Shown: positions 1-64,000 of the stretch, in pieces
Numbering within the stretch: the stretch's first letter is position 1
Layout: every line of letters starts with the position of its first letter
Virus record (IMG/VR): IMGVR_UViG_3300009169_000018
Span: 1-64,000 of that record
Length of the DNA: 64,000 bases
Source: a virus
Reading direction: 5' to 3' (one strand)
The notes under the pieces: generated by a model
The model's input: the letters and a program-made list of their open reading frames with translations, nothing else
Told to the model about the DNA's origin: nothing
The model's database searches: none
Translations under genes and position numbers: made by a program

Positions 1-789
1 AAGAATGACGCAGAGCGTTTCGTTGCATACCGTGAGTCCTTGAAGAAGGGCGAAACGAAGATCAACGCGAAGGGTGTATTCCCTTATGACGTAATCAAGG
101 CTCTCCGCGCAGGCGGCGACCGTGACGTATGTAACGCGCAGTGGGACGCACTGCCTGACTACATGGACGACACCAACGTTCTGCCTCTGGTAGACGTTTC
201 GGGATCCATGCACTGTCCGGTTGGTGGCAACCCTAACTTGCAGTGCATCGACGTTGCACTTTCGCTCGGACTCTACACTTCGGGACGTAACAAGGGTGTG
301 TTCAAGGACATGTTCCTTACGTTCTCCGCAGATCCGGAACTGTTGAAGGTTACGGGTACGCTCTCGCAGCGTATGGATCAGATGAACCAGTCTGAGTGGG
401 GTATGAACACCAATCTGCACAAGGCATTCACAAGAATCCTTGACGTTGCAGTGAAGGGTAACGTTCCGCAGGCAGACATGCCATCGGTTCTGTTGATCAT
501 GTCGGACATGCAGTTTGACCAGTGCGCTCGCTTCGATGACTCTGCTATGCAGATGATCGAACGCAAGTACGCTGCGGCAGGCTACAAGGTTCCTGTCATC
601 GTGTTCTGGAACATCAGTGCCGGTGGTAAGGATAACGCGCCAGTGTCCTTCGACAAGAAGGGTGTGGCTCTCGTTTCCGGATGCTCGCCTGCAATCATGA
701 AGGCTGTCCTCGCGGCAGACTTCGATGACCTCTCGCCTGAGACAATCGTGCGGGATGCGGTAAGTATTCCTCGCTATGACTATCGTTGA
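1..789 (+). CDS. vWA-domain protein (DUF2828/TROVE-like C-terminal part), 5' truncated
   Basis: The frame is open from base 1, so the gene starts before the window. The visible 263 codons hold a von Willebrand factor A fold: a MIDAS-type DVSGSM near position 190 of the DNA, a second strand reading LLIMSDM and a late VIVFWN strand. This looks like the C-terminal half of the DUF2828 family, which is related to Ro60/TROVE RNA-binding proteins by general architecture. Role unknown; metal-dependent protein or RNA-protein scaffolding is plausible. The N-terminal RNA-binding half cannot be judged here. The stop overlaps the next small ORF. Confidence 0.75.
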   Translation, partial: KNDAERFVAYRESLKKGETKINAKGVFPYDVIKALRAGGDRDVCNAQWDALPDYMDDTNVLPLVDVSGSMHCPVGGNPNLQCIDVALSLGLYTSGRNKGVFKDMFLTFSADPELLKVTGTLSQRMDQMNQSEWGMNTNLHKAFTRILDVAVKGNVPQADMPSVLLIMSDMQFDQCARFDDSAMQMIERKYAAAGYKVPVIVFWNISAGGKDNAPVSFDKKGVALVSGCSPAIMKAVLAADFDDLSPETIVRDAVSIPRYDYR

Positions 790-883
790 TTTCCTCCTCG
801 GTGGTGCCGTCTTCGCCCTAGTAGTTGTAATGGCTATTAGGGTGGAGCGGCGTTACCTAGCCTCTAAACGTCCCCGAGACTAA
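776..883 (+). CDS. Small membrane protein (35 aa)
   Basis: Starts inside the end of the upstream vWA gene and encodes a hydrophobic stretch (FLLGGAVFALVVVMAI) followed by a basic tail, so a single-pass membrane peptide. No clear ribosome binding site is seen, so translation may be coupled to the upstream gene. The stop codon overlaps a CTAAATA box. Function not recognised. Confidence 0.5.
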   Translation: MTIVDFLLGGAVFALVVVMAIRVERRYLASKRPRD

Positions 884-886
884 ATA
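880..886 (+). promoter_or_regulatory. T4-type late promoter box CTAAATA
   Basis: CTAAATA lies 34 bases before the ATG at 914, with a GAAAGG ribosome site between. This matches the -10-like late promoter of T4-superfamily phages, read with gp55/gp33/gp45. Confidence 0.5.
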
Positions 887-913
887 TTGCGTTGCAGCAA
901 GAAAGGTGCTATA

Positions 914-1192
914 ATGGACAAAGGGAAGCGTCAGAAAAGACTAATCCAAAAGGTCCGGAATATAACCAAATGGTTGAAACGGGAACGAGTAAAGGCAAAA
1001 GAGGCAGGCGTAAGGTTCACAGTCGAGAATGAGAAAGATGCACACATTGAAGCGAATCACGGTAAACGTTGTTCTTGCGATATGTGCTGTAATCCACGCC
1101 ATTCAAGATTCCATAAGGGAACAGGACGCTTGACTCTCCAAGAGAGGAAAGCAAATGAGAAGGCTAATGACGAGTTTGATGAACAAGGTTGA
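914..1192 (+). CDS. Small basic Cys-motif protein (92 aa)
   Basis: Basic N-terminal half (KGKRQKRLIQKVRN) followed by GKRCSCDMCCNPRHS and LTLQERKA. This CxCxxCxNPR plus LTxQER pattern is a widespread short conserved family in bacteria and phages, probably zinc-binding; no reaction is known to me. I chose ATG 914 because GAAAGG lies 7-13 bases upstream; the frame extends a few codons further back without a better start. A CTAAATA late box at 880 precedes it. Confidence 0.6.
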   Translation: MDKGKRQKRLIQKVRNITKWLKRERVKAKEAGVRFTVENEKDAHIEANHGKRCSCDMCCNPRHSRFHKGTGRLTLQERKANEKANDEFDEQG

Positions 1193-1283
1193 TTACGAAG
1201 CAGCAACGGTGTTTGCATTGGTAGCGTGTGTCGCTACTTTCGCAGCAGTGTGGCTACACGCATTCAGCCATTTCGGACAATAA
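1155..1283 (+). CDS. Small membrane protein (42 aa)
   Basis: Overlaps the 3' end of the preceding gene in another frame. A strong AGAGAGG site (1141-1147) lies 7 bases before the ATG. It encodes one hydrophobic helix (ATVFALVACVATFAAVWL) with a short C-terminal tail. Function not recognised. Confidence 0.6.
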   Translation: MRRLMTSLMNKVDYEAATVFALVACVATFAAVWLHAFSHFGQ

Positions 1284-1345
1284 AGGGAAACGTGAGAAGG
1301 GTGGAAGCAGTCACCATATTGACTGCATGTTAGAGGATGAAGATT

Positions 1346-2266
1346 ATGAAGTTGAAAGTAATGTTGATGGTCGCGATGCTTGCCCTTTCGGGTACGGCAT
1401 TTGCTGTCCAACCGGTAAATCCCGGTAATAGTGGTGGTGAAGGTAACAACACCAACTGTCAGGGAACGGGCAACCCGAATTCACCTTGCGTGCCTACGCC
1501 TCGCGACCCTCGCGACGGTGGTAATGGCGGCAACGGTGGAAACGGTGGTAATGGCGGCAACGGCGGCGCGGGTGGTGATGCCACTGCGGTTGGCGTTGGT
1601 GTCGGCATCGGCGTAGGCATTGCGAATGCCGAAGCGAGCGCGGCAGCACTTGCCTCCGCATCGAATCGCACAGAAGTTGATGTGCGCAATACCAACACGA
1701 ACCTGAACAGTCAGCTACAGGGTCAGGTACAGGGTCAGTCGCAGACTAACAATGCGTCGGTTGGCAACGTAACGTCGGGTGACGTAACTTCGACAAACAC
1801 CAATAACAACACCGCAACCGGTGGTCAGGGTGGAAGTGCGGTCGCAGCAGCAACCGTTGAATCGGGTGCCGTGTCGGTTGCCGAAGGTGCGGTTCAGAGC
1901 AATCTGAATTACACGTACAAGGAAGTGCGTCAGGCTCCTGCGATTGGTCAGGGTAGCTTCGCCATCAGTGGTTGTAGCGTTGCCGGTAATGCCGGTGCGT
2001 CTAGCCCCGGTGGAGCAGGCTTCCTAGGCTTTGGTTTCACACCTTCGCAGTGCTATGACTTCATGTTGGCACAGGCTTACCAGTCAATCGGTGAGAAGAA
2101 GGCAGTGTGCGATATCTTGAAGAACAGCAAGGCAGGCAAGCGTCAGGCGAAGCGTGGTATCACGTTGCCTGAATGTCTGCCGGAAGTTCAGGAAGTCAAG
2201 ACTGTCGTAGTCGAAGTCCCGAAGACTGTCTACGTGGAAGTCCCTCCTGCCAAGATCAGCGAATAA
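1346..2266 (+). CDS. Secreted Gly/Asn/Ala-rich low-complexity protein
   Basis: 306 aa. A signal peptide (KVMLMVAMLALSGTAFA) is followed by a Gly-Asn repeat tract (about residues 55-80, repeated GGNGGN units), an Ala/Val-rich segment, and a Gln/Asn/Thr-rich region. The C-terminal third contains four cysteines (ISGCSVAG, PSQCYDF, KAVCDIL, LPECLPE) and ends in a valine-proline tail. ATG 1346 is preferred over ATG 1337 because AGAGG sits about 9 bases before it. Probably exported during infection; no enzyme motif. The DNA repeat at about 1516-1575 encodes the Gly tract. A strong terminator follows directly. Confidence 0.7.
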   Translation: MKLKVMLMVAMLALSGTAFAVQPVNPGNSGGEGNNTNCQGTGNPNSPCVPTPRDPRDGGNGGNGGNGGNGGNGGAGGDATAVGVGVGIGVGIANAEASAAALASASNRTEVDVRNTNTNLNSQLQGQVQGQSQTNNASVGNVTSGDVTSTNTNNNTATGGQGGSAVAAATVESGAVSVAEGAVQSNLNYTYKEVRQAPAIGQGSFAISGCSVAGNAGASSPGGAGFLGFGFTPSQCYDFMLAQAYQSIGEKKAVCDILKNSKAGKRQAKRGITLPECLPEVQEVKTVVVEVPKTVYVEVPPAKISE

Positions 2267-2290
2267 CTCTCGCTAACTCTTAGGAGTATG

Positions 2291-2328
2291 GAGCCTCTGT
2301 CGGCATAACAACTGGCAGAGGCTCTTTT
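2291..2328 (+). terminator. Intrinsic terminator after the secreted protein gene
   Basis: Perfect 9-bp stem GAGCCTCTG/CAGAGGCTC with a 16-base loop followed by TTTT. Confidence 0.85.
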
Positions 2329-2332
2329 CATT

Positions 2333-2683
2333 ATGGTACTAATCAATCTCACTCTCGCGGTTATCTGCTTCGGCAGTAACATGGAATGCCATCCGATTCT
2401 CTATGGTGACAAAACACCACAGGGCGAATTCAGCATGGTAGTCCGTGTCACTCCCCAAGTTGGTTACGGTGGTGACGTAATTCAGTTCCACGCGGACGAA
2501 AAGCAAATCTACGCGATTCATCGTCTGTGGACTCGCTCGCCACAACAGCAACGCGAACAACGTATATCATCCCCTGATATATCTCGCCGGAAGATTTCAG
2601 CCGGTTGTATCAACGTCATGCCAGAAGTCTATGAGCAGTTGAAAGCATGTTGCTTGAACGAACCATTGAAGGTCATACAATGA
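2333..2683 (+). CDS. L,D-transpeptidase-like (YkuD) protein
   Basis: 116 aa with a hydrophobic N terminus that could be a signal peptide (MVLINLTLAVICFG). The region DKTPQGEF, then IHRLW and RKISAGCINV, matches the YkuD catalytic pattern (His, then S-x-GC-[IVL]-N), the Cys being the nucleophile. Such enzymes form or swap 3-3 crosslinks in peptidoglycan with meso-diaminopimelate in the periplasm. The protein is shorter than most YkuD domains. Its stop overlaps the start of the next gene, implying coupling. Family call likely; activity untested. Confidence 0.6.
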   Translation: MVLINLTLAVICFGSNMECHPILYGDKTPQGEFSMVVRVTPQVGYGGDVIQFHADEKQIYAIHRLWTRSPQQQREQRISSPDISRRKISAGCINVMPEVYEQLKACCLNEPLKVIQ

Positions 2684-3051
2684 ACAGACTAGAAGAACTA
2701 CTCACCATCCTTTCCGAAGAATGTGCCGAAGTCTCGCAAGTGGCATCCAAGTGCGTGCGCTTCGGATTGGAATCTGAATATAATGATCGCACTAATCGTG
2801 ATCGTCTTGAATGGGAGATTGGTGACTTCATGGCAATGGTGCGATTGCTCACCGAAGAGTATAATCTCAATATGGACAACATCATTGCCGCAGCCGACGC
2901 GAAGCTTGTCAAGGTTGAGAAGTTCATGCGCAACAAAAAGGGATTGAGCGCACCGGAACTCGCGGCAGCATTCTCGCAGCGCACCCTGCCGCCACTGGCA
3001 CCCATCGAAAAGCCGCACAGACGCGGAAAACCCCGGTCAAATAAGCGGTAA
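2680..3051 (+). CDS. MazG-like nucleotide pyrophosphohydrolase
   Basis: 123 aa, starting at ATG 2680 inside the upstream stop (ATGA). The N-terminal LxEECAEVSQVASK and later EIGDFMAMV correspond to the EExxE...ExxD metal-binding helices of the all-alpha NTP pyrophosphatase (MazG/PRA-PH) superfamily. Such phage enzymes hydrolyse (d)NTPs or related nucleotides to monophosphates. The last about 30 residues are basic and proline-rich. Confidence 0.65.
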   Translation: MNRLEELLTILSEECAEVSQVASKCVRFGLESEYNDRTNRDRLEWEIGDFMAMVRLLTEEYNLNMDNIIAAADAKLVKVEKFMRNKKGLSAPELAAAFSQRTLPPLAPIEKPHRRGKPRSNKR

Positions 3052-3054
3052 TTC

Positions 3055-3115
3055 GTAAGTCCTTGATTCCTAAAGAGTTTCTCTTATTGCTTAGTTCTTA
3101 GTCTTCCTGTAGACT
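3055..3115 (+). promoter_or_regulatory. Class A promoter: upstream box plus sigma70-like core
   Basis: Box GTAAGTCCTTGATTC at 3055-3069, -35 TTGCTT at 3087-3092, 17-base spacer, -10 TAGACT at 3110-3115. The box starts exactly 32 bp before the -35, as at four other sites in this window. It drives the AAA+ gene. Confidence 0.6.
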
Positions 3116-3153
3116 TATCTTATAGGTTGATGATTTCAAGCAAGGACTAACAG

Positions 3154-4032
3154 ATGCCGCGTGGCGTACCGAAAGCGGGTTTCCGCATGACAAAGAATCG
3201 AAAGGCTCGCAAGGGTGGCAAAGTCACCAATTCCGTGACCTTCGACAATGCGGCAATGTATCGCGAGCCTGAGATTCAGGAAACCGAAGACCAGATTCGG
3301 AACAAGCTTGATGAACGCTTTTCGGCAATGACCATGATGGTCGAGTCAGCCATCAAGGGTGACGTTCGCGCCATCATTTTCTCCGGTCCTGCCGGTGTCG
3401 GCAAGTCGCATGAAGTGCACGCTGCACTGGACCGACTCAAGCCGTATCACACGATCATTCACGGTTTCGTTCGCCCGACCGGTCTGTACCGTACCCTGTA
3501 CGAATACCGTCAGCCGGGTTCGGTTGTCGTCCTTGACGATGCCGACTCAATCTTTGGCGACGACATTTCGCTGAACATCCTCAAGGTCGCGTGCGACACT
3601 ACGCGCAAGCGTGAGATTTCTTGGCTCTCCGAGATTCGCATGGAAGATGAAGGTGGCGACAAGCTCCCGCGTTCCTACGAATTCGAAGGCACGATCATCT
3701 TCATTACGAATCAGGACTTCGACTACCTGATCGAAAAGGGCAACAAGCTTGCGCCGCATATGTCGGCTCTTGTTTCCCGGTCCATGTACCTCGACATGAA
3801 AATGCATTCGAAGCGCGACTACATCGTGCGCATCAAGCAAGTTCTCGAAAAGGGCATGTTGAAGGATTACGGTCTTTCGAAGCAGGATGAAACGGAAATC
3901 ATGGACTTCATTACGAAGTATCAGGATACCATCCGCGAACTCTCGCTGCGCATGGTGGTCAAGCTTGCGAACCTCAAGAAGTCGCGTCCGACTAAGTGGT
4001 ATTCGCTCGCTAAGGTCTTCTGCGTCAAGTAA
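3154..4032 (+). CDS. AAA+ ATPase
   Basis: 292 aa. Walker A GPAGVGKS at about residues 78-85, Walker B VVVLDDAD at about 125-132, and a sensor-like FITNQDF later. The N terminus is basic (KNRKARKGGK) and may bind nucleic acid. A single AAA+ domain with no fused effector; role unknown, possibly remodelling of a nucleoprotein complex. AAGGA lies upstream of the ATG and a class A promoter precedes it. It heads a run of small genes reaching 6793. Confidence 0.75.
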   Translation: MPRGVPKAGFRMTKNRKARKGGKVTNSVTFDNAAMYREPEIQETEDQIRNKLDERFSAMTMMVESAIKGDVRAIIFSGPAGVGKSHEVHAALDRLKPYHTIIHGFVRPTGLYRTLYEYRQPGSVVVLDDADSIFGDDISLNILKVACDTTRKREISWLSEIRMEDEGGDKLPRSYEFEGTIIFITNQDFDYLIEKGNKLAPHMSALVSRSMYLDMKMHSKRDYIVRIKQVLEKGMLKDYGLSKQDETEIMDFITKYQDTIRELSLRMVVKLANLKKSRPTKWYSLAKVFCVK

Positions 4033-4044
4033 CAGGATAAGACA

Positions 4045-4296
4045 ATGGCTCGTCATTTTCTCAAGGAAGCACTTCTGCCGGAAGGCGTAAAGGTAGTGCG
4101 TCTTACATTCACTCCGCACCCATACTTCCAACCGGAATTCGTTGAGGAAGTTATCAACGAACTCTCCGCGAAGGAATTTCTGGTGCGCGGCGGTCTGGAT
4201 GAATTCACCGCAGTAGACAGACTGGCGTTCCGCTTGCTCTACGAATCGGGTGTCATGGCAGGAACGCTACCGGAACTCAAAAAGGAAGGCGTGTAA
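4045..4296 (+). CDS. Hypothetical protein (83 aa)
   Basis: AGGATAAG lies just before the ATG and the stop overlaps the next start (TAATG). It reads as a compact alpha/beta protein (VKVVRLTFTPHPYF, EEVINELSAKEF). No known motif recognised. Confidence 0.6.
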   Translation: MARHFLKEALLPEGVKVVRLTFTPHPYFQPEFVEEVINELSAKEFLVRGGLDEFTAVDRLAFRLLYESGVMAGTLPELKKEGV

Positions 4297-4511
4297 TGTC
4301 ATTCCAGTCCATAGAAATCATTGATGCGGACACGATGGTTTCCATCATTCGCGGTCCCATGATCGCAATCCCGCGCAATAGCGAACAGGTTGTGCTGCGC
4401 GACATGCACTACACCGTGACACAGGTTGTCTACGATTTTCAGGAAGTCAAGCGACTCGGCATCAAGGCAAAGGCTGAACTCGCGATTCGCGTTTACGTCA
4501 AGAGGAACTAA
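4296..4511 (+). CDS. Hypothetical protein (71 aa)
   Basis: Begins in the stop codon of the previous gene. Mostly predicted beta strands (GPMIAIPRNSEQVVLRDMHYTVTQVVYDF), suggestive of a small beta-barrel. Function not recognised. Confidence 0.6.
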   Translation: MSFQSIEIIDADTMVSIIRGPMIAIPRNSEQVVLRDMHYTVTQVVYDFQEVKRLGIKAKAELAIRVYVKRN

Positions 4512-4514
4512 TAC

Positions 4515-4661
4515 ATGTTCACACTCATTGCAACTCTTCTCTTTTTCTTGCTCACTCTCATGTGGCGCAGTGGTGATCCTCTCAATCTGTTCATCAAGTT
4601 CGGACTCGGACTGATGACGGGTTGGGGCGGCTATATCATCTACACAACCGGAGCAATCTAA
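4515..4661 (+). CDS. Small membrane protein (48 aa)
   Basis: AGAGGAACTA precedes the ATG. Two hydrophobic segments (FTLIATLLFFLLTLMW and FGLGLMTGWGGYIIY). The stop shares its last base with the next start. Function unknown. Confidence 0.6.
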   Translation: MFTLIATLLFFLLTLMWRSGDPLNLFIKFGLGLMTGWGGYIIYTTGAI

Positions 4662-4840
4662 TGGATGACGTTGGCGACATTCTCATGGCGGTTGGTGGTG
4701 TCATGTTGGTTCTCGGATTCGGTGGACTCTGCCTCCTAGGAATCTGGATGGCATTCTCAATCTCACTTCCACTAGGGCTGATCACACTAGCCATCTGTGG
4801 ATTCGGAATCGGTGTCATCGGTTCCATGCTCACACGTTAA
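4661..4840 (+). CDS. Small two-helix membrane protein (59 aa)
   Basis: Starts on the last base of the previous stop. Two glycine-rich transmembrane helices (MAVGGVMLVLGFGGLCLLGIW and LGLITLAICGFGIGVIGSML). Function unknown; holin-like roles cannot be excluded but nothing supports them. Confidence 0.6.
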   Translation: MDDVGDILMAVGGVMLVLGFGGLCLLGIWMAFSISLPLGLITLAICGFGIGVIGSMLTR

Positions 4841-4852
4841 CGGAGAATTTCA

Positions 4853-5533
4853 ATGGGTACTCGTTCACTCACGTACATTTGGGAAGACAAGGCTGAAAAG
4901 CCGTTCCTGTGCATGTATCGGCAGTTCGATGGATACAAGGAAGGTCACGGCAAGGAACTCGCTGAATTCCTCGCGCCTATCACAATGATCAACGGCATCG
5001 GTGGACAGAAAGCCGGTGAAGCTGCGAATGGCATGGGTTGCCTCGCTGCGCAGTTGGTCACGCATTTCAAGGGACCGCACGGCATCGGCGGCTTCTATCT
5101 GCACGCTCCGGATCTTCCGCAGGATGCAGGACAGGAATACGAATATCACGTTGCGCCGAATCGCGTGACGGTATACGAGATTCACTTCGAAGCACCGAAT
5201 GACTGTATCTTTGTCGGTACGTGGAAGGCATTCGCAGAATGGGCAGGCGCGGAAGTTGTCGCTGCCAAGGTCGCAGTCGAAGATGAACGCACGCTGCCGG
5301 AACTTTTCAAAGCCGGTGAGACTGTGCACGTTCGCTTCCGCAAGGCAGACGGCACGATCCGCGACATGCGCTGCACAAAGAACTTTGACCGCATTCCGGA
5401 AGACATGCATCCCGGCGCGAGCGGTCGCATCGGTCGCAACGATCCGCATCTGTTCAAGGTCTATGACCTCGACAAGCAGGACTGGCGTTCCTTCCGTGAT
5501 AACACGGTCATTTCATTCGGAGTATCATCATGA
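4853..5533 (+). CDS. Conserved hypothetical protein (226 aa)
   Basis: The N terminus MGTRSLTYIWE...FLCMYRQFDGYKEGHG resembles a short conserved segment seen in phage and bacterial proteins of unknown function. The C-terminal part (GETVHVRFRKADGTIRDMRCTKNF...VYDLDKQDWRSFR) looks like an SH3-like or OB-like domain found on other phage proteins. GGAG lies upstream of the ATG; the stop overlaps the next start. No catalytic motif. Confidence 0.6.
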   Translation: MGTRSLTYIWEDKAEKPFLCMYRQFDGYKEGHGKELAEFLAPITMINGIGGQKAGEAANGMGCLAAQLVTHFKGPHGIGGFYLHAPDLPQDAGQEYEYHVAPNRVTVYEIHFEAPNDCIFVGTWKAFAEWAGAEVVAAKVAVEDERTLPELFKAGETVHVRFRKADGTIRDMRCTKNFDRIPEDMHPGASGRIGRNDPHLFKVYDLDKQDWRSFRDNTVISFGVSS

Positions 5534-5694
5534 CCGCACGACTTCTTAAGTACGCACTGTACGGACTGTTGGGGTTCGAACTGTCACAGGTGGGCGCGGG
5601 ATTGGATAACCCTCTGTGGTTCTTCGCAATCCTGATCACCGTGCTGATCATCGAACAACTCGGCATCATTCAGGCAACCTCGCGGAGATTCTAA
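5530..5694 (+). CDS. Small membrane protein (54 aa)
   Basis: ATGA overlap with the previous gene. One long hydrophobic helix (LWFFAILITVLIIEQLGII). GGAG lies upstream. Function unknown. Confidence 0.6.
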   Translation: MTARLLKYALYGLLGFELSQVGAGLDNPLWFFAILITVLIIEQLGIIQATSRRF

Positions 5695-5695
5695 T

Positions 5696-5953
5696 ATGGA
5701 ACCGTATGAAAAGAAAATTCACCGGCTCAAGATTGTCATTCATACAAAGAGTGGCAAGGTCTTCGAATCAATGGTCATGGAATTGGATGAAGACGCTGCG
5801 GGTAGATGGGCAGGACTACTGCGTGCCGGTATCGAAGAACTCTCGACACTCTACATTCCACAGGTTCACGCATTGGGTTGGACTCAGCACGCCTACTTCA
5901 ATCCGACAAACATCGAAGCGGTCGAACTGATTCAGGTTCCGGAGAATATCTAA
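5696..5953 (+). CDS. Hypothetical protein (85 aa)
   Basis: Immediately follows the previous stop; GGAG lies upstream of the ATG. Charged alpha/beta sequence, no motif. The stop overlaps the next start. Confidence 0.6.
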   Translation: MEPYEKKIHRLKIVIHTKSGKVFESMVMELDEDAAGRWAGLLRAGIEELSTLYIPQVHALGWTQHAYFNPTNIEAVELIQVPENI

Positions 5954-6327
5954 TGGGTTACAATACCACAGTCATCGTCCTGAACGATGCGATTGATATC
6001 ATCCGTGACGATCCGAAGTTCGGTGAGAAACTCTACTACGCGATTCTGGAATTGGCTCGCGGCAAACAGGTAGACATTCCCGCGCACTCGTATCGCGACG
6101 GTAAGATCACTGGCGTTCATTGTAACGCAGCCACCGCAGTCGAAACGCATCATGCAGACGGCACAGCCGTTGTCGCGGTAGGCGGCAACTGCGCATCGGT
6201 ACTCGGTCACGTATTCTACACCGGATACCATGGCGACGAGTCTGGCAAGTTGAAGACGCTACAGCAACTCGCGGAATCCATGGGTTATCGTCTTGTAAAG
6301 AAACCCGCACGTAAGAGAGCCGCATGA
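5953..6327 (+). CDS. Conserved hypothetical protein (124 aa)
   Basis: Starts in the upstream stop (TAATG) with GGAG upstream. MGYNTTVIVLNDAIDIIRDDPKFGEKLYYAI, a histidine-containing middle (VHCNAATAVETHHADGTAVVAVGG) and a basic tail KKPARKRAA. I recognise the MGYNTTV...LNDA pattern as recurring in phage proteins but know no function. Confidence 0.6.
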   Translation: MGYNTTVIVLNDAIDIIRDDPKFGEKLYYAILELARGKQVDIPAHSYRDGKITGVHCNAATAVETHHADGTAVVAVGGNCASVLGHVFYTGYHGDESGKLKTLQQLAESMGYRLVKKPARKRAA

Positions 6328-6551
6328 TCGCTCAATTCGGAATCGCACTGACTGGCACCGTCGCTATCTTTCTCACACAGAGCAAGAGCGCGGAAGCAAG
6401 ACGCTACGCCTGTCTGTTCGGAATCGCCGGTCAGCCGTTCTGGATTTACGAAACGTGGTTCGCAGCACAGTGGGGAATGTTCGCTCTTACGTTCTTATAC
6501 ACACTCGCATGGCTTAAGGGCATTCACACTCACTGGATAACACAATCATGA
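6324..6551 (+). CDS. Membrane protein (75 aa)
   Basis: Overlaps its neighbours on both sides by ATGA. Three hydrophobic segments, with SKSAEARRYACLFGIAGQPFWIYETW between them. This resembles short PQ-loop-like or phage membrane proteins; function unknown. Confidence 0.6.
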   Translation: MIAQFGIALTGTVAIFLTQSKSAEARRYACLFGIAGQPFWIYETWFAAQWGMFALTFLYTLAWLKGIHTHWITQS

Positions 6552-6793
6552 AACTCTTAGACATTGCACAGACGGCTTACCTCGACTCCATGGACAAGCG
6601 TTCATTCCCCGCGTGCTTCACTGGTTCGCGCCAATTTGAAAACTGGCAAGCCGTAGAATCCATTGCGCACACAAAGCCGCGTGCGCTGCCATGCCGAGAC
6701 TGCACGGTAGACTATCATCGGCAGATGGTCGCTGCCGGATGCTGCGCACTGGCAGGCATCCCGAAGATCACCCGAATCATGGATCGGAGCTAA
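6548..6793 (+). CDS. Hypothetical Cys-rich protein (81 aa)
   Basis: Starts by overlap with the previous gene. Contains ALPCRDCTVDYHRQMVAAGCC, a possible zinc knuckle (CxxC...H...CC). Last gene of the operon that begins at 3154. No function recognised. Confidence 0.55.
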   Translation: MKLLDIAQTAYLDSMDKRSFPACFTGSRQFENWQAVESIAHTKPRALPCRDCTVDYHRQMVAAGCCALAGIPKITRIMDRS

Positions 6794-6822
6794 CAGGAAG
6801 GCGCACAAGCCACGATCTGCCG

Positions 6823-6850
6823 GTACCCGCTAGGGTAGCCTAGGGTACCC
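6823..6850. repeat. 28-nt intergenic repeat, copy 1
   Basis: Identical over 28 bases to 25701-25728; about 15 bases also occur inverted at 17702-17716. It carries short inverted arms (GTACCC/GGGTAC) and internal CTAGGG motifs. All copies lie between an operon end and a class A promoter. Confidence 0.8.
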
Positions 6851-6895
6851 GCAGAAACGCCCCTAGAGGCTCTCAGACAGTCCTAGAGGGCATCC

Positions 6896-7003
6896 GTAAG
6901 TCCTTGATTCTAAAGGGCTTATTTTGATCAATTCTTAACCATCCTAAGTGCTTGATTCTCTTAGGGTTTTCCCTATTGCGTATTCCACCGGTTTTGCTAT
7001 ACT
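6896..7003 (+). promoter_or_regulatory. Class A promoter with two upstream boxes
   Basis: Box copy 1 at 6896-6910 and copy 2 (CTAAGTGCTTGATTC) at 6944-6958. -35 TTGCGT at 6976-6981, 16-base spacer, -10 TATACT at 6998-7003. Copy 2 starts 32 bp before the -35. It drives the gene at 7028. Confidence 0.7.
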
Positions 7004-7027
7004 GGTTGTACAAGGTAAGGAAAAGAT

Positions 7028-7738
7028 ATGCTGAATCGCAAAGTCACTGAATGGTCGAGCGCGGAATGCAAGTACGTCGATAAAGGTCGCGTCACTGAGC
7101 ATGTCGGTCGCTCGCTTTACGTGGCGAACGAAACCGTCCAGATCATGTCGGACGTATGGGATACGGAAACGTTCCTGTACTCCGTGCGCGACGACGGCAC
7201 GTTGAGCCGCGATTGCGTCGGCTACTGCGACAATCCGGAAATGAATCCGGTCTACGAAATTGATGCGACCGAAGAGGCGTTCGAACTTTATCGCGCCGCG
7301 CAGGAAGCTCGCCAGTACGAAACTCTGGTGCACAATACGAATGCGGAATACGCGAATCCGGCGCACAAGGGTCGCGTTGTGAAGGTTACGAAAGGTCGCA
7401 ATACGCCCAAGGGTGTTGTCGGCAAGGTTGTCGTAATCATCGAACGTCCGTATGGCATGGGCTATCACTCTTCGATGCGCAAGAAACTCGGTATTGCGAC
7501 CTCGGCTCGCACCGTTGAAAAGGTCATGCCGAATGGTAAGGTCTTCCAGAATCATGCCGACATGGTATGGGTTTGGGCGCACAACTGCGAAGTCGAAAAG
7601 CCGCAGACTGCGGACCTCGCACTCTGCCGCCAGATGGCGCAGGATTTTGCGAAGGGTGCCGTGAACGGTCTTCGCAAGACGCAGGCTGACCGCTACCAGT
7701 ACAATGCGCAAGGCATGAAGGGCTACAAGGCAGCGTAA
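7028..7738 (+). CDS. Hypothetical protein with KOW-like segment (236 aa)
   Basis: Strong AAGGTAAGGA ribosome site before the ATG. Residues about 115-140 (HKGRVVKVTKGRNTPKGVVGKVVVI) resemble a KOW motif as in NusG and ribosomal proteins, so RNA or ribosome contact is possible. The rest is not recognised. Transcribed alone from a class A promoter and followed by a long-stem hairpin. Possibly an early protein acting on transcription or translation; this is inference. Confidence 0.6.
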   Translation: MLNRKVTEWSSAECKYVDKGRVTEHVGRSLYVANETVQIMSDVWDTETFLYSVRDDGTLSRDCVGYCDNPEMNPVYEIDATEEAFELYRAAQEARQYETLVHNTNAEYANPAHKGRVVKVTKGRNTPKGVVGKVVVIIERPYGMGYHSSMRKKLGIATSARTVEKVMPNGKVFQNHADMVWVWAHNCEVEKPQTADLALCRQMAQDFAKGAVNGLRKTQADRYQYNAQGMKGYKAA

Positions 7739-7750
7739 AACAAGGGCTAA

Positions 7751-7813
7751 AACGCAACCCCTTGAACGGCAAAGAGTTTTCGGGGTTGCGTTCTGGTCGA
7801 AAGTCGGTAGAAT
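7751..7813 (+). terminator. Terminator-like hairpin with an embedded promoter
   Basis: Perfect 11-bp stem AACGCAACCCC (7751-7761) with GGGGTTGCGTT (7782-7792). The 3' arm contains a -35 TTGCGT (7786-7791), followed after 16 bases by TAGAAT (7808-7813). So the hairpin could end the upstream transcript while its 3' arm starts the next one. Confidence 0.5.
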
Positions 7814-7844
7814 GGTATACATGATGAAGCGAAACGTAAAGCGA

Positions 7845-8108
7845 ATGGAAATTAACCTTCCCGCGATTGAAGTTGGCGACCTGATTCGGGCGTATGACTT
7901 CGAACCGTGTCCCGGCAGACCCGACATGTATGTTGTCGGAATCGTGAAGGATATCGGTTGGATCCGGAACGAGTACATCGGCTACACGATTGACTGTGTG
8001 TTCGATTCTCTTTCGAAGGAAATTCCGAAGGCTTCGCGAGTTGGTGCCACGGTGTATGTCCCGGTCCAGACTTCCATGGACTATGACGGTAGGGTAACAA
8101 AGGTATGA
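7845..8108 (+). CDS. Hypothetical protein (about 87 aa)
   Basis: The frame can start at 7812, 7821, 7824 or 7845. The first ATG lies inside the putative -10, and none has a good ribosome site, so the start is uncertain; I give the internal MEINLPAIEVGDLIRAYDFE. Beta-rich small protein (VGATVYVPVQTSMDYDGRV). The stop overlaps the next start. Confidence 0.5.
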   Translation: MEINLPAIEVGDLIRAYDFEPCPGRPDMYVVGIVKDIGWIRNEYIGYTIDCVFDSLSKEIPKASRVGATVYVPVQTSMDYDGRVTKV

Positions 8109-8296
8109 GTCAAGACGCTAAGAGTATCGTGCGCGAAGTCGCAACGGAACTGTCGATGCAGGGTTTCCTGCTAGAGCATGAGGTTACGCTGCGCGGCGAT
8201 TGGGATTCGGCTAAGATGGATAAGACTGTGCTGTATGCCGTCGCGTCCAAGTTGCAGGATCAGATTGCGGCACTTTTGAAGGCAGCTTCAAATTAG
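8105..8296 (+). CDS. Hypothetical helical protein (63 aa)
   Basis: ATGA overlap with the gene before; last coding gene before the RNA island. Mostly helical, charged, no motif. Confidence 0.6.
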   Translation: MSQDAKSIVREVATELSMQGFLLEHEVTLRGDWDSAKMDKTVLYAVASKLQDQIAALLKAASN

Positions 8297-8298
8297 AC

Positions 8299-8327
8299 TT
8301 GACAGGGTTTGAATTAGAGAGTATACT
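8299..8327 (+). promoter_or_regulatory. Strong consensus sigma70-like promoter ahead of RNA island
   Basis: -35 TTGACA (8299-8304), 17-base spacer, -10 TATACT (8322-8327). The flank AATTAGACTTGACAGG recurs at the promoter near 31880. A 7-bp hairpin TGCGGAC/GTCCGCA (8345-8367) lies just downstream. This is a likely main promoter of the tRNA region. Confidence 0.8.
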
Positions 8328-8406
8328 GTATGGACTAGGCAAGGTGCGGACCCGCAAAACGTCCGCAGGCATAGGTAGATGTAGCAAAAAATATTTGCAA
8401 AATCGC

Positions 8407-8435
8407 TTGACTTAGAGAGATTTTTCAAGTAAACT
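8407..8435 (+). promoter_or_regulatory. Second promoter, drives a small RNA
   Basis: -35 TTGACT (8407-8412), 17-base spacer, -10 TAAACT (8430-8435). Expected start about 8442, immediately before the structured element ending in a terminator at 8572. Confidence 0.6.
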
Positions 8436-8441
8436 GTGCTA

Positions 8442-8572
8442 TATATTGTAGAGAGTGGATTCGCCGCTCCCGCGTAGTCGGTAGGGTCATAGACCCCAAG
8501 CTGCCCCTCAACGGGTATGTGTAAAAGGCGAATGTTGATACTGGTAAACTTGGCTTAGTCCCAAGTTTTTTT
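8442..8572 (+). ncRNA. Candidate structured small RNA (about 130 nt)
   Basis: No ORF. It is framed by its own promoter and by an intrinsic terminator. A 7-bp outer helix joins ATTCGCC (8459-8465) to GGCGAAT (8527-8533), enclosing a GGGTC/GACCC hairpin (8484-8496) and a CCC/GGG hairpin. The layout of an end-pairing stem around smaller hairpins resembles Y-like RNAs that bind Ro/Rsr proteins, and a Ro-like vWA protein lies at the window start. That link is only a hypothesis. Confidence 0.5.
8546..8572 (+). terminator. Intrinsic terminator of the small RNA
   Basis: Stem AAACTTGG/CCAAGTTT with a short loop, running into seven Ts. Confidence 0.8.
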
Positions 8573-8773
8573 GCCCCTACGAAAAGTAGGGATGCCGCAA
8601 AAGGTTCTTTGTCAATTAGATTGATATTAGTGATTGGGCGCACTTACTGCCCTGCGAGGACTTTTTGCTCGCTAAATTGTAAGGTAAATCACTTCCTGTC
8701 TTCGGATGGGCGTGCCTATCAAGGGTGCCATGACTACGTAAATGTCATCCCGCATGTGGTAAGCGGGAACTAT

Positions 8774-8850
8774 GCAAAGGTCGTCTAACGGTTTAGGATA
8801 CTAGACTTTCAATCTGGAAGATGCGGGTTCGAATCCCGTCCTTTGCTCCA
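8774..8850 (+). tRNA. tRNA-Glu(TTC)
   Basis: Acceptor GCAAAGG/CCTTTGC, anticodon loop CTTTCAA, canonical T-loop TTCGAAT, CCA encoded. First tRNA of the array. Confidence 0.9.
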
Positions 8851-8969
8851 ATTCTCAGAGCGCGACTAAATGCGCGTTCGGTAATGTGTCGGGAAAAGAG
8901 CGGTGCAATTCCGCAGTCACCTTCGGGTGTCAGTAAGTGTAATCAGGTGCACGTTCCCATTGTTTCTAT
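8851..8969 (+). other. Spacer with a riboswitch-like fold (unassigned)
   Basis: No tRNA or ORF. GGGAA (8891) then GCGGTGCAATTCCGC and CACCTTCGGGTG: a GGTGCAATTCC T-loop hairpin after GGGAA resembles the core of cobalamin riboswitches, but later conserved parts are not evident. It could equally be a decayed tRNA. Confidence 0.25.
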
Positions 8970-9045
8970 TCCGGGTTGACTAGAGTGGTAATAGCCGCGA
9001 CTGTTAATCGCGTACTCGTAGGTTCGATCCCTACACCCGGAGCCA
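8970..9045 (+). tRNA. tRNA-Asn(GTT)
   Basis: Acceptor TCCGGGT/ACCCGGA, anticodon stem CGCGA/TCGCG with loop CTGTTAA, discriminator G, CCA encoded. Confidence 0.9.
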
Positions 9046-9049
9046 ACAT

Positions 9050-9125
9050 GCGTAGGTAATTCAACGGCTAGATTGCTTCCCTGTCACGGAAGATTATGCG
9101 GGTTCGAATCCCGTCTTACGCGCCA
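9050..9125 (+). tRNA. tRNA-Asp(GTC)
   Basis: Acceptor GCGTAGG/CTTACGC, anticodon loop CTGTCAC, discriminator G typical of Asp, CCA encoded. Confidence 0.9.
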
Positions 9126-9236
9126 ACTTCGTAGTATGACCTACGTAAGATGTATTCCCGCTCGCAAAAGCGTAGGAGCATCCGGTGTCAAAGTCGCAGG
9201 GGGTTGCGTATCCTGATAAAACGCAAGACGAATTCC

Positions 9237-9310
9237 GGGGAGTTAGTATAACGGGATTATTTCTCGCTTGCACCGAGAAGACAAGGGTTCGATTCCCTTA
9301 CTCTCCACCA
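9237..9310 (+). tRNA. tRNA-Ala(TGC)
   Basis: Acceptor GGGGAGT/ACTCTCC, anticodon loop CTTGCAC, CCA encoded. The preceding spacer (9126-9236) has a CGTAG/CTACG hairpin and no ORF. Confidence 0.88.
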
Positions 9311-9315
9311 ACAAC

Positions 9316-9392
9316 GGGTCTGTCGTATAACGGCATATTATATCCGGCTCTTAACCGGTAAGATTAGGGTTCGATTCCCTACAGACCCACCA
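9316..9392 (+). tRNA. tRNA-Lys(CTT)
   Basis: Acceptor GGGTCTG/CAGACCC, anticodon loop CTCTTAA on a CCGG stem with one mismatched closing pair, CCA encoded. Confidence 0.88.
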
Positions 9393-9397
9393 ATCAT

Positions 9398-9484
9398 GAG
9401 CGTAACACCCAATAGGAAGGGTATCGGGCTGTAACCCCGAAGTCGGCTAGTTCCGTGTAGGTTCGACTCCTACTGCGCTCACCA
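9398..9484 (+). tRNA. tRNA-Tyr(GTA)
   Basis: Acceptor GAGCGTA/TGCGCTC, anticodon loop CTGTAAC, long variable arm as expected for bacterial Tyr, discriminator A, CCA encoded. Confidence 0.9.
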
Positions 9485-9489
9485 ATTTT

Positions 9490-9584
9490 GTTCCTGTAGT
9501 TTAACGGTAGAACACCACCCTTATAAAGTGGCATTGTCGCCAGATTAGCGAACGGTCTAGGTTCGAATCCTAGCAGGAACACCA
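9490..9584 (+). tRNA. tRNA-Ile(TAT) with an extra variable arm
   Basis: Acceptor GTTCCTG/CAGGAAC, D-stem GTTT/GAAC, anticodon loop CTTATAA, T-arm CTAGG/CCTAG, CCA encoded. It is 95 nt because a TCGC-CAGATTA-GCGA hairpin sits in the variable region; without that insert it is an ordinary class I tRNA. The anticodon would read AUA. Confidence 0.75.
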
Positions 9585-9592
9585 GTAGATTT

Positions 9593-9669
9593 CGGAGTGT
9601 AGCTCAGTCTGGTAGAGCACTGCGTTTGGGGCGCAGGTGTCCAAAGTTCGAATCTTTGTACTCCGACCA
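9593..9669 (+). tRNA. tRNA-Pro(TGG) copy 1
   Basis: Acceptor CGGAGTG/TACTCCG, anticodon stem CTGCG/CGCAG with loop TTTGGGG, C1 and A73 as in Pro, CCA encoded. Confidence 0.9.
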
Positions 9670-9675
9670 ATTTTT

Positions 9676-9754
9676 GCGAGTGTAGCAGAATCGGCATATG
9701 CGGGACACTTAAAACGTCCGTCACTTGTGGGTTCGACTCCCACTACTCGCACCA
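9676..9754 (+). tRNA. tRNA-Leu(TAA), short variable loop
   Basis: Acceptor GCGAGTG/TACTCGC, anticodon loop CTTAAAA, A73, CCA encoded. The variable region is only about 7 nt, whereas bacterial Leu tRNAs normally have a long arm. Confidence 0.85.
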
Positions 9755-9974
9755 GAACTTGCGCGAACGCTAGGGATGACAACCCAAGGTCTTGCTCGTC
9801 ACAAGACTGTTAGTAACGCAACGTATAAAGCGGAGCGCGGAAATCGCGTTCGCAAACAGAATGATAGAGCCACCGGTAAAACTCCGGTCCTTGATAGACT
9901 AGCAAGCTACAAGGTAGTTCAAGAGGTCAACGCTTCGCAGCAAAGACCGCGACAGAACACTATCGCATATTTAC
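9755..9974 (+). other. 220-nt spacer with hairpins, unassigned
   Basis: No supported ORF. Contains GTCTTG/CAAGAC around a 7-base loop CTCGTCA, ACCGG/CCGGT around TAAAACT, and CTTGA/TCAAG. The fragments look like anticodon and T arms but no full cloverleaf is evident. Confidence 0.35.
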
Positions 9975-10048
9975 GCGGGGTTGGCATAATGGTTGTGTCC
10001 AAGTCTTCCAAACTTGTTACGCGGGTTCGATTCCCGCACTCCGCTCCA
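9975..10048 (+). tRNA. tRNA-Gly(TCC)
   Basis: Acceptor GCGGGGT/ACTCCGC, anticodon loop CTTCCAA, discriminator T, CCA encoded. Confidence 0.9.
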
Positions 10049-10052
10049 ATTC

Positions 10053-10128
10053 GCCCTTATAGCATAACGGAAAGTGCGTCGGGTTTCTACCCCGTTCGGT
10101 GTGGGTTCGATTCCTACTGAGGGCACCA
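10053..10128 (+). tRNA. tRNA-Arg(TCT)
   Basis: Acceptor GCCCTTA/TGAGGGC, anticodon loop TTTCTAC, CCA encoded. A one-base shift would read CTA (amber), but the stem does not support it. Confidence 0.85.
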
Positions 10129-10138
10129 ATTATTCAAT

Positions 10139-10215
10139 GCGCCTGTGACGGAACTGGCATACGTGTTAGTCTTAGAAGCTAAATTTTGTGGGTTCGACTC
10201 CCACCGGGCGCACCA
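10139..10215 (+). tRNA. tRNA-Leu(TAG), short variable loop
   Basis: Acceptor GCGCCTG/CGGGCGC, anticodon loop CTTAGAA, 5-nt variable region ATTTT, T-stem GTGGG/CCCAC, A73, CCA encoded. Confidence 0.88.
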
Positions 10216-10222
10216 ATTTCAT

Positions 10223-10296
10223 GTGGGATAAGTGTTACGGTAGCACAATAGTCTCCAAAACTACTAGCGGGGGTTCGACTCCCTCATCCCACGCCA
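10223..10296 (+). tRNA. tRNA-Trp(CCA)
   Basis: Acceptor GTGGGAT/ATCCCAC, anticodon loop CTCCAAA, discriminator G, CCA encoded. Confidence 0.9.
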
Positions 10297-10301
10297 ACAT
10301 C

Positions 10302-10377
10302 GGGTCCATGACGTAACGGCTAGCGTATCGGGCTTTTACCCCGTAAAGTCAGAGTTCGAATCTCTGTGGACCCACCA
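10302..10377 (+). tRNA. tRNA-Lys(TTT)
   Basis: Acceptor GGGTCCA/TGGACCC, anticodon loop CTTTTAC, CCA encoded. Confidence 0.9.
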
Positions 10378-10556
10378 AAAAAGGTAGCTCGTAGCTTCCT
10401 AGAGAGTTAGTGCCGCTGCCGGTGCGAGTAGTTAGCCAACACTACTGCGCAGCAGAGAACGGTACTAACGATCTTCAATAGCGCGATAGATAGCTTCGCG
10501 GGTGTTAGCGGGTATGGTAGGAAATGACCGTATCAAAAACCCGCCGCGAATTCAAT
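10378..10556 (+). other. 179-nt spacer with a dumbbell hairpin
   Basis: No ORF supported. CGCGA/TCGCG hairpin, then GCGGGT paired with ACCCGC (10497-10544 area) enclosing an 8-bp GGTATGGT/ACCGTATC hairpin. It resembles an acceptor stem plus one arm but is not a standard tRNA. Confidence 0.35.
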
Positions 10557-10631
10557 GCCGGTGTCTTCTAATGGCTAGGAACGTCAGCCGATTACTGACT
10601 AATGGGGGTTCGATTCCTCTCACCGGTACCA
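10557..10631 (+). tRNA. tRNA-Ile(GAT) with C33
   Basis: Acceptor GCCGGTG/CACCGGT, perfect anticodon stem GTCAG/CTGAC, loop CCGATTA. Position 33 is C instead of the near-universal U. CCA encoded. Confidence 0.75.
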
Positions 10632-10636
10632 ACTTT

Positions 10637-10711
10637 GCCCTTGTATTTCAACGGACAGAATACGACGCTACGAACGTCATGATGGGGGTTCGATTCCCTC
10701 CGAGGGTACCA
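10637..10711 (+). tRNA. tRNA-Arg(ACG)
   Basis: Acceptor GCCCTTG/CGAGGGT, anticodon loop CTACGAA (A34 would be edited to inosine), CCA encoded. Confidence 0.88.
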
Positions 10712-10716
10712 ACTTT

Positions 10717-10791
10717 GTCTCTATAGTGTAATGGATAACACGCAACTCTCCGAAGGTTGTAATTCAGGCTCGACTCCTGATAGGGACACCA
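10717..10791 (+). tRNA. tRNA-Arg(CCG)
   Basis: Acceptor GTCTCTA/TAGGGAC, anticodon loop CTCCGAA, T-loop CTCGACT (C54), CCA encoded. Confidence 0.88.
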
Positions 10792-10835
10792 AACACAATG
10801 CCGCAAAAATGGGGAAACCTGTTGCGTGGCTCTCC

Positions 10836-10910
10836 GGTGATATCGTACAACGGCTAGTACAGGAGTCTCATAAGCTCTTAATGATGGTTCGATTCCATCT
10901 TTCACCACCA
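10836..10910 (+). tRNA. tRNA-Met(CAT) or Ile2, copy 1
   Basis: Acceptor GGTGATA/TTTCACC with one mismatch, anticodon loop CTCATAA. No initiator GGG/CCC anticodon-stem pairs, so elongator Met or lysidine-type Ile. CCA encoded. Confidence 0.82.
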
Positions 10911-10917
10911 ATTCAAT

Positions 10918-10992
10918 GCCGTCATAGTATAATGGCGATTACGTCTGTCTTGTAAGCAGACTATCTCAGTTCGATTCTGAGTGACGGCTCCA
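10918..10992 (+). tRNA. tRNA-Thr(TGT)
   Basis: Acceptor GCCGTCA/TGACGGC, anticodon stem TCTGT/GCAGA with loop CTTGTAA, discriminator T, CCA encoded. Confidence 0.9.
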
Positions 10993-10997
10993 AATAT

Positions 10998-11073
10998 GTA
11001 AGCGTGGCAGACCGGCAGATGCATCGGATTGCAAACCCGATTTAAGCGAGTTCAATTCTCGCCGCTTACTCCA
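10998..11073 (+). tRNA. tRNA-Cys(GCA)
   Basis: Acceptor GTAAGCG/CGCTTAC, anticodon loop TTGCAAA, discriminator T (U73, as in Cys), CCA encoded. Confidence 0.9.
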
Positions 11074-11079
11074 AACAAT

Positions 11080-11153
11080 GCCCGATTCGTAAAATGGTAT
11101 TACCTCGCTTTTACACGGCGAAGTCGGCAGTTCGATCCTGTCATCGGGTACCA
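11080..11153 (+). tRNA. tRNA-Val(TAC)
   Basis: Acceptor GCCCGAT/ATCGGGT, anticodon loop TTTACAC on stem TCGCT/GGCGA, CCA encoded. Confidence 0.9.
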
Positions 11154-11162
11154 ACAAACAAT

Positions 11163-11238
11163 AGCGAAAGAGTGAAACGGTTTACATTCTAGCCTCATAA
11201 GCTAGAGACATTGGGTTCGACTCCCATGATCGCTACCA
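11163..11238 (+). tRNA. tRNA-Met(CAT) or Ile2, copy 2
   Basis: Anticodon stem CTAGC/GCTAG, loop CTCATAA. The acceptor is weak (5 of 7 pairs), T-arm TTGGG/CCCAT with loop TTCGACT, CCA encoded. No initiator signature. Confidence 0.75.
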
Positions 11239-11243
11239 ACAAC

Positions 11244-11317
11244 GTCCGATTAGCTTAAAAGTGAAGCACAGACCTGATAAGTCTGAGAAGTAGGAGCATT
11301 ACCTACATTGGACACCA
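11244..11317 (+). tRNA. tRNA-Ile(GAT), alternative elbow
   Basis: Acceptor GTCCGAT/ATTGGAC, anticodon CAGAC/GTCTG with loop CTGATAA. The D-loop is 7 nt AAAAGTG with no GG, and the T-loop is AGCATTA instead of TTCRANN on a perfect GTAGG/CCTAC stem. CCA encoded. Confidence 0.85.
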
Positions 11318-11403
11318 ACTACATTCAGCGCACGAAAAGGTAAGTAGTGCGGTCTTGCGTCAACAAGGCGAGTTGTATCTTGACGGATATGATGACTGCG
11401 TGC

Positions 11404-11478
11404 GCCGCCATAGTATAACGGTTATTACAAGGTCTTGGTAAGACTTGAATCACAGTTCGATTCTGTGTGGTGGCACCA
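11404..11478 (+). tRNA. tRNA-Thr(GGT)
   Basis: Acceptor GCCGCCA/TGGTGGC, anticodon loop TTGGTAA, CCA encoded. The preceding spacer (11318-11403) has a CGTCAA/TTGACG pairing only. Confidence 0.9.
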
Positions 11479-11561
11479 ATTCAATTCAGCACTCGTTCAT
11501 TTTCGCGAATGTTCGAAGCTACTGTGAAAGTCAGTCGTCGGTAGCGCGATAGCTACGCCAT

Positions 11562-11635
11562 GCGGGTATGATGTATTGGTTGCCTAGAACTTTGCCAAAG
11601 TTCATGAACGGGTTCGATTCCCGTTACCCGCTCCA
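11562..11635 (+). tRNA. tRNA-Gly(GCC)
   Basis: Acceptor GCGGGTA/TACCCGC, anticodon stem GAACT/AGTTC with loop TTGCCAA, discriminator T, CCA encoded. Confidence 0.92.
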
Positions 11636-11637
11636 AT

Positions 11638-12252
11638 TCAACACGGATCGTATCTGTAATCCAAGCGATACAGGTCTTCGATCCCGCGTCTTAGATCGTC
11701 GGTAACAACGAGGTCTGTTATGAAGTTCGGCTTCTCGTTCTCAACGGGAATGTCGATTGCCGTATCACCACCGAAGATGCCGATAAGTCTTCTGGCTTCC
11801 GATTCGAAGTCATGATAGTTGAGTACGTTCATGTTCGGATGGTCAAACCATGCGGACTGCGGCTTGAAGCCGAGAATGTTAGTGCGGTTGATCCGCTCCA
11901 ACAAATCCACCGGCTGACGATTGATCTTCTCTCTTAGGTGTTGCGGCAGCGCGTTGAATGACTCTTCATCCAATGGCTCTGGCATGACGACACCAGAGAA
12001 GTCTTCCGGAAAAAGTTTGAACAGGACGGTTCGATACGTGCGCAGAAAGTTGTACGTGGATACGAAACGTTCTACAGGGTCGCGCCAGAAAGCGTAACCC
12101 GTCAGTGCTAAATACGCGGGACTTGGAGTGTCATGAATGTGAACAGCAACATTCGTCCCAAGCGGTCTTAGCAGATTTCGAATGGTAGTCGAACCAGTCT
12201 TCGGCACCAGATAGAAAATGTATTTGTTATCGTGACTGACGATCATACTCAT
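11638..12252 (-). CDS. Sulfotransferase-family protein
   Basis: 204 aa and the only convincing minus-strand gene. Early LVPKTGSTTIRN corresponds to the 5'-phosphosulfate loop of PAPS-dependent sulfotransferases, and FWRDPVERFVSTYNF to the 3'-phosphate-binding segment with its following helix. Such enzymes move a sulfate from PAPS to a sugar, lipid or protein hydroxyl. The length is near that of the short bacterial members. It sits inside the tRNA array, opposite in direction, with its stop 3 bases past tRNA-Gly, which suggests later insertion. Target unknown; surface glycan modification would be a guess. Confidence 0.75.
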   Translation of the reverse strand: MSMIVSHDNKYIFYLVPKTGSTTIRNLLRPLGTNVAVHIHDTPSPAYLALTGYAFWRDPVERFVSTYNFLRTYRTVLFKLFPEDFSGVVMPEPLDEESFNALPQHLREKINRQPVDLLERINRTNILGFKPQSAWFDHPNMNVLNYHDFESEARRLIGIFGGDTAIDIPVENEKPNFITDLVVTDDLRRGIEDLYRLDYRYDPC

Positions 12253-12268
12253 ATTTAGGGGAAGAGAA

Positions 12269-12373
12269 ATGTTCCAAGAAAGAAATAGAGCATACTACCT
12301 AAGACAAGCGCGAGCATGTTTCAAGGCAGGCTTGATCTTTCTGAAACGTTCGGTCTTCCTCCCCAAGAGATAA
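12269..12373 (+). CDS. Small basic protein (34 aa), tentative
   Basis: AGGGGAAGAG precedes the ATG by a good distance. The peptide is rich in Arg and Tyr (MFQERNRAYYLRQARACFKA...). It lies between the antisense sulfotransferase and tRNA-Phe, nearly touching the tRNA. Divergent promoter sequences could also lie here. Supported only by the ribosome site. Confidence 0.4.
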   Translation: MFQERNRAYYLRQARACFKAGLIFLKRSVFLPKR

Positions 12374-12374
12374 T

Positions 12375-12450
12375 GTCCTCTAAACTAATCTAGTGAAAGT
12401 GCAAGTTTGAAAAACTTGAGAGGTTGGAGCGTAACCAACAGAGGACACCA
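12375..12450 (+). tRNA. tRNA-Phe(GAA), alternative elbow
   Basis: Acceptor GTCCTCT/AGAGGAC, anticodon stem CAAGT/ACTTG with loop TTGAAAA. T-loop AGCGTAA on GTTGG/CCAAC; the D-loop contains TAGTGAA and no GG. CCA encoded. Confidence 0.85.
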
Positions 12451-12556
12451 CATTTCCTACGTCACTGAAATTGAACGTAGCGTAATAGAGTCAACAGATG
12501 AAACGACCTCCCTAGTGGTGCACTCAATAGTGCTGAAAAAATCTGTCGAATACAAT

Positions 12557-12633
12557 GCACCGGTCTTCTAACAGGATAGGAAAACAGATTCTCAATCTGT
12601 GCAATGACGGTTCGAATCCGTTCCGGTGCGCCA
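12557..12633 (+). tRNA. tRNA-Glu(CTC)
   Basis: Acceptor GCACCGG/CCGGTGC, anticodon stem ACAGA/TCTGT with loop TTCTCAA, discriminator G, CCA encoded. Confidence 0.88.
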
Positions 12634-12639
12634 ACCAAT

Positions 12640-12702
12640 CGTCCCGCGCATAGCTCGACAGCGCATGTGTACACATGGGCAGAATCAACTGCCGGGATGA
12701 CC
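12640..12702 (+). other. tRNA-like cloverleaf without a proper anticodon arm
   Basis: 63 nt ending in CCA. Acceptor-like CGTCCC/GGGATG, D-like GCGC/GCGC, a palindromic middle arm ATGTGTACACAT that leaves no 7-base anticodon loop, and GGCAG/CTGCC with a 6-base loop. It may be a CCA-bearing tRNA mimic or a decayed tRNA. Confidence 0.4.
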
Positions 12703-12708
12703 AGATAA

Positions 12709-12783
12709 CAGGATGTAAGTCAAAAGCAGACGACCTCGCTTGGAACGAGGAGGTAGGTGGAGCGTTACCACCCATCCTGACCA
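12709..12783 (+). tRNA. tRNA-Pro(TGG) copy 2, alternative elbow
   Basis: Acceptor CAGGATG/CATCCTG, anticodon stem CCTCG/CGAGG with loop CTTGGAA. D-loop AAAAGCA (7 nt), T-loop AGCGTTA on GGTGG/CCACC. CCA encoded. Confidence 0.85.
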
Positions 12784-12926
12784 ACATCTTGCGTACATTT
12801 TCTAGAGGGTGTACGTGAGGACTTGAAAGTAGCCGACTGGCAAATTACGATTCAAGCGTCACGCCCTTTACGATACAGGGCGACTCATTCAGAAAGTAGT
12901 TCATATGGACTACTAAGTAGATCAAT
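12784..12926 (+). other. 143-nt spacer with hairpins
   Basis: No ORF supported. CGTACA/TGTACG, CTTGAA/TTCAAG and GCCCT/AGGGC pairings are visible; no known RNA class recognised. Confidence 0.3.
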
Positions 12927-13003
12927 GGTGCCGGTAGCATAATGGTTAATGCCCAAGACTGTGAATCTTGAAGATGCGGGTTCGAATCCCGTCCAGCACC
13001 CCA
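12927..13003 (+). tRNA. tRNA-His(GTG)
   Basis: An encoded G-1 pairs with C73, the His identity mark. Anticodon stem CAAGA/TCTTG with loop CTGTGAA, CCA encoded. Confidence 0.9.
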
Positions 13004-13022
13004 AACACAAACGGAGTTTCCC

Positions 13023-13202
13023 ATGGCAGCGAAGAACGATGTAACAGGCGATAGCATAAAAACTAAGACCGGCAACTCTAATGCATATGCAAAGGGTTGG
13101 GATCGTATCTTCAAGAAAGGGAAAGCCAAGAAAGGTGAAGAACTAACAGTGTGCGTTGCAAAGCGCGGCGTTGGTAAGTCAACCTTCAACAAGAACAATT
13201 GA
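13023..13202 (+). CDS. Small basic protein (59 aa) inside the tRNA array
   Basis: ACGGAG lies 8 bases before the ATG. Lysine-rich (KKGKAKKGEEL) with a late CVAKRGVGKSTFNKNN that superficially resembles a P-loop but is too short to be an NTPase. Its TGA stop forms the first bases of the next tRNA (Gln). Function unknown. Confidence 0.55.
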   Translation: MAAKNDVTGDSIKTKTGNSNAYAKGWDRIFKKGKAKKGEELTVCVAKRGVGKSTFNKNN

Positions 13203-13277
13203 CCACATGCGGTACCGGTATCTGCACCTTGTCTTTGAAACAAGATTTTCTAGGTTCGAATCCTAGGTGGTCAGCCA
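13200..13277 (+). tRNA. tRNA-Gln(TTG)
   Basis: Acceptor TGACCAC/GTGGTCA, anticodon stem CTTGT/ACAAG with loop CTTTGAA, discriminator G, CCA encoded. Its first three bases are the stop codon of the gene before. Confidence 0.88.
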
Positions 13278-13409
13278 ATTTCTCTCGCGAGGAAAAACAA
13301 CGAATCGTACTACGTTGTAAAACAAGGGTACGCAACCATGTGCTGAAAGCAGACGGCTAACGTGCTGTCTCTTCCTTCGGGAAGTGGAGTAAGAGTGGTG
13401 GTAGTAAGC

Positions 13410-13486
13410 GATTCTAAGATAGTTCAATCAGGTAGAACAACCTCACGCTAAGAGGGAGACAGAGGTTCAAATCCTCACTAGAATCC
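13410..13486 (+). tRNA. tRNA-Ser(GCT)-like, C33, no encoded CCA
   Basis: Acceptor GATTCTA/TAGAATC, T-loop TTCAAAT, anticodon loop ACGCTAA with C at position 33. The variable loop is short, unlike normal Ser tRNAs, and the 3' end reads CCGG instead of CCA. A GGACGCA/TGCGTCC hairpin follows. Identity uncertain. Confidence 0.6.
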
Positions 13487-13524
13487 GGACGCAGCTTCCA
13501 AGAATGCCAAATGCGTCCAACTTT

Positions 13525-13598
13525 TCTCGGCTCGTCTAACGGCAGGACGCAACACTCTGAATGTTGCTATCGAGGTTCGAATCCTTGGCTGAGAACCA
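13525..13598 (+). tRNA. tRNA-Gln(CTG)
   Basis: Acceptor TCTCGGC/GCTGAGA, anticodon stem CAACA/TGTTG with loop CTCTGAA, CCA encoded. Confidence 0.88.
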
Positions 13599-13638
13599 AA
13601 CATACATACTCTTGAGTGACCCTCAAGAGGATTACAAG

Positions 13639-14181
13639 ATGGAACCGATTCAAGTGATGTACGAAGGCGACCTCGCCCCTCTGATTGAGTGGGCTGAGAA
13701 TGGCGACAGGGATCGCGACGGATTAGGCTTCGCGCCTGAACCGTTCTACTCATGGGTGCGCAATCACATGCCGCCCTACTGTCGCGGATTCGTTACGAAC
13801 ACCATCGGGTACATAACGGAGAATGGAATCTTCGACGGTGATTGGGTTAAGGGATATCCACATATCCATACCACAACGATGTTTTGGGAACCCGAGATAT
13901 ACACCATCATCACCTATCTGATCGTACCCGAAGAGGGTGGCGAATTCGCGATGGGTGGATTGGAACGGAACGATCCGTACACTTTGATTCCGGTCAAGCC
14001 GGGATTGTCCATCGGGTGTGATTCAATCACATGGCATGGAGTCAAGCAAGTACGAAAGGGAAAGCGCGTTGCGATAGTGACGGCAGGCTTTCCATCACAA
14101 GAGTACCAGAAGAAATGTCTGGCACTGAGAAACGAGAACAAAGGAAGGTTGCGCGAGAGGCTTATGCGCCCTGTTTGCTAA
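13639..14181 (+). CDS. 2OG-Fe(II)-oxygenase-like (double-stranded beta-helix) protein
   Basis: 180 aa from ATG 13639, with AAGAGG 8 bases upstream. The middle shows a jelly-roll pattern: PHIHTTTMFW, YTIITYLIVPEEGGEFAMGG, then PVKPGLSIGCDSITWHGV and a basic GKRVAIVTAG. This resembles prolyl-4-hydroxylase-type 2-oxoglutarate oxygenases, the His residues being likely iron ligands, though the first motif is HxH rather than the usual HxD. The last 13 codons lie within tRNA-Ser(GCT), and the TAA stop falls in its anticodon loop. Confidence 0.6.
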   Translation: MEPIQVMYEGDLAPLIEWAENGDRDRDGLGFAPEPFYSWVRNHMPPYCRGFVTNTIGYITENGIFDGDWVKGYPHIHTTTMFWEPEIYTIITYLIVPEEGGEFAMGGLERNDPYTLIPVKPGLSIGCDSITWHGVKQVRKGKRVAIVTAGFPSQEYQKKCLALRNENKGRLRERLMRPVC

Positions 14182-14230
14182 ACAGAGGGATGTAACAGTC
14201 ACAGAGGTTCGAATCCTCTACCTTCCGCCA
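14143..14230 (+). tRNA. tRNA-Ser(GCT), class II
   Basis: Acceptor GGAAGGT/ACCTTCC, anticodon loop TTGCTAA, long variable arm, discriminator G, CCA encoded. Overlaps the 3' end of the oxygenase-like gene by 39 bases. Confidence 0.9.
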
Positions 14231-14235
14231 AATTT

Positions 14236-14325
14236 GGAAGATTGACCGAGAGGCTTATGGTTCCCGCTTGGAAAGCGGTGAGTGGGGAAACCTACACACA
14301 GGTTCAAATCCTGTATCTTCCGCCA
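14236..14325 (+). tRNA. tRNA-Ser(GGA), class II
   Basis: Acceptor GGAAGAT/ATCTTCC, anticodon loop TTGGAAA, long variable arm, CCA encoded. Confidence 0.92.
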
Positions 14326-14330
14326 CATAT

Positions 14331-14404
14331 GGTTCTGTCGTATAGAAGCAATACACGGCATTGACATTGCTGAAAAGATGGAGCGTTACCATCCAGAACC
14401 ACCA
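14331..14404 (+). tRNA. tRNA-Val(GAC), alternative elbow
   Basis: Acceptor GGTTCTG/CAGAACC, anticodon stem CGGCA/TGCTG with loop TTGACAT. D-stem GTAT/ATAC with 7-nt loop AGAAGCA; T-loop AGCGTTA on GATGG/CCATC. CCA encoded. Confidence 0.85.
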
Positions 14405-14410
14405 ACTAAA

Positions 14411-14498
14411 GGAAGGTTGGCAGAGAGGCTAATTGCCGCTGTTTCGAAAGCAGATGGGTGTAAAAACCACACAGGTTCAAATCCTGTACCTTCCGCCA
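14411..14498 (+). tRNA. tRNA-Ser(CGA), class II
   Basis: Acceptor GGAAGGT/ACCTTCC, anticodon loop TTCGAAA, long variable arm, CCA encoded. Confidence 0.9.
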
Positions 14499-14504
14499 GA
14501 CAAT

Positions 14505-14581
14505 GCGAGTGTGATGTAACTGGCAAACGTGATCGGCTCAAACCCGATTTTTTGTGGGTTCGAATCCCACCACTCGCACCA
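14505..14581 (+). tRNA. tRNA-Leu(CAA), short variable loop
   Basis: Acceptor GCGAGTG/CACTCGC, anticodon stem ATCGG/CCGAT with loop CTCAAAC, T-rich short variable loop, A73, CCA encoded. Confidence 0.88.
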
Positions 14582-14585
14582 ATAC

Positions 14586-14662
14586 GCGCCTATGACGGAA
14601 CAGGCATACGTCTAACGTTGAGAACGTTAGTTTTGTGGGTTCGAATCCCACTAGGCGCACCA
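14586..14662 (+). tRNA. tRNA-Leu(GAG), short variable loop
   Basis: Acceptor GCGCCTA/TAGGCGC, anticodon stem TAACG/CGTTA with loop TTGAGAA, variable GTTTT, A73, CCA encoded. Confidence 0.88.
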
Positions 14663-14781
14663 AACATTGAGAGTATGGAAATTACTCAATGAAATTGGAC
14701 TAGGTGAGGATGGAACGTTGCTAGTACGTACACGGAATACCATAACTGTTTAGTCGCCGGAACCATAACCGGAACAATTTA
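14663..14781 (+). other. Spacer upstream of the RNase P RNA
   Basis: No ORF or tRNA. Contains a CCGGAACCATAACCGG hairpin (about 14757-14772) and a TTGAGAG-rich start; could be part of a longer precursor. Confidence 0.3.
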
Positions 14782-14971
14782 CTGAGTCGAGCTAACGCAG
14801 GCAACTGAGGAAGTTCGCGACTCTCGCCAAGGTCGCGTGGGAGGCTAACGCCGTCTAACCACCGTGACACAGAGAGCAACACAAACAGAACGTGGGAAAC
14901 CTTGGCTTATACGTTCGGGTTGTGGCAAAGATGAATGTTAGCATAGAACAGAATCGCGGCTACGGACTCAG
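14782..14971 (+). ncRNA. rnpB: RNase P RNA (compact)
   Basis: About 190 nt. Its ends pair as P1: CTGAGTC (14782-14788) with GACTCAG (14965-14971). In order: a CR-I-like GAGGAAGTT (14807), a P8-like GGCTAACGCC, the CR-II-like ACAGAGAGCAA (14869-14879), then AGATGAATG (14929-14937) and ACAGAATCGCGGCTA (14948-14962), which match CR-V of bacterial RNase P RNA. It is about half the E. coli length; much of the P3 and P10-P17 elaboration is absent. It would supply the catalytic RNA that trims tRNA 5' ends, working with host protein. It lies within the tRNA array. Confidence 0.8.
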
Positions 14972-15068
14972 TAATTTCAATAGCTGACCCATACGTGTCG
15001 AAAGCTCTTTAGGCAAGACTTGCGGAAGTCGAAATACGCAAGTTAGACGGTGGGTTGGCGGTACCTAT
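14972..15068 (+). other. Spacer with a 7-bp hairpin
   Basis: ACTTGCG/CGCAAGT hairpin enclosed by ACCCA/TGGGT pairing; no ORF and no recognised RNA family. Confidence 0.3.
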
Positions 15069-15145
15069 ACCCTTGTAGTTTCAACGGACAGAACACCCCG
15101 GTCCTAACGGGTCCAATGCAGGTTCGAATCCTGTCGAGGGTACCA
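15069..15145 (+). tRNA. tRNA-Arg(CCT)
   Basis: Acceptor ACCCTTG/CGAGGGT, anticodon loop GTCCTAA, CCA encoded. Confidence 0.87.
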
Positions 15146-15152
15146 CATATTC

Positions 15153-15227
15153 GCTGTCATCGTATAATGGCTATTACGGATGTTTCGTAAGCATCCTATC
15201 TCAGTTCGACTCTGAGTGACAGCACCA
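15153..15227 (+). tRNA. tRNA-Thr(CGT)
   Basis: Acceptor GCTGTCA/TGACAGC, anticodon stem GATGT/GCATC with loop TTCGTAA, CCA encoded. Confidence 0.9.
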
Positions 15228-15231
15228 GTTT

Positions 15232-15319
15232 GGAAGACTAACTCAACAAGGTTGGGACTCGCCTTGAAAGCGATGGGATGCCTAACGGCATTGGGGCGCG
15301 ATACCTCAGTCTTCCGCCA
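15232..15319 (+). tRNA. tRNA-Ser(TGA), class II, odd T-loop
   Basis: Acceptor GGAAGAC/GTCTTCC, anticodon loop CTTGAAA, long variable arm. The T-loop is CGCGATA on TGGGG/CCTCA rather than TTCRANN. CCA encoded. Confidence 0.85.
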
Positions 15320-15325
15320 AGTTAG

Positions 15326-15386
15326 GGGAAACTTTCAGCAAATCAAACAAACTTTACCTGTAATAAAGCAAAAGCGTTTCCCGCCA
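15326..15386 (+). other. Armless tRNA-like element (61 nt)
   Basis: Perfect acceptor-like GGGAAAC/GTTTCCC then G-CCA, and a CTTTA/TAAAG hairpin with 7-base loop CCTGTAA. No D-arm or T-arm can be formed. It could be a minimal tRNA-like RNA or a remnant. Confidence 0.35.
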
Positions 15387-15430
15387 AATTAGAAAGCGTA
15401 CAGCAAACCAAAATTCTCTACGAAAGACCT

Positions 15431-15495
15431 AGACCGGTTCGACTCCGGAATGCTCCACCAATGCGAAGGGGCTTTAGTGTAACGGCAGCACATGA
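15431..15495 (+). pseudogene. tRNA halves in swapped order (3' half then 5' half)
   Basis: 15431-15460 is a T-arm (CCGG-TTCGACT-CCGG) plus ATGCTCC-A-CCA. 15467-15491 is a 5' half: GGGGCTT, then D-arm GTGT-AACGGCA-GCAC. The two acceptor strands pair 6 of 7 in swapped order. No matching anticodon stem was found, so a rearranged remnant is likelier than a working permuted tRNA. Confidence 0.4.
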
Positions 15496-15515
15496 AAAAA
15501 CGCTTTCTGTCTTTC

Positions 15516-15522
15516 CTAAATA
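15516..15522 (+). promoter_or_regulatory. Late promoter box CTAAATA
   Basis: CTAAATA 39 bases before ATG 15555 with GAGGG between. It supports ATG 15555 over the earlier in-frame ATG at 15492. Confidence 0.6.
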
Positions 15523-15554
15523 GCCCTATAGTTTCGACTTTGAGGGCTATCCCA

Positions 15555-15872
15555 ATGACCACAAAATTCTCTCCCATGACCATCCTAGGGTCTGTCATGT
15601 CGCTCGCGGCATTCGCAAGCCTTGTGATCGGGTTCAATTCCTACTTCATGCCCCGCGCCGAAGCCGACGAAATCATCGGTAAGGTGACACGGCAGCAACA
15701 GGTAGACCGCGTGGAGACTGACCTCACCGTGATCGAACTGGAAATGAAGTTTCTAGAAGAGACTCTGGAAGACGATCCGGACAACGCGAAGGCGCGGAAG
15801 CGTCTGGAATATCTAGAGAAGCGTCTTCTGGTTCTGGAAGAGTACCAGTTAGAGCTACAGAGCGGCGACTAA
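15555..15872 (+). CDS. Membrane-anchored coiled-coil protein (105 aa)
   Basis: Start chosen from GAGGG at 15542-15546 and the CTAAATA box at 15516. One transmembrane helix (ILGSVMSLAAFASLVIGF) near the N terminus is followed by a long charged helix (RVETDLTVIELEMKFLEETL...RLEYLEKRLLVLEEYQLEL) predicted to form a coiled coil. The topology suits a structural or membrane-tethering role made late. Not recognised. Confidence 0.65.
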   Translation: MTTKFSPMTILGSVMSLAAFASLVIGFNSYFMPRAEADEIIGKVTRQQQVDRVETDLTVIELEMKFLEETLEDDPDNAKARKRLEYLEKRLLVLEEYQLELQSGD

Positions 15873-15875
15873 ATA
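15869..15875 (+). promoter_or_regulatory. Late promoter box CTAAATA
   Basis: 48 bases before ATG 15917, overlapping the preceding stop; AAAGGA lies between. Confidence 0.6.
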
Positions 15876-15916
15876 CTACACTGATATCAATCTAATTGCC
15901 AAAGGATCCAACCACC

Positions 15917-17032
15917 ATGCTACGCTTCAAAGAACACCTGATTGAGAAAGAGATTTCGGAGTATGCCTACACGTTTGAGGATTTCGTCGCCCTAGGCGAG
16001 CAGTCCTTGGATGAAATGAAGCTGACCGATATTCCTGTCAAGGTTGAGGGTCCGAAGGCTAATCGCGAAGCAACCCCGGCTCATGGCGTTCCTACCGAGA
16101 AGCAGAAGGGTGGCAACCACTGGCAGAAGCTCCGCAAGGGTGCTGCGTCTTACTTCTCTAAGTCTCCCGAAGAGCAGAAGAAAGCTCATGAGGAAGCGCA
16201 TAAGGTTCTAGGTCACACGGCTCTAATGGGTGACGAAGCATCTAACCCGAAGCTAGCCAAGAGCGGTAAGACGATGCCTGAGTTCCGTACTAAGGGACTC
16301 ACCCTAGCACCGTCCACCCATTCCGGCATCGACGTATGCCCTAACGCATCCTCTGAGTGTAAGGCAAGCTGCCTAGGCTCCGAAGCCGGTCGCGCACACA
16401 TGGCAAAGGATGCGCGAGTCAAGCGTACCCACAAGTTGTTTGACCATCCAGAACACTTCTACGCCAAGCTCGACCATGAGATTTCCTCTGCGAAGAGCGC
16501 GGCACACAAGGCAGGGCAGAAGCTAGCCGTAAGACTGAACGTGGCTTCCGACGTTCCGCATGAGCATCTTGCTCGCGGTCTGTTCGACAAGCACAAGGAC
16601 GTTCACTTCTACGACTATACGAAGATCACCGGTCGCGCCAATCACGCGAAGAAGCCTGACAACTATCACCTGACGCTATCCTCGACGGGATTGAACCACA
16701 AGGAAAGCAACTGGTCGCACGTTCGGAAGCATTTGGACAAGGGTGGTGTGGCAGCAATGGCATTCCACATCAATGCGAAGAGCCACGCAGGAAAGGCAAC
16801 AGCCCTACCGTCGCATGTGCATGATGAAGAGACAGGAAAGAAGTATCGCGTGATTGATGGTGACGAACACGATCATCGTCACTTGGACAAAGCCTACCAT
16901 GGCATCGGAGAACACGAAGGCGTGATTGCCGGTCTTAAGTTTAAGGGCGGCGAAGGTAACATGGAGAAGGCAGGCAACTTTGCGGTGAAGCATGAAGGCG
17001 GCATTGCGGTTGCGAAGAAAGGGCAGAACTAA
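15917..17032 (+). CDS. GP88-like protein with capsid-targeting-like N terminus
   Basis: 371 aa from ATG 15917 (AAAGGA upstream). The core has a CPNASSECKASCLGSEAGR cysteine pattern, a distant VRLNVASD and several conserved His/Asp segments. This matches the phage GP88 family (first named from mycobacteriophage), of unknown biochemical role and possibly metal- or Fe-S-binding. The N terminus MLRFKEHLIEKE resembles the MKTYQEFIxE capsid-targeting peptide of T4 internal proteins; two other proteins here share it. With the late promoter, packaging in the virion is a reasonable inference. Confidence 0.65.
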   Translation: MLRFKEHLIEKEISEYAYTFEDFVALGEQSLDEMKLTDIPVKVEGPKANREATPAHGVPTEKQKGGNHWQKLRKGAASYFSKSPEEQKKAHEEAHKVLGHTALMGDEASNPKLAKSGKTMPEFRTKGLTLAPSTHSGIDVCPNASSECKASCLGSEAGRAHMAKDARVKRTHKLFDHPEHFYAKLDHEISSAKSAAHKAGQKLAVRLNVASDVPHEHLARGLFDKHKDVHFYDYTKITGRANHAKKPDNYHLTLSSTGLNHKESNWSHVRKHLDKGGVAAMAFHINAKSHAGKATALPSHVHDEETGKKYRVIDGDEHDHRHLDKAYHGIGEHEGVIAGLKFKGGEGNMEKAGNFAVKHEGGIAVAKKGQN

Positions 17033-17044
17033 GTCAAATTAGTC

Positions 17045-17073
17045 TTGCCATCCGGGGCAGGACATGATATAAT
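17045..17073 (+). promoter_or_regulatory. Sigma70-like promoter
   Basis: -35 TTGCCA, 17-base spacer, -10 TATAAT (17068-17073), preceded by AAATTAGTC as at other class B promoters. Drives the HNH gene. Confidence 0.65.
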
Positions 17074-17107
17074 GATCTTGCTTCTAATATGAAGAAGAGT
17101 AAGTGTT

Positions 17108-17686
17108 ATGACGGCTACAGCAGTTCAAATTCTAATCGCAGACAGCGCAGGCAACCCTAAAGATTGGGTTACGCTCGACTATGCATCCCATTACCTCGCA
17201 TCCGATAAGGTTGTGTGGCAAGCCGGTTCGGTTGTCAAGACCTATCGCGGCGGTTTCAACCATGTGACCGGACTGCGTTCGACTCTGGACATTCACTCCA
17301 TTCTCGGTATCTCCGGTAAGTTGCTAGGCGACAAGTTCTTCACCAGAACGACCGTCTACACGGATCGTGAGATTCTGTACGCTCGCGACAGATACCTCTG
17401 TGCGTACTGCGGCGACGAGTTCAATGCTTACAAGCTAACCATTGACCACGTTCATCCTCAGTCTCGCGGTGGTAAGAACGTCTGGCAGAACTGCGTCACC
17501 GCATGTAAGACTTGTAACCACAAGAAGGGTGACAAGACTCCGGAAGAGGCAAAGATGCCATTGCTCTATGTGCCATACGCGCCAAACATGTTCGAAAAGA
17601 TGATTCTAAAGAATCGCAACATCCTTTCGGATCAGATGGACTTCCTCAAGGCGCGGGTTCCTAAGACTTCCAGAGTCTTCCTGTAA
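17108..17686 (+). CDS. HNH endonuclease
   Basis: 192 aa. The C-terminal half has CAYCGDEF...LTIDHVHPQSRGGKNVWQNCVTACKTCNHKKGDK: two CxxC zinc ligand pairs around a DHVxP...N...H-type HNH core. It cleaves DNA with a single metal at the beta-beta-alpha site. The first 90 residues are unrelated beta-rich sequence. Free-standing, with its own promoter, so a homing-type nuclease or a phage competition nuclease. Confidence 0.85.
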   Translation: MTATAVQILIADSAGNPKDWVTLDYASHYLASDKVVWQAGSVVKTYRGGFNHVTGLRSTLDIHSILGISGKLLGDKFFTRTTVYTDREILYARDRYLCAYCGDEFNAYKLTIDHVHPQSRGGKNVWQNCVTACKTCNHKKGDKTPEEAKMPLLYVPYAPNMFEKMILKNRNILSDQMDFLKARVPKTSRVFL

Positions 17687-17701
17687 GCCGTTCGGCAGGC
17701 T

Positions 17702-17716
17702 CCCTAGGCTACCCTA
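17702..17716. repeat. Intergenic repeat, inverted partial copy
   Basis: 15 bases matching the reverse complement of the element at 6823 and 25701, again between an operon end and a class A promoter. Confidence 0.6.
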
Positions 17717-17770
17717 CCGGTGCCTAGGTGCGCCTCACCAGAGGCTTCCTAGAGCGTTCTAGGGCATATC

Positions 17771-17831
17771 GTAAGTCATTGATTTGTAAGGGGTTGGGAA
17801 GGTTGACTTCCCGCCCCTTTTTGCTTATAAT
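17771..17831 (+). promoter_or_regulatory. Class A promoter overlapping a terminator-like hairpin
   Basis: Box GTAAGTCATTGATTT at 17771, -35 TTGACT at 17803-17808 (32 bp later), 17-base spacer, -10 TATAAT at 17826-17831. GGGAAG/CTTCCC plus GGGG/CCCC followed by Ts (17790-17821) forms a hairpin whose loop and 3' arm hold the -35. Confidence 0.75.
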
Positions 17832-17837
17832 GGTTGT

Positions 17838-18194
17838 ATGACTGATCATCACACTCCATTCTGGATTGAAGGGCTGTACGTTCTCAACGAGGGCGAGCTT
17901 GCCCGTCAGACTCTTACCGAGACTCGCATCTATCGCGGCAACGATCCGCGATGCGTAATTCTCGGCGGCGATGCCTATTGGCAGTGGAGCGAGTTCGGTC
18001 CCTACAGAAACCACAATCAGGGTTTTTGTTGGACTCAGGCTCTTCACGATGGACTTGAGGGTTGGCATTCGACCATCTTCCATGCGGACGAGAATCCCCG
18101 ATTCTGTGTGCATCCGCAGCATCCCGACTATGCGCACGTTGCGCGGATTTGGGATTTGGTCAACGCGAACGTGTTCGTTCCGAAGGATTGGTAA
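17838..18194 (+). CDS. Hypothetical protein (118 aa)
   Basis: First gene after a class A promoter. Tryptophan- and histidine-rich (FWIEGLYVLNEGE, DAYWQWSEF, HPQHPDYAHVARIWD). No family recognised. It precedes the RNA-repair genes in the same operon. Confidence 0.6.
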   Translation: MTDHHTPFWIEGLYVLNEGELARQTLTETRIYRGNDPRCVILGGDAYWQWSEFGPYRNHNQGFCWTQALHDGLEGWHSTIFHADENPRFCVHPQHPDYAHVARIWDLVNANVFVPKDW

Positions 18195-18198
18195 GATT

Positions 18199-18651
18199 AT
18201 GGCTATCCTATATATTGTGAGGGGCGTGTCCGGTTCGGGCAAGTCTACTCTGGCTCGCGAAATGGCATCTAAGCTTGGCTTGGAACACTATGAAGCGGAC
18301 CAGTGGTTTGAGCGGGATGGAGTCTACAACTTCGATCCTCGCGAACTACAGAATGCGCACGCGGCTTGCTTGGAAAATGCAATGTACGCTATGCGACATT
18401 TGGGCGGGTGTATCGTGTCCAACACGTTCACTCGCCTTTGGGAGATGCGAAACTATCTCGACTTTGCCGCAGAACTCGGCTGTCAGATTCGCATCATAAC
18501 GTGCCGTGGGCAGTATCAGAATACGCACGGCTTGAGTGACAAGGACGTTGAAAAGCAGCGTGCGCGTTTCCAGAGCAATCTACAGATTGCCAAGGAATTG
18601 CAGTATGATCGGCAACGGTTCGGAATGATCGTCTTTTCGAACCATGGATAA
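18199..18651 (+). CDS. P-loop kinase (AAA_33/polynucleotide-kinase-like)
   Basis: 150 aa. Walker A GVSGSGKST at residues 9-17, then EADQWF and the AHAACLENAMYAM helix typical of N4BP2-like/T4 Pnkp-type kinase domains. It is the kinase domain only, with no attached phosphatase. Likely 5'-OH polynucleotide kinase: it transfers the ATP gamma-phosphate to an RNA 5' end. It overlaps the RNA ligase start and is followed by a phosphoesterase, which points to a tRNA-repair role. Confidence 0.7.
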   Translation: MAILYIVRGVSGSGKSTLAREMASKLGLEHYEADQWFERDGVYNFDPRELQNAHAACLENAMYAMRHLGGCIVSNTFTRLWEMRNYLDFAAELGCQIRIITCRGQYQNTHGLSDKDVEKQRARFQSNLQIAKELQYDRQRFGMIVFSNHG

Positions 18652-19540
18652 TGAAATGCACTTAGTTGATAGACAGTTGCGTGAGTTTGCTGAGTCCCAT
18701 CCGGACTTAGTTTCCGTTCGCATGTCAGTTCGCCATCCGCGTCTGCGAGTGGTGAAGTACAAGCCGAAGGTTTTCTACAAGGCACTCTGGACTCCTGAGT
18801 TGTGCGAAATGCGCGGCTTAGTTGTGGACGAGGATTGGAACGTCATCGTGCGCCCTTTCCGCAAGATCTTCAACCGCTTCGAATCCGGTACCGATTTCCC
18901 GTTGGATGCCGAAGTTGCGGCTGCGCGTAAGGTCAACGGCTTCATGGCAGCGTTGACGATGGATGATGAATACGGCTTGATTGTTTCGACAACGGGTTCG
19001 TTGGATTCGCCATTCGTTACCATGGCTGAGAAGTATCTGCTGCCGTTGAAGGATTCCGGTCTGATCAACGGTGTTACGTATCTCTTCGAAATCGTGGATC
19101 CAGAGGATCCGCACATTGTCGAAGAGAAGGTTGGCGCATACCTGATTGGTGCGCGTGCGGTCTGTTCAAAGATCACGCTCCTAGAGTGTGACCTAGACGA
19201 GATTGCAAAGGGAATGGGTGTGTTGCGTCCGGAATGGAAGCGTGCATCGTTTCGCGAGATAGTCGAAGAGACTAAGACTTGCAAGCATGAGGGATTCGTT
19301 TGCTACAACGTAGAGAACGGACATGCTCTTAAGATCAAGTCTCCATACTATCTGGTTAAGAAGTTCTTCGCTCGCGTGCGTGCGGAGAAGCTAACGGCAG
19401 ATTGGCTACAGGCTAATCGCCACAACTTTGATGAAGAGTTTTACGGATTGATTGACTATATCTCGGACAACCGGGATCAGTTCACCACAATGGATCAAGA
19501 GGGGCGCAAGTCCTTCATCGAACACTTTTTGTCGTTATGA
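18644..19540 (+). CDS. T4 Rnl1-like RNA ligase
   Basis: 298 aa. Motif I KVNGF (the lysine that takes AMP), MRGLVVDEDWNVIVRPFRKIFNRFE upstream as in Rnl1, motif IV EGFVCYN and motif V LKIKSPYY. It joins RNA 3'-OH to 5'-phosphate ends using ATP. It lacks much of the T4 Rnl1 C-terminal tRNA-specific domain by length (T4 374 aa). It overlaps the kinase before and the phosphoesterase after. In T4, Pnkp plus Rnl1 restore tRNA cut by host anticodon nuclease; the same role is inferred. Confidence 0.85.
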   Translation: MDNEMHLVDRQLREFAESHPDLVSVRMSVRHPRLRVVKYKPKVFYKALWTPELCEMRGLVVDEDWNVIVRPFRKIFNRFESGTDFPLDAEVAAARKVNGFMAALTMDDEYGLIVSTTGSLDSPFVTMAEKYLLPLKDSGLINGVTYLFEIVDPEDPHIVEEKVGAYLIGARAVCSKITLLECDLDEIAKGMGVLRPEWKRASFREIVEETKTCKHEGFVCYNVENGHALKIKSPYYLVKKFFARVRAEKLTADWLQANRHNFDEEFYGLIDYISDNRDQFTTMDQEGRKSFIEHFLSL

Positions 19541-20169
19541 CTGAACATTTAGGTATATGGATCGGGCAGAATGTGGTGTCTGTCCGCTTCCCTGAGAGAG
19601 AAAGAAAAGTGGAAAAGATTTGGTTTACTTCCGATACTCATTTCGGACACAAGAACATTTTGAAGTTTTGCCCTAACTCCCGTCCTGTGAAGGACGTTGA
19701 AGAGCATGATGAACGATTGATTCGCAACTGGCAAGAGCAAGTTGCGCCGCATGATCGCGTCTATCACTTGGGCGACTTTTTCTTCTGCAACGGCGACCGA
19801 GCGCGTAAGATCCTCGACCGTCTGCCGGGACAGATTCACTTCATTCACGGCAACCACGATAAGGTGATTTCGTCTAACCACGATATCCGCTCGCGGTTCG
19901 TTTCCGTGTCCGACTACAAGGAACTGCGGATTGACGAAATCAAGGTCTGCCTGTTCCACTTCCCGATTTACGAGTGGCATCATATCCACTACGGATCGTT
20001 CCATCTGTACGGTCACGTTCACGGCTCCGTACAGGTACCGGGTCGCGCAATGGACGTAGGCGTGGATACCCGTCCCGGTGGAGACATGAAGCTTTGGTCT
20101 TGGCAAGAGGTCAAGGCAAAGCTATCGGCGCGTGAGGTTCGCACTCACCACAACAACGTGAGAATGTAA
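19537..20169 (+). CDS. Calcineurin-like metallophosphoesterase
   Basis: 210 aa with all signature motifs: SDTHFGHKNI, GDFFF, GNHD, and GHVHG. The start may be internal at the strand IWFTSDTH, since the first 25 residues are not conserved. These two-metal enzymes remove phosphates or open 2',3'-cyclic phosphates. Placed directly after kinase and ligase, it could supply the 3'-end healing step of RNA repair, because the kinase has no phosphatase domain. Substrate unproven. Confidence 0.85.
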   Translation: MTEHLGIWIGQNVVSVRFPERERKVEKIWFTSDTHFGHKNILKFCPNSRPVKDVEEHDERLIRNWQEQVAPHDRVYHLGDFFFCNGDRARKILDRLPGQIHFIHGNHDKVISSNHDIRSRFVSVSDYKELRIDEIKVCLFHFPIYEWHHIHYGSFHLYGHVHGSVQVPGRAMDVGVDTRPGGDMKLWSWQEVKAKLSAREVRTHHNNVRM

Positions 20170-20170
20170 C

Positions 20171-20494
20171 ATGAGCTTAGACGTATACTTGAAGAAAGTG
20201 ATGCCAACCGAAATCTATTCGGACAACATCACTCACAACCTCGCGCCCATGGCGAAGCAAGCCGGTATCTACGAAGTCCTCTGGCGACCAGAAGACCTCG
20301 GACTCAAATATGCGCGAGACTTGATTCCGTTCCTTGAAACGGGATTGCTTGAGTTGTCTCGGCATCCGGAACTCTACGAGCAGTTGAACCCCGCGAATGG
20401 GTGGGGCAACTATGTCGGCTTGAAGGTATTCGTTCGCGAGTACCTAGAAGCCTGCCGTGCGAATCCGGATGCGGAGGTAGAGGTTTCACGATGA
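20171..20494 (+). CDS. Conserved hypothetical protein (107 aa)
   Basis: Begins 1 base after the phosphoesterase stop. MSLDVYLKK and the helical stretch GLKYARDLIPFLETGLLELSRHPELYEQLNPANGWGNY are typical of a small phage family of unknown role. It overlaps the next gene. Confidence 0.65.
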   Translation: MSLDVYLKKVMPTEIYSDNITHNLAPMAKQAGIYEVLWRPEDLGLKYARDLIPFLETGLLELSRHPELYEQLNPANGWGNYVGLKVFVREYLEACRANPDAEVEVSR

Positions 20495-20724
20495 ACAAGA
20501 ATGAAGCAATCGAAGAGTGTAACAGATACCTCGCACGCAACGAAGCGCAACGCGCCCGTTCGGTAAGACTACAAGAGTTGGCGAGCATGGCGCGTAACGG
20601 TAAGCCAGAAGAGGCGAAGCGTGCGCTGCGCGAGCTAGACGCAGACCGCATGAACCTGACAGTTTATGACGGTGCGAATCTAGAATTAGCCATCAAAACA
20701 CTGCTAAAACTCGTAAGTGCTTGA
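20491..20724 (+). CDS. Hypothetical helical protein (77 aa)
   Basis: ATG overlaps the previous stop; AGAGG lies upstream. Highly helical with many Arg/Glu residues. The end overlaps the start of a class A promoter box (20713). Confidence 0.6.
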   Translation: MNKNEAIEECNRYLARNEAQRARSVRLQELASMARNGKPEEAKRALRELDADRMNLTVYDGANLELAIKTLLKLVSA

Positions 20725-20773
20725 ACTAAAAGGTGTTCTAATAGTTGCGTTTTTCGATGTTAAGTGAGACAAT
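20713..20773 (+). promoter_or_regulatory. Class A promoter for DNA ligase
   Basis: Box GTAAGTGCTTGAACT at 20713, -35 TTGCGT at 20745-20750 (32 bp later), 17-base spacer, -10 GACAAT at 20768-20773. Confidence 0.65.
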
Positions 20774-20779
20774 AATAGT

Positions 20780-21670
20780 ATGAGTAAAGCATTCAAACCG
20801 ATTCTTGCCGGTAAGTTCGACGCGAGCAAGCAGAAATTCCCGGTACTCGCATCCGCAAAGCTCGACGGCGTGCGGTGTATCGTCATTGACGGCGTGGCAA
20901 TGTCGCGCAGTCTCAAGCCGATTCCGAATGAATTCGTTCAGAAGCAAATCGGCAAAGCCAAGTACAACGGACTCGACGGCGAACTCATGGTAGGATTCGT
21001 CGGCGGCAAGGATGTTTACCGCAATACCGTTTCGGCAGTCATGTCCGAAGACGGCACGCCTGCGTTCACCTTTTGGGTGTTCGACAAGGTTCCGCAGAAT
21101 CCAGAACGCGCCGAAGGCTATGCCGACCGGCTTGCGTCAATCCAGAAGTTCGACGGCGACGGCGCAATCAAGGTGCTGCCGCATACACTGATCAAGGATA
21201 TGGACTCGCTCGACCGGTTCGAAGCGAAGCAACTTGAGCGTGGCTTGGAAGGCGTGATTCTTCGCGCCCCGAAGGGTCCGTACAAGTTCGGCAGATCGTC
21301 CACCAACGAAGGCACGCTACTGAAACTCAAGCGATTCGAAGACTCCGAAGCTGAGATTATCGGCGTGGAAGAGTTGCTTTCCAATCAGAACGATGCGAAC
21401 AAGAATGCCCTCGGTCACACTGAGCGCAGTTCGCACAAGGCTAACATGGTGCCAATGGGAACCATGGGCGCACTCAACGTTCGCGACCTCAAGAGCAAGG
21501 TGGAATTCTCCATCGGCACCGGTTTCGATGCGGACACCCGCGCCGAATTCTGGAAGACGCGCAAGAGCGTCATCGGCAAGATCGTGAAGTACAAGTATTT
21601 CGCGAGCGGTTCGAAAGACAAGCCGCGTTTCCCGGTCTTCCTCGGCTTCCGTGACAAGAGGGACATGTAA
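20780..21670 (+). CDS. ATP-dependent DNA ligase
   Basis: 296 aa. Motif I KLDGVR near residue 28 (AMP-accepting lysine), DGELM (motif III-like), EGVILR (motif IV) and LLKLKRF (motif V), then an OB-fold tail. Size fits a minimal phage ligase. Seals nicks in duplex DNA during replication and repair. Own class A promoter; the stop overlaps the next start. Confidence 0.9.
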   Translation: MSKAFKPILAGKFDASKQKFPVLASAKLDGVRCIVIDGVAMSRSLKPIPNEFVQKQIGKAKYNGLDGELMVGFVGGKDVYRNTVSAVMSEDGTPAFTFWVFDKVPQNPERAEGYADRLASIQKFDGDGAIKVLPHTLIKDMDSLDRFEAKQLERGLEGVILRAPKGPYKFGRSSTNEGTLLKLKRFEDSEAEIIGVEELLSNQNDANKNALGHTERSSHKANMVPMGTMGALNVRDLKSKVEFSIGTGFDADTRAEFWKTRKSVIGKIVKYKYFASGSKDKPRFPVFLGFRDKRDM

Positions 21671-21840
21671 TGGAATGGCTTCTAATCCTGCTTGCAATCC
21701 CGGTAGCACTCGGAATCGCAGCCGCAATCGTGTGGTTCTGTGTTAAGGTCTTTTGGGTTATCGGTGTAATCGTGTTCCATGTTGCTATGATTGTTCTGGC
21801 AATCGCAGCATTCGTTGGGCTAATAATTCTACTGACATGA
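21670..21840 (+). CDS. Small two-helix membrane protein (56 aa)
   Basis: Starts on the ligase stop. Almost wholly hydrophobic, two helices (LLILLALPVAL... and VAMIVLAIAAFVGLIILL type). Function unknown. Confidence 0.6.
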   Translation: MEWLLILLAIPVALGIAAAIVWFCVKVFWVIGVIVFHVAMIVLAIAAFVGLIILLT

Positions 21841-22295
21841 TCATCACAATCCTAGCATGGTTCACCGTCGTCGGTCTGCCAATTCTAGGATTGGTGGGTA
21901 TCTGGTTTCTCTGGAAAAAGATCTTTCCCAAACCGATTGACCCGCCTGCGCCGCTACATGATCTGAGATACTCTTACACCGCGCCGCCGCCTGACTACGT
22001 GGAGCCTACTGTTACTATGACTACATCAAAAGACATGCCCGATTGGACTTCAATAAACGAGGAAGCGTTCCTAGAAGGTGAAGATGATCCTGTAGTGGAC
22101 TGTCGCAAGATCGTGGATCCCGGCACTCGCGTCTGGCGTATCTATCGCAGCGTAGACCGAATCCATTGGGCTGAGTGTGACCCTGCACTGACTGAACGCG
22201 CAGCCTGTAACTACGCAGACTACATAAAGAGAAGCAACCCCGAAGAGTTCGTGCGTTGCAATGATCCAAACGGCGTGATTCTCTTCTATGAATAA
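21837..22295 (+). CDS. Membrane-anchored hypothetical protein (152 aa)
   Basis: ATGA overlap with the gene before. N-terminal transmembrane helix (ILAWFTVVGLPILGLVGIWFLW), proline-rich linker (PIDPPAPLHDL, TAPPPDYVEP), then a soluble acidic domain. No motif recognised. Confidence 0.6.
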   Translation: MIITILAWFTVVGLPILGLVGIWFLWKKIFPKPIDPPAPLHDLRYSYTAPPPDYVEPTVTMTTSKDMPDWTSINEEAFLEGEDDPVVDCRKIVDPGTRVWRIYRSVDRIHWAECDPALTERAACNYADYIKRSNPEEFVRCNDPNGVILFYE

Positions 22296-22755
22296 AGACC
22301 TGTGTAATCGTGTGCTTTCATTCTGCGACTCGTTGCCGTGGAAGCGATACGATTTTCAGAGTCCTAGCGGTATACCATTCCACTATAGCGGCTTTCATGT
22401 CCGCAGTGAGCATCCAATCTATCCGGAGCTATTGGACTATCTACTCAAGGCAGCACCAGAATTTGAACAGTTTGACCTCAACATATCCATCAACAAATAT
22501 GAAGTTGGCGACTATATGGGTAGGCATCGTGATAACATGCCTATCAGGTGGAGAACTTTTCTTGTCCAGTTGAGCGAACCCGATTCTTACGAAGGTGGCG
22601 ACTTGACGGTAGACGACAAACCAAGTTCAAGAGAGCAAGGCACGACTAACTTGTTTGATTCACAAACTGTCTGGCACTCCGTAGACAAAGTGACCAAAGG
22701 AACCAGATATAGCATCGTCTATTGGGGTTACGAGAAAGAGGTAGAAAATGAATAA
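22288..22755 (+). CDS. 2OG-Fe(II) oxygenase
   Basis: 155 aa. Iron ligands appear as HRD in MGRHRDN, the distal H in TVWHSV, and the 2-oxoglutarate-binding Arg in GTRYSIVYW, a complete prolyl-hydroxylase-type set. Such phage enzymes hydroxylate proteins or modify bases; the target is unknown. It overlaps both neighbours by short reading-frame overlaps. Confidence 0.85.
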   Translation: MNKDLCNRVLSFCDSLPWKRYDFQSPSGIPFHYSGFHVRSEHPIYPELLDYLLKAAPEFEQFDLNISINKYEVGDYMGRHRDNMPIRWRTFLVQLSEPDSYEGGDLTVDDKPSSREQGTTNLFDSQTVWHSVDKVTKGTRYSIVYWGYEKEVENE

Positions 22756-23122
22756 GCTAGACCATCTAATCGGCGCAACGGGACTCGCCCTGTTCATCTT
22801 CGCAGGCTTTCTTGCCGGATGCGAGCCGAAGCCGCACGGTCCACCTTTGCTGACCGAATGCAAATTCGAAACGCCCCTGAACGTCAACATCATCGTGTTA
22901 GACGACAAAGCCATGCGCGAGAAGTGGGAATACTACAATCGCACAAAGCTACCCGAAGCTGCGAAAGTCGAAGGGTTTGCCATCTATAACAAAGCCACCG
23001 GTCTTCATACCTTATTTGTATTAGAGATAAGAGGGCAGGCTGATCATGACCGGATTGAAACCATCGGGCATGAGCTAATGCATTCTTTCTGCGGCGACTG
23101 GCATCCGCGAAATTATGGTTGA
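22748..23122 (+). CDS. Zincin-like lipoprotein
   Basis: 124 aa. Lipoprotein signal with lipobox LAGC near residue 25, then a soluble domain ending in IGHELMHSFCGDWHP, a HExxH zinc protease motif with a possible third ligand downstream. Likely a periplasmic membrane-anchored metallopeptidase. Small for a protease, so activity is uncertain. Confidence 0.65.
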   Translation: MNKLDHLIGATGLALFIFAGFLAGCEPKPHGPPLLTECKFETPLNVNIIVLDDKAMREKWEYYNRTKLPEAAKVEGFAIYNKATGLHTLFVLEIRGQADHDRIETIGHELMHSFCGDWHPRNYG

Positions 23123-23147
23123 CAAATCGACTAAATAGTAGTAGACT
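23119..23147 (+). promoter_or_regulatory. Sigma70-like promoter of the NAD genes
   Basis: -35 TTGACA (23119-23124), 17-base spacer, -10 TAGACT (23142-23147). A CTAAATA sits within the spacer at 23131. Confidence 0.6.
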
Positions 23148-23200
23148 ATAAGGCAGAGGATAGACCTCTACCATATTAACTCTAAGGGAGCCTTAGAAAC

Positions 23201-24259
23201 ATGAGCAAGCAAACACACATGTCCGTGTTCATCGGACGCTTTCAGCCGCCACACAAGGCGCACATCGAAACCATCACTCGCGCATTGGAATTCTCCGACA
23301 AGGTGCTAATTCTAATCGGTTCGGCATTCAAGCCATCCGACACGCGCAATCCGTTCCCCGCAGCAGAACGCCGGGAAATGATCCAGACTTGCTTTAATCT
23401 GGAAACGCAAAAGCGACTCGTATTCGACTATATCTCCGACCATCCATACAACGATCTTGCGTGGGTGAAGAATGTCCAGACCGCAATCGACAAGGCTTAC
23501 TATGACAACTTCGGTTGGCAGGACAAGGCTGACATTACGCTGATCGGACACCACAAAGACGAGTCCACGTATTATCTCGACCTCTTCCCGTCTTACAAGC
23601 AAGCGGAAATGGAGAACATCTACGGTCTGGATTCCACGACCATCCGTGAACTCTACTTCGCAGGCAAGGATGCGTGGAAGAACAGCAACATGAAGCGTGT
23701 CGCGCAGTTCGTTCCGCAGCCGGTCATGAACTACATCACCAATCACATGAAGCTGATCGCGTATGATCGTCTTGTGCGCGAATTCGAATTCCTTCGCACC
23801 TACAGGCTACAGTGGTCGCAGGCTCCGTATCCACCAGTGTTCGTCACTGCGGATGCCGTTGTCACCAACATGGGACACGTTCTACTCGTTCGCCGCAAGT
23901 CCGCACCGGGAGAAGGTCTGTGGGCAATGCCGGGAGGTTTCCTCAATCAGTACGAAACGCTGCGTGAGTGTGCGAATCGCGAACTAGAGGAAGAGACTAA
24001 GATCAAGGTTCCGCCGCGAGTCCTCGACGGTTCAATCGTCAAGGAAAAGCGATACGATCATCCCGGTCGCTCGCTGCGCGGACGCACGATCACAACCGCA
24101 TTTCACTTCGATCTACATGAACGGACTATGCCGAAGGTTCGCGGCTCAGATGACGCTGCGCAAGCCAAGTGGGTTCCGTTGGCTGAATTCATCAAGATGC
24201 AAGCCGTCATGTACGAAGACCACTATTCAATCATCACCGACCTTCTAGGTTTGGGCTGA
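23201..24259 (+). CDS. Bifunctional NMN adenylyltransferase / Nudix hydrolase
   Basis: 352 aa. N-terminal domain: [10 protein letters not shown] nucleotide-binding motif of NMNAT, with the later STTIRE. C-terminal domain: Nudix box [21 protein letters not shown]. The same fusion is known from the NadM-Nudix/NatV proteins of other large phages such as KVP40. It makes NAD+ from NMN plus ATP, and the Nudix part probably cleaves ADP-ribose. TAAGGGAG lies upstream. Paired with the NAMPT gene that follows. Confidence 0.92.
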
Positions 24260-24301
24260 GATAGACTTAGCCCCGTTTCAACAGCAGATAAGGAGTTTAT
24301 C

Positions 24302-25675
24302 ATGCGTACCAATCTTCTACTTAACACCGACTCGTACAAGGCTTCCCACTGGCTCCAATACCCACCGGGAACAGAGTACGTCTATTCATACATCGAATCT
24401 CGCGGCGGTCTTCATGACGCGACCGTGTTCTTCGGTCTACAGGCATTCGTAAAAGAATACCTGATCGGCGGCGTGTTTACTCAGGATGACATTGAGGAAG
24501 CCGCAGCGTTCTTTGCCGCACATGGCGAACCGTTCAATCGTGAGGGATGGGAATACATCCTGCGCGAATACGGTGGCAAGCTGCCAATCGAAATCAAGGC
24601 ACTGCCAGAAGGTCTGCGCGTTCCTGTGCGCACTCCGCTAGTCACCATCGTCAACACAGACCCGAAGTGCTTCTGGTTGACCTCGTATCTGGAAACCGCA
24701 CTGCTTCGCGCAGTCTGGTATCCGACGACTGTTGCGACAATCTCACACTACATCAAGACCATCATCAAGCGTGAACTGGAAGAGACAGGCGACCTCGCCG
24801 GTCTGCCGTTCAAGCTACATGACTTCGGTGCGCGTGGCGTATCGTCCAACGAATCCGCAGCCCTCGGTGGCATGGCGCATCTGGTCAACTTCCAAGGCTC
24901 CGACACGGTTCAGGGTGTAGTCGCGGCGGCTCGTTACTACAACGAGAAGATGGCAGCGTTCTCCATCCCCGCAGCCGAGCATTCCACGATTACTACGTGG
25001 GGTAAGACTCGCGACGGTGAGACTGCGGCATACTACAACATGATTCAGAAGTACAGCAAGCCGGGAAGCATCTTCGCAGTTGTTTCTGACTCCTACGATA
25101 TCTTCAAGGCGTGCGAAGAGATTTGGGGTGGAAGCCTCAAGGATGCCGTAATTGCTCACGGTGGTACTCTGGTCATCCGTCCTGACTCCGGTGATCCGGT
25201 TGCTGTCACACTTCGCTGCGTCCAGATTCTTGACGAGAAGTTCGGCAGCACTCGCAATGACAAGGGATTCAAAGTCCTCAATCACGTTCGACTCATTCAG
25301 GGTGACGGTGTGAATCCTTCAAGCATCGAAGCCATCCTGATGAACTTCAAGGCACATGGCTACAGCGCAGACAACATTGCGTTCGGCATGGGCGGCGCGT
25401 TGCTCCAACACATGAACCGTGACACACAAGAGTTCGCAATGAAGGCGAGCGCAGTCATGGTCAACGGTGAATGGCGGGACGTATCCAAGTCACCTGTCGG
25501 TCAGGCTTCGAAAAAGTCGAAAGGTGGACGTTTCTCGGTGGTTATGGAAGGCGGTCGCCTGATAACCATCGGTTATGACGAGACTGAGGAAGACTACTTG
25601 AGAACCGTTCTCATCAACGGGAAACTGGTACGGGACATGACACTAAGCCAGATTCGCTACAATACGAGCCTCTAG
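24302..25675 (+). CDS. nadV: Nicotinamide phosphoribosyltransferase
   Basis: 457 aa, typical NAMPT length. MRTNLLLNTDSYKASHWLQYPPGTEYVYSY is the classic N terminus; HDFGARGVSS, TTWG and VIRPDSGDP line the PRPP/nicotinamide site. Converts nicotinamide plus PRPP to NMN, which the upstream enzyme turns into NAD+. Together they form a two-step NAD+ regeneration route that does not depend on host de novo synthesis. AAGGAG precedes the ATG. Confidence 0.95.
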   Translation: MRTNLLLNTDSYKASHWLQYPPGTEYVYSYIESRGGLHDATVFFGLQAFVKEYLIGGVFTQDDIEEAAAFFAAHGEPFNREGWEYILREYGGKLPIEIKALPEGLRVPVRTPLVTIVNTDPKCFWLTSYLETALLRAVWYPTTVATISHYIKTIIKRELEETGDLAGLPFKLHDFGARGVSSNESAALGGMAHLVNFQGSDTVQGVVAAARYYNEKMAAFSIPAAEHSTITTWGKTRDGETAAYYNMIQKYSKPGSIFAVVSDSYDIFKACEEIWGGSLKDAVIAHGGTLVIRPDSGDPVAVTLRCVQILDEKFGSTRNDKGFKVLNHVRLIQGDGVNPSSIEAILMNFKAHGYSADNIAFGMGGALLQHMNRDTQEFAMKASAVMVNGEWRDVSKSPVGQASKKSKGGRFSVVMEGGRLITIGYDETEEDYLRTVLINGKLVRDMTLSQIRYNTSL

Positions 25676-25700
25676 AAGCCTAATATGAGCCGTTTGGGGA

Positions 25701-25728
25701 GTACCCGCTAGGGTAGCCTAGGGTACCC
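25701..25728. repeat. 28-nt intergenic repeat, copy 2
   Basis: Exact match to 6823-6850, again just after an operon and before class A boxes. Confidence 0.8.
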
Positions 25729-25773
25729 CCAAATAGCCCCAAAACGCCTCTCAGGGGGCTTACAGAGGCTCTC

Positions 25774-25870
25774 GTAAGTGCTTGATTCTATTAGGGTTAT
25801 TAGGGCTAATCTAAGTTACTGATTCTTAAAAGCTTTTTCGTGTTGCATTCTCGGTCCAGTCTGATATACT
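25774..25870 (+). promoter_or_regulatory. Class A promoter with two boxes
   Basis: Boxes at 25774 (GTAAGTGCTTGATTC) and 25811 (CTAAGTTACTGATTC). -35 TTGCAT at 25843-25848, 32 bp after the second box; 16-base spacer; -10 TATACT at 25865-25870. It transcribes the structured non-coding region. Confidence 0.7.
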
Positions 25871-25876
25871 GGTATT

Positions 25877-26215
25877 ACAGAGTGAGGAAACGGGCATGAG
25901 TTAGTAGACACAGTAACGGTTGCGTTCAAGGGTAAGTTACCATGACACTTGAATAACCGCGCACAGCATGGTGACTCGGCATAGCAAAATGACCCCGCTA
26001 TGTCGGATACAAAGAGAGCCGACTCATTAACCGGTGGGGTGCGCAACTGGCACAAGGCGTTAACAAAAGTTGAAACTGCCACGGATGGGAACCTGAATCG
26101 CGCAGTGCGGTCCCTACCATCTAAGAATAGACCGCAACTGCGCACTTGGGAAAGGATACACTGACGACGACGGGACAGATGGTAGCTTTGTAAAGCACTG
26201 TCCCGTCGAATTTCA
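25877..26215 (+). ncRNA. Long structured non-coding RNA candidate (about 340 nt)
   Basis: No ORF of useful length. Stems: GTTACCATG (25936-25944) with CATGGTGAC (25967-25975), 9 bp; CGGCATAGC (25977-25985) with GCTATGTCG (25997-26005), 9 bp; GCGCAGTGCGGTC (26100-26112) with GACCGC-A-ACTGCGC (26130-26143), 13 bp with one bulge; GACGGGACAG (26169-26178) with CTGTCCCGTC (26198-26207), 10 bp. TTCAAG/CTTGAA (25925, 25948) could form a competing pairing. It matches no RNA class I know. It could be a regulatory RNA or a long leader of the next operon. Confidence 0.6.
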
Positions 26216-26223
26216 GATCGAAT

Positions 26224-26640
26224 ATGGCATACATGAGTCAAGAGCGCAAGGCGCAACTCTCCCCGGCTATCAAGGCGCATTGCGCCAAGTATGGCATCAA
26301 GGCTTCGATTGCCGTGCGCCATCATTCGACCCTTGTGGTCAACATCAAGTCGGGCAAGCTCGACTTCTGCCAGAATTTCTACGATACGCAGGCTCCGGTT
26401 CATGCGCATCGTTATCCGCATCATGAAGCCATGATGAAGCCGAATGCCATTCAAGTCAATCCGCACTGGTGCCATGAGCATTTCTCTGGCAAGTGCAAGA
26501 CGTTCATCGTGGAACTCATTCGCCTGATGAACATCGGCAACCATGACCGTTCGGACATTCAGACCGACTACTTTGATGTGGGTTGGTACAAGGATGTGAA
26601 CATTGGTACGTGGAACAAGCCTTACGTGGTGACGAAGTAA
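26224..26640 (+). CDS. Conserved hypothetical protein (138 aa)
   Basis: First gene after the structured region. The start could be the MAYMSQ or the internal MSQ methionine; no strong ribosome site. The pattern LSPAIKAHCAKYGIKASIAVRHHSTLVVNIKSGKLDF recurs in large-phage and plasmid proteins as a small domain of unknown role. Its stop overlaps the next start. Confidence 0.65.
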   Translation: MAYMSQERKAQLSPAIKAHCAKYGIKASIAVRHHSTLVVNIKSGKLDFCQNFYDTQAPVHAHRYPHHEAMMKPNAIQVNPHWCHEHFSGKCKTFIVELIRLMNIGNHDRSDIQTDYFDVGWYKDVNIGTWNKPYVVTK

Positions 26641-26975
26641 TGAAAATCTACAATCGCAACGATGGCAAGGCTCGCAAGGTTCTTGCTGCTGTTAAGCGTC
26701 TTGCTAAGAAGAGCAAAGACGACAGCGTGATGCTTGTCGATATCTACGCGAATTGTCGCGAGCAGGGTTTCCACCTTGCGTCCTGCGACGACTGCGCCGT
26801 GTCGTTTTCCGAATTCCGGCGCAGCGACAACATCGTTGTCTACGTCGGCAAGCGCAAGGATTTTGCGTTCAACACGCACATCCCCTCTGAGGAAGTTTAC
26901 GAGAATGCGAAGTTCTTCGCTCCTGACGGCTACGAAGCCGCTGCGAAGTTCATCGTCAAGCATCTGGAAGGCTAA
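26640..26975 (+). CDS. Hypothetical protein (111 aa)
   Basis: TAATG overlap with the gene before. Basic N terminus (NDGKARKVLAAVKRLAKKSK), a CDDC motif in the middle. No family recognised. Confidence 0.6.
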   Translation: MKIYNRNDGKARKVLAAVKRLAKKSKDDSVMLVDIYANCREQGFHLASCDDCAVSFSEFRRSDNIVVYVGKRKDFAFNTHIPSEEVYENAKFFAPDGYEAAAKFIVKHLEG

Positions 26976-26976
26976 C

Positions 26977-27216
26977 ATGGCTAAGATTAAGAACAGTTCG
27001 ACTTATCACTCCCGCGTCCGTTACGGCATCATGGATGAAAACGGTATGCAGTTTGGCGACCTGAGTGACCCGACGCTTTTCAATCTGCCGACTGCGCGAA
27101 AGTTGTTCGAAGAGAATTTGAACGACCTCGGACAGTGTGCGCAGATCGTGAAGGTCCGCGTTACCTACGAAGTCCTCGACTATGACGATGACGCATTCCG
27201 ACTGACGGACGACTAA
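26977..27216 (+). CDS. Hypothetical protein (79 aa)
   Basis: GGAAGG upstream. Alpha/beta sequence ending in an acidic tail (YDDDAFRLTDD). Not recognised. Confidence 0.6.
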   Translation: MAKIKNSSTYHSRVRYGIMDENGMQFGDLSDPTLFNLPTARKLFEENLNDLGQCAQIVKVRVTYEVLDYDDDAFRLTDD

Positions 27217-27217
27217 T

Positions 27218-27526
27218 ATGGCTCTTACACTCTTAACTCCGCGTCAGGAAACCCTGATCGTCAATAACGTTGTGGCAGCGTGTCGCGATATCGAACGTCT
27301 GAATCGCACCGGCTACAAGTTCATCAATCTGTGCGCCGGATTCATTGCGCACTATGACCTGTACGGCTTCCGCGCCGCGTATGGCTATTCGGGCAAACTC
27401 GCTGCGGATATCATGCGCAACCGTTTCGCAAACGAGTGGAAGAACTTCCACGTAGGCGAGCGCGATTACGACTACTATCAGCAAAAGGCGCGGGTGTACG
27501 CTCGCATCGTTGAGGCAATTCGATAA
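27218..27526 (+). CDS. Hypothetical protein (102 aa)
   Basis: One base after the previous stop. Helical with many aromatic residues (FIAHYDLYGFRAAYGYSG). Not recognised; overlaps the next gene. Confidence 0.6.
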   Translation: MALTLLTPRQETLIVNNVVAACRDIERLNRTGYKFINLCAGFIAHYDLYGFRAAYGYSGKLAADIMRNRFANEWKNFHVGERDYDYYQQKARVYARIVEAIR

Positions 27527-27741
27527 TGGGTATCGGTGACGACAGCGAATTCCGTTTGGCGCGTGCCGCGTTTCTTTCGAAGTCTCTCAAGGCATCGGCT
27601 ACCGCAGGCGTGGCAGAAGATCAAGTAAACAACGTGTACGCAGGCTACTGCGAATCGTTCCTCATGCTTCTAGCCACTCGCTATCCGGAAGTCCGCAAGG
27701 AAATGGAAGAGCGCATTCTCTACAAGGGATTCCGTTCATGA
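27526..27741 (+). CDS. Hypothetical protein (71 aa)
   Basis: TAATG junction. Helical (ARAAFLSKSLKASATAGVAEDQV). Not recognised. Confidence 0.55.
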   Translation: MGIGDDSEFRLARAAFLSKSLKASATAGVAEDQVNNVYAGYCESFLMLLATRYPEVRKEMEERILYKGFRS

Positions 27742-27950
27742 AGTCTTACGTTCTACGTGCCGGTTCGAAGTATACTCTCATGCAAGAGACTCCGACCAAA
27801 ATGCTGATCATTCCGGATGTTGCGGATCGTGACATTTCGTTCGATGACAGCGAATTGATCGAAGTGGATACCGTCACAAAGATGCTTCACTTCAAGGTTG
27901 GCAATCGGCACTACTATGCCAACAACAGCAACGTGAGCATCGTTCACTAA
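27738..27950 (+). CDS. Hypothetical protein (70 aa)
   Basis: ATGA junction. Beta-rich small protein (YVLRAGSKYTLMQETPTKMLIIP). Not recognised. Confidence 0.55.
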   Translation: MKSYVLRAGSKYTLMQETPTKMLIIPDVADRDISFDDSELIEVDTVTKMLHFKVGNRHYYANNSNVSIVH

Positions 27951-28168
27951 TGATCTTCAACGACACATTGACGGCTGACTCATTGCAGGAAGAGTATCTT
28001 GCATGGGCGAAGGATTGGAGTCAGGGTAAGACCTCGCTCCGCTTCGGGCAGCACATCTGTAATAAATACCTAGTCTTAGGCAAGTCCGCACCTGAGATTT
28101 TCTATGCCGAAAACGTAGGGGATGCCTACTGGCTAATCGCGGACGTTTTAGTAAATCAGGAAATTTGA
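27950..28168 (+). CDS. Hypothetical protein (72 aa)
   Basis: TAATG junction. The pattern LQEEYLAWAKDWSQGKTSLRFGQHICNKYL resembles other short phage proteins with an RFGQ segment; role unknown. Confidence 0.6.
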   Translation: MIFNDTLTADSLQEEYLAWAKDWSQGKTSLRFGQHICNKYLVLGKSAPEIFYAENVGDAYWLIADVLVNQEI

Positions 28169-28170
28169 GC

Positions 28171-28368
28171 ATGTCACGCACATGGAAACGGGATGATTCT
28201 GGTCGCAAGAATCAGGGCGACTCTCTTAGAGATAAGAGGCGAAACAAGTACAATAACACGCACCGCGAGGATGCCGTAAATCCGGATTCCTACGACCGCA
28301 TGAAATTGAATCAGGAGTTCCGGCGTAACTCTAATTTCAATTATGGGCTTGACAACGACTCAGATTAG
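28171..28368 (+). CDS. Small hydrophilic protein (65 aa)
   Basis: CAGGAAATTTGAGC lies upstream of ATG 28171. Very rich in Arg, Asn and Asp, probably disordered. Overlaps the following promoter. Not recognised. Confidence 0.5.
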   Translation: MSRTWKRDDSGRKNQGDSLRDKRRNKYNNTHREDAVNPDSYDRMKLNQEFRRNSNFNYGLDNDSD

Positions 28369-28377
28369 TGCTATACT
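28349..28377 (+). promoter_or_regulatory. Consensus sigma70-like promoter
   Basis: -35 TTGACA (28349-28354), 17-base spacer, -10 TATACT (28372-28377). No upstream class A box. Drives the winged-helix gene. Confidence 0.7.
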
Positions 28378-28420
28378 GATCCCGTCGATTTGATTTATCA
28401 TTTGAATTTGAGGTTTTGTA

Positions 28421-28864
28421 ATGTCTAAGTCTACCAAGTATTTCGAACTCTTCTCGGCTCTCCGCGCAGGCGGCGACAAGGGAGTTTCCCCGGCAGCGTT
28501 GCAGAAGGCGACCGGTTTCAATCAGGGTGCGCTCGCCGTCTACATTCACGCACTGCGCCATCAGTTCGGTGCTGTCATCGAGTCCGTCCGTAACGGTCGC
28601 ACCGTGACCGCATACCGGCTCACCAATGCGGATGAAGTGACCATCACTGCGGCACGCAAGCCGCGCACGCTCAAGACGAAGGCGAAGGCATCGGCTAAGA
28701 AGCCGGTCAAGATGAAGACCGTCAAGCCTACGCTTCGCACCGCACAGATTGTCAAGACCTCCAAGGTTGACGACGGTTCGATTCCGGTTCTCGACGCGGA
28801 CCTCGACATTGCCGAAATCGGCGCGTCGGAGTTGGACGACATTCGCCACTCTCTCGGTATCTAA
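28421..28864 (+). CDS. Winged-helix-like DNA-binding protein
   Basis: 147 aa. Residues about 1-70 (ELFSALRAGGDKGVSPAALQKATGFNQGALAVYIHALRHQFGAVIESVRNGRTVTAYRLTN) read as a helix-turn-helix with a wing, as in small transcription regulators. A basic Lys/Ala linker follows (KTKAKASAKKPVKMK), then an acidic tail. Likely a DNA-binding regulator; target unknown. Confidence 0.65.
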   Translation: MSKSTKYFELFSALRAGGDKGVSPAALQKATGFNQGALAVYIHALRHQFGAVIESVRNGRTVTAYRLTNADEVTITAARKPRTLKTKAKASAKKPVKMKTVKPTLRTAQIVKTSKVDDGSIPVLDADLDIAEIGASELDDIRHSLGI

Positions 28865-28866
28865 TC

Positions 28867-29016
28867 ATGAAGAATCATCAGTTCTTCGCGCTACAGTGTA
28901 GCATCTGGATCGTCGGCTCGACGGCAGCACAGACTCCGGTTGCCAAGATCGGATTCCTTGTGATCGGTATTGTCTACCTGATCCTGCAATTCATTGCCAT
29001 CAAGAGTGAAGTATGA
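28867..29016 (+). CDS. Small membrane protein (49 aa)
   Basis: Two short hydrophobic segments, the second (IGFLVIGIVYLILQFIAI) clearly transmembrane. ATGA overlap with the next gene. Confidence 0.55.
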   Translation: MKNHQFFALQCSIWIVGSTAAQTPVAKIGFLVIGIVYLILQFIAIKSEV

Positions 29017-29279
29017 CAAGTCTCCGTAAAGATGGTCTGCCCGTAGTTCCCGTTTGCATTGAATGCGAGCATTGGTATGATTCCGTGTTCGATGCCTGTA
29101 ACTCCCCCAACAGGGCGCGAGACTTCGACCCCGTTCACGGCTATACGTACAAAACGATACGCTGCCGCGATGCGCGTGCCGACAACAATCTGTGCGGAAC
29201 TGCCGGGGCATGGTACGAGCCAAGGAAGGTGGTCAAGCCGACACTTCGGCAGCGCATTCGGCGGTGGCTCTTCTCGTAA
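29013..29279 (+). CDS. Cys-rich hypothetical protein (88 aa)
   Basis: CIECEHW, then single cysteines in DACNSP, IRCRDA and NLCGTA suggest a four- or five-Cys zinc site. The C terminus is basic (LRQRIRRWLFS). This looks like a short family common in phages; function unknown. Confidence 0.6.
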   Translation: MTSLRKDGLPVVPVCIECEHWYDSVFDACNSPNRARDFDPVHGYTYKTIRCRDARADNNLCGTAGAWYEPRKVVKPTLRQRIRRWLFS

Positions 29280-29282
29280 TCC

Positions 29283-29289
29283 CTAAATA
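29283..29289 (+). promoter_or_regulatory. Late promoter box CTAAATA
   Basis: 39 bases before ATG 29322. A GGGAGCA/TGCTCCC hairpin (29291-29308) and GGGAGGA ribosome site follow. Confidence 0.5.
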
Positions 29290-29321
29290 TGGGAGCAGGG
29301 ATGCTCCCTCGGGAGGATGAC

Positions 29322-29495
29322 ATGTTAAGTTTCACACGCGAATCGACTCATTACTACATCATTTCGAACATCTGGATCGCGACGAGCATTCTCGCTGACC
29401 AGTGGTACGACATGTACTTCGCAGGCGCGATGGGTCTTATCTGGTTCCTGTATGGCTTGTGGATGGGTAAGAAGGAAAAGGACAGCGAAAGCTAA
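29322..29495 (+). CDS. Small membrane protein (57 aa)
   Basis: GGGAGGA about 5 bases before the ATG. Two hydrophobic segments with aromatic residues and a charged tail (GKKEKDSES). Function unknown. Confidence 0.6.
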   Translation: MLSFTRESTHYYIISNIWIATSILADQWYDMYFAGAMGLIWFLYGLWMGKKEKDSES

Positions 29496-29498
29496 ACT

Positions 29499-30032
29499 AT
29501 GAATGTGTTTTTCCTCGACCGTGATCCTCAGATCGCGGCGCAGTTTCATAATGACAAACATGTGGTAAAGATGATTCTGGAATCCGCACAGTTGCTCTCG
29601 ACTGCGCATCGGGTTCTGGACGGCGACTCAAAAGGAGTGCTGAGTGATGCGCGAAATGACGTTCTCTATAAGGCTACCCACCGTAATCACCCGTCTGCTG
29701 TATGGGTTAGACGCGAACTTGATCACTATCGTTGGGTTCATGATCTACTGTATTTTCTTATTGGTGAGTTCCGCTATCGCTACGGCAAGCCGCACGCCAC
29801 AGAACGTCTACAGCCCTTTCTTCTAGACGCACCGCACAACATCCCCATGGACGGTCCTTTCATCATGGAAGACCCTCCGCAGTGTATGCCGGATGACTCC
29901 AAGCATGAAGATTGTGTGACAGCGTACCGTACATACTACGCTAGACATAAATACCATATCGCGGGTTGGAAACGTCGCGGCACTCCGGAGTGGTGGAATG
30001 AAACGGTTCAAGGAATTCATATCGGAAAGTAG
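29499..30032 (+). CDS. Conserved phage protein (177 aa)
   Basis: MNVFFLDRDPQIAAQFHNDKHVVKMILESAQLLSTAHR with later THRNHPSAVWVRR and RYGKPH is a well-conserved family in T4-like phages. The DKHVVK segment faintly recalls the DQHL of T4 endonuclease V-type glycosylases, but I cannot confirm an enzyme role. Its 3' end overlaps the HAD gene by 35 bases. Confidence 0.65.
   Translation: MNVFFLDRDPQIAAQFHNDKHVVKMILESAQLLSTAHRVLDGDSKGVLSDARNDVLYKATHRNHPSAVWVRRELDHYRWVHDLLYFLIGEFRYRYGKPHATERLQPFLLDAPHNIPMDGPFIMEDPPQCMPDDSKHEDCVTAYRTYYARHKYHIAGWKRRGTPEWWNETVQGIHIGK
29946..29953 (+). promoter_or_regulatory. Late promoter box CATAAATA
   Basis: T4-like xATAAATA within the preceding gene, about 50 bases before ATG 29998. 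Confidence 0.4.
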
Positions 30033-30606
30033 TCTTCATGTCTTCGACATAGATGACACGCTGTTCCATACGACCGCAAAAGTCCACGTAAAGAAAGGTG
30101 GCAAGACGGTCAAGACCCTCTCTTCGGCTGAGTATAACAGCCATACGCTCCCACCGGGACACTCGTATGACTACCACGAATTCCACTCAGCCCACAAATT
30201 CGACACCGAATCCAAGCCTGTTCATCGGATGATGGACAAGCTGAAAGGCGTTCATGCCTCCGTGAAAGCGAAGGGGAACGGACGAGTCATTCTCAATACC
30301 GCAAGGCAGGACTTCGATGACCGAGAAACGTTTTTGGGAACCTTTCGCAAGCATGGTGTTGAGATTGATGATATTCACGTACATCGTGCGGGTAACATTG
30401 CTAGGGAGAAAGGAATCTCCGTTGGACACGCCAAGAACGAAGTCATACGAAAACACCTAAATACAGGTAACTACAAACACGTAAGCCTATACGACGATTC
30501 CGAAGAAAACCTGAATCACTTCAAAGAGTTATCCAAAGAGCATCCCGACGTAAAGTTCAAAGCATACCACGTTCAACCAGACGGGCGAATTAAGCATCAC
30601 AAGTGA
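29998..30606 (+). CDS. HAD-superfamily phosphatase with capsid-targeting-like N terminus
   Basis: 202 aa. Residues 1-10 MKRFKEFISE match the T4 capsid-targeting peptide pattern. Then FDIDDTLF (HAD motif I, nucleophile Asp), LNTARQ (motif II Thr/Ser), a Lys near the middle, and LYDDSEEN (motif IV). HAD enzymes remove phosphates from small molecules or nucleic acid ends. A possible T4-protease cleavage site follows the ISE. It may be packaged and injected with DNA; inference only. Confidence 0.7.
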   Translation: MKRFKEFISESSLHVFDIDDTLFHTTAKVHVKKGGKTVKTLSSAEYNSHTLPPGHSYDYHEFHSAHKFDTESKPVHRMMDKLKGVHASVKAKGNGRVILNTARQDFDDRETFLGTFRKHGVEIDDIHVHRAGNIAREKGISVGHAKNEVIRKHLNTGNYKHVSLYDDSEENLNHFKELSKEHPDVKFKAYHVQPDGRIKHHK

Positions 30607-30615
30607 GACTACACC

Positions 30616-30972
30616 ATGGCAACCTACACCTTCCGCAATAAGAAAACAGGCAAGAAGAAAGAATATGAAATGTCTATCAAGGAATACGACCAATTCAAGA
30701 TCGACAACCCGCATCTAGAGCGCATCATGGACGGAGTGGGTATTGCATTCCGTGGCAGAGGCGACAAGACCGTATCAGAACTAGCAGCAAAACGTGATCC
30801 CGCATGGGGCGAAGTATTAGCCAAGATCGGACAACAGAATCTAGACAGCCCATTGAACTCAGATTTCGCAAAGAACAAGACCATCAAGAGACTCAGAGCA
30901 GAGGCGGTAGTTGAGAAACATGCCAAAATGCAAGAAAAGCAACGCCAAGAACGTGCGCGTAAAGTCAAGTAA
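30616..30972 (+). CDS. Conserved phage protein (118 aa)
   Basis: TYTFRNKKTGKKKEYEMSIKEYDQFKIDNPHLERI resembles FmdB-like small proteins common in T4-type phages, here without zinc cysteines. The C terminus is a basic, Gln-rich helix (KHAKMQEKQRQERARKVK). Role unknown. Confidence 0.6.
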   Translation: MATYTFRNKKTGKKKEYEMSIKEYDQFKIDNPHLERIMDGVGIAFRGRGDKTVSELAAKRDPAWGEVLAKIGQQNLDSPLNSDFAKNKTIKRLRAEAVVEKHAKMQEKQRQERARKVK

Positions 30973-31003
30973 GAAATTCGACATTGTAGAAGGTGAATCA
31001 GCC

Positions 31004-31036
31004 AAGGCAGGCATCCGAGAGGGTGCCTGCCTTTTT
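31004..31036 (+). terminator. Intrinsic terminator
   Basis: Stem AGGCAGGCA/TGCCTGCCT with a 10-base loop then TTTT. Confidence 0.85.
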
Positions 31037-31063
31037 CATTTCCGTAAGCCAAAAGGGAATCCC

Positions 31064-31753
31064 ATGTCATCAAGCAAAAAGCAGAAGCGTCCGGAACACT
31101 TCTCACTTCGAACCATCAAGCCGTTGAACTATGCCCAACAGACGGCATTCGAAGCATGGTATGCTGACCAACACCTGTTGCTCCATGGAGTCGCAGGCAC
31201 CGGTAAGACCTATCTCGCCCTCTATCTAGCCCTCAAGGAGATTCTACGCAACGACAGCAAGTACAATCAGATCATCATCGTCCGTTCCACTGTTCCCTCG
31301 CGAGACATGGGATTCCTACCGGGAAAGGTGGACGAGAAATCGAAAGTCTATGAAGAGCCATACCGCGAAATCTGTGACGACCTGTTCGGACGCGGCGACG
31401 GTTACGACATTCTCAAGATGAAGAGAATGGTTCACTTCACCACCACATCCTTCCTGCGTGGCTTGACCTTCAAGGACGCAATCGTGATCGTGGACGAGTG
31501 TGAGAACATGACGCTACAGGAACTCGACACCGTGATTACTCGCGTGGGCGACAACACTCGCATCGTGTTCTGTGGCGACTATCGGCAGAGCGACCTCCAA
31601 AAGCGTTCTGACCGGGAAGGACTCCACACGTTCCTGCGGATTCTGGATGACACCAAATACTTCGAACGGGTGGAATTCGGTCCAGAGGATATCGTGCGCT
31701 CCGGTCTGGTGAAAGCCTACATCTTATCCAAATTAGAGTTAGGGATTACTTGA
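31064..31753 (+). CDS. phoH: PhoH-like ATPase
   Basis: 229 aa. Walker A GVAGTGKT, Walker B VIVDECEN and FCGDYRQSD, all in PhoH order. PhoH-type proteins are ATPases related to the helicase core, common in phages; the cellular role is unsettled but RNA metabolism has been proposed. Start 31064 sits after the terminator with AAAGGGA upstream. Confidence 0.85.
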   Translation: MSSSKKQKRPEHFSLRTIKPLNYAQQTAFEAWYADQHLLLHGVAGTGKTYLALYLALKEILRNDSKYNQIIIVRSTVPSRDMGFLPGKVDEKSKVYEEPYREICDDLFGRGDGYDILKMKRMVHFTTTSFLRGLTFKDAIVIVDECENMTLQELDTVITRVGDNTRIVFCGDYRQSDLQKRSDREGLHTFLRILDDTKYFERVEFGPEDIVRSGLVKAYILSKLELGIT

Positions 31754-31807
31754 CAAGTAACTTTTGACTCTGCAAGTACCAACGCCGGTTAATGTACCTT
31801 AAATGAT

Positions 31808-31832
31808 ACCTTAACCGGCTTAAGGTGCTTTT
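31808..31832 (+). terminator. Intrinsic terminator after phoH
   Basis: ACCTTAA-CCGGC-TTAAGGT then GCTTTTT. An overlapping larger stem GCCGGTTAA/TTAACCGGC lies just upstream and could act as an alternative. Confidence 0.7.
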
Positions 31833-31879
31833 TATGATACATTATCGGGCTACTATAGCGAACTTATTTCGAATTAGAC

Positions 31880-31908
31880 TTGACAGGACTCTAAAAGACT
31901 GGTATAAT
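31880..31908 (+). promoter_or_regulatory. Consensus sigma70-like promoter (class B)
   Basis: AATTAGACTTGACAGG flank identical to the promoter at 8299. -35 TTGACA, 17-base spacer, -10 TATAAT (31903-31908). Confidence 0.8.
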
Positions 31909-31954
31909 GTCTGTGTGGACTTTGAATGGTAACTTTTAGAGATATAGGATCATT

Positions 31955-32641
31955 GTGACATTTCTACACGTAAAGCATGAGTTTCCTACTCTCTTGAAGG
32001 AAGAAACCGAAGATGGTCAACGAGTGTATTGCACTCCGGATGGGAAACGATATCCGTCTGTAACGACTGTCATTGCTCCACACAACAAAGATGCTATCGA
32101 CCGGTGGAAGGCACGTATCGGTCATGCCAAGGCTAAGAAGATATCCGAGAATGCCTCAGAGCGTGGAGATATCGTTCACTTAGCATTAGAAGCACTCCTC
32201 AACAATTACTCGACCGGTGAAATCGTCAAACAGATGATGCCGCACGCTAAGGCTGTCTATCTCAATATGAAGACTGAGCTAGAGCGTCGGCTGACAGAGG
32301 TTCACGGATTAGAACAACCCATGTTCTCGCACAAACTACGATTAGCGGGAACCACCGATTGTATAGCAAAATATGACAATCTCTTGAGTATCGTGGACTT
32401 CAAGACCGCTCTTAGACTCAAGAAAACCGAATACGTTCAAGGCTACTTCATGCAGCTTTCGGCATATGCGTTCATGTTTGAGGAAATGACCGGTCTGCGC
32501 ATTGAACAGGGTGTAATCCTGATTGGCGTGGACAATGAGACATTTGCACAGACCTTCCGGCTTCCCCGCGAGAAATTCGGTCCTCACCTGAAAGAGATAG
32601 TTTCGTGGAGAGATAAATACGAGCAGGGGCTAGCCGCATGA
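31955..32641 (+). CDS. PD-(D/E)XK exonuclease (RecB/Cas4-type)
   Basis: 228 aa, GTG start with AGGAT before it. YPSVTTVI near the N terminus, SERGDIVH (motif with His), then TTDCIAKYDNLLSIVDFKTA carrying the D...D-x-K catalytic core, and a QLSAYAFMF helix. This is the common phage exonuclease related to RecB nuclease domains. Likely works in recombination or DNA degradation. The stop overlaps the next start. Confidence 0.8.
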   Translation: MTFLHVKHEFPTLLKEETEDGQRVYCTPDGKRYPSVTTVIAPHNKDAIDRWKARIGHAKAKKISENASERGDIVHLALEALLNNYSTGEIVKQMMPHAKAVYLNMKTELERRLTEVHGLEQPMFSHKLRLAGTTDCIAKYDNLLSIVDFKTALRLKKTEYVQGYFMQLSAYAFMFEEMTGLRIEQGVILIGVDNETFAQTFRLPREKFGPHLKEIVSWRDKYEQGLAA

Positions 32642-32730
32642 CACTTCTGACGCAGACAATGATTCTACTCATAGGTGTGGTGATGATTGCCACCTTTCTC
32701 TCCAACGACGATGATGACGACGAGGAATAG
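32638..32730 (+). CDS. Small membrane peptide with acidic tail (30 aa)
   Basis: ATGA overlap with the nuclease gene. Hydrophobic helix (MILLIGVVMIATFL) followed by SNDDDDDEE. Function unknown. Confidence 0.5.
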   Translation: MTLLTQTMILLIGVVMIATFLSNDDDDDEE

Positions 32731-32734
32731 TAAC

Positions 32735-32884
32735 ATGGAATACGTAAGCACAGCATTAGCAGTATTGGTAGTTCTTGCATTTGGATACTTCATCTACAAG
32801 AAAGTCACTGCGCCTAAGAAGCCTTCAACCGGCACTGGCGGCGGTGGAGTCGGCGGCAGCGATAGCAACACTCAGCAGCACTAA
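32735..32884 (+). CDS. Small membrane protein with Gly-rich tail (49 aa)
   Basis: One transmembrane helix (ALAVLVVLAFGYFIY), a KKVTAPKK border and a flexible Gly/Ser tail. Overlaps the glycosyltransferase start. Confidence 0.55.
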   Translation: MEYVSTALAVLVVLAFGYFIYKKVTAPKKPSTGTGGGGVGGSDSNTQQH

Positions 32885-33708
32885 TGATTGTTGACGACTC
32901 TGCGGGTCCGCAGAAAGCTTGGGCGAATTATAGAATGGAACTGCGAGAAGAAATTCAGCGGCGCGAGTATCCTAGGAAACTAGCCGAAGTGGGCAGAGTC
33001 GCATTGGTCTGTATTGCGAAGGATGAAGATGACTACATTCAGGAGTGGATTGACTATCACTTCAAGTTGGGTGTAGACGATATCTTCATCTATGAAAATG
33101 ATTGGCGGTCTGGCATCTGGCAGGAACGAGTACACACGATTCCGTTTGACGGCAAACACCGTCAGGTCTATGCGTACAACGACTTCCTGTTTCGGCGTGC
33201 GAATGATTACAAGTGGGCAATCTTCATTGACGTTGACGAGTTCATCGTATTGAAGAACCACTCGTACATTCAGGGATTCCTGCGAGCCTATGGCAATCTC
33301 CCCGAAGGCGTGGATGCGATTGCGGTGAACTGGATGATGTTCGGTGACAATGGCGCAGCCAGTGAGGGTTCCGTAGTGGAACGATTCACACGGCGCGGCG
33401 CGATTCCCGAAAGGCACATCAAGAGCATCGTGCGGCTGAATGGCGACCGAATGATGTTGACAACGCACAACACGTTCGGCTACTGGATAGACCCGAATGG
33501 TAATATCGGAGCAGGACAGAATAATTTTGACGGTAGCAATGATGTGATTCAGATCAATCATTACTACACTAAGACAGAGAAAGAGTTTGAACGAAAGATG
33601 AATCGCGGCAGGGCTGACTGTGGATTGCGTCGGACAAAGGACGATTTCCACCAATTCAATCAGAACGAAGTTGAAGACCTAACAGCACTCAACTTCTACA
33701 GGGGATAA
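32884..33708 (+). CDS. Glycosyltransferase (GT2/GT92-like)
   Basis: 274 aa. VALVCIAKDEDDYIQEWIDYHFKLGVDDIFIYEN is the nucleotide-sugar-binding start; FIDVDEF is the DxD metal motif, followed by WMMFG and the acceptor half. It adds a sugar to a glycan, protein or DNA. Located in the membrane/lysis-type gene cluster, so surface or virion glycan modification is possible. Confidence 0.8.
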   Translation: MIVDDSAGPQKAWANYRMELREEIQRREYPRKLAEVGRVALVCIAKDEDDYIQEWIDYHFKLGVDDIFIYENDWRSGIWQERVHTIPFDGKHRQVYAYNDFLFRRANDYKWAIFIDVDEFIVLKNHSYIQGFLRAYGNLPEGVDAIAVNWMMFGDNGAASEGSVVERFTRRGAIPERHIKSIVRLNGDRMMLTTHNTFGYWIDPNGNIGAGQNNFDGSNDVIQINHYYTKTEKEFERKMNRGRADCGLRRTKDDFHQFNQNEVEDLTALNFYRG

Positions 33709-33709
33709 C

Positions 33710-33946
33710 ATGGAAACGACAGTATCAGAAGACACTCGCTACATGAGCCGCAAGTTTCGGTTCTCTGTGGCGGCATGGATCGCAGGCACGATTGCGTATG
33801 CGACAGGGTTCTTCACCGAGGTTCCCATGATGACGACGGACCAGTGGATTCTGTTCACGCAATGGATCGTCGGTCTGTACCTCGCAGGCAACGTCGGTGA
33901 CACACTCGTTACCGGTCTAGCCAACGTATTCACGGTGAAGTCATGA
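33710..33946 (+). CDS. Two-helix membrane protein, holin-like (78 aa)
   Basis: Two hydrophobic helices (FSVAAWIAGTIAYATGFF and WILFTQWIVGLYLAGNVG), hydrophilic ends, size and topology as in class II holins. It lies near a SleB-like hydrolase gene. Holin function is inference. Confidence 0.5.
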   Translation: METTVSEDTRYMSRKFRFSVAAWIAGTIAYATGFFTEVPMMTTDQWILFTQWIVGLYLAGNVGDTLVTGLANVFTVKS

Positions 33947-34428
33947 GCCTCTTCAAGAACCCTTGGCAAGCGGTCATTGCCATCGTCATCTTCATCAGTC
34001 TCTTCCTGTTTCTATTAAGTCGGGAAGCGCGAAGTGAAGAAATCTACTTCGACGGCGGTTCAACCATCGTGCGCGGATATGCTCCGGTCATCGGAATCAA
34101 TGTCGCGTGGAAGGAAGAAGGTCCGAAGAAGACTGACTACGAATTAGGATTCAAGCTTATCGGTGAATCTGAGTTCAAGGAAGAGGATCAGAGCAATCAG
34201 TTTGTCGTTCACGGCATGTTGGTTGACGGATACAAGAATGCGGAAATGGGAATCGGGTTTGCCTACTTCAACGTAGAATCAGACTACAATTGCCAGTTCA
34301 CATTCTCGTTGCTTGCGCGTTATCGGTTCACGGAACGGATTCACGTACAGGCTCACCACTTCTCTACCGCAGGGTCATGTCGCCCGAATTATGGCAGAGA
34401 TTTACTCACCGTAGGATGGAGGTTCTAA
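33943..34428 (+). CDS. Exported beta-barrel protein, PagL-like
   Basis: 161 aa. N-terminal hydrophobic helix (VIAIVIFISLFLFLLS) followed by alternating beta strands and an ending HHFSTAGSC...DLLTVGWRF. The H-x-S near the C terminus and terminal Phe resemble PagL lipid A 3-O-deacylases of the outer membrane. Weak similarity, so the enzyme call is tentative. Confidence 0.45.
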   Translation: MSLFKNPWQAVIAIVIFISLFLFLLSREARSEEIYFDGGSTIVRGYAPVIGINVAWKEEGPKKTDYELGFKLIGESEFKEEDQSNQFVVHGMLVDGYKNAEMGIGFAYFNVESDYNCQFTFSLLARYRFTERIHVQAHHFSTAGSCRPNYGRDLLTVGWRF

Positions 34429-34429
34429 G

Positions 34430-34540
34430 ATGGAACTATTACTAGGATTTGTCGCAGGCGCATTGGTGGGATGGCACTTCCCGCAGCCTGCATGGGTTAA
34501 GACTCTGATTGCGGCAGTGAAAGCCAAGCTAGCGGAGTAA
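34430..34540 (+). CDS. Small membrane peptide (36 aa)
   Basis: TGGAGG lies upstream of the ATG. LLLGFVAGALVGWHF, then a cationic helix. Ends just before the tmRNA precursor. Confidence 0.5.
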   Translation: MELLLGFVAGALVGWHFPQPAWVKTLIAAVKAKLAE

Positions 34541-34858
34541 TCGGTTATAGTGGTATGATGTGAAGTGAAGGTATTCTGGACGCGGGTTCGACTCCCGCCT
34601 GCTCCACCACGAAAGACTCTCACCCGAGATGCGCAGAAGTTGAGTTCTTACTGCGATACAAGGGAACAACACTCTGAGAGTCTTTCGTAATGGGGCAGTC
34701 AAGGTTTCGACAGGGTAAGATAGCGGAACGGACCACTAGAGAGGCGACTGACTTAATCAGCGCAAACACTACAAATGCAAACGCAGATGTATACGAGGAA
34801 GTGCGCCTAGCGGCGTGACCCTCCGGGGCAGGAAATGCCTTGTTACCAAAACCACCAG
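34541..34858 (+). ncRNA. ssrA: tmRNA, circularly permuted two-piece form
   Basis: Acceptor piece first: T-arm GCGGG-TTCGACT-CCCGC, then CTGCTCC-A-CCA (34599-34609). The intervening segment is closed by a perfect 13-bp helix (34610-34622 with 34675-34687). The coding piece starts GGGGCAG (34692-34698), which pairs with CTGCTCC, then TCAAGGTTTCGACAGGG. The tag is read from GCA 34762 to TGA 34816-34818: ANTTNANADVYEEVRLAA. P2 is supported by GGTT..TGGTA (34543-34555) pairing with TACCA.AACC (34844-34853). It rescues stalled ribosomes and tags the nascent protein. The order matches alphaproteobacterial ssrA. Confidence 0.92.
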
Positions 34859-34860
34859 AA

Positions 34861-34888
34861 GGGGAGAGGGCAACCTCTCCCCGTCTTT
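34861..34888 (+). terminator. Terminator of the tmRNA
   Basis: GGGGAGAG (34861-34868) pairs with CTCTCCCC (34875-34882), followed by a T-rich run. Confidence 0.75.
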
Positions 34889-34924
34889 ACATGATGAAAG
34901 TCGCAACACATGGAGGAAAATAAC

Positions 34925-35605
34925 ATGCGCCGACTAACGATGATGATACTTGCTATGATACTTGTGGGCTGTGCGTCAATTCCGACCTCGACACAGCAAC
35001 TCTCCCAACTCCCCGACGCAACGGAAGCACTGGAAGAACTCTCATTCAGAGCCAGTCTGGAACTCTATGTGATTGAACACCAGTACGACATTGAGCGTAT
35101 GCTCGCTAACATCAGTCTGGAACTTCCCGATTTTGTGCGCGTAGCCACTGCCGAAGACCGCAAGGCTATTCAGTGCCTCGCGAAGAATATCTATTGGGAA
35201 GCCACTGGCGAACCACTGCGCGGTAAGAAAGCCGTCGCACAGGTCACTCTCAATCGCACCGAGGATGTGCGCTTTCCGGCTGATATCTGCGGTGTAGTCT
35301 ACGAACGCGACAAGGTGAAGAAAGACGGGCGCATGAAGACCATCTGCCAGTTCTCATGGACTTGTATGAGCGTCAAGAACAAGACTCCGCGCCATCCGGA
35401 AGAGTGGGAACATGCGCAGGAAATCGCTGCTAAGTTTATCCTCGACGGATATCACATACCTGAATTAGACGAAGCACTGTTCTATCACGCCGACTACGTT
35501 CGCCCTAAGTGGGCTAAGAAGATGGTCAAGATCGAAAAGATCGGGGCGCATATCTTCTACCGTGAGAAGGTCAAGCAGAATGGGATTTACTTAGCGTCCA
35601 ATTGA
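34925..35605 (+). CDS. SleB-like cell wall hydrolase lipoprotein
   Basis: 226 aa. Start 34925 is preceded by GGAGG (34914-34918); the earlier ATG overlaps that site. Lipoprotein signal ending in the lipobox VGC. The domain CLAKNIYWEATGEPLRGKKAVAQVTLNR...FPADICGVVYE...CQFSWTC is the Hydrolase_2 (SleB) fold, an amidase or transglycosylase acting on peptidoglycan. A membrane-anchored lysin or spanin-like helper for lysis is likely. Confidence 0.8.
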   Translation: MRRLTMMILAMILVGCASIPTSTQQLSQLPDATEALEELSFRASLELYVIEHQYDIERMLANISLELPDFVRVATAEDRKAIQCLAKNIYWEATGEPLRGKKAVAQVTLNRTEDVRFPADICGVVYERDKVKKDGRMKTICQFSWTCMSVKNKTPRHPEEWEHAQEIAAKFILDGYHIPELDEALFYHADYVRPKWAKKMVKIEKIGAHIFYREKVKQNGIYLASN

Positions 35606-35614
35606 TGCTATACT
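35587..35614 (+). promoter_or_regulatory. Possible sigma70-like promoter
   Basis: -35 TTACTT (weak), 16-base spacer, -10 TATACT (35609-35614), ahead of the gp33-gp59 operon. Confidence 0.4.
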
Positions 35615-35642
35615 AAGACCATGAGTTCACTGCGAGTGTATA

Positions 35643-35864
35643 ATGCCAACTAGAGAAGAAAAGAACGAGTTCTCCGAGAAGATCATGCTGCGAATGCAAG
35701 ATCTGAATACGGACTGCCTCGACGCAATGGTAACATATTGCGAAGAGATTGGTCTGGAAATGGAGGTCGCGGCAACTCTAGTGAACGATATCCTCAAAGA
35801 GCAATTAGAGGATGCATTCGCAGAACTCAACTACATTGAGAAGAGTGGCAAGCTGCCGCTATGA
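35643..35864 (+). CDS. 33: gp33-like late transcription co-activator
   Basis: 73 aa. DLNTDCLDAMVTYCEEIGLEMEVAATLVNDILKEQLEDAFAELN closely follows the short gp33-type proteins of T4-superfamily phages. gp33 bridges host RNA polymerase and the sliding clamp so that gp55 can use late promoters. The presence of CTAAATA boxes fits. Overlaps the next gene by ATGA. Confidence 0.7.
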   Translation: MPTREEKNEFSEKIMLRMQDLNTDCLDAMVTYCEEIGLEMEVAATLVNDILKEQLEDAFAELNYIEKSGKLPL

Positions 35865-36142
35865 AGCTTCCGAAGGATTACACCAAGCTGAACGGCAAGC
35901 AGCGCAGACTTGTGCGTGAAGAGTACGTCAGAATACAGGACGAGAAGTGTTGGTACTGTAGCGAGAAGCTCGACAGACCACCTAGGGCTGACGTTTCAAT
36001 GAAGCCTATCAATTGGGGAATGTTCCCCCCCGGTTTCATGGATCATCCTGTCCACCTACAACACGATCATGATACGGGTATGACAGAGGGCGCAGTTCAT
36101 TCCCTTTGTAATGCGTATCTGTGGCAATACCATGGGCGATAA
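35861..36142 (+). CDS. HNH-type nuclease (endonuclease VII-like, short)
   Basis: 93 aa. CWYCSEKL at the start and HLQHDHDTGMTEGAVHSLCNAYLWQYHG at the end form a CxxC...HDHxTG...CN core, a treble-clef ββα-metal nuclease seen in endonuclease VII relatives. T4 gp49 resolves branched DNA, but this protein is much shorter, so the substrate is open. Confidence 0.7.
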   Translation: MKLPKDYTKLNGKQRRLVREEYVRIQDEKCWYCSEKLDRPPRADVSMKPINWGMFPPGFMDHPVHLQHDHDTGMTEGAVHSLCNAYLWQYHGR

Positions 36143-36347
36143 GATCAGACTCGCTGCGAAGGATTTGCTTGACGCATCCAAACGATTCCGCGATGCGTGT
36201 AACGCAGTCTATTGCGCACAGAACCCCGAAGACTTTGCGGACCATGTGAACATCCCACCGGAGGATGAAGCCATGGAGAGTCAACACGAAGCCTACCTCG
36301 CGCTAGAGAGTGCTGAATACTACATGAAGAAGGCATTGAAGAAATGA
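36132..36347 (+). CDS. Hypothetical helical protein (71 aa)
   Basis: Starts inside the nuclease gene. Two helices with many Ala/Glu/Asp residues. Not recognised; overlaps the next gene. Confidence 0.55.
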   Translation: MGDKIRLAAKDLLDASKRFRDACNAVYCAQNPEDFADHVNIPPEDEAMESQHEAYLALESAEYYMKKALKK

Positions 36348-36592
36348 GCGACAACAAGACAGAACTATTGAAAGAGACACTCAGCCTGTTTAACATGTTG
36401 GGTGTCATTCCCGGTCAGGGAGCAGACGGCAAACTCATGAGTAAGATCATGGACGAGCTATCAGGCGATGCGCCGCCGAGAGTCACATTCACCATGCCGC
36501 GTGGACGCTGCCCTTGTTGTGGCGCACCAGACCTCATGAATTGCGACTGTAATCCAGACGACCAATTGGCGGCATTCGAAGCGCGAAAGTAA
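36344..36592 (+). CDS. Small zinc-ribbon-like protein (82 aa)
   Basis: Helical first half, then GRCPCCGAPDLMNCDCNPDD, which offers four or five Cys ligands. Overlaps gp59. Confidence 0.6.
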   Translation: MSDNKTELLKETLSLFNMLGVIPGQGADGKLMSKIMDELSGDAPPRVTFTMPRGRCPCCGAPDLMNCDCNPDDQLAAFEARK

Positions 36593-37203
36593 TGAACGGC
36601 TACGAAGTATTCTGCACCTATCAGGCTATCAAGCTGCACTTCACCACCGACACCTATTGCTTCTTCAAGTACAATGGTAAGGTAGCAACGAAACCCGCAG
36701 GCTTTGAGAAGCGCAAGGACAAGTATATGTTCCACCGGCTCGCTCGCAATCTACGCGACGAGGAAGTGGTGGGATTCTTTGTTTCCAACTTCCTCATGAA
36801 GCAGAAGGCGTGGACGCAGGATTTCCTTGAACCGGAAGCGAAGGAAACGTATCTTGCATGGCGCAAGAAAATAGACTCGCTCTCTTACACGTTCGATCAG
36901 GACATGACTAAGATCATTGAGGAAATGGACAAGCGCGACATGGGAATCGGCGCGATGTTCAAGCCACCGGCAGACGGATCGTATCCTCTAATCTGGACGA
37001 TGATGAATCAGGGTGACATTGAGTTCGAAACCATGGTCATCCTGCACGGCATGACCGGCGTACTCGACTTGTGGGATGCGAAGTATAATTCGGATTTCAT
37101 CTACGAGAAGACTTCTAAGCTCATACGCAAGTATGAACCTTTCTTGGGACTGGACGTACCCAAGTTCAAAAAGATCGTCCAAAAGCACTTGACTACATGT
37201 TGA
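36592..37203 (+). CDS. 59: DNA helicase loader gp59
   Basis: 203 aa, near the T4 gp59 length (217). YNGKVATKPAGFEKRKDKYMFHRLARNL...VGFFVSNFLMKQKAWTQDF follows gp59 closely: KRRDKYFF and FISNLVANQDAW in T4. It loads the gp41 replicative helicase on gp32-coated ssDNA at forks. It sits directly before gp32, as in T4-type genomes. Confidence 0.85.
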   Translation: MNGYEVFCTYQAIKLHFTTDTYCFFKYNGKVATKPAGFEKRKDKYMFHRLARNLRDEEVVGFFVSNFLMKQKAWTQDFLEPEAKETYLAWRKKIDSLSYTFDQDMTKIIEEMDKRDMGIGAMFKPPADGSYPLIWTMMNQGDIEFETMVILHGMTGVLDLWDAKYNSDFIYEKTSKLIRKYEPFLGLDVPKFKKIVQKHLTTC

Positions 37204-37223
37204 AAATCGTGGTATACTAAATA
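37189..37223 (+). promoter_or_regulatory. Promoter region of gp32: sigma70-like plus late box
   Basis: -35 TTGACT (37189-37194), 18-base spacer, -10 TATACT (37213-37218), overlapping CTAAATA (37217-37223). This would allow both early/middle and late expression of gp32. Confidence 0.6.
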
Positions 37224-37286
37224 CCATATATTATGAATACTGTGGATAAGCTTAATACATCAATACTCCTATAAGGAAATACGCAA

Positions 37287-38186
37287 ATGGCATTAGATTT
37301 CAAATCTCTCAAAAAGTCCTCTGGACTCACCGAAAAACTCACCAAGGCAATCGAAGACAAGAACAAGGGTTCTTTCGCCAAGGATGACGAGCGGTTCTGG
37401 CAACCCGAAGTAGACAAGGCAGGAAACGGTTACGCAATCGTTCGCTTGCTCGACGCTCCCGCAGTGGACGGCGAAGATGGTCTTCCGTGGGTACAGGTGT
37501 TCAACCATGGCTTCCAAGGTGGAGCGGGTTGGTACATCGAAAACTGCCCAACGACTGTGGGTGGCAAGTGTCCTGCTTGCGAACACAATAACAAACTCTG
37601 GAACTCCGGTATCGAATCCAACAAGGATATCGTCCGTAAGCAGAAGCGTCGGCTCACCTACATTTCGAACATCCTTGTCGTAGCTGACAAGAATCGTCCG
37701 GAAAACGAAGGTAAGGTCTTCCTCTGGAAGTACGGTAAGAAGATCTTCGACAAGATTCAGGAAAAGCTGACTCCTCAGTTCGAAGACGAAACGGCAGTGA
37801 ATCCGTTCGACTTCTGGAAGGGTGCTGACCTCAAGATCAAGATCCGCAACGTGGAAGGCTATCGTAACTACGATAAGTCCGAATTCGCTGACGCGGCTCC
37901 GGTCTACGAAGAGGACAAGAAGATCGAAGCACTCTGGAAGAGCGCACACTCCCTCAAGCAGTTCGTTGCTCCGAAGGAATTCAAGACCTACGATGAACTG
38001 AGCGAGAAGCTCAATCGTGCCTTGGGTGCCGGTGGTGCGGTCGCGGCTCGCGCAGCCAAGATCGAAGACGACTCTGCACCGTGGCAGGAGCCGAAGGCAG
38101 CAGAGGCTCGCGCTCCACGCGCAACAGCCGAAGCGGTCAGTGTCGATGACGACATGGATTACTTCAACAAGCTCGCGCAAGAGTAA
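37287..38186 (+). CDS. 32: Single-stranded DNA-binding protein gp32
   Basis: 299 aa (T4 301). N-terminal basic stretch for cooperativity, OB-fold core with WQPEVDKAGNGYAIVRLLDAP, a Cys/His zinc site around CPTTVGGKCPACEHN, KLWKYGKKIFDKI, and an acidic C-terminal tail (VSVDDDMDYFNKLAQE) for partner proteins. TAAGGA lies upstream. It coats ssDNA and organises replication, recombination and repair. Confidence 0.95.
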   Translation: MALDFKSLKKSSGLTEKLTKAIEDKNKGSFAKDDERFWQPEVDKAGNGYAIVRLLDAPAVDGEDGLPWVQVFNHGFQGGAGWYIENCPTTVGGKCPACEHNNKLWNSGIESNKDIVRKQKRRLTYISNILVVADKNRPENEGKVFLWKYGKKIFDKIQEKLTPQFEDETAVNPFDFWKGADLKIKIRNVEGYRNYDKSEFADAAPVYEEDKKIEALWKSAHSLKQFVAPKEFKTYDELSEKLNRALGAGGAVAARAAKIEDDSAPWQEPKAAEARAPRATAEAVSVDDDMDYFNKLAQE

Positions 38187-38216
38187 GTCCTAACCTGCGA
38201 AAGCGGGAACATGGCA

Positions 38217-38243
38217 GGGGAGGCAGGGATGCCTCCCCTTTTT
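38217..38243 (+). terminator. Intrinsic terminator after gp32
   Basis: GGGGAGGCA/TGCCTCCCC stem with GGGA loop and TTTTT. Confidence 0.9.
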
Positions 38244-38252
38244 ATTTGCGTC

Positions 38253-38259
38253 CTAAATA
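38253..38259 (+). promoter_or_regulatory. Late promoter box CTAAATA
   Basis: Just 12 bases before the gp4 ATG, so the transcript would be nearly leaderless if this box is used. Confidence 0.4.
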
Positions 38260-38264
38260 AGTGC

Positions 38265-38687
38265 ATGGCATACTCTGGACGCTTTACACCGCAGAACCCG
38301 CAGAAGTACCTCGGCAATCCGACAGGCATCATCTACCGCAGCCTGTGGGAGCGTCGAGTCATGGTCTATTGTGACACCACTCCGGAAGTCCTAGAATGGT
38401 CTTCGGAAGAGATTGTGATTCCCTACGTGTCGCCTCTGGACAATCGGGTTCATAGGTACTTCCCCGACTTCTTCGTAAGAACTAAGACGGGCGCGACTAT
38501 CATGGAAGTGAAGCCGCACGCCCAATCCGTACAGCCCAAACCGGGAGCCAAGCGCACCCGCCGCTATCTACGGGAAGTCATGACGTTCGGGGTGAATGAA
38601 GCCAAGTGGAAAGCAGCCACGGAATACTGCCTAGATAGGGGATGGAAGTTCAAAGTCATCACCGAGAAGGACTTGGGGATTAAGTAA
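38265..38687 (+). CDS. 4: Head completion protein gp4
   Basis: 140 aa. MAYSGRFTPQNPQKYLGNPTGIIYRSLWERRVMVYCD...VLEWSSEEIVIPY...HRYFPDFFV...MEVKPH aligns with T4 gp4 (MAYSGKWVPKN..., YFMDIW, IEIKPK). The D...ExK arrangement is of the TnsA/PD-(D/E)XK nuclease fold. It finishes DNA-filled heads before tail joining. No good ribosome site is seen. Confidence 0.85.
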   Translation: MAYSGRFTPQNPQKYLGNPTGIIYRSLWERRVMVYCDTTPEVLEWSSEEIVIPYVSPLDNRVHRYFPDFFVRTKTGATIMEVKPHAQSVQPKPGAKRTRRYLREVMTFGVNEAKWKAATEYCLDRGWKFKVITEKDLGIK

Positions 38688-39235
38688 TGGCAGCATCAGT
38701 ATGGGAACGCCTGCGTCAGCAGATGAAGACAGCCGGAATCGCTCCTCGGACGGTAGCGGCGCGTCAGTGGTATGGAGCGGTCATCAATCGCGTCAAGATT
38801 CCCACTAATCGGTCTAATATTCTTAATGATCCCCGAAAAGCGACAGCACACGCTTTGATCGGACGGATGTACTGCTATCACTATATTCCCAAATATGAAG
38901 ACACATTACCAGTATGGGATCAGTTTCCCCTTGTTTTGCCTATGGAAATTTACCCTGATGGATTCCTCGGATTGAATTTGCACTATTTGGACCCCTTCAA
39001 CCGGCTCGCCCTGTTGGAACTCCTGCACGATTTCATCACTAACACTAAATACAACGATTCGACTCGCTTTAAGTTGTCTTACAGTGTTCTCAATGGTATC
39101 AAGAAGTACGATATCATGCGACCTTGCATCAAGCGATACCTGTTGGAATACATGGAGTCGCCCATGATCTACGTCGAGCCGGATCAGTGGGAACTAGCTT
39201 GCCTGCTCCCATTCGAACGGTTCCACCACAACTAA
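38687..39235 (+). CDS. T4-superfamily structural-region protein (182 aa)
   Basis: Overlaps gp4. YIPKYEDTLPVWDQFPLVLPMEIYPDGFLGLNLHYLDPFNRLALLELLHDF is a strongly conserved sequence in T4-like phages next to gp4 and baseplate genes. I do not recall a proven function and leave it unnamed. Confidence 0.7.
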   Translation: MAASVWERLRQQMKTAGIAPRTVAARQWYGAVINRVKIPTNRSNILNDPRKATAHALIGRMYCYHYIPKYEDTLPVWDQFPLVLPMEIYPDGFLGLNLHYLDPFNRLALLELLHDFITNTKYNDSTRFKLSYSVLNGIKKYDIMRPCIKRYLLEYMESPMIYVEPDQWELACLLPFERFHHN

Positions 39236-39244
39236 GGTACGCCC

Positions 39245-39982
39245 ATGTTTCCAGATGCATTCCTCGCCCATCACGCCCTCCACTTCGACTTTTCCAAGGC
39301 GGCAAAGTTTGGAGTTCTAATCTTTCAGCCATCGGGGTTGATCGCAGGCGGTCTATTGGGTGGTCTGATCGGACAGACCGCAGCCACCCGCTTCGCAATG
39401 AAACCACTCAATACGGCAGGCTTGGCATTCCAGTGCGAACAGGCTTCTCTTCCCGGCTACAGCCTCAACACGGTAGACCAGAAAATCTATGGTGCGCCGT
39501 GGAGTATCGCAGCCCAATCCGGAGACTATCCTCCACTGGAACTGACGTTCATCAGCGCAGGCGACCTATGGGAGCGCAAGTTCTTTGAGGACTGGATGGA
39601 GTTCATTGTACCAAAGGGTACAAAGCGTTCTGCGATTGATTCGTTTGTGGGCAACTTCACTGAGCAATTGGTCAATGCTAGTGGCACCCGCCGCGCAGCA
39701 GGCTCGGCAACCTACCGCAACGAGTACATTTCTACCATTCAGGTTATTCAGTTTCACGATACAGGGATCCCATCTGCTCGTTACACATTTGAAGAAGCCT
39801 ATCCAGTCTCTATTGCTCCCACACCTCTCAGTTGGGGTGATGATAGCATCAATCGTGTTAACGTCACTTTCAAATACACGAATTGGGGTCGCGAATCTAA
39901 TGTCGCCAGAACAATCTATGATCAATTTACTGCTCGCACAGGGGTAGTTATCGCGCCGGATCCTGCATTCGGTCCATTGTAA
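39245..39982 (+). CDS. Baseplate tail-tube initiator, gp54-like
   Basis: 245 aa. Tube-protein fold: SARYTFEEAYPVSIAPTPLSWGDDSINRVNVTFKYTNW near the end is the gp19/gp54 signature. Longer than gp19 (163 aa), with a glycine-rich insertion, so the initiator gp54 is more likely than the tube subunit. It nucleates tail-tube growth on the baseplate hub. Confidence 0.65.
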   Translation: MFPDAFLAHHALHFDFSKAAKFGVLIFQPSGLIAGGLLGGLIGQTAATRFAMKPLNTAGLAFQCEQASLPGYSLNTVDQKIYGAPWSIAAQSGDYPPLELTFISAGDLWERKFFEDWMEFIVPKGTKRSAIDSFVGNFTEQLVNASGTRRAAGSATYRNEYISTIQVIQFHDTGIPSARYTFEEAYPVSIAPTPLSWGDDSINRVNVTFKYTNWGRESNVARTIYDQFTARTGVVIAPDPAFGPL

Positions 39983-39997
39983 TATAAGGTGAAAAAT

Positions 39998-40723
39998 ATG
40001 GCATTGCCAAAGATTGAATACTCGGTTTATGAATTCTATGTCAAGAGCTTTGACCGCAAGCTGAAGTTCCGCCCATTTCTTGTCAAGGAAGAGAAAGTTC
40101 TCCTCATGGCAAAGGAATCGAAGGATCCAGAATCCATCAAGCTCGCAATCAAGCAGATCATTCAGAACTGCGCATTGGAAGAGTTCGATGTGGAAACGAT
40201 TCCAATGTTCGACGTTGAAATGATCTTCCTCAAGCTTCGCGCCAAGAGCGTAGGTGAGTCCGTCAAACTGGTCTTCAACTGCAAGAATGAGGTTGAAGAA
40301 GGTAAGCCATGTGACACTAATACGGATTATGTGTTGGATCTGGAAAAGGTTCAATACGAGAGTCTGGAAGGTCATGATCCAAAGATCATGATTACAGACA
40401 AGATCGGCATCAAGCTCAAGTATCCAACCCTCAAGTCTCTGGTGAATCTAGACTTTGAGGGCGACGAATTCACTACGTTCGTGGCAACCCTGCTTGCGAA
40501 CATTGAGTACATCTTCGATGATGTGTCTGTGTACAAGCCAGACGACACCAGTAAGGAAGATGTATCCGAATTCCTGTTGAACCTCAAGCCGGAACACCTG
40601 ATGCAAATTCGGGAGTTCTTTGAGTCTTCTCCCAAGGTCATTCTTGAAGACACTGTTACCTGTAAGAAGTGTGGATTTGTCCACAAACTGCATACGGAGA
40701 ACCTACTCGATTTTTTTATTTGA
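39998..40723 (+). CDS. Baseplate hub assembly protein, gp26/gp51-like (short form)
   Basis: 242 aa from ATG 39998 (AAGGTG upstream). LPKIEYSVYEFYVKSFDRKLKFRPFLVKEEKVLLMAKESKD is the conserved start of the T4 baseplate family. The C terminus has a CKKCGF zinc-knuckle-like pair. It ends ...LLDFFI-stop right after a run of seven Ts, at which a -1 shift would extend it (next entry). Confidence 0.8.
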   Translation: MALPKIEYSVYEFYVKSFDRKLKFRPFLVKEEKVLLMAKESKDPESIKLAIKQIIQNCALEEFDVETIPMFDVEMIFLKLRAKSVGESVKLVFNCKNEVEEGKPCDTNTDYVLDLEKVQYESLEGHDPKIMITDKIGIKLKYPTLKSLVNLDFEGDEFTTFVATLLANIEYIFDDVSVYKPDDTSKEDVSEFLLNLKPEHLMQIREFFESSPKVILEDTVTCKKCGFVHKLHTENLLDFFI

Positions 40724-40914
40724 CCTTTGGACATGATAGCCTTGAGAATTTTCTGCGCACTATTTGGGCAATGGTGCAGCATCATAAGTGGGATTATGAT
40801 GCGATTATGAATATGGTTGCGTGGGAACGACAGGTTTTCACGATGATGACTATGGTTTACTTGAAGGAAGAGAACGAACGAATCAAACTGGAACAGCAGA
40901 CTAGAAGACGCTAA
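40711..40914 (+). CDS. -1 frame extension of the hub assembly protein
   Basis: The T TTT TTT heptamer (40711-40717) precedes the upstream stop. A -1 slip gives ...DFFYLTFGHDSLENFLRTIWAMVQHHKWDYDAIMNMVAWERQVFTMM...RRR. This helical module (LMQHHK-like, then WERxVY) is conserved in gp51/tail-assembly relatives. No separate start with a ribosome site exists, so a fused frameshift product, similar in logic to lambda gpG-T, is the best reading. Unproven. Confidence 0.6.
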   Translation, partial: FFYLTFGHDSLENFLRTIWAMVQHHKWDYDAIMNMVAWERQVFTMMTMVYLKEENERIKLEQQTRRR

Positions 40915-43172
40915 TGACAACCAATGCAAACCAAGTCCTATTACTGATTCAAAATCTGCCTGCCGAAGAGCAGAGCACTTTGATGAATGCCATGCGTATG
41001 TTGGAAGTCAACGCGCAGGATGAACAGTATTTCACCAACGTTACCAAGGCAATGCAGGCTGCGGGGTGGAACCCTGCCAAGCGTGCGACGGCGGGTGTCA
41101 AGGCTGCGTTGCGCAACAGGATGGAAACCACGAAGGGTATCAATTCTCGTAAGACAGCAAGAATGATGCGTCTGTTCGGTATGCGCAAGTCGGCTGACTT
41201 CATGGACCGGTGGTTCACCAGTTCACCCAAGAAAAAGCTAAAGCCAATCAAGCTTCCAGCACAGACAAGATCCGGTGCTAGCAGTGGGTCATCCTCCACC
41301 GCAATGTCGAGCATCAAGACTCAGCTAAACGAGATTCAGATTCGGGTAATGGATATCGCTGACGATATCACCGATATCAAGACCCTACTCATGCCGAAGT
41401 TCTTCAATGCGAAGGGGCAGAAGGGAACCAAGGATGCCGGTAGTAATGAAGCGGGGATGTACAATCCACTCGCCCCTTCCGGAAGACAGTACAACAAGAT
41501 TGATGATCGTACCGGAGAACTGCGCGGAGCCACCGGAAAGAATTTCAAGAACTCGGCTGAAATGAGAGTTGCCCTTGAAACGGCTAAACTCGTTCTCAAG
41601 ATCAAGCAAAAGGATGACGCTAAGGTAGAACTCAAAAAGAAGTATGCATTCAAAGAAGAGTTGGAAACCTACGGCAAAGAGGATTCTGTAGAAGCACTGC
41701 GCGTCCATCTTGACGAACGCCTCGACAAGATTGAGGGTATGTTTGAAAAGAGAGGTGGTCTGTTCGAAGCAATCACCAGTGCCATAGGATCGGTACTAAC
41801 ATCAATTACCGCGCTTCTGACACCGTTCCTCAACACAATCAAGAACATCTTCGGTGAGGTCATGAAGATCGGCAGATGGGCAATGCAGTTCGGCAGGCTT
41901 ATCGGCAAGGGTCTGTATGGTCTTGTGCGCGGAATCTTCCACTCCGTCAGGCTGCTCAAGTATCTGATGAACCCTGTCGGTATGGCAGCAATGATGGCAG
42001 GAGCAGTCGTCACCGGTCTAGGCATGTTCTTTGATATGGGTATGAAGGCAGCAGCAAACAAGGCAATTGACGGTCTTGTGGGTGATGTAAGCAAGAAAAT
42101 TGCAAAGGATCAGGCACAGTTTCCGGACCACCCATACAGCGAAGACCAGAAGTACATGCAGTACAAGAAGGCTTTGGAATTGGGAGACAAGCAGGCGGCG
42201 GCTCGCGGACCTGAATATGTCTCTTATCAGAAGCAGCGTCTATTGACCAGTCCAAATCTGTCCGAAGAAGAACGAAAGTACGTCACGCGATACTACGAAG
42301 AGAAAGACGGCAACGTTGCCGGATTCCTTGACCAGCTTGCGGCAGAAGATGGTCAGTACGAGGAATATGGTCACGGCTCATTCCCCATCGGTGAGTCTGG
42401 CGCACCTTCTGCACCGGCTGAAGGTGGAACCGGCGCACTTACGACCAACGTTCCGATTCCCGCAGGCATGTCCAAGAAACAGTGGGAAGTGTACCGCAAT
42501 ACCATTGGCTCCATTGAATCGGGTGGTGATTACAAGGCTGTCGGCGGTTCGAATGATCATTACGATGGTAAGTATCAAATGGGTAAGGATGCAAAGACGG
42601 ACGCGGCTAGAGTGTTAGGCATTCCAGATCCCGGTCATACGCCAGAAGCGCGGGAGGCGTTCCGCAACAATCCTGAACTACAGGAGAGAATGTTCGCGGC
42701 TTATACACAAGCCAATCACGGCTACATGCAGAACAATCCAAAATATCGCTCTATGACAAAGAATCAGCAGATTGAAACCTTGGGATATGCTCACAATCAG
42801 GGACATGGTGGAGCGAAGAATTGGCTCAACACAGGTGAGGTTGGTGAGGATGGATTCCATACGAAAGGAACCAAATACTCCGAGGCTCTAGCCAAGAACC
42901 TCAAGAGTGTTCCGGATGAAGAGGTCTTGATGGCTCAGAACCTAAGTCCTGCTACCACCATTCCCGGCGATAGCTTCGACAAGGAAGCCAGACAACATCA
43001 GTCCGGTGGTAAGGGTGATCAGGGTGTGACTGTGGTTAACGCACCAACCGTGAACAACGTCAACAATAACACCGTGGGTAAGCGTCCTGCTCCAAAGGCT
43101 GATGTTCTGGCTCAAGACAAGTCTCTGGTTCGCACAATCGGTCAAGATGCACAACATCCAGTGTACGCCTAA
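40914..43172 (+). CDS. Tape measure protein with lytic transglycosylase-like domain
   Basis: 752 aa, occupying the gp29 position between the hub-assembly gene and gp48. Long helical N-terminal half, hydrophobic helices around residues 290-375, and a C-terminal domain GSIESGGDYKAVGGSNDHYDGKYQMGKDAKTDAARVLG...NNPELQERMFAAYTQANHG that has the catalytic-Glu ESGG pattern of lysozyme-like transglycosylases. It measures tail length, and the domain would cut peptidoglycan during entry. Overlaps the preceding stop (TAATG). Confidence 0.75.
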   Translation: MTTNANQVLLLIQNLPAEEQSTLMNAMRMLEVNAQDEQYFTNVTKAMQAAGWNPAKRATAGVKAALRNRMETTKGINSRKTARMMRLFGMRKSADFMDRWFTSSPKKKLKPIKLPAQTRSGASSGSSSTAMSSIKTQLNEIQIRVMDIADDITDIKTLLMPKFFNAKGQKGTKDAGSNEAGMYNPLAPSGRQYNKIDDRTGELRGATGKNFKNSAEMRVALETAKLVLKIKQKDDAKVELKKKYAFKEELETYGKEDSVEALRVHLDERLDKIEGMFEKRGGLFEAITSAIGSVLTSITALLTPFLNTIKNIFGEVMKIGRWAMQFGRLIGKGLYGLVRGIFHSVRLLKYLMNPVGMAAMMAGAVVTGLGMFFDMGMKAAANKAIDGLVGDVSKKIAKDQAQFPDHPYSEDQKYMQYKKALELGDKQAAARGPEYVSYQKQRLLTSPNLSEEERKYVTRYYEEKDGNVAGFLDQLAAEDGQYEEYGHGSFPIGESGAPSAPAEGGTGALTTNVPIPAGMSKKQWEVYRNTIGSIESGGDYKAVGGSNDHYDGKYQMGKDAKTDAARVLGIPDPGHTPEAREAFRNNPELQERMFAAYTQANHGYMQNNPKYRSMTKNQQIETLGYAHNQGHGGAKNWLNTGEVGEDGFHTKGTKYSEALAKNLKSVPDEEVLMAQNLSPATTIPGDSFDKEARQHQSGGKGDQGVTVVNAPTVNNVNNNTVGKRPAPKADVLAQDKSLVRTIGQDAQHPVYA

Positions 43173-43175
43173 ATA
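43169..43175 (+). promoter_or_regulatory. Late promoter box CTAAATA
   Basis: 31 bases before the gp48 ATG, overlapping the tape-measure stop. Confidence 0.55.
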
Positions 43176-43199
43176 ATCAACCAACTAACGAGAACTAGA

Positions 43200-44333
43200 A
43201 TGAGCTTTATCGACAACGTAAAAAAGACCGTAGGACAGGTTGGTGATGTTATCAAGGAAACCTATGGTCCGCTCTCACCATTGGATAGTGGTCCCAATAC
43301 CAATACCATTTGGCGTTACCCTCTTGATGTAGGTAACAGTCAGAGGTACCCACACACCGTCGAATTTCAGACATGGATTCCCGACCAGATTTCGATTGCA
43401 GACCTAGGCATCGGCAACAGTGGAGCAACCGTAGGTGGAGTCTTCGGAAGTGCTTTGGATTTGGGTAAGAGCGTAGCCAAGAAATTACCCGGTGGATTGG
43501 GTGAATCATTCACTGATTCTAGCGGATTGGAAGAAATCAATGTCACCGCAAGACGCATGGTGGATCCAACTGAACCACAGATGAAGGTCAATCAGAATCA
43601 GATGTACAACGACCGAGCATCCGACTGGACGCGCCGCGCTACCCCATCTGACCTGATCGCGATGTACATGCCTGCCGGTGGGTGGATGGATCGTATATCC
43701 AACCAGTACGCACAACAGTCCATGACCTCGGCTATGGGTACGGCAGGATTTGTTCTGGAAGCCGGAAGTGGTCTTCTGGATGCCTATCGTGATAGTGGCG
43801 GCAAGATCCCTTGGGGTAAAGCCATGGACATGATCAAGGGTCCAGAAGGCATGGAAATCATCGGCAAAATGTCTTCTATGGCAGGAATGGATGCCGGTAT
43901 CATGACGGATGCCGGATTGAATGCCTTGGGATATGCGCTCAATCCTCAGTTCGAAATGCTATACTCTGGCACGGATCTGCGTGAGTTCCAATTCGAATTC
44001 ACCATGACCCCTCGTTCGCAGAAGGAAGCCGAAACGATTCGCATGATCATCAAGAAGTTCAAGTACCATGCATCCCCGGCATATGTCTCGGGTCAGGGTC
44101 GCTACATCGTTCCACCTTCCTACTTCGACATTACGTTCAACTTCAACGGCGCACGTTCCAGATGGTTGCCTCAGATTTCGACCTGTGTGTTGAAGTCCTT
44201 TGACGTTGATTACACCGGAGGATTGGATCAGTGGTCTACGCACGCGGACGGTTCGCCAATTCAAGTCAAGATGGTCATGGTATTCGCAGAACTGGAAATG
44301 ATGCACAAGACGCTCCGTAGAAAGGGTTACTAA
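43200..44333 (+). CDS. 48: Baseplate tail-tube cap gp48-like
   Basis: 377 aa. IWRYPLDVGNSQRYPHTVEF near the N terminus and FEFTMTPRSQKEAETIRMIIKKFKYH...YFDITFNFNGA...LPQISTCVLKSFDVDYTGG...VFAELEMM at the C terminus are typical of gp48-type caps. It joins the baseplate hub to the tail tube. Immediately before gp53. Confidence 0.75.
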   Translation: MSFIDNVKKTVGQVGDVIKETYGPLSPLDSGPNTNTIWRYPLDVGNSQRYPHTVEFQTWIPDQISIADLGIGNSGATVGGVFGSALDLGKSVAKKLPGGLGESFTDSSGLEEINVTARRMVDPTEPQMKVNQNQMYNDRASDWTRRATPSDLIAMYMPAGGWMDRISNQYAQQSMTSAMGTAGFVLEAGSGLLDAYRDSGGKIPWGKAMDMIKGPEGMEIIGKMSSMAGMDAGIMTDAGLNALGYALNPQFEMLYSGTDLREFQFEFTMTPRSQKEAETIRMIIKKFKYHASPAYVSGQGRYIVPPSYFDITFNFNGARSRWLPQISTCVLKSFDVDYTGGLDQWSTHADGSPIQVKMVMVFAELEMMHKTLRRKGY

Positions 44334-44334
44334 G

Positions 44335-45024
44335 ATGAGTTACTTTCAACAGATCCCTCGGGTAGTCTACCCCTCACTCACGGATGCCGTGGGAGAGAAT
44401 ACGGCAGTCATCCTCACTAATATCTTGACACGCTCTGCTTTCTTGCAGGAGGTTGTCGGAAACATATCCCTTTTCTACGATTATCAAGTCAAGGATGGGG
44501 AAACGGCTGAAATCATTGCCGACAAGCTTTACGGGGATGTGAACCGCGCATGGATCGTTCTTCTGTTCAACCAGATCAACAATGCGTTCTATGAGTTCCC
44601 ATTGGTCACAGAACAACTCCACAACTTCATTGAATCCAAGTATGGACAAACCATTGCACAGTCTCAGATCACGGTACATCACTATGAGACTAAGGTAACT
44701 CGCACGGTTCTATACAACGGGGTAGTGCAGTCTCTCAGTGAAGAGATTTTCACCATCAGTGAACAGCAACAGAATGATGACTCCGGAATGGCAGAGACTC
44801 GCCCAAATCTCCCAACCCTAGGCACCGATATCGACGGCGACTCTTTCACAGAAAGCTTCGGATCTGGCATCACGGTCACGACAAAGTATGTGTATCATGC
44901 TGTCTCTAACTACGATTATGAGCTACTAGAGAACGAGAAGCGTCGTTCTATCAAGCTACTGGATGCCGCATTCGTGGGTAATGTTGAGAGTGAATTGAGG
45001 AAGTTGATGCGCGATGGAAACTGA
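44335..45024 (+). CDS. 53: Baseplate wedge protein gp53
   Basis: 229 aa. LysM-like core: DGETAEIIADKLYGDVNRAWIVLLFNQINNAFYEFPL, then SKYG, and C-terminal YDYELLENEKRRSIKLLDAAFV...ELRKLM as in T4 gp53 (YYWVLLMCNDN, YEAAVLENEKLRQIKII). It joins neighbouring wedges around the hub. Confidence 0.8.
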   Translation: MSYFQQIPRVVYPSLTDAVGENTAVILTNILTRSAFLQEVVGNISLFYDYQVKDGETAEIIADKLYGDVNRAWIVLLFNQINNAFYEFPLVTEQLHNFIESKYGQTIAQSQITVHHYETKVTRTVLYNGVVQSLSEEIFTISEQQQNDDSGMAETRPNLPTLGTDIDGDSFTESFGSGITVTTKYVYHAVSNYDYELLENEKRRSIKLLDAAFVGNVESELRKLMRDGN

Positions 45025-46300
45025 ACTAGAAGAAATTGTCGTCACTGCTAAACCGCTACCTACAGACGCACATGTAGATACACGCGATTTTCGCGTGCAT
45101 TCTGTTGCTCTCGTTGCAGCCAATGCCGACGCTTATGAAATCGGTGGCATGGTTTCCGAAATTCAACTTCGGCAGGACATGTACCTAGGCATTATGAGTG
45201 GTGAAATACTCGTAACAGACGGTCGCGACATGATCGCAAAGACCGGAGCGCATGGCGGCGAATACCTTTATTTGCACCTAGAAGTTCCGGAACAGAACAT
45301 CTTCATCAAGAAAGCATTCCGCATCTACAAGATCGGAAACCGCTCACCGGCAGATTCGACACAGCATTACGTGATCTACTTCATGTCAGACGAGTTGTTC
45401 AACTCTCATACGATCAAGATCAATAAGGCATATCAGAACACGACCATATCCGAGATTGCTCGCGATATCATGGTCAACTATCTGAAAATTCCAGCCAAGA
45501 GGACGTTTATTGATCCCACCTCTGAGCCAATCTCACTGATCATTCCGAATTGGCGACCAATTGAAGCACTGAATTGGTTGGCTTCCAGAGCATACACCGA
45601 GTCGGATACGTGCTACATGTTCTATGAGAATTTCTACGGATTCCACTTCCGTTCTATTCAGAGCATCTACCGCTCACCAACTCTTATCAAGGTTCCGTTC
45701 AGCTTGGAAAATAAGCGCGGTATGAAGCAGTTGGACATGGACAAGTTTGCCATTGATGAATATCAAGCCGTGCGGGACTTTGACATTCTATCCACAGTTA
45801 GTTCTGGTGGATATGCTATGTCGTTGTTGGGTGTGGATCCTATCAATCAGTCGATGACGAAGAACACGTACAATCCTAACCAGATCAAAAAGCTCTACCC
45901 AAATGCTCCAATGAGCGATGGTGGAGAGCTATTCAAGAAATACAGCACTCATGCGCTCACCTATCTACAAGCAGACGGTATTGAAAATTGGATCAAGCGT
46001 ATCATGAGTCTTGCTCTTCTCAACAGTTCCGTTTATGAAGTAACTGTTCCCGGTAACATGGGATTGAATGTCGGAACCATGGTCAACCTACGTATTCCAT
46101 ACACCGTGACACCGGCTGAAGGTGACATGTGGGATAAGAACAAGGGTGGTAAATTCATGGTTGCCGCAACCAATCACAAATTTGATCTAGTCAACCATAA
46201 GTACAGTTCCCTCATGATGGTGGCTAGGGATTCCCTACCGGAATCCGTTCCCGCCTATGATAAGACTCTACCTGACAAAATTGCGAAGATGAACACATGA
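45014..46300 (+). CDS. 27: Baseplate hub protein gp27-like
   Basis: 428 aa. FRVHSVALVAANADAYEIGGMVSEIQLRQDMYLGIMSGEILVTDG and WRPIEALNWLASRAYTESDTCYMFYENFYGFHFRSIQ follow the gp27 hub domains. Trimeric gp27 forms the tube-like hub holding the gp5 spike. Overlaps gp53 and gp5 coding ends. Confidence 0.8.
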   Translation: METELEEIVVTAKPLPTDAHVDTRDFRVHSVALVAANADAYEIGGMVSEIQLRQDMYLGIMSGEILVTDGRDMIAKTGAHGGEYLYLHLEVPEQNIFIKKAFRIYKIGNRSPADSTQHYVIYFMSDELFNSHTIKINKAYQNTTISEIARDIMVNYLKIPAKRTFIDPTSEPISLIIPNWRPIEALNWLASRAYTESDTCYMFYENFYGFHFRSIQSIYRSPTLIKVPFSLENKRGMKQLDMDKFAIDEYQAVRDFDILSTVSSGGYAMSLLGVDPINQSMTKNTYNPNQIKKLYPNAPMSDGGELFKKYSTHALTYLQADGIENWIKRIMSLALLNSSVYEVTVPGNMGLNVGTMVNLRIPYTVTPAEGDMWDKNKGGKFMVAATNHKFDLVNHKYSSLMMVARDSLPESVPAYDKTLPDKIAKMNT

Positions 46301-47343
46301 ACGACATGCGCTACTTTCTAGGCAAGGAAGGATTCATCTGGTGGATGGGTGTGGTCGAAGACCGCAACGATCCGGAACAGTTGGGTCGCGTGCGCGTGCG
46401 CTGCTTTGGCTGGCACACGGATGATAAGAGTTTGATCCCCACAGATGCATTGCCTTGGGCGCATCCTGTGCATCCGGTTTCTGTGCCAGCCTCTTACACT
46501 CCGAAAGAGGGTGATTGGGTTGTGGGTTTCTTTGCGGATGCCAACTCCGCGCAACACCCGGTCATTCTCGGCGTACTCACCGGCAAGCCTAAGCTCAAGC
46601 CGGATACCGGGCTAGGCTTCTCTGATCCCGCAGGCGTGTATCCAAAGCGGCTGAATGAGTCTACGATGAACCGTCTGAGCCGTGGTCGCAAGGACGGTAC
46701 GATTCATGAGACTCGCTCGCGCAATCTCAAGCAGGGAGTGAAAGTAGTCGGTGGTTCCACATGGAACGAACCAGAGCCTACCTTTGCTCCGCAGTATCCA
46801 TTCAACTTCGCGATTGAGTCTGAGTCAGGTCACTCATTTGAACTGGATGATACCACAGGCGCAGAGCGCGTTCACCTAGCACATAAGAACGGAAGCTACA
46901 TTGAGTTCGATGCGCAGGGCAACCGTGTCGAGAAGATTGTCAAAGACAAGTTCACAGTAGTCGTCGGCAACGATAGCGTTTCCATCGACGGCGTGTGCAA
47001 CATCACGGTCACTGGCGACTGCAACCTCAAGACGGGTGGAAGCCTCAATATCGAAGCGGCTAAGAACGTCAATATCTCCGCAGGCAAGGATGTTCGCATC
47101 AAAGCCGGTGGCAAGTTCATGGCAGAAGGCAACACCGTGGACGTAAAGGGCAAGGGTGCCGTCAAGGTAGGCGGCGGTGGCAAGTTGTCGCTCAAGGGCA
47201 AGTCCACGGCTGTCCAAGGATCGTCCGTCACTCTCGGTGGCAAGGTATCCAACAAGGTCAAGACTAAGCATGGCATTGGCAAGATTCTGCCGACCGGCTC
47301 CGCAGCCTCTCCATCTAACACCGGCTTGAAGAGTCCATCATGA
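46297..47343 (+). CDS. 5: Central spike gp5-like, without lysozyme domain
   Basis: 348 aa. N-terminal OB fold (WWMGVVEDRNDPEQLGRVRVRCFGWHTDD...GDWVVGFFAD..QHPVILGVL) and a C-terminal beta-helix made of short repeats (GDCNLKTGGSLNIEAAKNVNISAGKDVRIKAGG). T4 gp5 (575 aa) has a lysozyme between these; here it is missing. It pierces the outer membrane. Overlaps the hub gene. Confidence 0.85.
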   Translation: MNDMRYFLGKEGFIWWMGVVEDRNDPEQLGRVRVRCFGWHTDDKSLIPTDALPWAHPVHPVSVPASYTPKEGDWVVGFFADANSAQHPVILGVLTGKPKLKPDTGLGFSDPAGVYPKRLNESTMNRLSRGRKDGTIHETRSRNLKQGVKVVGGSTWNEPEPTFAPQYPFNFAIESESGHSFELDDTTGAERVHLAHKNGSYIEFDAQGNRVEKIVKDKFTVVVGNDSVSIDGVCNITVTGDCNLKTGGSLNIEAAKNVNISAGKDVRIKAGGKFMAEGNTVDVKGKGAVKVGGGGKLSLKGKSTAVQGSSVTLGGKVSNKVKTKHGIGKILPTGSAASPSNTGLKSPS

Positions 47344-48983
47344 TGAAGACCATCTACGAACAAGCAATCGCCGCTCAGAAAGCCATCTTCGATATCATGA
47401 ATGGTCGTCGGGGTGGTTTGACTAAGGCTGACGTAATTCCGTTCGAAGACACCATGAATGGGCTGTCGGGTGAAATCGTCAATCTGGAACCGGACCTACA
47501 ACGAGTCATTCAGAACAACAACGTCGAGATTATCGCAAGAGGCAACTCTGCGGGTGTGTCCGTCGAGCTTCATGACTCCGTGCTGCCGAAGGAAGACCGT
47601 GCCAAGACCGAGTTTGATGTAACCACACTCACGGCAAAGCAGTTGTATCCACGCACCGAAAGTGTGCAGATCATACGGGATGATATGGGAGACAGTCCGA
47701 CTGTCACCGTAGCAAATGTAGCTACATTTGTTGCAAATGTTACTACGGATACCATCGTCCTTTCCGAAGAGGACGAGATTGATCCTGTGTTCGAAGAGAT
47801 AGATCAGGAAGCCGAGGATCAGGTCGAAGAGCCTCTCGCAACGCAACAGAATGAAACCGTACCGTATCTCTCGGATGCGATGACGCAGCTTGCTCTGACA
47901 GCCGCAGCCAATGCCAATGGGTTGCAAGCAGGTCTGACTACCTTCTCGTACAACCCGCTCGCATCACTGATTGACAACACTAAAGCACTACTGCTCTACT
48001 ACACCGAGAACAACTACGCCAATCTGAATACTGCGTTGTCGGGTGTGAACAACGATCCGTCCCTATCCTCTCAGTGGAAGGAGCTACAGAACTCCATCGG
48101 CGGTAACGATGGTCTGTCAGCCGCCGTCGCTCAGTTGGACAACTTCAAGGATCACACCGACCGGCTATCCGGACTGGTGTTGGATGAAGACTCTCCGAAT
48201 GCCGAGCCGACCGACGATTCGGTGGACGACTTCCTCACCCTGAATGACTTCTCGGGTGGTCCAACCCTGATCTTCTCGTTCAACGCTCGCAAGTTCCGTA
48301 GCGCAAAGTATCTCATTCAGGCATCGGCTGACCTCACGGATCGTGGGCATCAGGGTACGGAAATCTACATTCTGCATGACAATCACCACGCATTCACCCG
48401 CGAAGTGACTGGCATCTATACGCAGGAGCCGTTTGTCACGTACACCACGCGCCTTTTGAACAATAACGTGGAGGTCTTTGCCACTTCCAACGTTTCTAAC
48501 ACTAATTTCGTGATCACTGGCACCCGTCTACAGATTGCGAAGGCATCCAAGACCTATGCCGAAATGAGCCAACAGAAGGTCATCGAACTCCACGAACTCA
48601 TGGCAGTCTATCTGGACGACGGCGTGGACTACGTTGCCCTTTGCTCTGCGTCCTTGCTCATGCCGTCCCTTGTGGCTAATCTCGGTCGAGAGTTCCGCGA
48701 CATGTTGAACACCATATCGAACGGTGGATTCTTGTCTCAGTCTACGCCTCAGAAGCAGGCTGGATTGCTCCAATGGGCATCTACCCTGCGCACTCGTTGG
48801 GGAGAGATTCAGGCTCAGATGGATGCCGACTGGAACAACTTTGTGGAAACGCGGCGCAAGACGGAAGCGTTCGACATTGCCTACAACCTGACGGTCGCAT
48901 ACACCGACGAGAGTGGCAATGCCATTCCGTCAGCAACGCTAAATAGTGCGACAATCCAAGCTATTGAAGCAGATGAGGAATGA
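47340..48983 (+). CDS. Hypothetical structural protein (about 547 aa)
   Basis: Starts on the gp5 stop (ATGATG; either Met could be used). Acidic and helical overall, with an EEDEIDPVFEEIDQEAEDQVEEP stretch. No family recognised. Position between the spike gene and gp25 suggests a baseplate or tail role. Ends overlapping gp25. Confidence 0.65.
   Translation: MMKTIYEQAIAAQKAIFDIMNGRRGGLTKADVIPFEDTMNGLSGEIVNLEPDLQRVIQNNNVEIIARGNSAGVSVELHDSVLPKEDRAKTEFDVTTLTAKQLYPRTESVQIIRDDMGDSPTVTVANVATFVANVTTDTIVLSEEDEIDPVFEEIDQEAEDQVEEPLATQQNETVPYLSDAMTQLALTAAANANGLQAGLTTFSYNPLASLIDNTKALLLYYTENNYANLNTALSGVNNDPSLSSQWKELQNSIGGNDGLSAAVAQLDNFKDHTDRLSGLVLDEDSPNAEPTDDSVDDFLTLNDFSGGPTLIFSFNARKFRSAKYLIQASADLTDRGHQGTEIYILHDNHHAFTREVTGIYTQEPFVTYTTRLLNNNVEVFATSNVSNTNFVITGTRLQIAKASKTYAEMSQQKVIELHELMAVYLDDGVDYVALCSASLLMPSLVANLGREFRDMLNTISNGGFLSQSTPQKQAGLLQWASTLRTRWGEIQAQMDADWNNFVETRRKTEAFDIAYNLTVAYTDESGNAIPSATLNSATIQAIEADEE
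48939..48945 (+). promoter_or_regulatory. Late promoter box CTAAATA
   Basis: 41 bases before gp25, inside the preceding gene. Confidence 0.5.
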
Positions 48984-49375
48984 TGGCAGTCACCAAACGA
49001 CAATTCAGCGACATTGACCTCAACTTTACGGCTCACCCTATTACCGGGGATGTGGCTAAGAAGGTGGGTGACGATGCCATTATTCAGTCGATTGTGACCC
49101 TTCTGCTTTCTGGAAAGTATGAGAGGTTGATGCAGCCGAATATCTATTCCAACCTCAAAAGAAATCTGTTTGAGCCGTTGGATAGTATTACCGCATCGTC
49201 CCTCAAGAATGAGGTCGAGTCTGTTATCGGTAAGTATGAGCCTAGAGTCAGTCTGACCGAGGTTAATGTGACACCAGACTATGACAACAACGGATACACA
49301 GTTACCATAACCTTCTTCATTGTCAATCAAACGAATCCTATTACGATTGACCTATTCCTAGAGAGAATTCGATAA
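48980..49375 (+). CDS. 25: Baseplate wedge protein gp25
   Basis: 131 aa (T4 132). SDIDLNFTAHPITGDVAKKVGDDAIIQSIVTLLLSGKYERLMQPNIYSNLKRNLFEP is the gp25/lysozyme-like fold signature. It nucleates sheath assembly with gp6 and gp53. ATG could be 48980 or 48983. Confidence 0.9.
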   Translation: MMAVTKRQFSDIDLNFTAHPITGDVAKKVGDDAIIQSIVTLLLSGKYERLMQPNIYSNLKRNLFEPLDSITASSLKNEVESVIGKYEPRVSLTEVNVTPDYDNNGYTVTITFFIVNQTNPITIDLFLERIR

Positions 49376-49527
49376 TGAAAACGTTCAAACAACTAAGAGA
49401 AGGCTTGATGTATCAGGGTAAGCCTATGCTACCCAAGACCAAAAAGCCAGAACAGACGGTCAAGAAAGCCACTGTCGGTGGTCACAAGACGTTCCAGAAG
49501 AGAGCAAGTAGGAAGATCGGACAATGA
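49375..49527 (+). CDS. Small basic peptide with capsid-targeting-like start (50 aa)
   Basis: Starts on the gp25 stop (TAATG) and ends overlapping gp6 (ATGA). MKTFKQLREG resembles the T4 capsid-targeting pattern; the rest is Lys-rich (PKTKKPEQTVKKATVGGHKTFQKRASRKIG). It could be a DNA-binding internal head protein. Too short for the larger gene predictions. Confidence 0.6.
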   Translation: MKTFKQLREGLMYQGKPMLPKTKKPEQTVKKATVGGHKTFQKRASRKIGQ

Positions 49528-51578
49528 CCACGCCAACCAAGATCACAGAACTGGACTTTGACACGATCAAAGCCAACCTCAAGGAATACCTCAAGACGCA
49601 GCCGGAATTCACCGACTACAACTTCGACGGTAGTGGCTTGAGTATTCTGTTGGACGTTCTAGCCTACAACACGCACTACATGGGCTACTACATGAACATG
49701 ATGGCTAACGAAATGTTCATCGACACCGCACAACTGCGGCAGTCGGTGGTTAGCCATGCAAAACTTTTGGGTTACACGCCTCGCTCTCGCGTGGCATCCC
49801 AAGCAACGATCAATGTCGCGTTTCAGGAAGTCATGGGCGGTTCCAACTCCGCAATGACCCTGCCTAAGTTCACCAAATTCACCTCGGCACCCAAGGATTC
49901 CAAGTCCTACACGTTCGTCACGGTCGAGCAGCGAGTCGCTTCTAAGAACAACGCAGGCTACTTCAACTTCGAAAACCTACAGATCAAGGAAGGCAACCCT
50001 GTCTCCTATGTCTTCACCTATGACGCTCAGACTAATGAGAAGCAAGTGTTCGTTCTGCCAGATGTGGGCATTGATACGTCCACGCTGACCGTTCAGATCC
50101 AGAAGAGCGCAACGAACTTCTCACTGGAAACCTTCGAACTCGCGCAGGATGCCACCACGGTTGTCTCAGATGCGCCAGTCTATTACCTAGAAGAGAATCG
50201 CAACGGTCGCTATCAGATCAGCTTCGGTGACGGTATTCTAGGTGCAGCCCTAGAGAACGGCAACATCGTGATCGTTTCCTACGTGGTGACTTCCGGTGAC
50301 TCAGCCAATGGCATTCGCACCTTCAAGCTCTCCGACAATCCAATGCCGGGAGCAGCCGTCACCATCGTTCTCTCCACTGAGTCTTCATCGGGTAAGCTAG
50401 AGGAAACCACCGAGAACATCAAGTTCACCGCACCCAAGAGCTTCATTGCTCAGAACCGTGCCGTAACTAAGAACGATTACGTAGCACTAATCAACAAGAA
50501 CTATCCTTACTTCGACTCGGTTGCGGTATGGGGCGGCGAAGAGAACGTTCCGCCTGTCTACGGCAAGATTTTCTTCTCGGTCAAGCCTCGCGGCAACTAC
50601 GAAGTCACTCAGTCCGAGATTCAGCAGCTAAAGGATGAAGTCCTTGCGCCTATCTCCGTACTGACCGTCACGCCTGAGTATGTCGCACCTGACTACAACT
50701 ACATGAACTTTGTGGTTGATGTGGTCTATGACCCTCGCAAGACCACTAAGACCGCAGGCGGCATTCAGACAGCCGTGTACAACGCAGTTCTAGGATTCTC
50801 CGAAGACTATCTGAATACGTTCAACAACACGTTCAAGATGAGCAAGCTGATTCGTGCGGTGGACGATGCGGATCCTTCCATTGAGAACAACTCCATTCGC
50901 GTCCTCATTGAGAAGCGGTTCCGTCCATTGCTCAATCAGGCTAAGTCCTATAAGATCGACTTCTACGTGCCTCTCAAGAAGGGAACGGCACTGGATCGAC
51001 TCTACTCCGAGCCATCGTTCGGATATGTGGACGAGTTCAACATCGAACGTGTCGCATTCATCGAAGAAGTTCCTCAGTCCTTCACCGGCATTGACGAAAT
51101 CGAAGTGCTTGCGACCGGCGACCAGTATACCTCCATCCCTACGATCACTATCGAAGGCGACGGGCAGGGTGCGGTTGCGCAAGCCGTCATCGTCAACGGC
51201 AAACTCAAGAGCGTAGTCGTAACCAACTCCGGTTCAGGATACTCGGCTGCGGTGGCGCGTGTCGTCGGTGGCGAAGGTTCTGGCGCAGAACTCCGTTGCG
51301 TATTGCAGGGTAAGAAGGGTTCGCTACGAATCTTCTACTACGATGCGAACAACATCAAGCGCGTGATCAACCAGAATGCAGGCACGATCTACTATGACGA
51401 TGGCTATCTGGTTCTGGATAGCTTCATGCCAACCTCCATTTCGGACCCGTTCGGCACGCTAGTCTTCAAGGCAAATCCAAATACGAACGTCTTCTCCACG
51501 ACCCGAAACGCAATCCTGACTCTGGACACCACAGATCCAGCCGCAATCGACATTAGAGTTAGCGCGGTATCGCAGTAA
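49524..51578 (+). CDS. 6: Baseplate wedge protein gp6
   Basis: 684 aa (T4 660). MTTPTKITELDFDTIKANLKEYLKTQPEFTDYNFDGSGLSILLDVLAYNTHYMGYYMNMMANEMFIDTAQLRQSVVSHAKLLGYTPRS is the characteristic N terminus (J-like protein). It forms the inner ring of the baseplate. Followed directly by gp7. Confidence 0.92.
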   Translation: MTTPTKITELDFDTIKANLKEYLKTQPEFTDYNFDGSGLSILLDVLAYNTHYMGYYMNMMANEMFIDTAQLRQSVVSHAKLLGYTPRSRVASQATINVAFQEVMGGSNSAMTLPKFTKFTSAPKDSKSYTFVTVEQRVASKNNAGYFNFENLQIKEGNPVSYVFTYDAQTNEKQVFVLPDVGIDTSTLTVQIQKSATNFSLETFELAQDATTVVSDAPVYYLEENRNGRYQISFGDGILGAALENGNIVIVSYVVTSGDSANGIRTFKLSDNPMPGAAVTIVLSTESSSGKLEETTENIKFTAPKSFIAQNRAVTKNDYVALINKNYPYFDSVAVWGGEENVPPVYGKIFFSVKPRGNYEVTQSEIQQLKDEVLAPISVLTVTPEYVAPDYNYMNFVVDVVYDPRKTTKTAGGIQTAVYNAVLGFSEDYLNTFNNTFKMSKLIRAVDDADPSIENNSIRVLIEKRFRPLLNQAKSYKIDFYVPLKKGTALDRLYSEPSFGYVDEFNIERVAFIEEVPQSFTGIDEIEVLATGDQYTSIPTITIEGDGQGAVAQAVIVNGKLKSVVVTNSGSGYSAAVARVVGGEGSGAELRCVLQGKKGSLRIFYYDANNIKRVINQNAGTIYYDDGYLVLDSFMPTSISDPFGTLVFKANPNTNVFSTTRNAILTLDTTDPAAIDIRVSAVSQ

Positions 51579-54500
51579 TGGCAACAGCAGAGAAAACAGT
51601 ATCCGCGTTGATCAACCGGCAGTTGCCGGATTTCATTCGTGCGGACCATCCTAAGTTCAAGCAGTTCCTTGAAGTCTACTACCGTTGGCTTGAGGACGAG
51701 AGCAAGGGTAATACTGTCTATCACATCATGCGGTCTGGTGAGTATCGGGACATTGATACCACGTTGGATCCGTTCATTCGCCTGTTCAAGCAGGAACTCC
51801 TACCGTACTTTCCTGAACGCTCTGAGCTTGATCTGATCAAGATCCTCAAGGGTGCGCGTAGCTTCTACGTCAAGAAGGGTTCCGAAGAGTCCGTCAAGTG
51901 GCTGTTCCGGGTTCTGTTCGGGCAGGATGTAGAAGTCTACTATCCTAAGCAGCAGATTCTCATTGCCTCGGACGGTAAGTGGAAGCAGCCCAAGGCATTC
52001 CAGTTGACGCTATCGCAAGCCAATCAGGGCATCGACGCGAACCTTCTGGAACGTCACAAGGCTACCGGTTCTATCTCTAAGGCTACTTGCGTCATCGAAA
52101 GCGCGAATCGCACCATTGACCGTACCTTCGGAACAGAAATCCTTGAACTGTACGTGTCGAACGTTCAGAAGACATTCACCAATGGTGAGAACCTTGAGAT
52201 TCCTTACGTCGATGAAAACGGCGTGGAACAGGTATTCATCGAAAAGATCATCGGCGCGATTTCGAACATTCTTGTCGATTCCAACATTCGTACAGACCCA
52301 CAGCAGAAGCGCAGAGGTCTTACGTACAACGTGGGCGACCCGATTGTGGTCTTTGGTGGTCTGGCTAACACTGCCGAAGCGAAAGATGCTGTCGCAGTGG
52401 TTGGCAACGTCACCGTGGGATCCATCGAAGGTCTACAGGTCATCTTCCCCGGCTACGGCTATCGCGTCTACTCCAACACAGAAACGGTAGTCTATCGCAG
52501 TACGGGTGACGATCCCGCAGCCAACACCTCGACCGACATTCGCGTTGTGGGTATCAATACGTTCGATTCAGGTACCAACTCACAAGCCAAGTTCATTGAG
52601 ACTGTCTCGGTAGACAAGCTGCCGATTGAGTACATGGCATCCGTCCTGATCAATGCCGGTGACTATGCGGTGATGACGGGTAACAACCGCAACATCGTGT
52701 TGTCTGTAAACAACGACGGCGACCCATGGTACAACAACGAACGAGTCTATGCGAACGGTGCTTCCTACGAGACTGCGAACTTCACCGCACAGGTTCTTAC
52801 CGCGAATAGTGGTTGGGCAGGCGGTCCTGCGCAGATCATTCTCTACAACGTAGCGAACACCGTTCCTCTCACGACCTCGGGCTTCCTTGTCGGCACAGAC
52901 AAGCTTATCTCGACCGAATCAGGTTCCGTCTTCAATGTCGCGTCCGTGGTGGCTCAGAGCATTCCAGCCAACTCGGATTCGCAGATCATTCAAGCTCTCA
53001 CCTACGAGTCCATTGAGACTGGTGGTGTCGCGCTCTACAACATCATCAACGGTGGCTATGGATTCAGATCTACGCCTCAGATTACCACTAAGTCCTATTA
53101 CGATACTTTCTTATCGGAAAACTATGCCTACGGAACTGCGAACAACGCACTCTACCGGCAGGAGATTGGAGTCTTCGGTAAGGTCGCGCACATCTACATC
53201 AACAACCCCGGAACCGGCTATGCGAACGGACAGGCAATCGTAGTCACCGGTCGCGGCTATGGCTTCACTGGTTACGTCAACGTCAATGCGACTGGCGCAA
53301 TCATGACTACCACGATCACCAATCGCGGCGAAGGCTATACGGGAACGAGAAGCGTTTCCATCACTGGCGGCGGATCGGGCGCGGCACTCACGGCATACGG
53401 CTTCGGAGAGGGTGTGACCATCGGTGTCGAAACGGGTGCAATCGGTCGCGTCCGTGACGTTCGACTCACCTATCGCGGATTCGACTATATCAACACGCCT
53501 CTCGTTTCGTTCAAGGTCATGGACATGATCATCGACGGAATTCTGGAAGCAGAATCCCTGTCCGAAGGCGAGCGCGTCTATCAGGGTGCGACTCTTGAGA
53601 CTGCAACTTTCCAAGGCATCATCAAGTCCTACAACCGTTCGACTCGGCTATTGCGCCTCTTCAACTTCTCAGGTGCATCCTACTCTTCCTTCAACAAGAC
53701 GCTAGAGTTCACCTCTGAGGGTGGCGTGAAGTTCTTTGTCGATCCGGATCCTGCTTCGCGAGTTCCGGCACCGGCAGACTATCCGCCTAGTGTCGTTTCA
53801 GCCGGTCTAGACAATCCATGGTTCTACGGCAACGGCAAGGCTAAGGGTATCGCAGAGTTCTTTGCCGGTCTGATTCAGTTCACCGGCTTCTACCTCAACA
53901 CGGACGGCTTCCTCTCTTCGGACAAGAAGATGCAGGACGACAAGACTTATCACAATTACTCCTACGTCATTGAGTCTGAGAAGAGCCTTGCTGAGTACGA
54001 GAACACGATGAAGGATATCGTCCACCCTATCGGCATGTCCATGCTCGCGAAGATGGTCGCTCGTTCGGAACTGAGAGAAACGATTCTCACCAACTCCATC
54101 GTTTCCATCAATCCGGTCAACCCTGTGGGTTCGACGGTTTCCGTGGCTAACTCAGCCAATGCGAAGGTCACAGGAACCTCCACTGAATTCACGGATGCAA
54201 CCGTGGGTGACATGCTCTGGATCATCGACACGGATAACGAACTACGGAGTCAAGCCAAGGTCATCGTAGCCATCGACTCGGATACCTCGCTCAACGTGGA
54301 ATCCAACTTTATCTACGTCGGGCAGGGCAAGTTGAGCATTACCTCGGCTTGCACCACAGCATACATCACCGGCAATGTGAATGTAGTCGGACACTTCATG
54401 CAGACGGGCGACCGCATTCGCTTCAATGTCGGCAACACCACGAATCCGGTCTTCGAAAGCTATACCATTACCCTCGGATCCGGTAATGCAATCTCCCTAA

Positions 54501-54598
54501 ATAATGCAGCGAACACGACCAATACGGGTCTGGTCTATCTTGTGGTGCCAGATTACACCGGCAACTATGACTATGAAATCATCAAGGTAACGGAATAA
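51578..54598 (+). CDS. 7: Baseplate wedge protein gp7
   Basis: 1006 aa (T4 1032). Starts on the gp6 stop. INRQLPDFIRADHPKFKQFLEVYYRWLEDE and SFYVKKGSEESVKWLFRVLFGQDVEVYYPKQQIL are shared by gp7-type proteins; the middle holds repeated beta modules with GGGSGAALTAYGFGEG-type glycine loops. It links the baseplate inner and peripheral parts. Confidence 0.85.
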   Translation: MATAEKTVSALINRQLPDFIRADHPKFKQFLEVYYRWLEDESKGNTVYHIMRSGEYRDIDTTLDPFIRLFKQELLPYFPERSELDLIKILKGARSFYVKKGSEESVKWLFRVLFGQDVEVYYPKQQILIASDGKWKQPKAFQLTLSQANQGIDANLLERHKATGSISKATCVIESANRTIDRTFGTEILELYVSNVQKTFTNGENLEIPYVDENGVEQVFIEKIIGAISNILVDSNIRTDPQQKRRGLTYNVGDPIVVFGGLANTAEAKDAVAVVGNVTVGSIEGLQVIFPGYGYRVYSNTETVVYRSTGDDPAANTSTDIRVVGINTFDSGTNSQAKFIETVSVDKLPIEYMASVLINAGDYAVMTGNNRNIVLSVNNDGDPWYNNERVYANGASYETANFTAQVLTANSGWAGGPAQIILYNVANTVPLTTSGFLVGTDKLISTESGSVFNVASVVAQSIPANSDSQIIQALTYESIETGGVALYNIINGGYGFRSTPQITTKSYYDTFLSENYAYGTANNALYRQEIGVFGKVAHIYINNPGTGYANGQAIVVTGRGYGFTGYVNVNATGAIMTTTITNRGEGYTGTRSVSITGGGSGAALTAYGFGEGVTIGVETGAIGRVRDVRLTYRGFDYINTPLVSFKVMDMIIDGILEAESLSEGERVYQGATLETATFQGIIKSYNRSTRLLRLFNFSGASYSSFNKTLEFTSEGGVKFFVDPDPASRVPAPADYPPSVVSAGLDNPWFYGNGKAKGIAEFFAGLIQFTGFYLNTDGFLSSDKKMQDDKTYHNYSYVIESEKSLAEYENTMKDIVHPIGMSMLAKMVARSELRETILTNSIVSINPVNPVGSTVSVANSANAKVTGTSTEFTDATVGDMLWIIDTDNELRSQAKVIVAIDSDTSLNVESNFIYVGQGKLSITSACTTAYITGNVNVVGHFMQTGDRIRFNVGNTTNPVFESYTITLGSGNAISLNNAANTTNTGLVYLVVPDYTGNYDYEIIKVTE
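54497..54503 (+). promoter_or_regulatory. Late promoter box CTAAATA
   Basis: Within the gp7 gene, about 100 bases before gp8. Confidence 0.35.
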
Positions 54599-54599
54599 T

Positions 54600-56216
54600 A
54601 TGAGCAAAGCAGCCATCACTCCACTTCTCAAGTTTGAGATTGTGGAAATCATCAAAGCGAACGTGTTCCCTACCTATGCGAACACGTACCTCTGCATTGG
54701 TCGCCCTACCCGTTGGGGTGACGATGCTGACCCTGAACTCGCCACTGAAATCGAAGATGTGGTCTACTCGACCAACTACATCAACCAGACCTTCCGCGAC
54801 ATGATCGCAATGAAGCGAGTCGCTGCGGCTGACACAGCCCTCGTTGTGCCTCGCGTGGATTGGGTCACTGGAACCCGCTACGACGAATATCGCGACGGTC
54901 TGGAACTCTTCTCCCATACCGACAAGCTGACTCTAGGCGGCACGGTCAATGCTTCCGCGAATCTGATCACCACCAACACGGCTGTCTTCACCGGCAGTAT
55001 CTCGGTAGGCAACACGATCACCCTCAATGCCGAGAGCAGGCAAGTAGTGGGTGTGAATGCCACGCACATTGTCGTCAACACTAATTTCACTTACGCTGTC
55101 CTAGACGGCACCGTTGTCCGCACCGACAACACCTATCCTCACTTCGCGAACACGTTCTACGTGCGCAACTCCAAGGATCAGGTCTTCAAGTGCCTGCACA
55201 ATGGCGCAGACAATGGTGTAGGCTTGCAATCCACCATTGAGCCTACCATTGACATTGACGGGCAGTTGCCTGAGAACCCATGGATTTCAACCTCGGATGG
55301 CTACAAGTGGAAGTATCTCTACACGATTCCTTACGGCTTGAAGCAGAAGTTCTTCACTCGCACATGGATGCCTGTGGTGGACGACAACGCGGTGGTCGCA
55401 GGGTCTACTTCCGGACGTATCGACATTGTGGAAATCCATGATGGCGGCACCGGCTACTTCCTCGACAACGGCGAATCGGGTAACGTCAGTTCCCTATCCA
55501 TCATCACGATTGAGGGTGACGGTGTAGGTGCGGTGGCTACAGCCAGAATCGCATCGGGTGTCATCACCGAAGTCAACATTCTCAACGGTGGATCGGGCTA
55601 TACCTATGCCGAAGTGGTGGTGAACGATCCTGACCAGTTGCCTACGGGTAATCTAGCCAACCTAGTCGCATCCATTTCTCCTCCGGGTGGACACGGATTC
55701 AATCCTCGCAAGGAACTCGGATGTTACTCAGTCATGACCTCGGTTGACTTTGTGGGAACCGAGACTGACACGATCCCGGTTGGCACGGACGTAGTTCCGT
55801 TCGACTTCCGCCAGATTGTTCTGTTGCGCGACCCTATGCTCGCTAACGGTATCTTTGCCAACGGCAGTGTGTATCGCACAACGACCAAACTGAGCCTGAC
55901 GGACCCCGGTACATCCAACTACACCAACGACGAAACCGTGTACATCGGAACGAGTGAGGAAGACTCCACGTTTACCGCAACGGTGGTCAATTGGGATCCT
56001 AATACGAATGAGTTGTTCGTCAACAACATTCGGGGCGAGCCGACCATCGGATCTACCCTGACGGGTGGCGTTTCAGCCGCAACCTCGACCGTTCTTGGAG
56101 TCGAAGATCCTACCGTAGCCCTGTTTACGGGAGATCTCCTATATATTGAGAACAGAGACAAAATCGTTCGCGATGCCGACCAGACCGAGCAAATCAGACT
56201 CGTTCTATCATTCTAA
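54600..56216 (+). CDS. 8: Baseplate wedge protein gp8
   Basis: 538 aa. NTYLCIGRPTRWGDDADPELATEIEDVVYSTNYINQTFRDMIAMKRV near the start and WISTSDGYKWKYLYTIPYGLKQKFFTRTWMPV are typical of gp8 in T4-superfamily phages, although T4 gp8 is shorter (334 aa), the extra length being Gly-rich beta repeats. Binds gp10/gp7. Confidence 0.85.
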   Translation: MSKAAITPLLKFEIVEIIKANVFPTYANTYLCIGRPTRWGDDADPELATEIEDVVYSTNYINQTFRDMIAMKRVAAADTALVVPRVDWVTGTRYDEYRDGLELFSHTDKLTLGGTVNASANLITTNTAVFTGSISVGNTITLNAESRQVVGVNATHIVVNTNFTYAVLDGTVVRTDNTYPHFANTFYVRNSKDQVFKCLHNGADNGVGLQSTIEPTIDIDGQLPENPWISTSDGYKWKYLYTIPYGLKQKFFTRTWMPVVDDNAVVAGSTSGRIDIVEIHDGGTGYFLDNGESGNVSSLSIITIEGDGVGAVATARIASGVITEVNILNGGSGYTYAEVVVNDPDQLPTGNLANLVASISPPGGHGFNPRKELGCYSVMTSVDFVGTETDTIPVGTDVVPFDFRQIVLLRDPMLANGIFANGSVYRTTTKLSLTDPGTSNYTNDETVYIGTSEEDSTFTATVVNWDPNTNELFVNNIRGEPTIGSTLTGGVSAATSTVLGVEDPTVALFTGDLLYIENRDKIVRDADQTEQIRLVLSF

Positions 56217-56227
56217 GAGAGTAACCC

Positions 56228-59200
56228 ATGGAATTCAACGTAGATCCGTACAATGACGACTTCGAACAGAACGCGAGAGATAACAACTATCTGAAGATCC
56301 TGTTCAAGCCGGGATTCTCGGTACAGGCTCGCGAACTGACTCAGATTCAGTCGATCCTACAGAACCAGATCAAGGCATTTGGCGACCACATCTTTCAGGA
56401 TGGCTCACCTGTCATCGGCGGAAACATTTCGCTCGACAACTCTGTTACGTACATCAAGCTAGATGAAACGTACAACAACGAAGACGTAGAACTCGACCTA
56501 TTCGTAGGTCAGGTCATTCTGCGCGACTCCGACTCTCTGGTTCAAGCCAAGGTTCTAGCCTCGTACTTCCCTTCGGGCGGAACGCCTACCCTGATGGTCA
56601 AGTACATTTCGGGTGTGGACTTCTCGGACGGTGACGTATTCCGTGTCGCAGGCACCACAACCCGCGCAAAGCTGATCGACTCTTCCGCATCCGGCAAGGG
56701 TACGATTGCATCCATCAACGACGGTATCTTCTACGTTGACGGATATTTCGTCACCGTGACCCCTCAGACTGCGGTTGTCGCAGCCTACAGCCAGAACGCA
56801 AACGTAAAGATCGGTTTGGAAGTAACGGACGAAATCGTTGACTACGCGATTGATGCCACGTTGCTTGACCCTGCGCAGGACTCCTTCAATTATCAGGCTC
56901 CCGGCGCAGATCGGTATCAGTTCGGGCTGACCCTCTCCACTCGTCCACTCGACACCGCAGTTGACGAATCGAAATACTTCGAACTCATGCGCGTAGAGAA
57001 CGGCGCAGTTACGAAGCAAGTCAAGTACGCAATCTACTCTGAAATCGAAAAGACGCTCGCACGTAGAACATTTGACGAATCGGGTGACTACACGGTTGTC
57101 CCATTCCGCGCATCGGTAGGTCCGTCGCAGGATGCCAACAACTACATCATCAACCTTGAGCCGGGAAAGGCTTACGTCAAGGGATTTGAGTTTGAAACCA
57201 TCGGTACGGTCAAGATGGAAGTCCAGAAGCCTCGCACGGACGGCATCGACACTCGTTCGCTTGTGGACATTGACTTCGATACCTCTTACGGCAATTACCT
57301 CAAGTTCAAGAACGTCTACGGCTCCAATGCCGCATCGTTCATCAATACGACCACGTATGACACGGTAGACCTTCACTGCACGCACGCAGGCAACGTCCAT
57401 ATCGGCAACGCAAACCGCTACGCCAACACGAAGATCGGTACAGCCAAGATTCGTGCCATCCGCCGCGACATTCCCGCACAGGACGGTGTAGCCAATGTAG
57501 ACACCAACGGTGTGTTTGACTTCTACTTCACCGACATGCGCATTCAGCCTAGAGTGCTTGTGTTGGAAGATGGATCAACCTCGACCACACTCAAGTTCCC
57601 TGATGACGCGAGCGTGCGCGAGAACGCATATCAGAACACCACGATTACGGTTCTGCCGATTTCGTTGACTCCGTTCAGCACGGTCAACACAGCCAACGTC
57701 TACATGAACTCCACTCGCGTCAACGCAGAGTCTTCCCTTGCATCAATTCAGGTTGGACAGATCATTCGCGTTGCCGACGAAGTTCGCCAAGTCGTCAATG
57801 TATCCACCAACCACCTATTCGTCAACTCCGCGTTCACGAAGACAGTCATCGGCGGCACACCAAACGCAAACGTCCAGATTCTTCTACAGAACACATACTC
57901 TTCGAACGTCACTAACCAGACTCGTAAGATCGTATCCTACGTGGGAGGCACTCAGACTGCTACCCTCGACCGAGCATTCGATGAAGGCGCGGTTCCTGCG
58001 AACAACACCGTCATTCAGTTGAACTTCGGCGTGGGTGATCTTGAGTCTTGGGTCAAGCCAAACGCAACGTTCGGTGCAGCCAATGCATCCGCAAACATTG
58101 CCGTACAGTCCACATTGCTCGACGGTTCCACAGAACTCTTTGAGCCATCCGACAAGCGATTGATCTATCCTCTACCTCAGAACACGATCAAGCGTGGCTC
58201 GCTCAACAACGTAGACTACAACTCTTGGAAGTATGTACAGGCAACCGGTGCTGCCGGTGTCTTCACGCTGTCTCTGGAAGCCTACGAGTCGATTCCTTGG
58301 AGCATCACTAACTCTAATCTGGAAGACAACCTGATCGTCATCGTCCGCGAAGCATCGGGAACCTACGCAAATGGCACGGTCCTCAAGCTCAATACGGGCG
58401 AAGTCACTACGGGCATCGGAAGCCTTGTGGTCACGCTGCCTGCTACTATCGGCAAGATCGACGCATACCTGATCGTCAAGCAGAACGATGCCGAAGATCG
58501 TAAGCGCACGAAGACTTTCCGTAGCAATCCTCTAATCACTACGGGACCGTTTAATGTTCCTACCGATACGGATGTTAACAACGAGCATACCGTAAACGTT
58601 CCTAACGTCGGCAACGTGGCTAAGATCAACGTAGCCAACGGGCTGATCTTCATCATCGAACCATCGGTCACGAACGTCTTCCCCGGCGACTCCATCAGTC
58701 TCTATGTTCCCGACGTAGTGAACATCCGTGCCATCCTCAAGGGTAACACCACCCATGTTGCAGATGCAACAAATTATGAGGATATCACCGACCACTTCGC
58801 AATCGACCTCGGACAGACGGAAGAAGTCTACGAACACGCCAAGATCACGCTAAAGAGTGGATACCCTTCCCCTAATGCGCGTCTGACGATTCACTGTGAC
58901 TTCTACGACCACACGTATCCCGCAGGCGCAACCTACTTCTCGGTAGACTCGTATGATCAGACCATCTACGAAGCCGGTCAGATTCCTATCTACTTCTCCG
59001 AAGTGACGGGAACCTACTTCCTGCGTGACTGCTTGGACTTCCGTGCGACCCGTCGCATCGGTACCGCTGCCGGAACGCTCGACACTGGCATTCTGCCGGA
59101 TCCTAACTCCGCAACGGAACTGAGCTTCAACTACTATCTCCCTCGCATCGACAAGCTTGTTCTCTCCAAGAACAAGGAGTTCCGTGTGATCAAGGGCGTG

Positions 59201-60220
59201 TCGTCGCCTGCTCCAATTCCACCGGATGACTCCGAAGACGCAATGACGCTCTACAACATCTACCTTGCACCATTCTGTGCGTCCACGGAAGATATTCGCC
59301 TGCGTTACGTCGAGAACCGTCGCTACACCATGAAGGATATCTCGCGCATTGACAAGCGTGTTCAGTCTCTTGAATACTACACTTCGCTGAACAACATTGA
59401 AGGGTTGGCACTCGCTGACCCATCCAAGTACGCAGACGGTACGGACAAGACGAAGTACGGTATCATCGGTGAAGGCTTCAAGAACTTCAACATTGCTGAC
59501 TACAAGGATCCTGACTTCAACTGCTCCATGGAAGAGGGTGAAATGGGTCCATACGTGGGCAACATGCCATTCTCGCTCAATGCATTGACTCTAACGGGTC
59601 TTAGACAGAATGATCGTACCGTGACCCTCGACTTCACCGAAGAGGAAATGCTTGCGCAGCCAGTGACTAGCAACAAGCTTGTCTCCGTGCAGCCGTTCCT
59701 GTTCGCTCAGTTCATGGGTGACATGAAGCTTTCGCCTGAAATGGACTTTTGGGTATCCGAAGAACTCAAGCCTGATGTGCTACGCGCACCAGAGATTGAC
59801 GACCGTGTACGTGAAATCTACAACTCCGAGCGTGCGGCTGAAAGAGCGCGGGAACCGGCAGCACAAGCCCAAGTTCCTACACCTACGGTTGACGCGGGTT
59901 CGATTATCTCCACGGTTCCGGGTACCAACCCACCGGCTGCGAATACGTTCTGGAACGTTCCTGTGACTGTACCTACCGCGCCGCCATTGGTTCCTTCTCT
60001 TGCATTCCAGCTAATTACAGCAGCGAACGTGAAGAAGAACAAGAAGCGCAGTCTGTTTGACAACATCAAGCTGCTCTTCCCTGTGGTCAAGAACACGGCA
60101 CCGGCACCAATTCCGCCTGCACCAAGCTCTTCGCTACCTGTTTACACTTCGCCAATTCGCATTAGCGGTGGTGGCGGCGGTGGATTCAAGGGCGGAATGA
60201 CCCAAGTGAATATGGTCTAA
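56228..60220 (+). CDS. Large baseplate/fibre protein (DUF4815-type)
   Basis: 1330 aa. MEFNVDPYNDDFEQNARDNNYLKILFKPGFSVQARELTQIQSILQNQI is the DUF4815 start. Later beta-rich repeats, a conserved YTMKDISRIDKRVQSLEYYTSLNNIE near residue 1040, and a proline-rich C-terminal tail. It lies where T4 encodes gp9/gp10; a peripheral baseplate or fibre-attachment role is inferred. GAGAGTAACCC upstream. Confidence 0.75.
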   Translation: MEFNVDPYNDDFEQNARDNNYLKILFKPGFSVQARELTQIQSILQNQIKAFGDHIFQDGSPVIGGNISLDNSVTYIKLDETYNNEDVELDLFVGQVILRDSDSLVQAKVLASYFPSGGTPTLMVKYISGVDFSDGDVFRVAGTTTRAKLIDSSASGKGTIASINDGIFYVDGYFVTVTPQTAVVAAYSQNANVKIGLEVTDEIVDYAIDATLLDPAQDSFNYQAPGADRYQFGLTLSTRPLDTAVDESKYFELMRVENGAVTKQVKYAIYSEIEKTLARRTFDESGDYTVVPFRASVGPSQDANNYIINLEPGKAYVKGFEFETIGTVKMEVQKPRTDGIDTRSLVDIDFDTSYGNYLKFKNVYGSNAASFINTTTYDTVDLHCTHAGNVHIGNANRYANTKIGTAKIRAIRRDIPAQDGVANVDTNGVFDFYFTDMRIQPRVLVLEDGSTSTTLKFPDDASVRENAYQNTTITVLPISLTPFSTVNTANVYMNSTRVNAESSLASIQVGQIIRVADEVRQVVNVSTNHLFVNSAFTKTVIGGTPNANVQILLQNTYSSNVTNQTRKIVSYVGGTQTATLDRAFDEGAVPANNTVIQLNFGVGDLESWVKPNATFGAANASANIAVQSTLLDGSTELFEPSDKRLIYPLPQNTIKRGSLNNVDYNSWKYVQATGAAGVFTLSLEAYESIPWSITNSNLEDNLIVIVREASGTYANGTVLKLNTGEVTTGIGSLVVTLPATIGKIDAYLIVKQNDAEDRKRTKTFRSNPLITTGPFNVPTDTDVNNEHTVNVPNVGNVAKINVANGLIFIIEPSVTNVFPGDSISLYVPDVVNIRAILKGNTTHVADATNYEDITDHFAIDLGQTEEVYEHAKITLKSGYPSPNARLTIHCDFYDHTYPAGATYFSVDSYDQTIYEAGQIPIYFSEVTGTYFLRDCLDFRATRRIGTAAGTLDTGILPDPNSATELSFNYYLPRIDKLVLSKNKEFRVIKGVSSPAPIPPDDSEDAMTLYNIYLAPFCASTEDIRLRYVENRRYTMKDISRIDKRVQSLEYYTSLNNIEGLALADPSKYADGTDKTKYGIIGEGFKNFNIADYKDPDFNCSMEEGEMGPYVGNMPFSLNALTLTGLRQNDRTVTLDFTEEEMLAQPVTSNKLVSVQPFLFAQFMGDMKLSPEMDFWVSEELKPDVLRAPEIDDRVREIYNSERAAERAREPAAQAQVPTPTVDAGSIISTVPGTNPPAANTFWNVPVTVPTAPPLVPSLAFQLITAANVKKNKKRSLFDNIKLLFPVVKNTAPAPIPPAPSSSLPVYTSPIRISGGGGGGFKGGMTQVNMV

Positions 60221-60223
60221 ATA
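60217..60223 (+). promoter_or_regulatory. Late promoter box CTAAATA
   Basis: 35 bases before ATG 60252, overlapping the preceding stop; AAGG lies between. Confidence 0.55.
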
Positions 60224-60251
60224 GATGATCAACGAACAAGGTATTCTCTAA

Positions 60252-63200
60252 ATGGCTGACCAAACCCAAGCAACAGTAGTAGGCGAATCCACCCTGATTC
60301 CGTACATGCGGAGACAGGACGTTGCGTTCGATGCAAACAACCTTCGCCCTCAGAAGTTGGCTCGACTATTCGTAGATGAAATCGCAATGAATGGCTTCTC
60401 GCAGAAGGGCAACAAGATTGTCCTCAACTCCGAGAAGGTTCTGACTGTTGTTGCTAACTCGGCTTACACTGTTCAAGCCGGGGACTGGCTCTATCAGGGA
60501 TCGTCCAACGCATCCCCTACCTTCTCAGCCAACCTCAAGTCCTACGTGTCTGGAACGGGTACGCTGATCATCAATGGAATGAGCGGTAATTTCGATAGTT
60601 CAGCCAAGATTTACATCGAAAAGATCAATGGCATCACTACGTTCGAAGCGACGGTATCCAAGGAAGTCAACTCTAATACGTCTGACATTTTCGTGATGAA
60701 CGAAGGTCTGATCAACGCGAACACTCGCACCTTCATGAAGTGCATCGGCTCGTCGGGTGAGAACATCCTGTATGTGTCGCAGAACTTTGTCAACATCAAC
60801 GTTGCGGTCATCGGCGCAAACTCCATTGCCGCAACCACGTTCGGCGTAGGTGATCTTGTCTATCAGGCAGCTTCCGGTAGCATGTTCGATACGTCCACGT
60901 TCACTGCTAAGGTCGAATACTACGATTCATCCACCGGTTCGCTAGCACTCACTCCGTTATCCGGCACGATCAACATTGCCGCATCCCCTACTCAGACCTC
61001 GACTCTCTGGAACTCGTCTAACACTTCTTCCAAGGGTATGCGCGTCGGCGGCTACAAGCAGATCGACATTGCGACCAACAACCGTATCGCGTCTGTCACT
61101 ACCGCATCCAAGAACGTGTCGGTTGTCACGTATACGCATCACTCTGGCGCAATCGCAAACGTGGCTGCGAGCCTATCCGAGATTCACCTGAATGCGCTCG
61201 CTAACACGGTCGCAGTCGGTAACGTGATCTATCTGACCGCAGGCACAGGCTTGGGGCAGTTCCGTCGCATCACATCTATCAGTGGCAAGACCGTCACACT
61301 ACATGCCGACCTGAGTGTTCGCCCTACTTCTAATACCAAATACTCTATCGGCAACCACATTGTCGATGAGAATGGATGCCTCAACGGTATCGTCAACATT
61401 CCGGAAGAGCCTAACTTCAAGTTCAAGACCGGCGAGCGTCTGATTACAATCACCGACGTTGACTACCTTGAGTCTGATGACTACACGATGAAGGCTTCCG
61501 CACGGTTTGCCTCGGGTGGTCTGCGCAACTCCATGCAGCGTATCAACCTTACGCCTATCATGCGTCCATTGCCAGAAGTTCCTGCGGCAATTCCGGTTGT
61601 TCCGCCTCCACCAACTTCGCGTCCGATTGCGCCTGCGCCACCGGCTCCACCAGTTCCACCTACGCGCCCTGCACCAGTCCGTCCACAGAATCGTGGTAAG
61701 GATCCTGTTGCTCAGACCTTCTGGACTCCAAAGCCAGATACCAACAAGGTTTCGTATGGCGTGTTCGTGACTTCCGTAGACCTGTTCTTCGGTGCCAAGC
61801 CATCGGTCGCTCGCGGATCGTTGCAGCTTCCTATTCAGGTCAAGATTGCCGAAGTCGTCAACGGCTTCCCAACTCAGAACTACCTTGCCGAAGCTACGGT
61901 CAAGTGTAAGGACGTAAAGGTTTCCTTCTCTCCTTCGCTAGAGGATCCAGACACGATCACGAAGTTCACCTTCCGTGATCCTATCTACCTACAGCCAGAC
62001 ACCGAATATGCTCTGATCGTTATCTCCGATTCTCCGGAATACGAAGTCTATATCGCAGAACTCGGCGGCAACGTGCTAGGCGCAGATCCTCCTCAGAGAA
62101 TCTCGGAACAGCCATATGCAGGCTCGTTCTTCCGCTCGCAGAACTCTTCGACTTGGACTCCATACCAGAACGAAGACCTCATGTTCCGCATCAACAAGGC
62201 TCGCTTCTCTGGATCGGGTTCGGCATCGTTCAACCTCAAGAACGTGCCTGACTTCGACATGAACGTAGACCGTATGTTCATCAACGCAGACAAGCTCACG
62301 TTCCCTGTCTCGGCAATTGATTTCAAGGTCAAGGGTGTCTTCAAGTCCAACTCCGCGTTCGACAACTACACCAACATCAAGCCACAAGAAATCTTCAAGT
62401 ATGGCGACCTGATGGACTCTTCCAACAAGGAAACATCGGGAAGCTTCAACAATGCTCGTAAGTTGATGACCGGCAATGCCAACTCGGTACAGATCCTCAC
62501 GGAACTGGTTACGACGGACCCTGACGTATCGCCAGTGTTCAACATGGAAACGCTCGCAGTCGTACCGGCTGACCATGATATCAACAATGCCGGTGTCTCC
62601 AACACCATCATTTCGATCACGAATCCCGGCGCAGGCTACAACGCAGTCATTTCTGCCGCAGATCACACAGCATCCAATCTGGTCATTCGGGGCAGTGACA
62701 GCAACAGCATGAACAATGCCGCGCAGTTGTTCCGTGAGACTTATCTGGCTAACAACTTCAACATCGGCTTCTACAACGTTCGCGTGGATACGGATGGCTA
62801 TGGTTCGGGTGCAGCAGGCTTCGCAGTGGCAAACACCACCGGATCCAACACCGTCGATTACATCGTCATCACTTCCGAAGGTTCGGGCTACCTCAAGACT
62901 CCTGTTCTGGATATATCCAACGGCAACGCAGCATCGGGTGTCATTCGGGCATCGGCTGTCGCGCAGGGTGAAAACGGATCGCGTGGTGGTAACATGGCTT
63001 GCCGTTACATCACCCGCCAGATTGCTCTGGAAGATGGCTTCGAAGCAGGCGACCTCCGCGTGTTCATGGATGCCGTCCGTCCTAACGGCACCGATATCCA
63101 TGTCTACTACAAGGTTCTAGGATCCGAAGATCCCGGTCGCTTCTCCGACAAGTCTTGGGTGCTGATGCACAAGGTCAAGGATACGAAGTCGAAGGATGCC

Positions 63201-63392
63201 CGTCAGGTCATTGAGCTTCAATTCCGTCCAGACCTTCTTGAGAATGAACTCAAGTACACCGAGAACGGTCAGCAGTACCCAATCGGCGGCAAGTTCAAAT
63301 ACTTCGCAGTCAAGGTCTGCCTCACCGCAGTCGATACCTCCATTGCGCCATGGATTCAGAACTTGAGAATCACGGCAACGCCAGAAGGCTAA
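60252..63392 (+). CDS. Large tail/fibre structural protein (1046 aa)
   Basis: Repeated beta segments, a proline-rich linker at about residues 430-470 (PVVPPPPTSRPIAPAPPAPPVPPTRPAP) and then DPVAQTFWTPKPDTNKVSYGVFVTSVDLFFGAKP, a segment shared with other T4-like virion proteins. Probably a baseplate-linked fibre or appendage protein. No T4 counterpart named with confidence. Confidence 0.7.
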   Translation: MADQTQATVVGESTLIPYMRRQDVAFDANNLRPQKLARLFVDEIAMNGFSQKGNKIVLNSEKVLTVVANSAYTVQAGDWLYQGSSNASPTFSANLKSYVSGTGTLIINGMSGNFDSSAKIYIEKINGITTFEATVSKEVNSNTSDIFVMNEGLINANTRTFMKCIGSSGENILYVSQNFVNINVAVIGANSIAATTFGVGDLVYQAASGSMFDTSTFTAKVEYYDSSTGSLALTPLSGTINIAASPTQTSTLWNSSNTSSKGMRVGGYKQIDIATNNRIASVTTASKNVSVVTYTHHSGAIANVAASLSEIHLNALANTVAVGNVIYLTAGTGLGQFRRITSISGKTVTLHADLSVRPTSNTKYSIGNHIVDENGCLNGIVNIPEEPNFKFKTGERLITITDVDYLESDDYTMKASARFASGGLRNSMQRINLTPIMRPLPEVPAAIPVVPPPPTSRPIAPAPPAPPVPPTRPAPVRPQNRGKDPVAQTFWTPKPDTNKVSYGVFVTSVDLFFGAKPSVARGSLQLPIQVKIAEVVNGFPTQNYLAEATVKCKDVKVSFSPSLEDPDTITKFTFRDPIYLQPDTEYALIVISDSPEYEVYIAELGGNVLGADPPQRISEQPYAGSFFRSQNSSTWTPYQNEDLMFRINKARFSGSGSASFNLKNVPDFDMNVDRMFINADKLTFPVSAIDFKVKGVFKSNSAFDNYTNIKPQEIFKYGDLMDSSNKETSGSFNNARKLMTGNANSVQILTELVTTDPDVSPVFNMETLAVVPADHDINNAGVSNTIISITNPGAGYNAVISAADHTASNLVIRGSDSNSMNNAAQLFRETYLANNFNIGFYNVRVDTDGYGSGAAGFAVANTTGSNTVDYIVITSEGSGYLKTPVLDISNGNAASGVIRASAVAQGENGSRGGNMACRYITRQIALEDGFEAGDLRVFMDAVRPNGTDIHVYYKVLGSEDPGRFSDKSWVLMHKVKDTKSKDARQVIELQFRPDLLENELKYTENGQQYPIGGKFKYFAVKVCLTAVDTSIAPWIQNLRITATPEG

Positions 63393-63397
63393 GACCA

Positions 63398-63610
63398 ATG
63401 AGAATGAAAGTACGAGAGAATGAGCGTCTGGTTCGGGAATCGTCCAACTTCGCCATTCTGAACACCGACAGATCCGCGCTCTCTTCTCATGATCAGAAGA
63501 TGGCACGGCTTCGCCGGGATCAGGCTCATGAAGAGGAACTAAATAATATCAAGCGCGATGTGACAGAAATCAAAGACCTGTTGCAACAACTTCTACAACA
63601 GAGTAAGTAA
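63398..63610 (+). CDS. Small coiled-coil protein (70 aa)
   Basis: Begins 5 bases after the preceding stop. SSNFAILNTDRSALSSHDQKMARLRRDQAHEEELNNIKRDVTEIKDLLQQLLQQ ends in clear heptads. Short coiled-coil proteins like this occur among T4-like virion genes. Role unknown. Confidence 0.6.
   Translation: MRMKVRENERLVRESSNFAILNTDRSALSSHDQKMARLRRDQAHEEELNNIKRDVTEIKDLLQQLLQQSK
63539..63545 (+). promoter_or_regulatory. Late promoter box CTAAATA
   Basis: 75 bases before ATG 63614, inside the coiled-coil gene. Confidence 0.45.
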
Positions 63611-63613
63611 CCC

Positions 63614-64000
63614 ATGACAAGTAGCGTAAACGTTTCCACAGTCGTAGTCGCCAACACCTTCGACCAATGGCGCATTCAGACGAATCTTCTCAAAGATGAC
63701 GTAAACGAGATTGCGCGTGGTGATTTCGTCAAGCCTACGGGTAATGTCACCCTGACAGTCGGACGTTTGGTTCTTCCTAACGCAACCGGCACCATGTTGG
63801 ACGTTACGGCTGACGCTCGCGTTTCCGGTAAGATTTCGGTCAAGAACATCGAACAGGACGGCGGCGCGGCATACCTCTATTCCGACTCTCTGGATATCAA
63901 GTTCCGCGCAGGCGACGGCACGATTCATGCCAACGGCAACACTCGTACTCGCTTCCTCTACAACAACACGTTCTTCTCGGCAGCGAACATCAACGCAACC
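63614..64000 (+). CDS. Tail fibre/structural protein, 3' truncated by window
   Basis: 129 codons open to the window end. VVVANTFDQWRIQTNLLKDDVNEIARGD is a typical N-terminal attachment segment of T4-like fibre or appendage proteins, followed by beta repeats (NVTLTVGRLVLPNATGTMLDVTADARVSGKISV). The rest lies outside. Confidence 0.7.
   Translation, partial: MTSSVNVSTVVVANTFDQWRIQTNLLKDDVNEIARGDFVKPTGNVTLTVGRLVLPNATGTMLDVTADARVSGKISVKNIEQDGGAAYLYSDSLDIKFRAGDGTIHANGNTRTRFLYNNTFFSAANINAT

Follow-up and report, generated by a model that had tools for sequence, protein, structure and literature searches.

Results

A compact RNase P RNA gene inside a phage tRNA array

The 64,000-nt stretch of DNA analysed here (the window) comes from a 75,548-base IMG/VR virus record and encodes T4-like baseplate, hub, SSB, RNA-ligase and DNA-ligase genes. 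It also carries an array of 35 tRNAs (8774-15227, ARAGORN), all on the plus strand and all with an encoded CCA (35/35). Between the tRNA-Leu ending at 14662 and the tRNA-Arg starting at 15069 lies, on the same strand, a gene for an RNase P RNA (RPR) of 196 nt, extending from P1 to P1 (14779-14974) and separated from the next tRNA by 94 nt. RNase P is near-universal in cells, and the E. coli RPR measures 377 nt. A preliminary description, made from the sequence alone, had proposed an RNase P RNA of about half the normal size inside a phage tRNA array, and its presence, size and location were all upheld.

The locus was recognized by two independent covariance models, both built without knowledge of the window sequence: RF00010 (46.2 bits, E 4.2e-13, at 14779-14978, in a scan of a 701-base stretch) and RF00373 (49.3 bits, E 7.3e-11, at 14780-14973, in a scan of the whole window). 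The absence of a significant covariance-model match, which would have refuted the preliminary description, was therefore not observed. In addition, this strand folds better than shuffled sequences (z -3.3). Both scores lie under the gathering scores of the models (100 for RF00010 and 84 for RF00373), so the gene is missed by default annotation, and this is probably why it had never been annotated. Indeed, the default Rfam scan, which applies those cut-offs, listed no RPR at this locus, and neither did an RF00010 search over the whole 75,548-base record, a filter and threshold effect.

Anatomy of the RNA

All elements described here are on the plus strand. P1 is a 10-bp helix between UUACUGAGUC (14779-14788) and GACUCAGUAA (14965-14974); the terminal pairing CTGAGTC/GACTCAG recognized earlier is thus correct but shorter than the actual helix. 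P2 joins GCUAAC (14791-14796) to GUUAGC (14937-14942), and P3 is a minimal 3-bp hairpin, CAG-GCAA-CUG (14798-14807), supported by covariation. CR-I, GAGGAAGUUCGCGA (14807-14820), includes the 5' strand of P4 (14812-14820), whose partner (14954-14961) lies in CR-V, ACAGAAUCGCGGCUA (14948-14962, supported by covariation and letter conservation), and the resulting helix, AGUUCGCGA/UCGCGGCU, has a bulged U. P5 pairs CUCUC (14821-14825) with GAGAG (14872-14876), and its 3' strand runs into the GCAA of CR-IV (14872-14880 together), again with support from both covariation and letter conservation. The P6 pseudoknot is formed by GCCAAGGU (14826-14833) and ACCUUGGC (14899-14906), the latter carried by L17. 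The segment 14880-14924 comprises P15 (CACA/UGUG), P16 (GAACGU/ACGUUC, 14888-14893/14911-14916, supported by covariation), L17 and L15, where the GGGU adjoining P15 (14917-14920) is expected to pair with the tRNA 3' CCA. Finally, J18/2, AGAUGAAU, is found at 14929-14936, while P18 itself is missing.

In the place of P7-P14 of the bacterial RPR there is only a remnant of the specificity domain (14834-14864), made of a 6-bp P7 with one bulged base (14834-14840/14859-14864) and capped by a small P8-like hairpin (14843-14852). CR-II, CR-III and P9-P14 are, like P18, missing. Since CR-I, CR-IV and CR-V are catalytic-domain elements, and CR-II and CR-III, which touch the tRNA at its D and T loops, are specificity-domain elements (PMC4919922), the window RPR is a catalytic domain with a stump.

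P1/P2/P3, CR-IV/J5-15 and J18/2 follow the canonical order, and the earlier identification of CR-I, J18/2 and CR-V in the right order held. The earlier reading of ACAGAGAGCAA as CR-II failed: this motif is the 3' strand of P5 followed by CR-IV, as its GAGAG and the P5 5' strand change together (CUCUC/GAGAG, CUGGC/GCCAG, CUUGU/ACAAG) and its GCAA corresponds to CR-IV/J5-15. Its resemblance to CR-II is accidental.

At the clan level, the requirements for an RNase P RNA, namely a P4 with bulged U, the canonical order of elements and a match to an independent model, are all satisfied. So is the type A requirement for a P6 pseudoknot and P15-P16 with the L15 GGU. The requirement for a specificity domain with CR-II and CR-III is not, with only P7 and one small hairpin left, and we therefore class the RNA as a variant rather than a canonical type A RPR; nor, at 46.2 bits, does it reach the score of at least 100 that defines the curated RF00010 family. 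Thus, 14779-14974 is a genuine RNase P RNA, and its identity, structure and conservation, its linkage to tRNAs and the absence of RnpA (both below) are established. It is encoded by a phage, and the likely reading is that it derives from a type A ancestor pared down to the catalytic domain.

Relatives in other phages

Relatives were sought with degenerate CR-I and CR-V pattern scans of viral contigs, followed by a covariance model (R1) made from 11 sequences. This yielded 78 distinct phage-type RPRs, two of them from bacterial assemblies. R1 matched every one of the 50 loci tested first (E below 1e-6), most of which were not in the seed, and gave about 28 strong matches in a second locus set; in the 13 records scanned whole, it found exactly one copy each. 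By blastn, a copy was located in the cultured Stenotrophomonas phage DLP6 (KU682439.2, 105815-106007), 7 nt ahead of a tRNA. Members are also carried by the huge phages LR756501 (735 kb) and LR756511 (595 kb), whose genomes count among the largest known for phages; all of these copies are unannotated. When several members were used as blastn queries on the phage collection, the DLP6 and huge-phage records were the only ones returned besides a single chance-level row, and plasmids gave no match.

Some phage relatives are closer to the standard form, and three pass the RF00010 gathering score (L094 with 136, L020 with 118 and L050 with 105). At the other extreme, the smallest RPRs (L085, 4060-4233, and L086, 7484-7660, minus strand) are of about 150 nt each, of which the part from CR-I through CR-V takes up just 113 nt, and they lack the specificity domain altogether: P7 is lost and a short loop closes P5. 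By reading, this P5 loop bears the partner of P6, CUGG/CCAG in one and CCUGAC/GUCAGG in the other, so that the sequences differ and complementarity is kept. RF00010 scored L085 at 64.8 bits (E 1.7e-17). Both genes lie beside a tRNA cluster and have an extended -10 box (TGnTATAAT) directly ahead of P1, and in L085 a tRNA begins 6 nt past P1. This range, from near-standard to minimal, could be taken to suggest repeated capture or progressive reduction, although this is an inference. Separately, L003 (7577-7812), of which L012 is an identical copy, apparently has an unpaired P2, which would fit an exchange of its 5' part, and its 3' half is closely like L025; this may be a recombinant or broken copy.

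Covariation supports the fold and the catalytic core

Among 11 close relatives, 93.8% of pair cells hold standard pairs, versus at most 41% when the partners are slid, and double changes occupy 125 cells versus at most 21. The figures for 50 relatives are 93.3% versus at most 39.3%, with 727 double-change cells versus at most 112. In the smaller set, changes on both sides are seen in 8/10 pairs of P1, 5/6 of P2 and 3/5 of P5, with P2 and P5 paired in 100% of cells; in the larger set, they are seen in all 10 pairs of P1, and P3 is paired in 99% of cells. A tighter realignment of the relatives broke P1 and was dropped.

The 50-sequence alignment was fitted to the nested structure of the covariance model, and P4 and P6 are outside this model. 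Despite this, P4 is paired in 99% of cells, with double changes in 5/8 pairs. Related phages have the compensatory forms CGCG/CGCG, GGG/CCC, CCC/GGG and GACG/CGUC, as well as AGU/GCUU-type and GUU/GGCU-type variants, and all of these forms keep the bulged U, which is present in 49 of the 50 sequences. The search pattern had fixed some letters of CR-I and CR-V, including the bulged T or C, but not the P4 pairing. The other outcome that would have refuted the preliminary description, the lack of a conserved P4 in related phages, was thus not met either. P6 shows double changes in 7/8 pairs (11 sequences). Moreover, its 5' strand forms a Watson-Crick helix of at least 5 bp with its own L17 in 94% of cases versus 21.5% with the L17 of other RNAs, and none of 10,000 permutations reached the observed mean.

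The letters expected to matter for catalysis in an RPR are also kept. The three letters of the L15 GGU are retained in 48, 49 and 48 of the 50 sequences; the first A and G and the final AU of J18/2 are invariant, and the GCAA of CR-IV is nearly so, none of these L15, J18/2 or CR-IV letters having been imposed by the search pattern.

The RPR genes travel with tRNAs and without RnpA

A tRNA lies within 5 kb of the RPR in 68 of the 78 cases, and five or more tRNAs do so in 54. All 904 neighbouring tRNAs are on the strand of the RPR, and a check with reversed sequences showed that tRNAs on the opposite strand would have been detected. Of the ten RPRs with no tRNA close by, eight come from records that have tRNAs at other positions; in the two remaining records (40 kb and 94 kb), no tRNA was found. 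Where there is a downstream tRNA, it starts no more than 15 nt after the 3' end of P1 in 30/55 cases, and an upstream tRNA ends within the same distance of the 5' end in 24/63, with the caveat that the P1 ends were placed automatically for these counts and are wrong in a few. The RPR thus takes a tRNA-like slot in the arrays, which predicts that an RNase P cut at the next tRNA would free its 3' end; the cleavage is inferred. Among relatives of the window phage identified through a baseplate protein, an RPR is present in 4/7 tRNA-bearing versus 0/13 tRNA-less records, although these are fragments and the support is weak. Across RPR-bearing phages, CCA is encoded in 654 of 1062 distinct tRNAs, and the L15 GGU is retained even though many of these phages have tRNAs without it. 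A search of 35 distinct records, among them the complete DLP6 genome (168 kb) and the 735-kb phage, turned up no RnpA gene, while control genomes were positive.

Across about 85,000 genomes of bacteria and archaea, the compact pattern gave 18 matches, of which R1 backed only two, one on an Achromobacter contig that carries about 33 tRNAs and the other on a Flavobacteriales contig that carries six. Most of the others were chance matches, or internal matches to ordinary RPRs. A full-size RPR of its own (202 bits) is likewise present in this Achromobacter genome. As far as the pattern can detect, the compact form is nearly absent from cellular genomes and belongs essentially to mobile elements. 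As a side observation, L076 and L163 correspond to a 487-kb Achromobacter anxifer contig in which the compact RPR, accompanied by about 33 tRNAs, lies about 14 kb from the start and which also encodes a TrwB/TraD-type conjugation coupling protein, gyrase B and thymidylate synthase. We could speculate that this is a conjugative megaplasmid with the same RPR-tRNA module; L076 and L163 had no match in the plasmid collection.

Discussion

Relation to known RNAs

RNase P RNA is itself well known, its reduction to this extent is known in cells from the archaeal type T, and phage ribozymes acting on tRNAs are known from the theta ribozymes. With type A (RF00010; E. coli M1 RNA), the window RPR shares P1-P5, including the P4 with bulged U, the P6 pseudoknot, P15-P16 with the L15 GGU, CR-I, CR-IV, CR-V and J18/2; it differs in lacking CR-II, CR-III, P9-P14 and P18, in being encoded by a phage and in its position inside a tRNA array. 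The type T (= P) RPR of Pyrobaculum (Lai et al. 2010; PMC4919922, PMC5839562) similarly keeps the catalytic domain and P6, lacks P18 and has almost lost the specificity domain. However, it is cellular, archaeal and served by archaeal proteins, whereas the phage RPR belongs to the bacterial type, and the RnpA that it must meet is bacterial. Type T also presupposes an archaeal genome, and this is not the case here, given the tailed-phage genes in the window and the Stenotrophomonas host of the cultured member DLP6. The two have likely converged, their relationship being untested.

The closest likeness in the laboratory is the engineered catalytic domain of the E. coli RPR (Eco CP RPR), which is active with and without the protein C5, helped by a P6-like pairing (PMC5839562); it is man-made, while the phage RPR is a natural, conserved gene. 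The diverged RPRs of CPR bacteria also fall below model cut-offs, and many of them lack P13, P14, P16 and P17, some also P12 and P18, but these RNAs are cellular and retain a large part of the specificity domain (PMC8172020). Finally, the theta ribozymes of gut phages are, like the phage RPR, catalytic-type RNAs encoded beside phage tRNAs, and have been proposed to mature them. Unlike the RPR, they are self-cleaving, HDV-like and act at the tRNA 3' end, and the authors attributed the 5' ends to the usual RNase P (PMC10879173).

The open-access literature searched yielded no previous description of an RNase P RNA encoded by a phage, nor of a viral RPR without the specificity domain. Subscription papers and preprints were outside this search, and priority is uncertain. 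RNase P is not mentioned in the 2020 huge-phage paper that includes the 735-kb genome, in the DLP6 paper or in a 2026 review of jumbo phages.

A phage ribozyme that would borrow a host protein

The explanation we favour, and consider likely, is that the phage supplies a catalytic-domain RPR that works with the RnpA of the host to trim phage pre-tRNAs. In this model, the RPR would be co-transcribed with the surrounding tRNA array and fold into the P1-P6/P15-P17 core. It would then bind host RnpA, which we propose because the phages encode none, and its L15 GGU would pair with the 3' CCA of phage pre-tRNAs. The short 5' leaders within the array would be cleaved as a result, and a cut at the 5' end of the downstream tRNA would also free the 3' end of the RPR itself. 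Transcription, RnpA binding, cleavage and the benefit to the phage are all inferred, and the same holds for the catalysis and the processing of phage tRNAs proposed in the preliminary description, activity not having been shown. The E. coli catalytic domain alone does cleave, weakly without protein, far better with C5 and depending on the P6-like pairing (PMC5839562). The phage RPRs resemble this construct in natural form, with a P6 of up to 8 bp, and the use of host RnpA and action on phage pre-tRNAs would therefore be expected. The price of losing the specificity domain is more than hundredfold, as the rate of the E. coli RNA on a model substrate falls from 12 to 0.095, and with C5 from 2161 to 18 (PMC5839562).

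Several points weigh against this explanation. Expression and activity data are lacking, many phage tRNAs have no encoded CCA, two records show no tRNA, and the window RPR scores under the Rfam cut-offs. The benefit is also unexplained, since loss of the specificity domain slows the E. coli RNA so strongly and the host already supplies a full-size RNase P. It is possible, although untested, that host RNase P is saturated by 35 or more tRNAs arriving at once, that host RNA decays after infection, that some pre-tRNAs have poor elbows, or that the phage escapes a host defence attacking tRNA processing. It is also tempting to go further and see in these genes a widespread viral lineage of catalytic-domain-only RPRs, down to about 150 nt, that co-opt a host protein for viral tRNA operons and free themselves through the adjacent tRNA cut; we lean towards this bolder reading, if only slightly.

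Alternative explanations

Among the alternatives, a retargeted RNase P survives best and remains possible. Here, with T-loop recognition gone, the RNA would act with RnpA on host or phage mRNAs, on the permuted phage tmRNA or on array spacers, besides or instead of phage tRNAs. In its favour, the part that reads the tRNA elbow has been lost, and permuted tmRNA, a type of precursor processed by RNase P, exceeds the cut-off in 7 of 28 records. Against it, the linkage to tRNA arrays far exceeds that to tmRNA, and the L15 GGU is kept.

We consider it unlikely that the RNA is a decoy, a non-cutting core that soaks up host RnpA and slows host tRNA maturation. The phages have no RnpA of their own, the core retains the RnpA site, and an RPR without the specificity domain is a weaker enzyme (PMC5839562), all of which would fit. 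However, a decoy has no need for the bulged U of P4, J18/2, the CR-IV adenines, the L15 GGU or a covarying P6, and the same-strand position inside tRNA arrays suits tRNA processing better. A ribozyme that works without protein, or with an unrelated phage protein, is similarly doubtful. RnpA was not found in the phage records, and bacterial RPRs and isolated catalytic domains cut unaided at high Mg2+ (PMC5839562), but the infected cell offers host RnpA and the isolated domain is very slow without protein.

A functionless, decaying remnant of a captured host RPR would be in line with the small size and the scores below the gathering cut-offs, but this is very unlikely, as neutral decay cannot be reconciled with 727 compensatory cells and a nearly invariant catalytic core in 50 divergent sequences. 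The window is from a metagenomic virus record, but contamination by misbinned bacterial DNA is all but excluded by the T4-like baseplate, hub and SSB genes in the window, by the copy in the complete genome of the cultured phage DLP6 and by the pattern scan, in which the compact form appeared in only two of about 85,000 cellular genomes, both on tRNA-rich contigs.

These genes provide a natural RPR that has almost no specificity domain and is maintained by selection across many phages. The minimal size of a working RNase P thus becomes testable, as do the dispensability of tRNA-elbow recognition and the reason for which a phage with a large tRNA array would carry a tRNA-processing ribozyme of its own. 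The cultured phage DLP6 provides a direct experimental system.

Other features of the window

Four further tRNAs in the window were seen by Rfam and not called by ARAGORN (11163-11235, 12375-12447, 13413-13483 and 14331-14401). The array also has long noncoding gaps without an Rfam match (9755-9974, 10378-10556, 12634-12927, 14663-14778, 14975-15068 and 15228-15490), which may hold more structured RNAs. Outside the array, a permuted (two-piece) tmRNA with the tag ANADVYEEVRLAA is encoded at 34517-34909 (RF04321, 124 bits). DLP6 is among the seven RPR-bearing records above the RF04321 cut-off, and its tmRNA (102838-103059) has no tmRNA feature in its annotation. The window also carries NAD salvage genes, one for a nicotinamide phosphoribosyltransferase (24302-25675) and one for a cytidyltransferase/NUDIX protein (23201-24259), and the former gene lies near the array in DLP6 as well.
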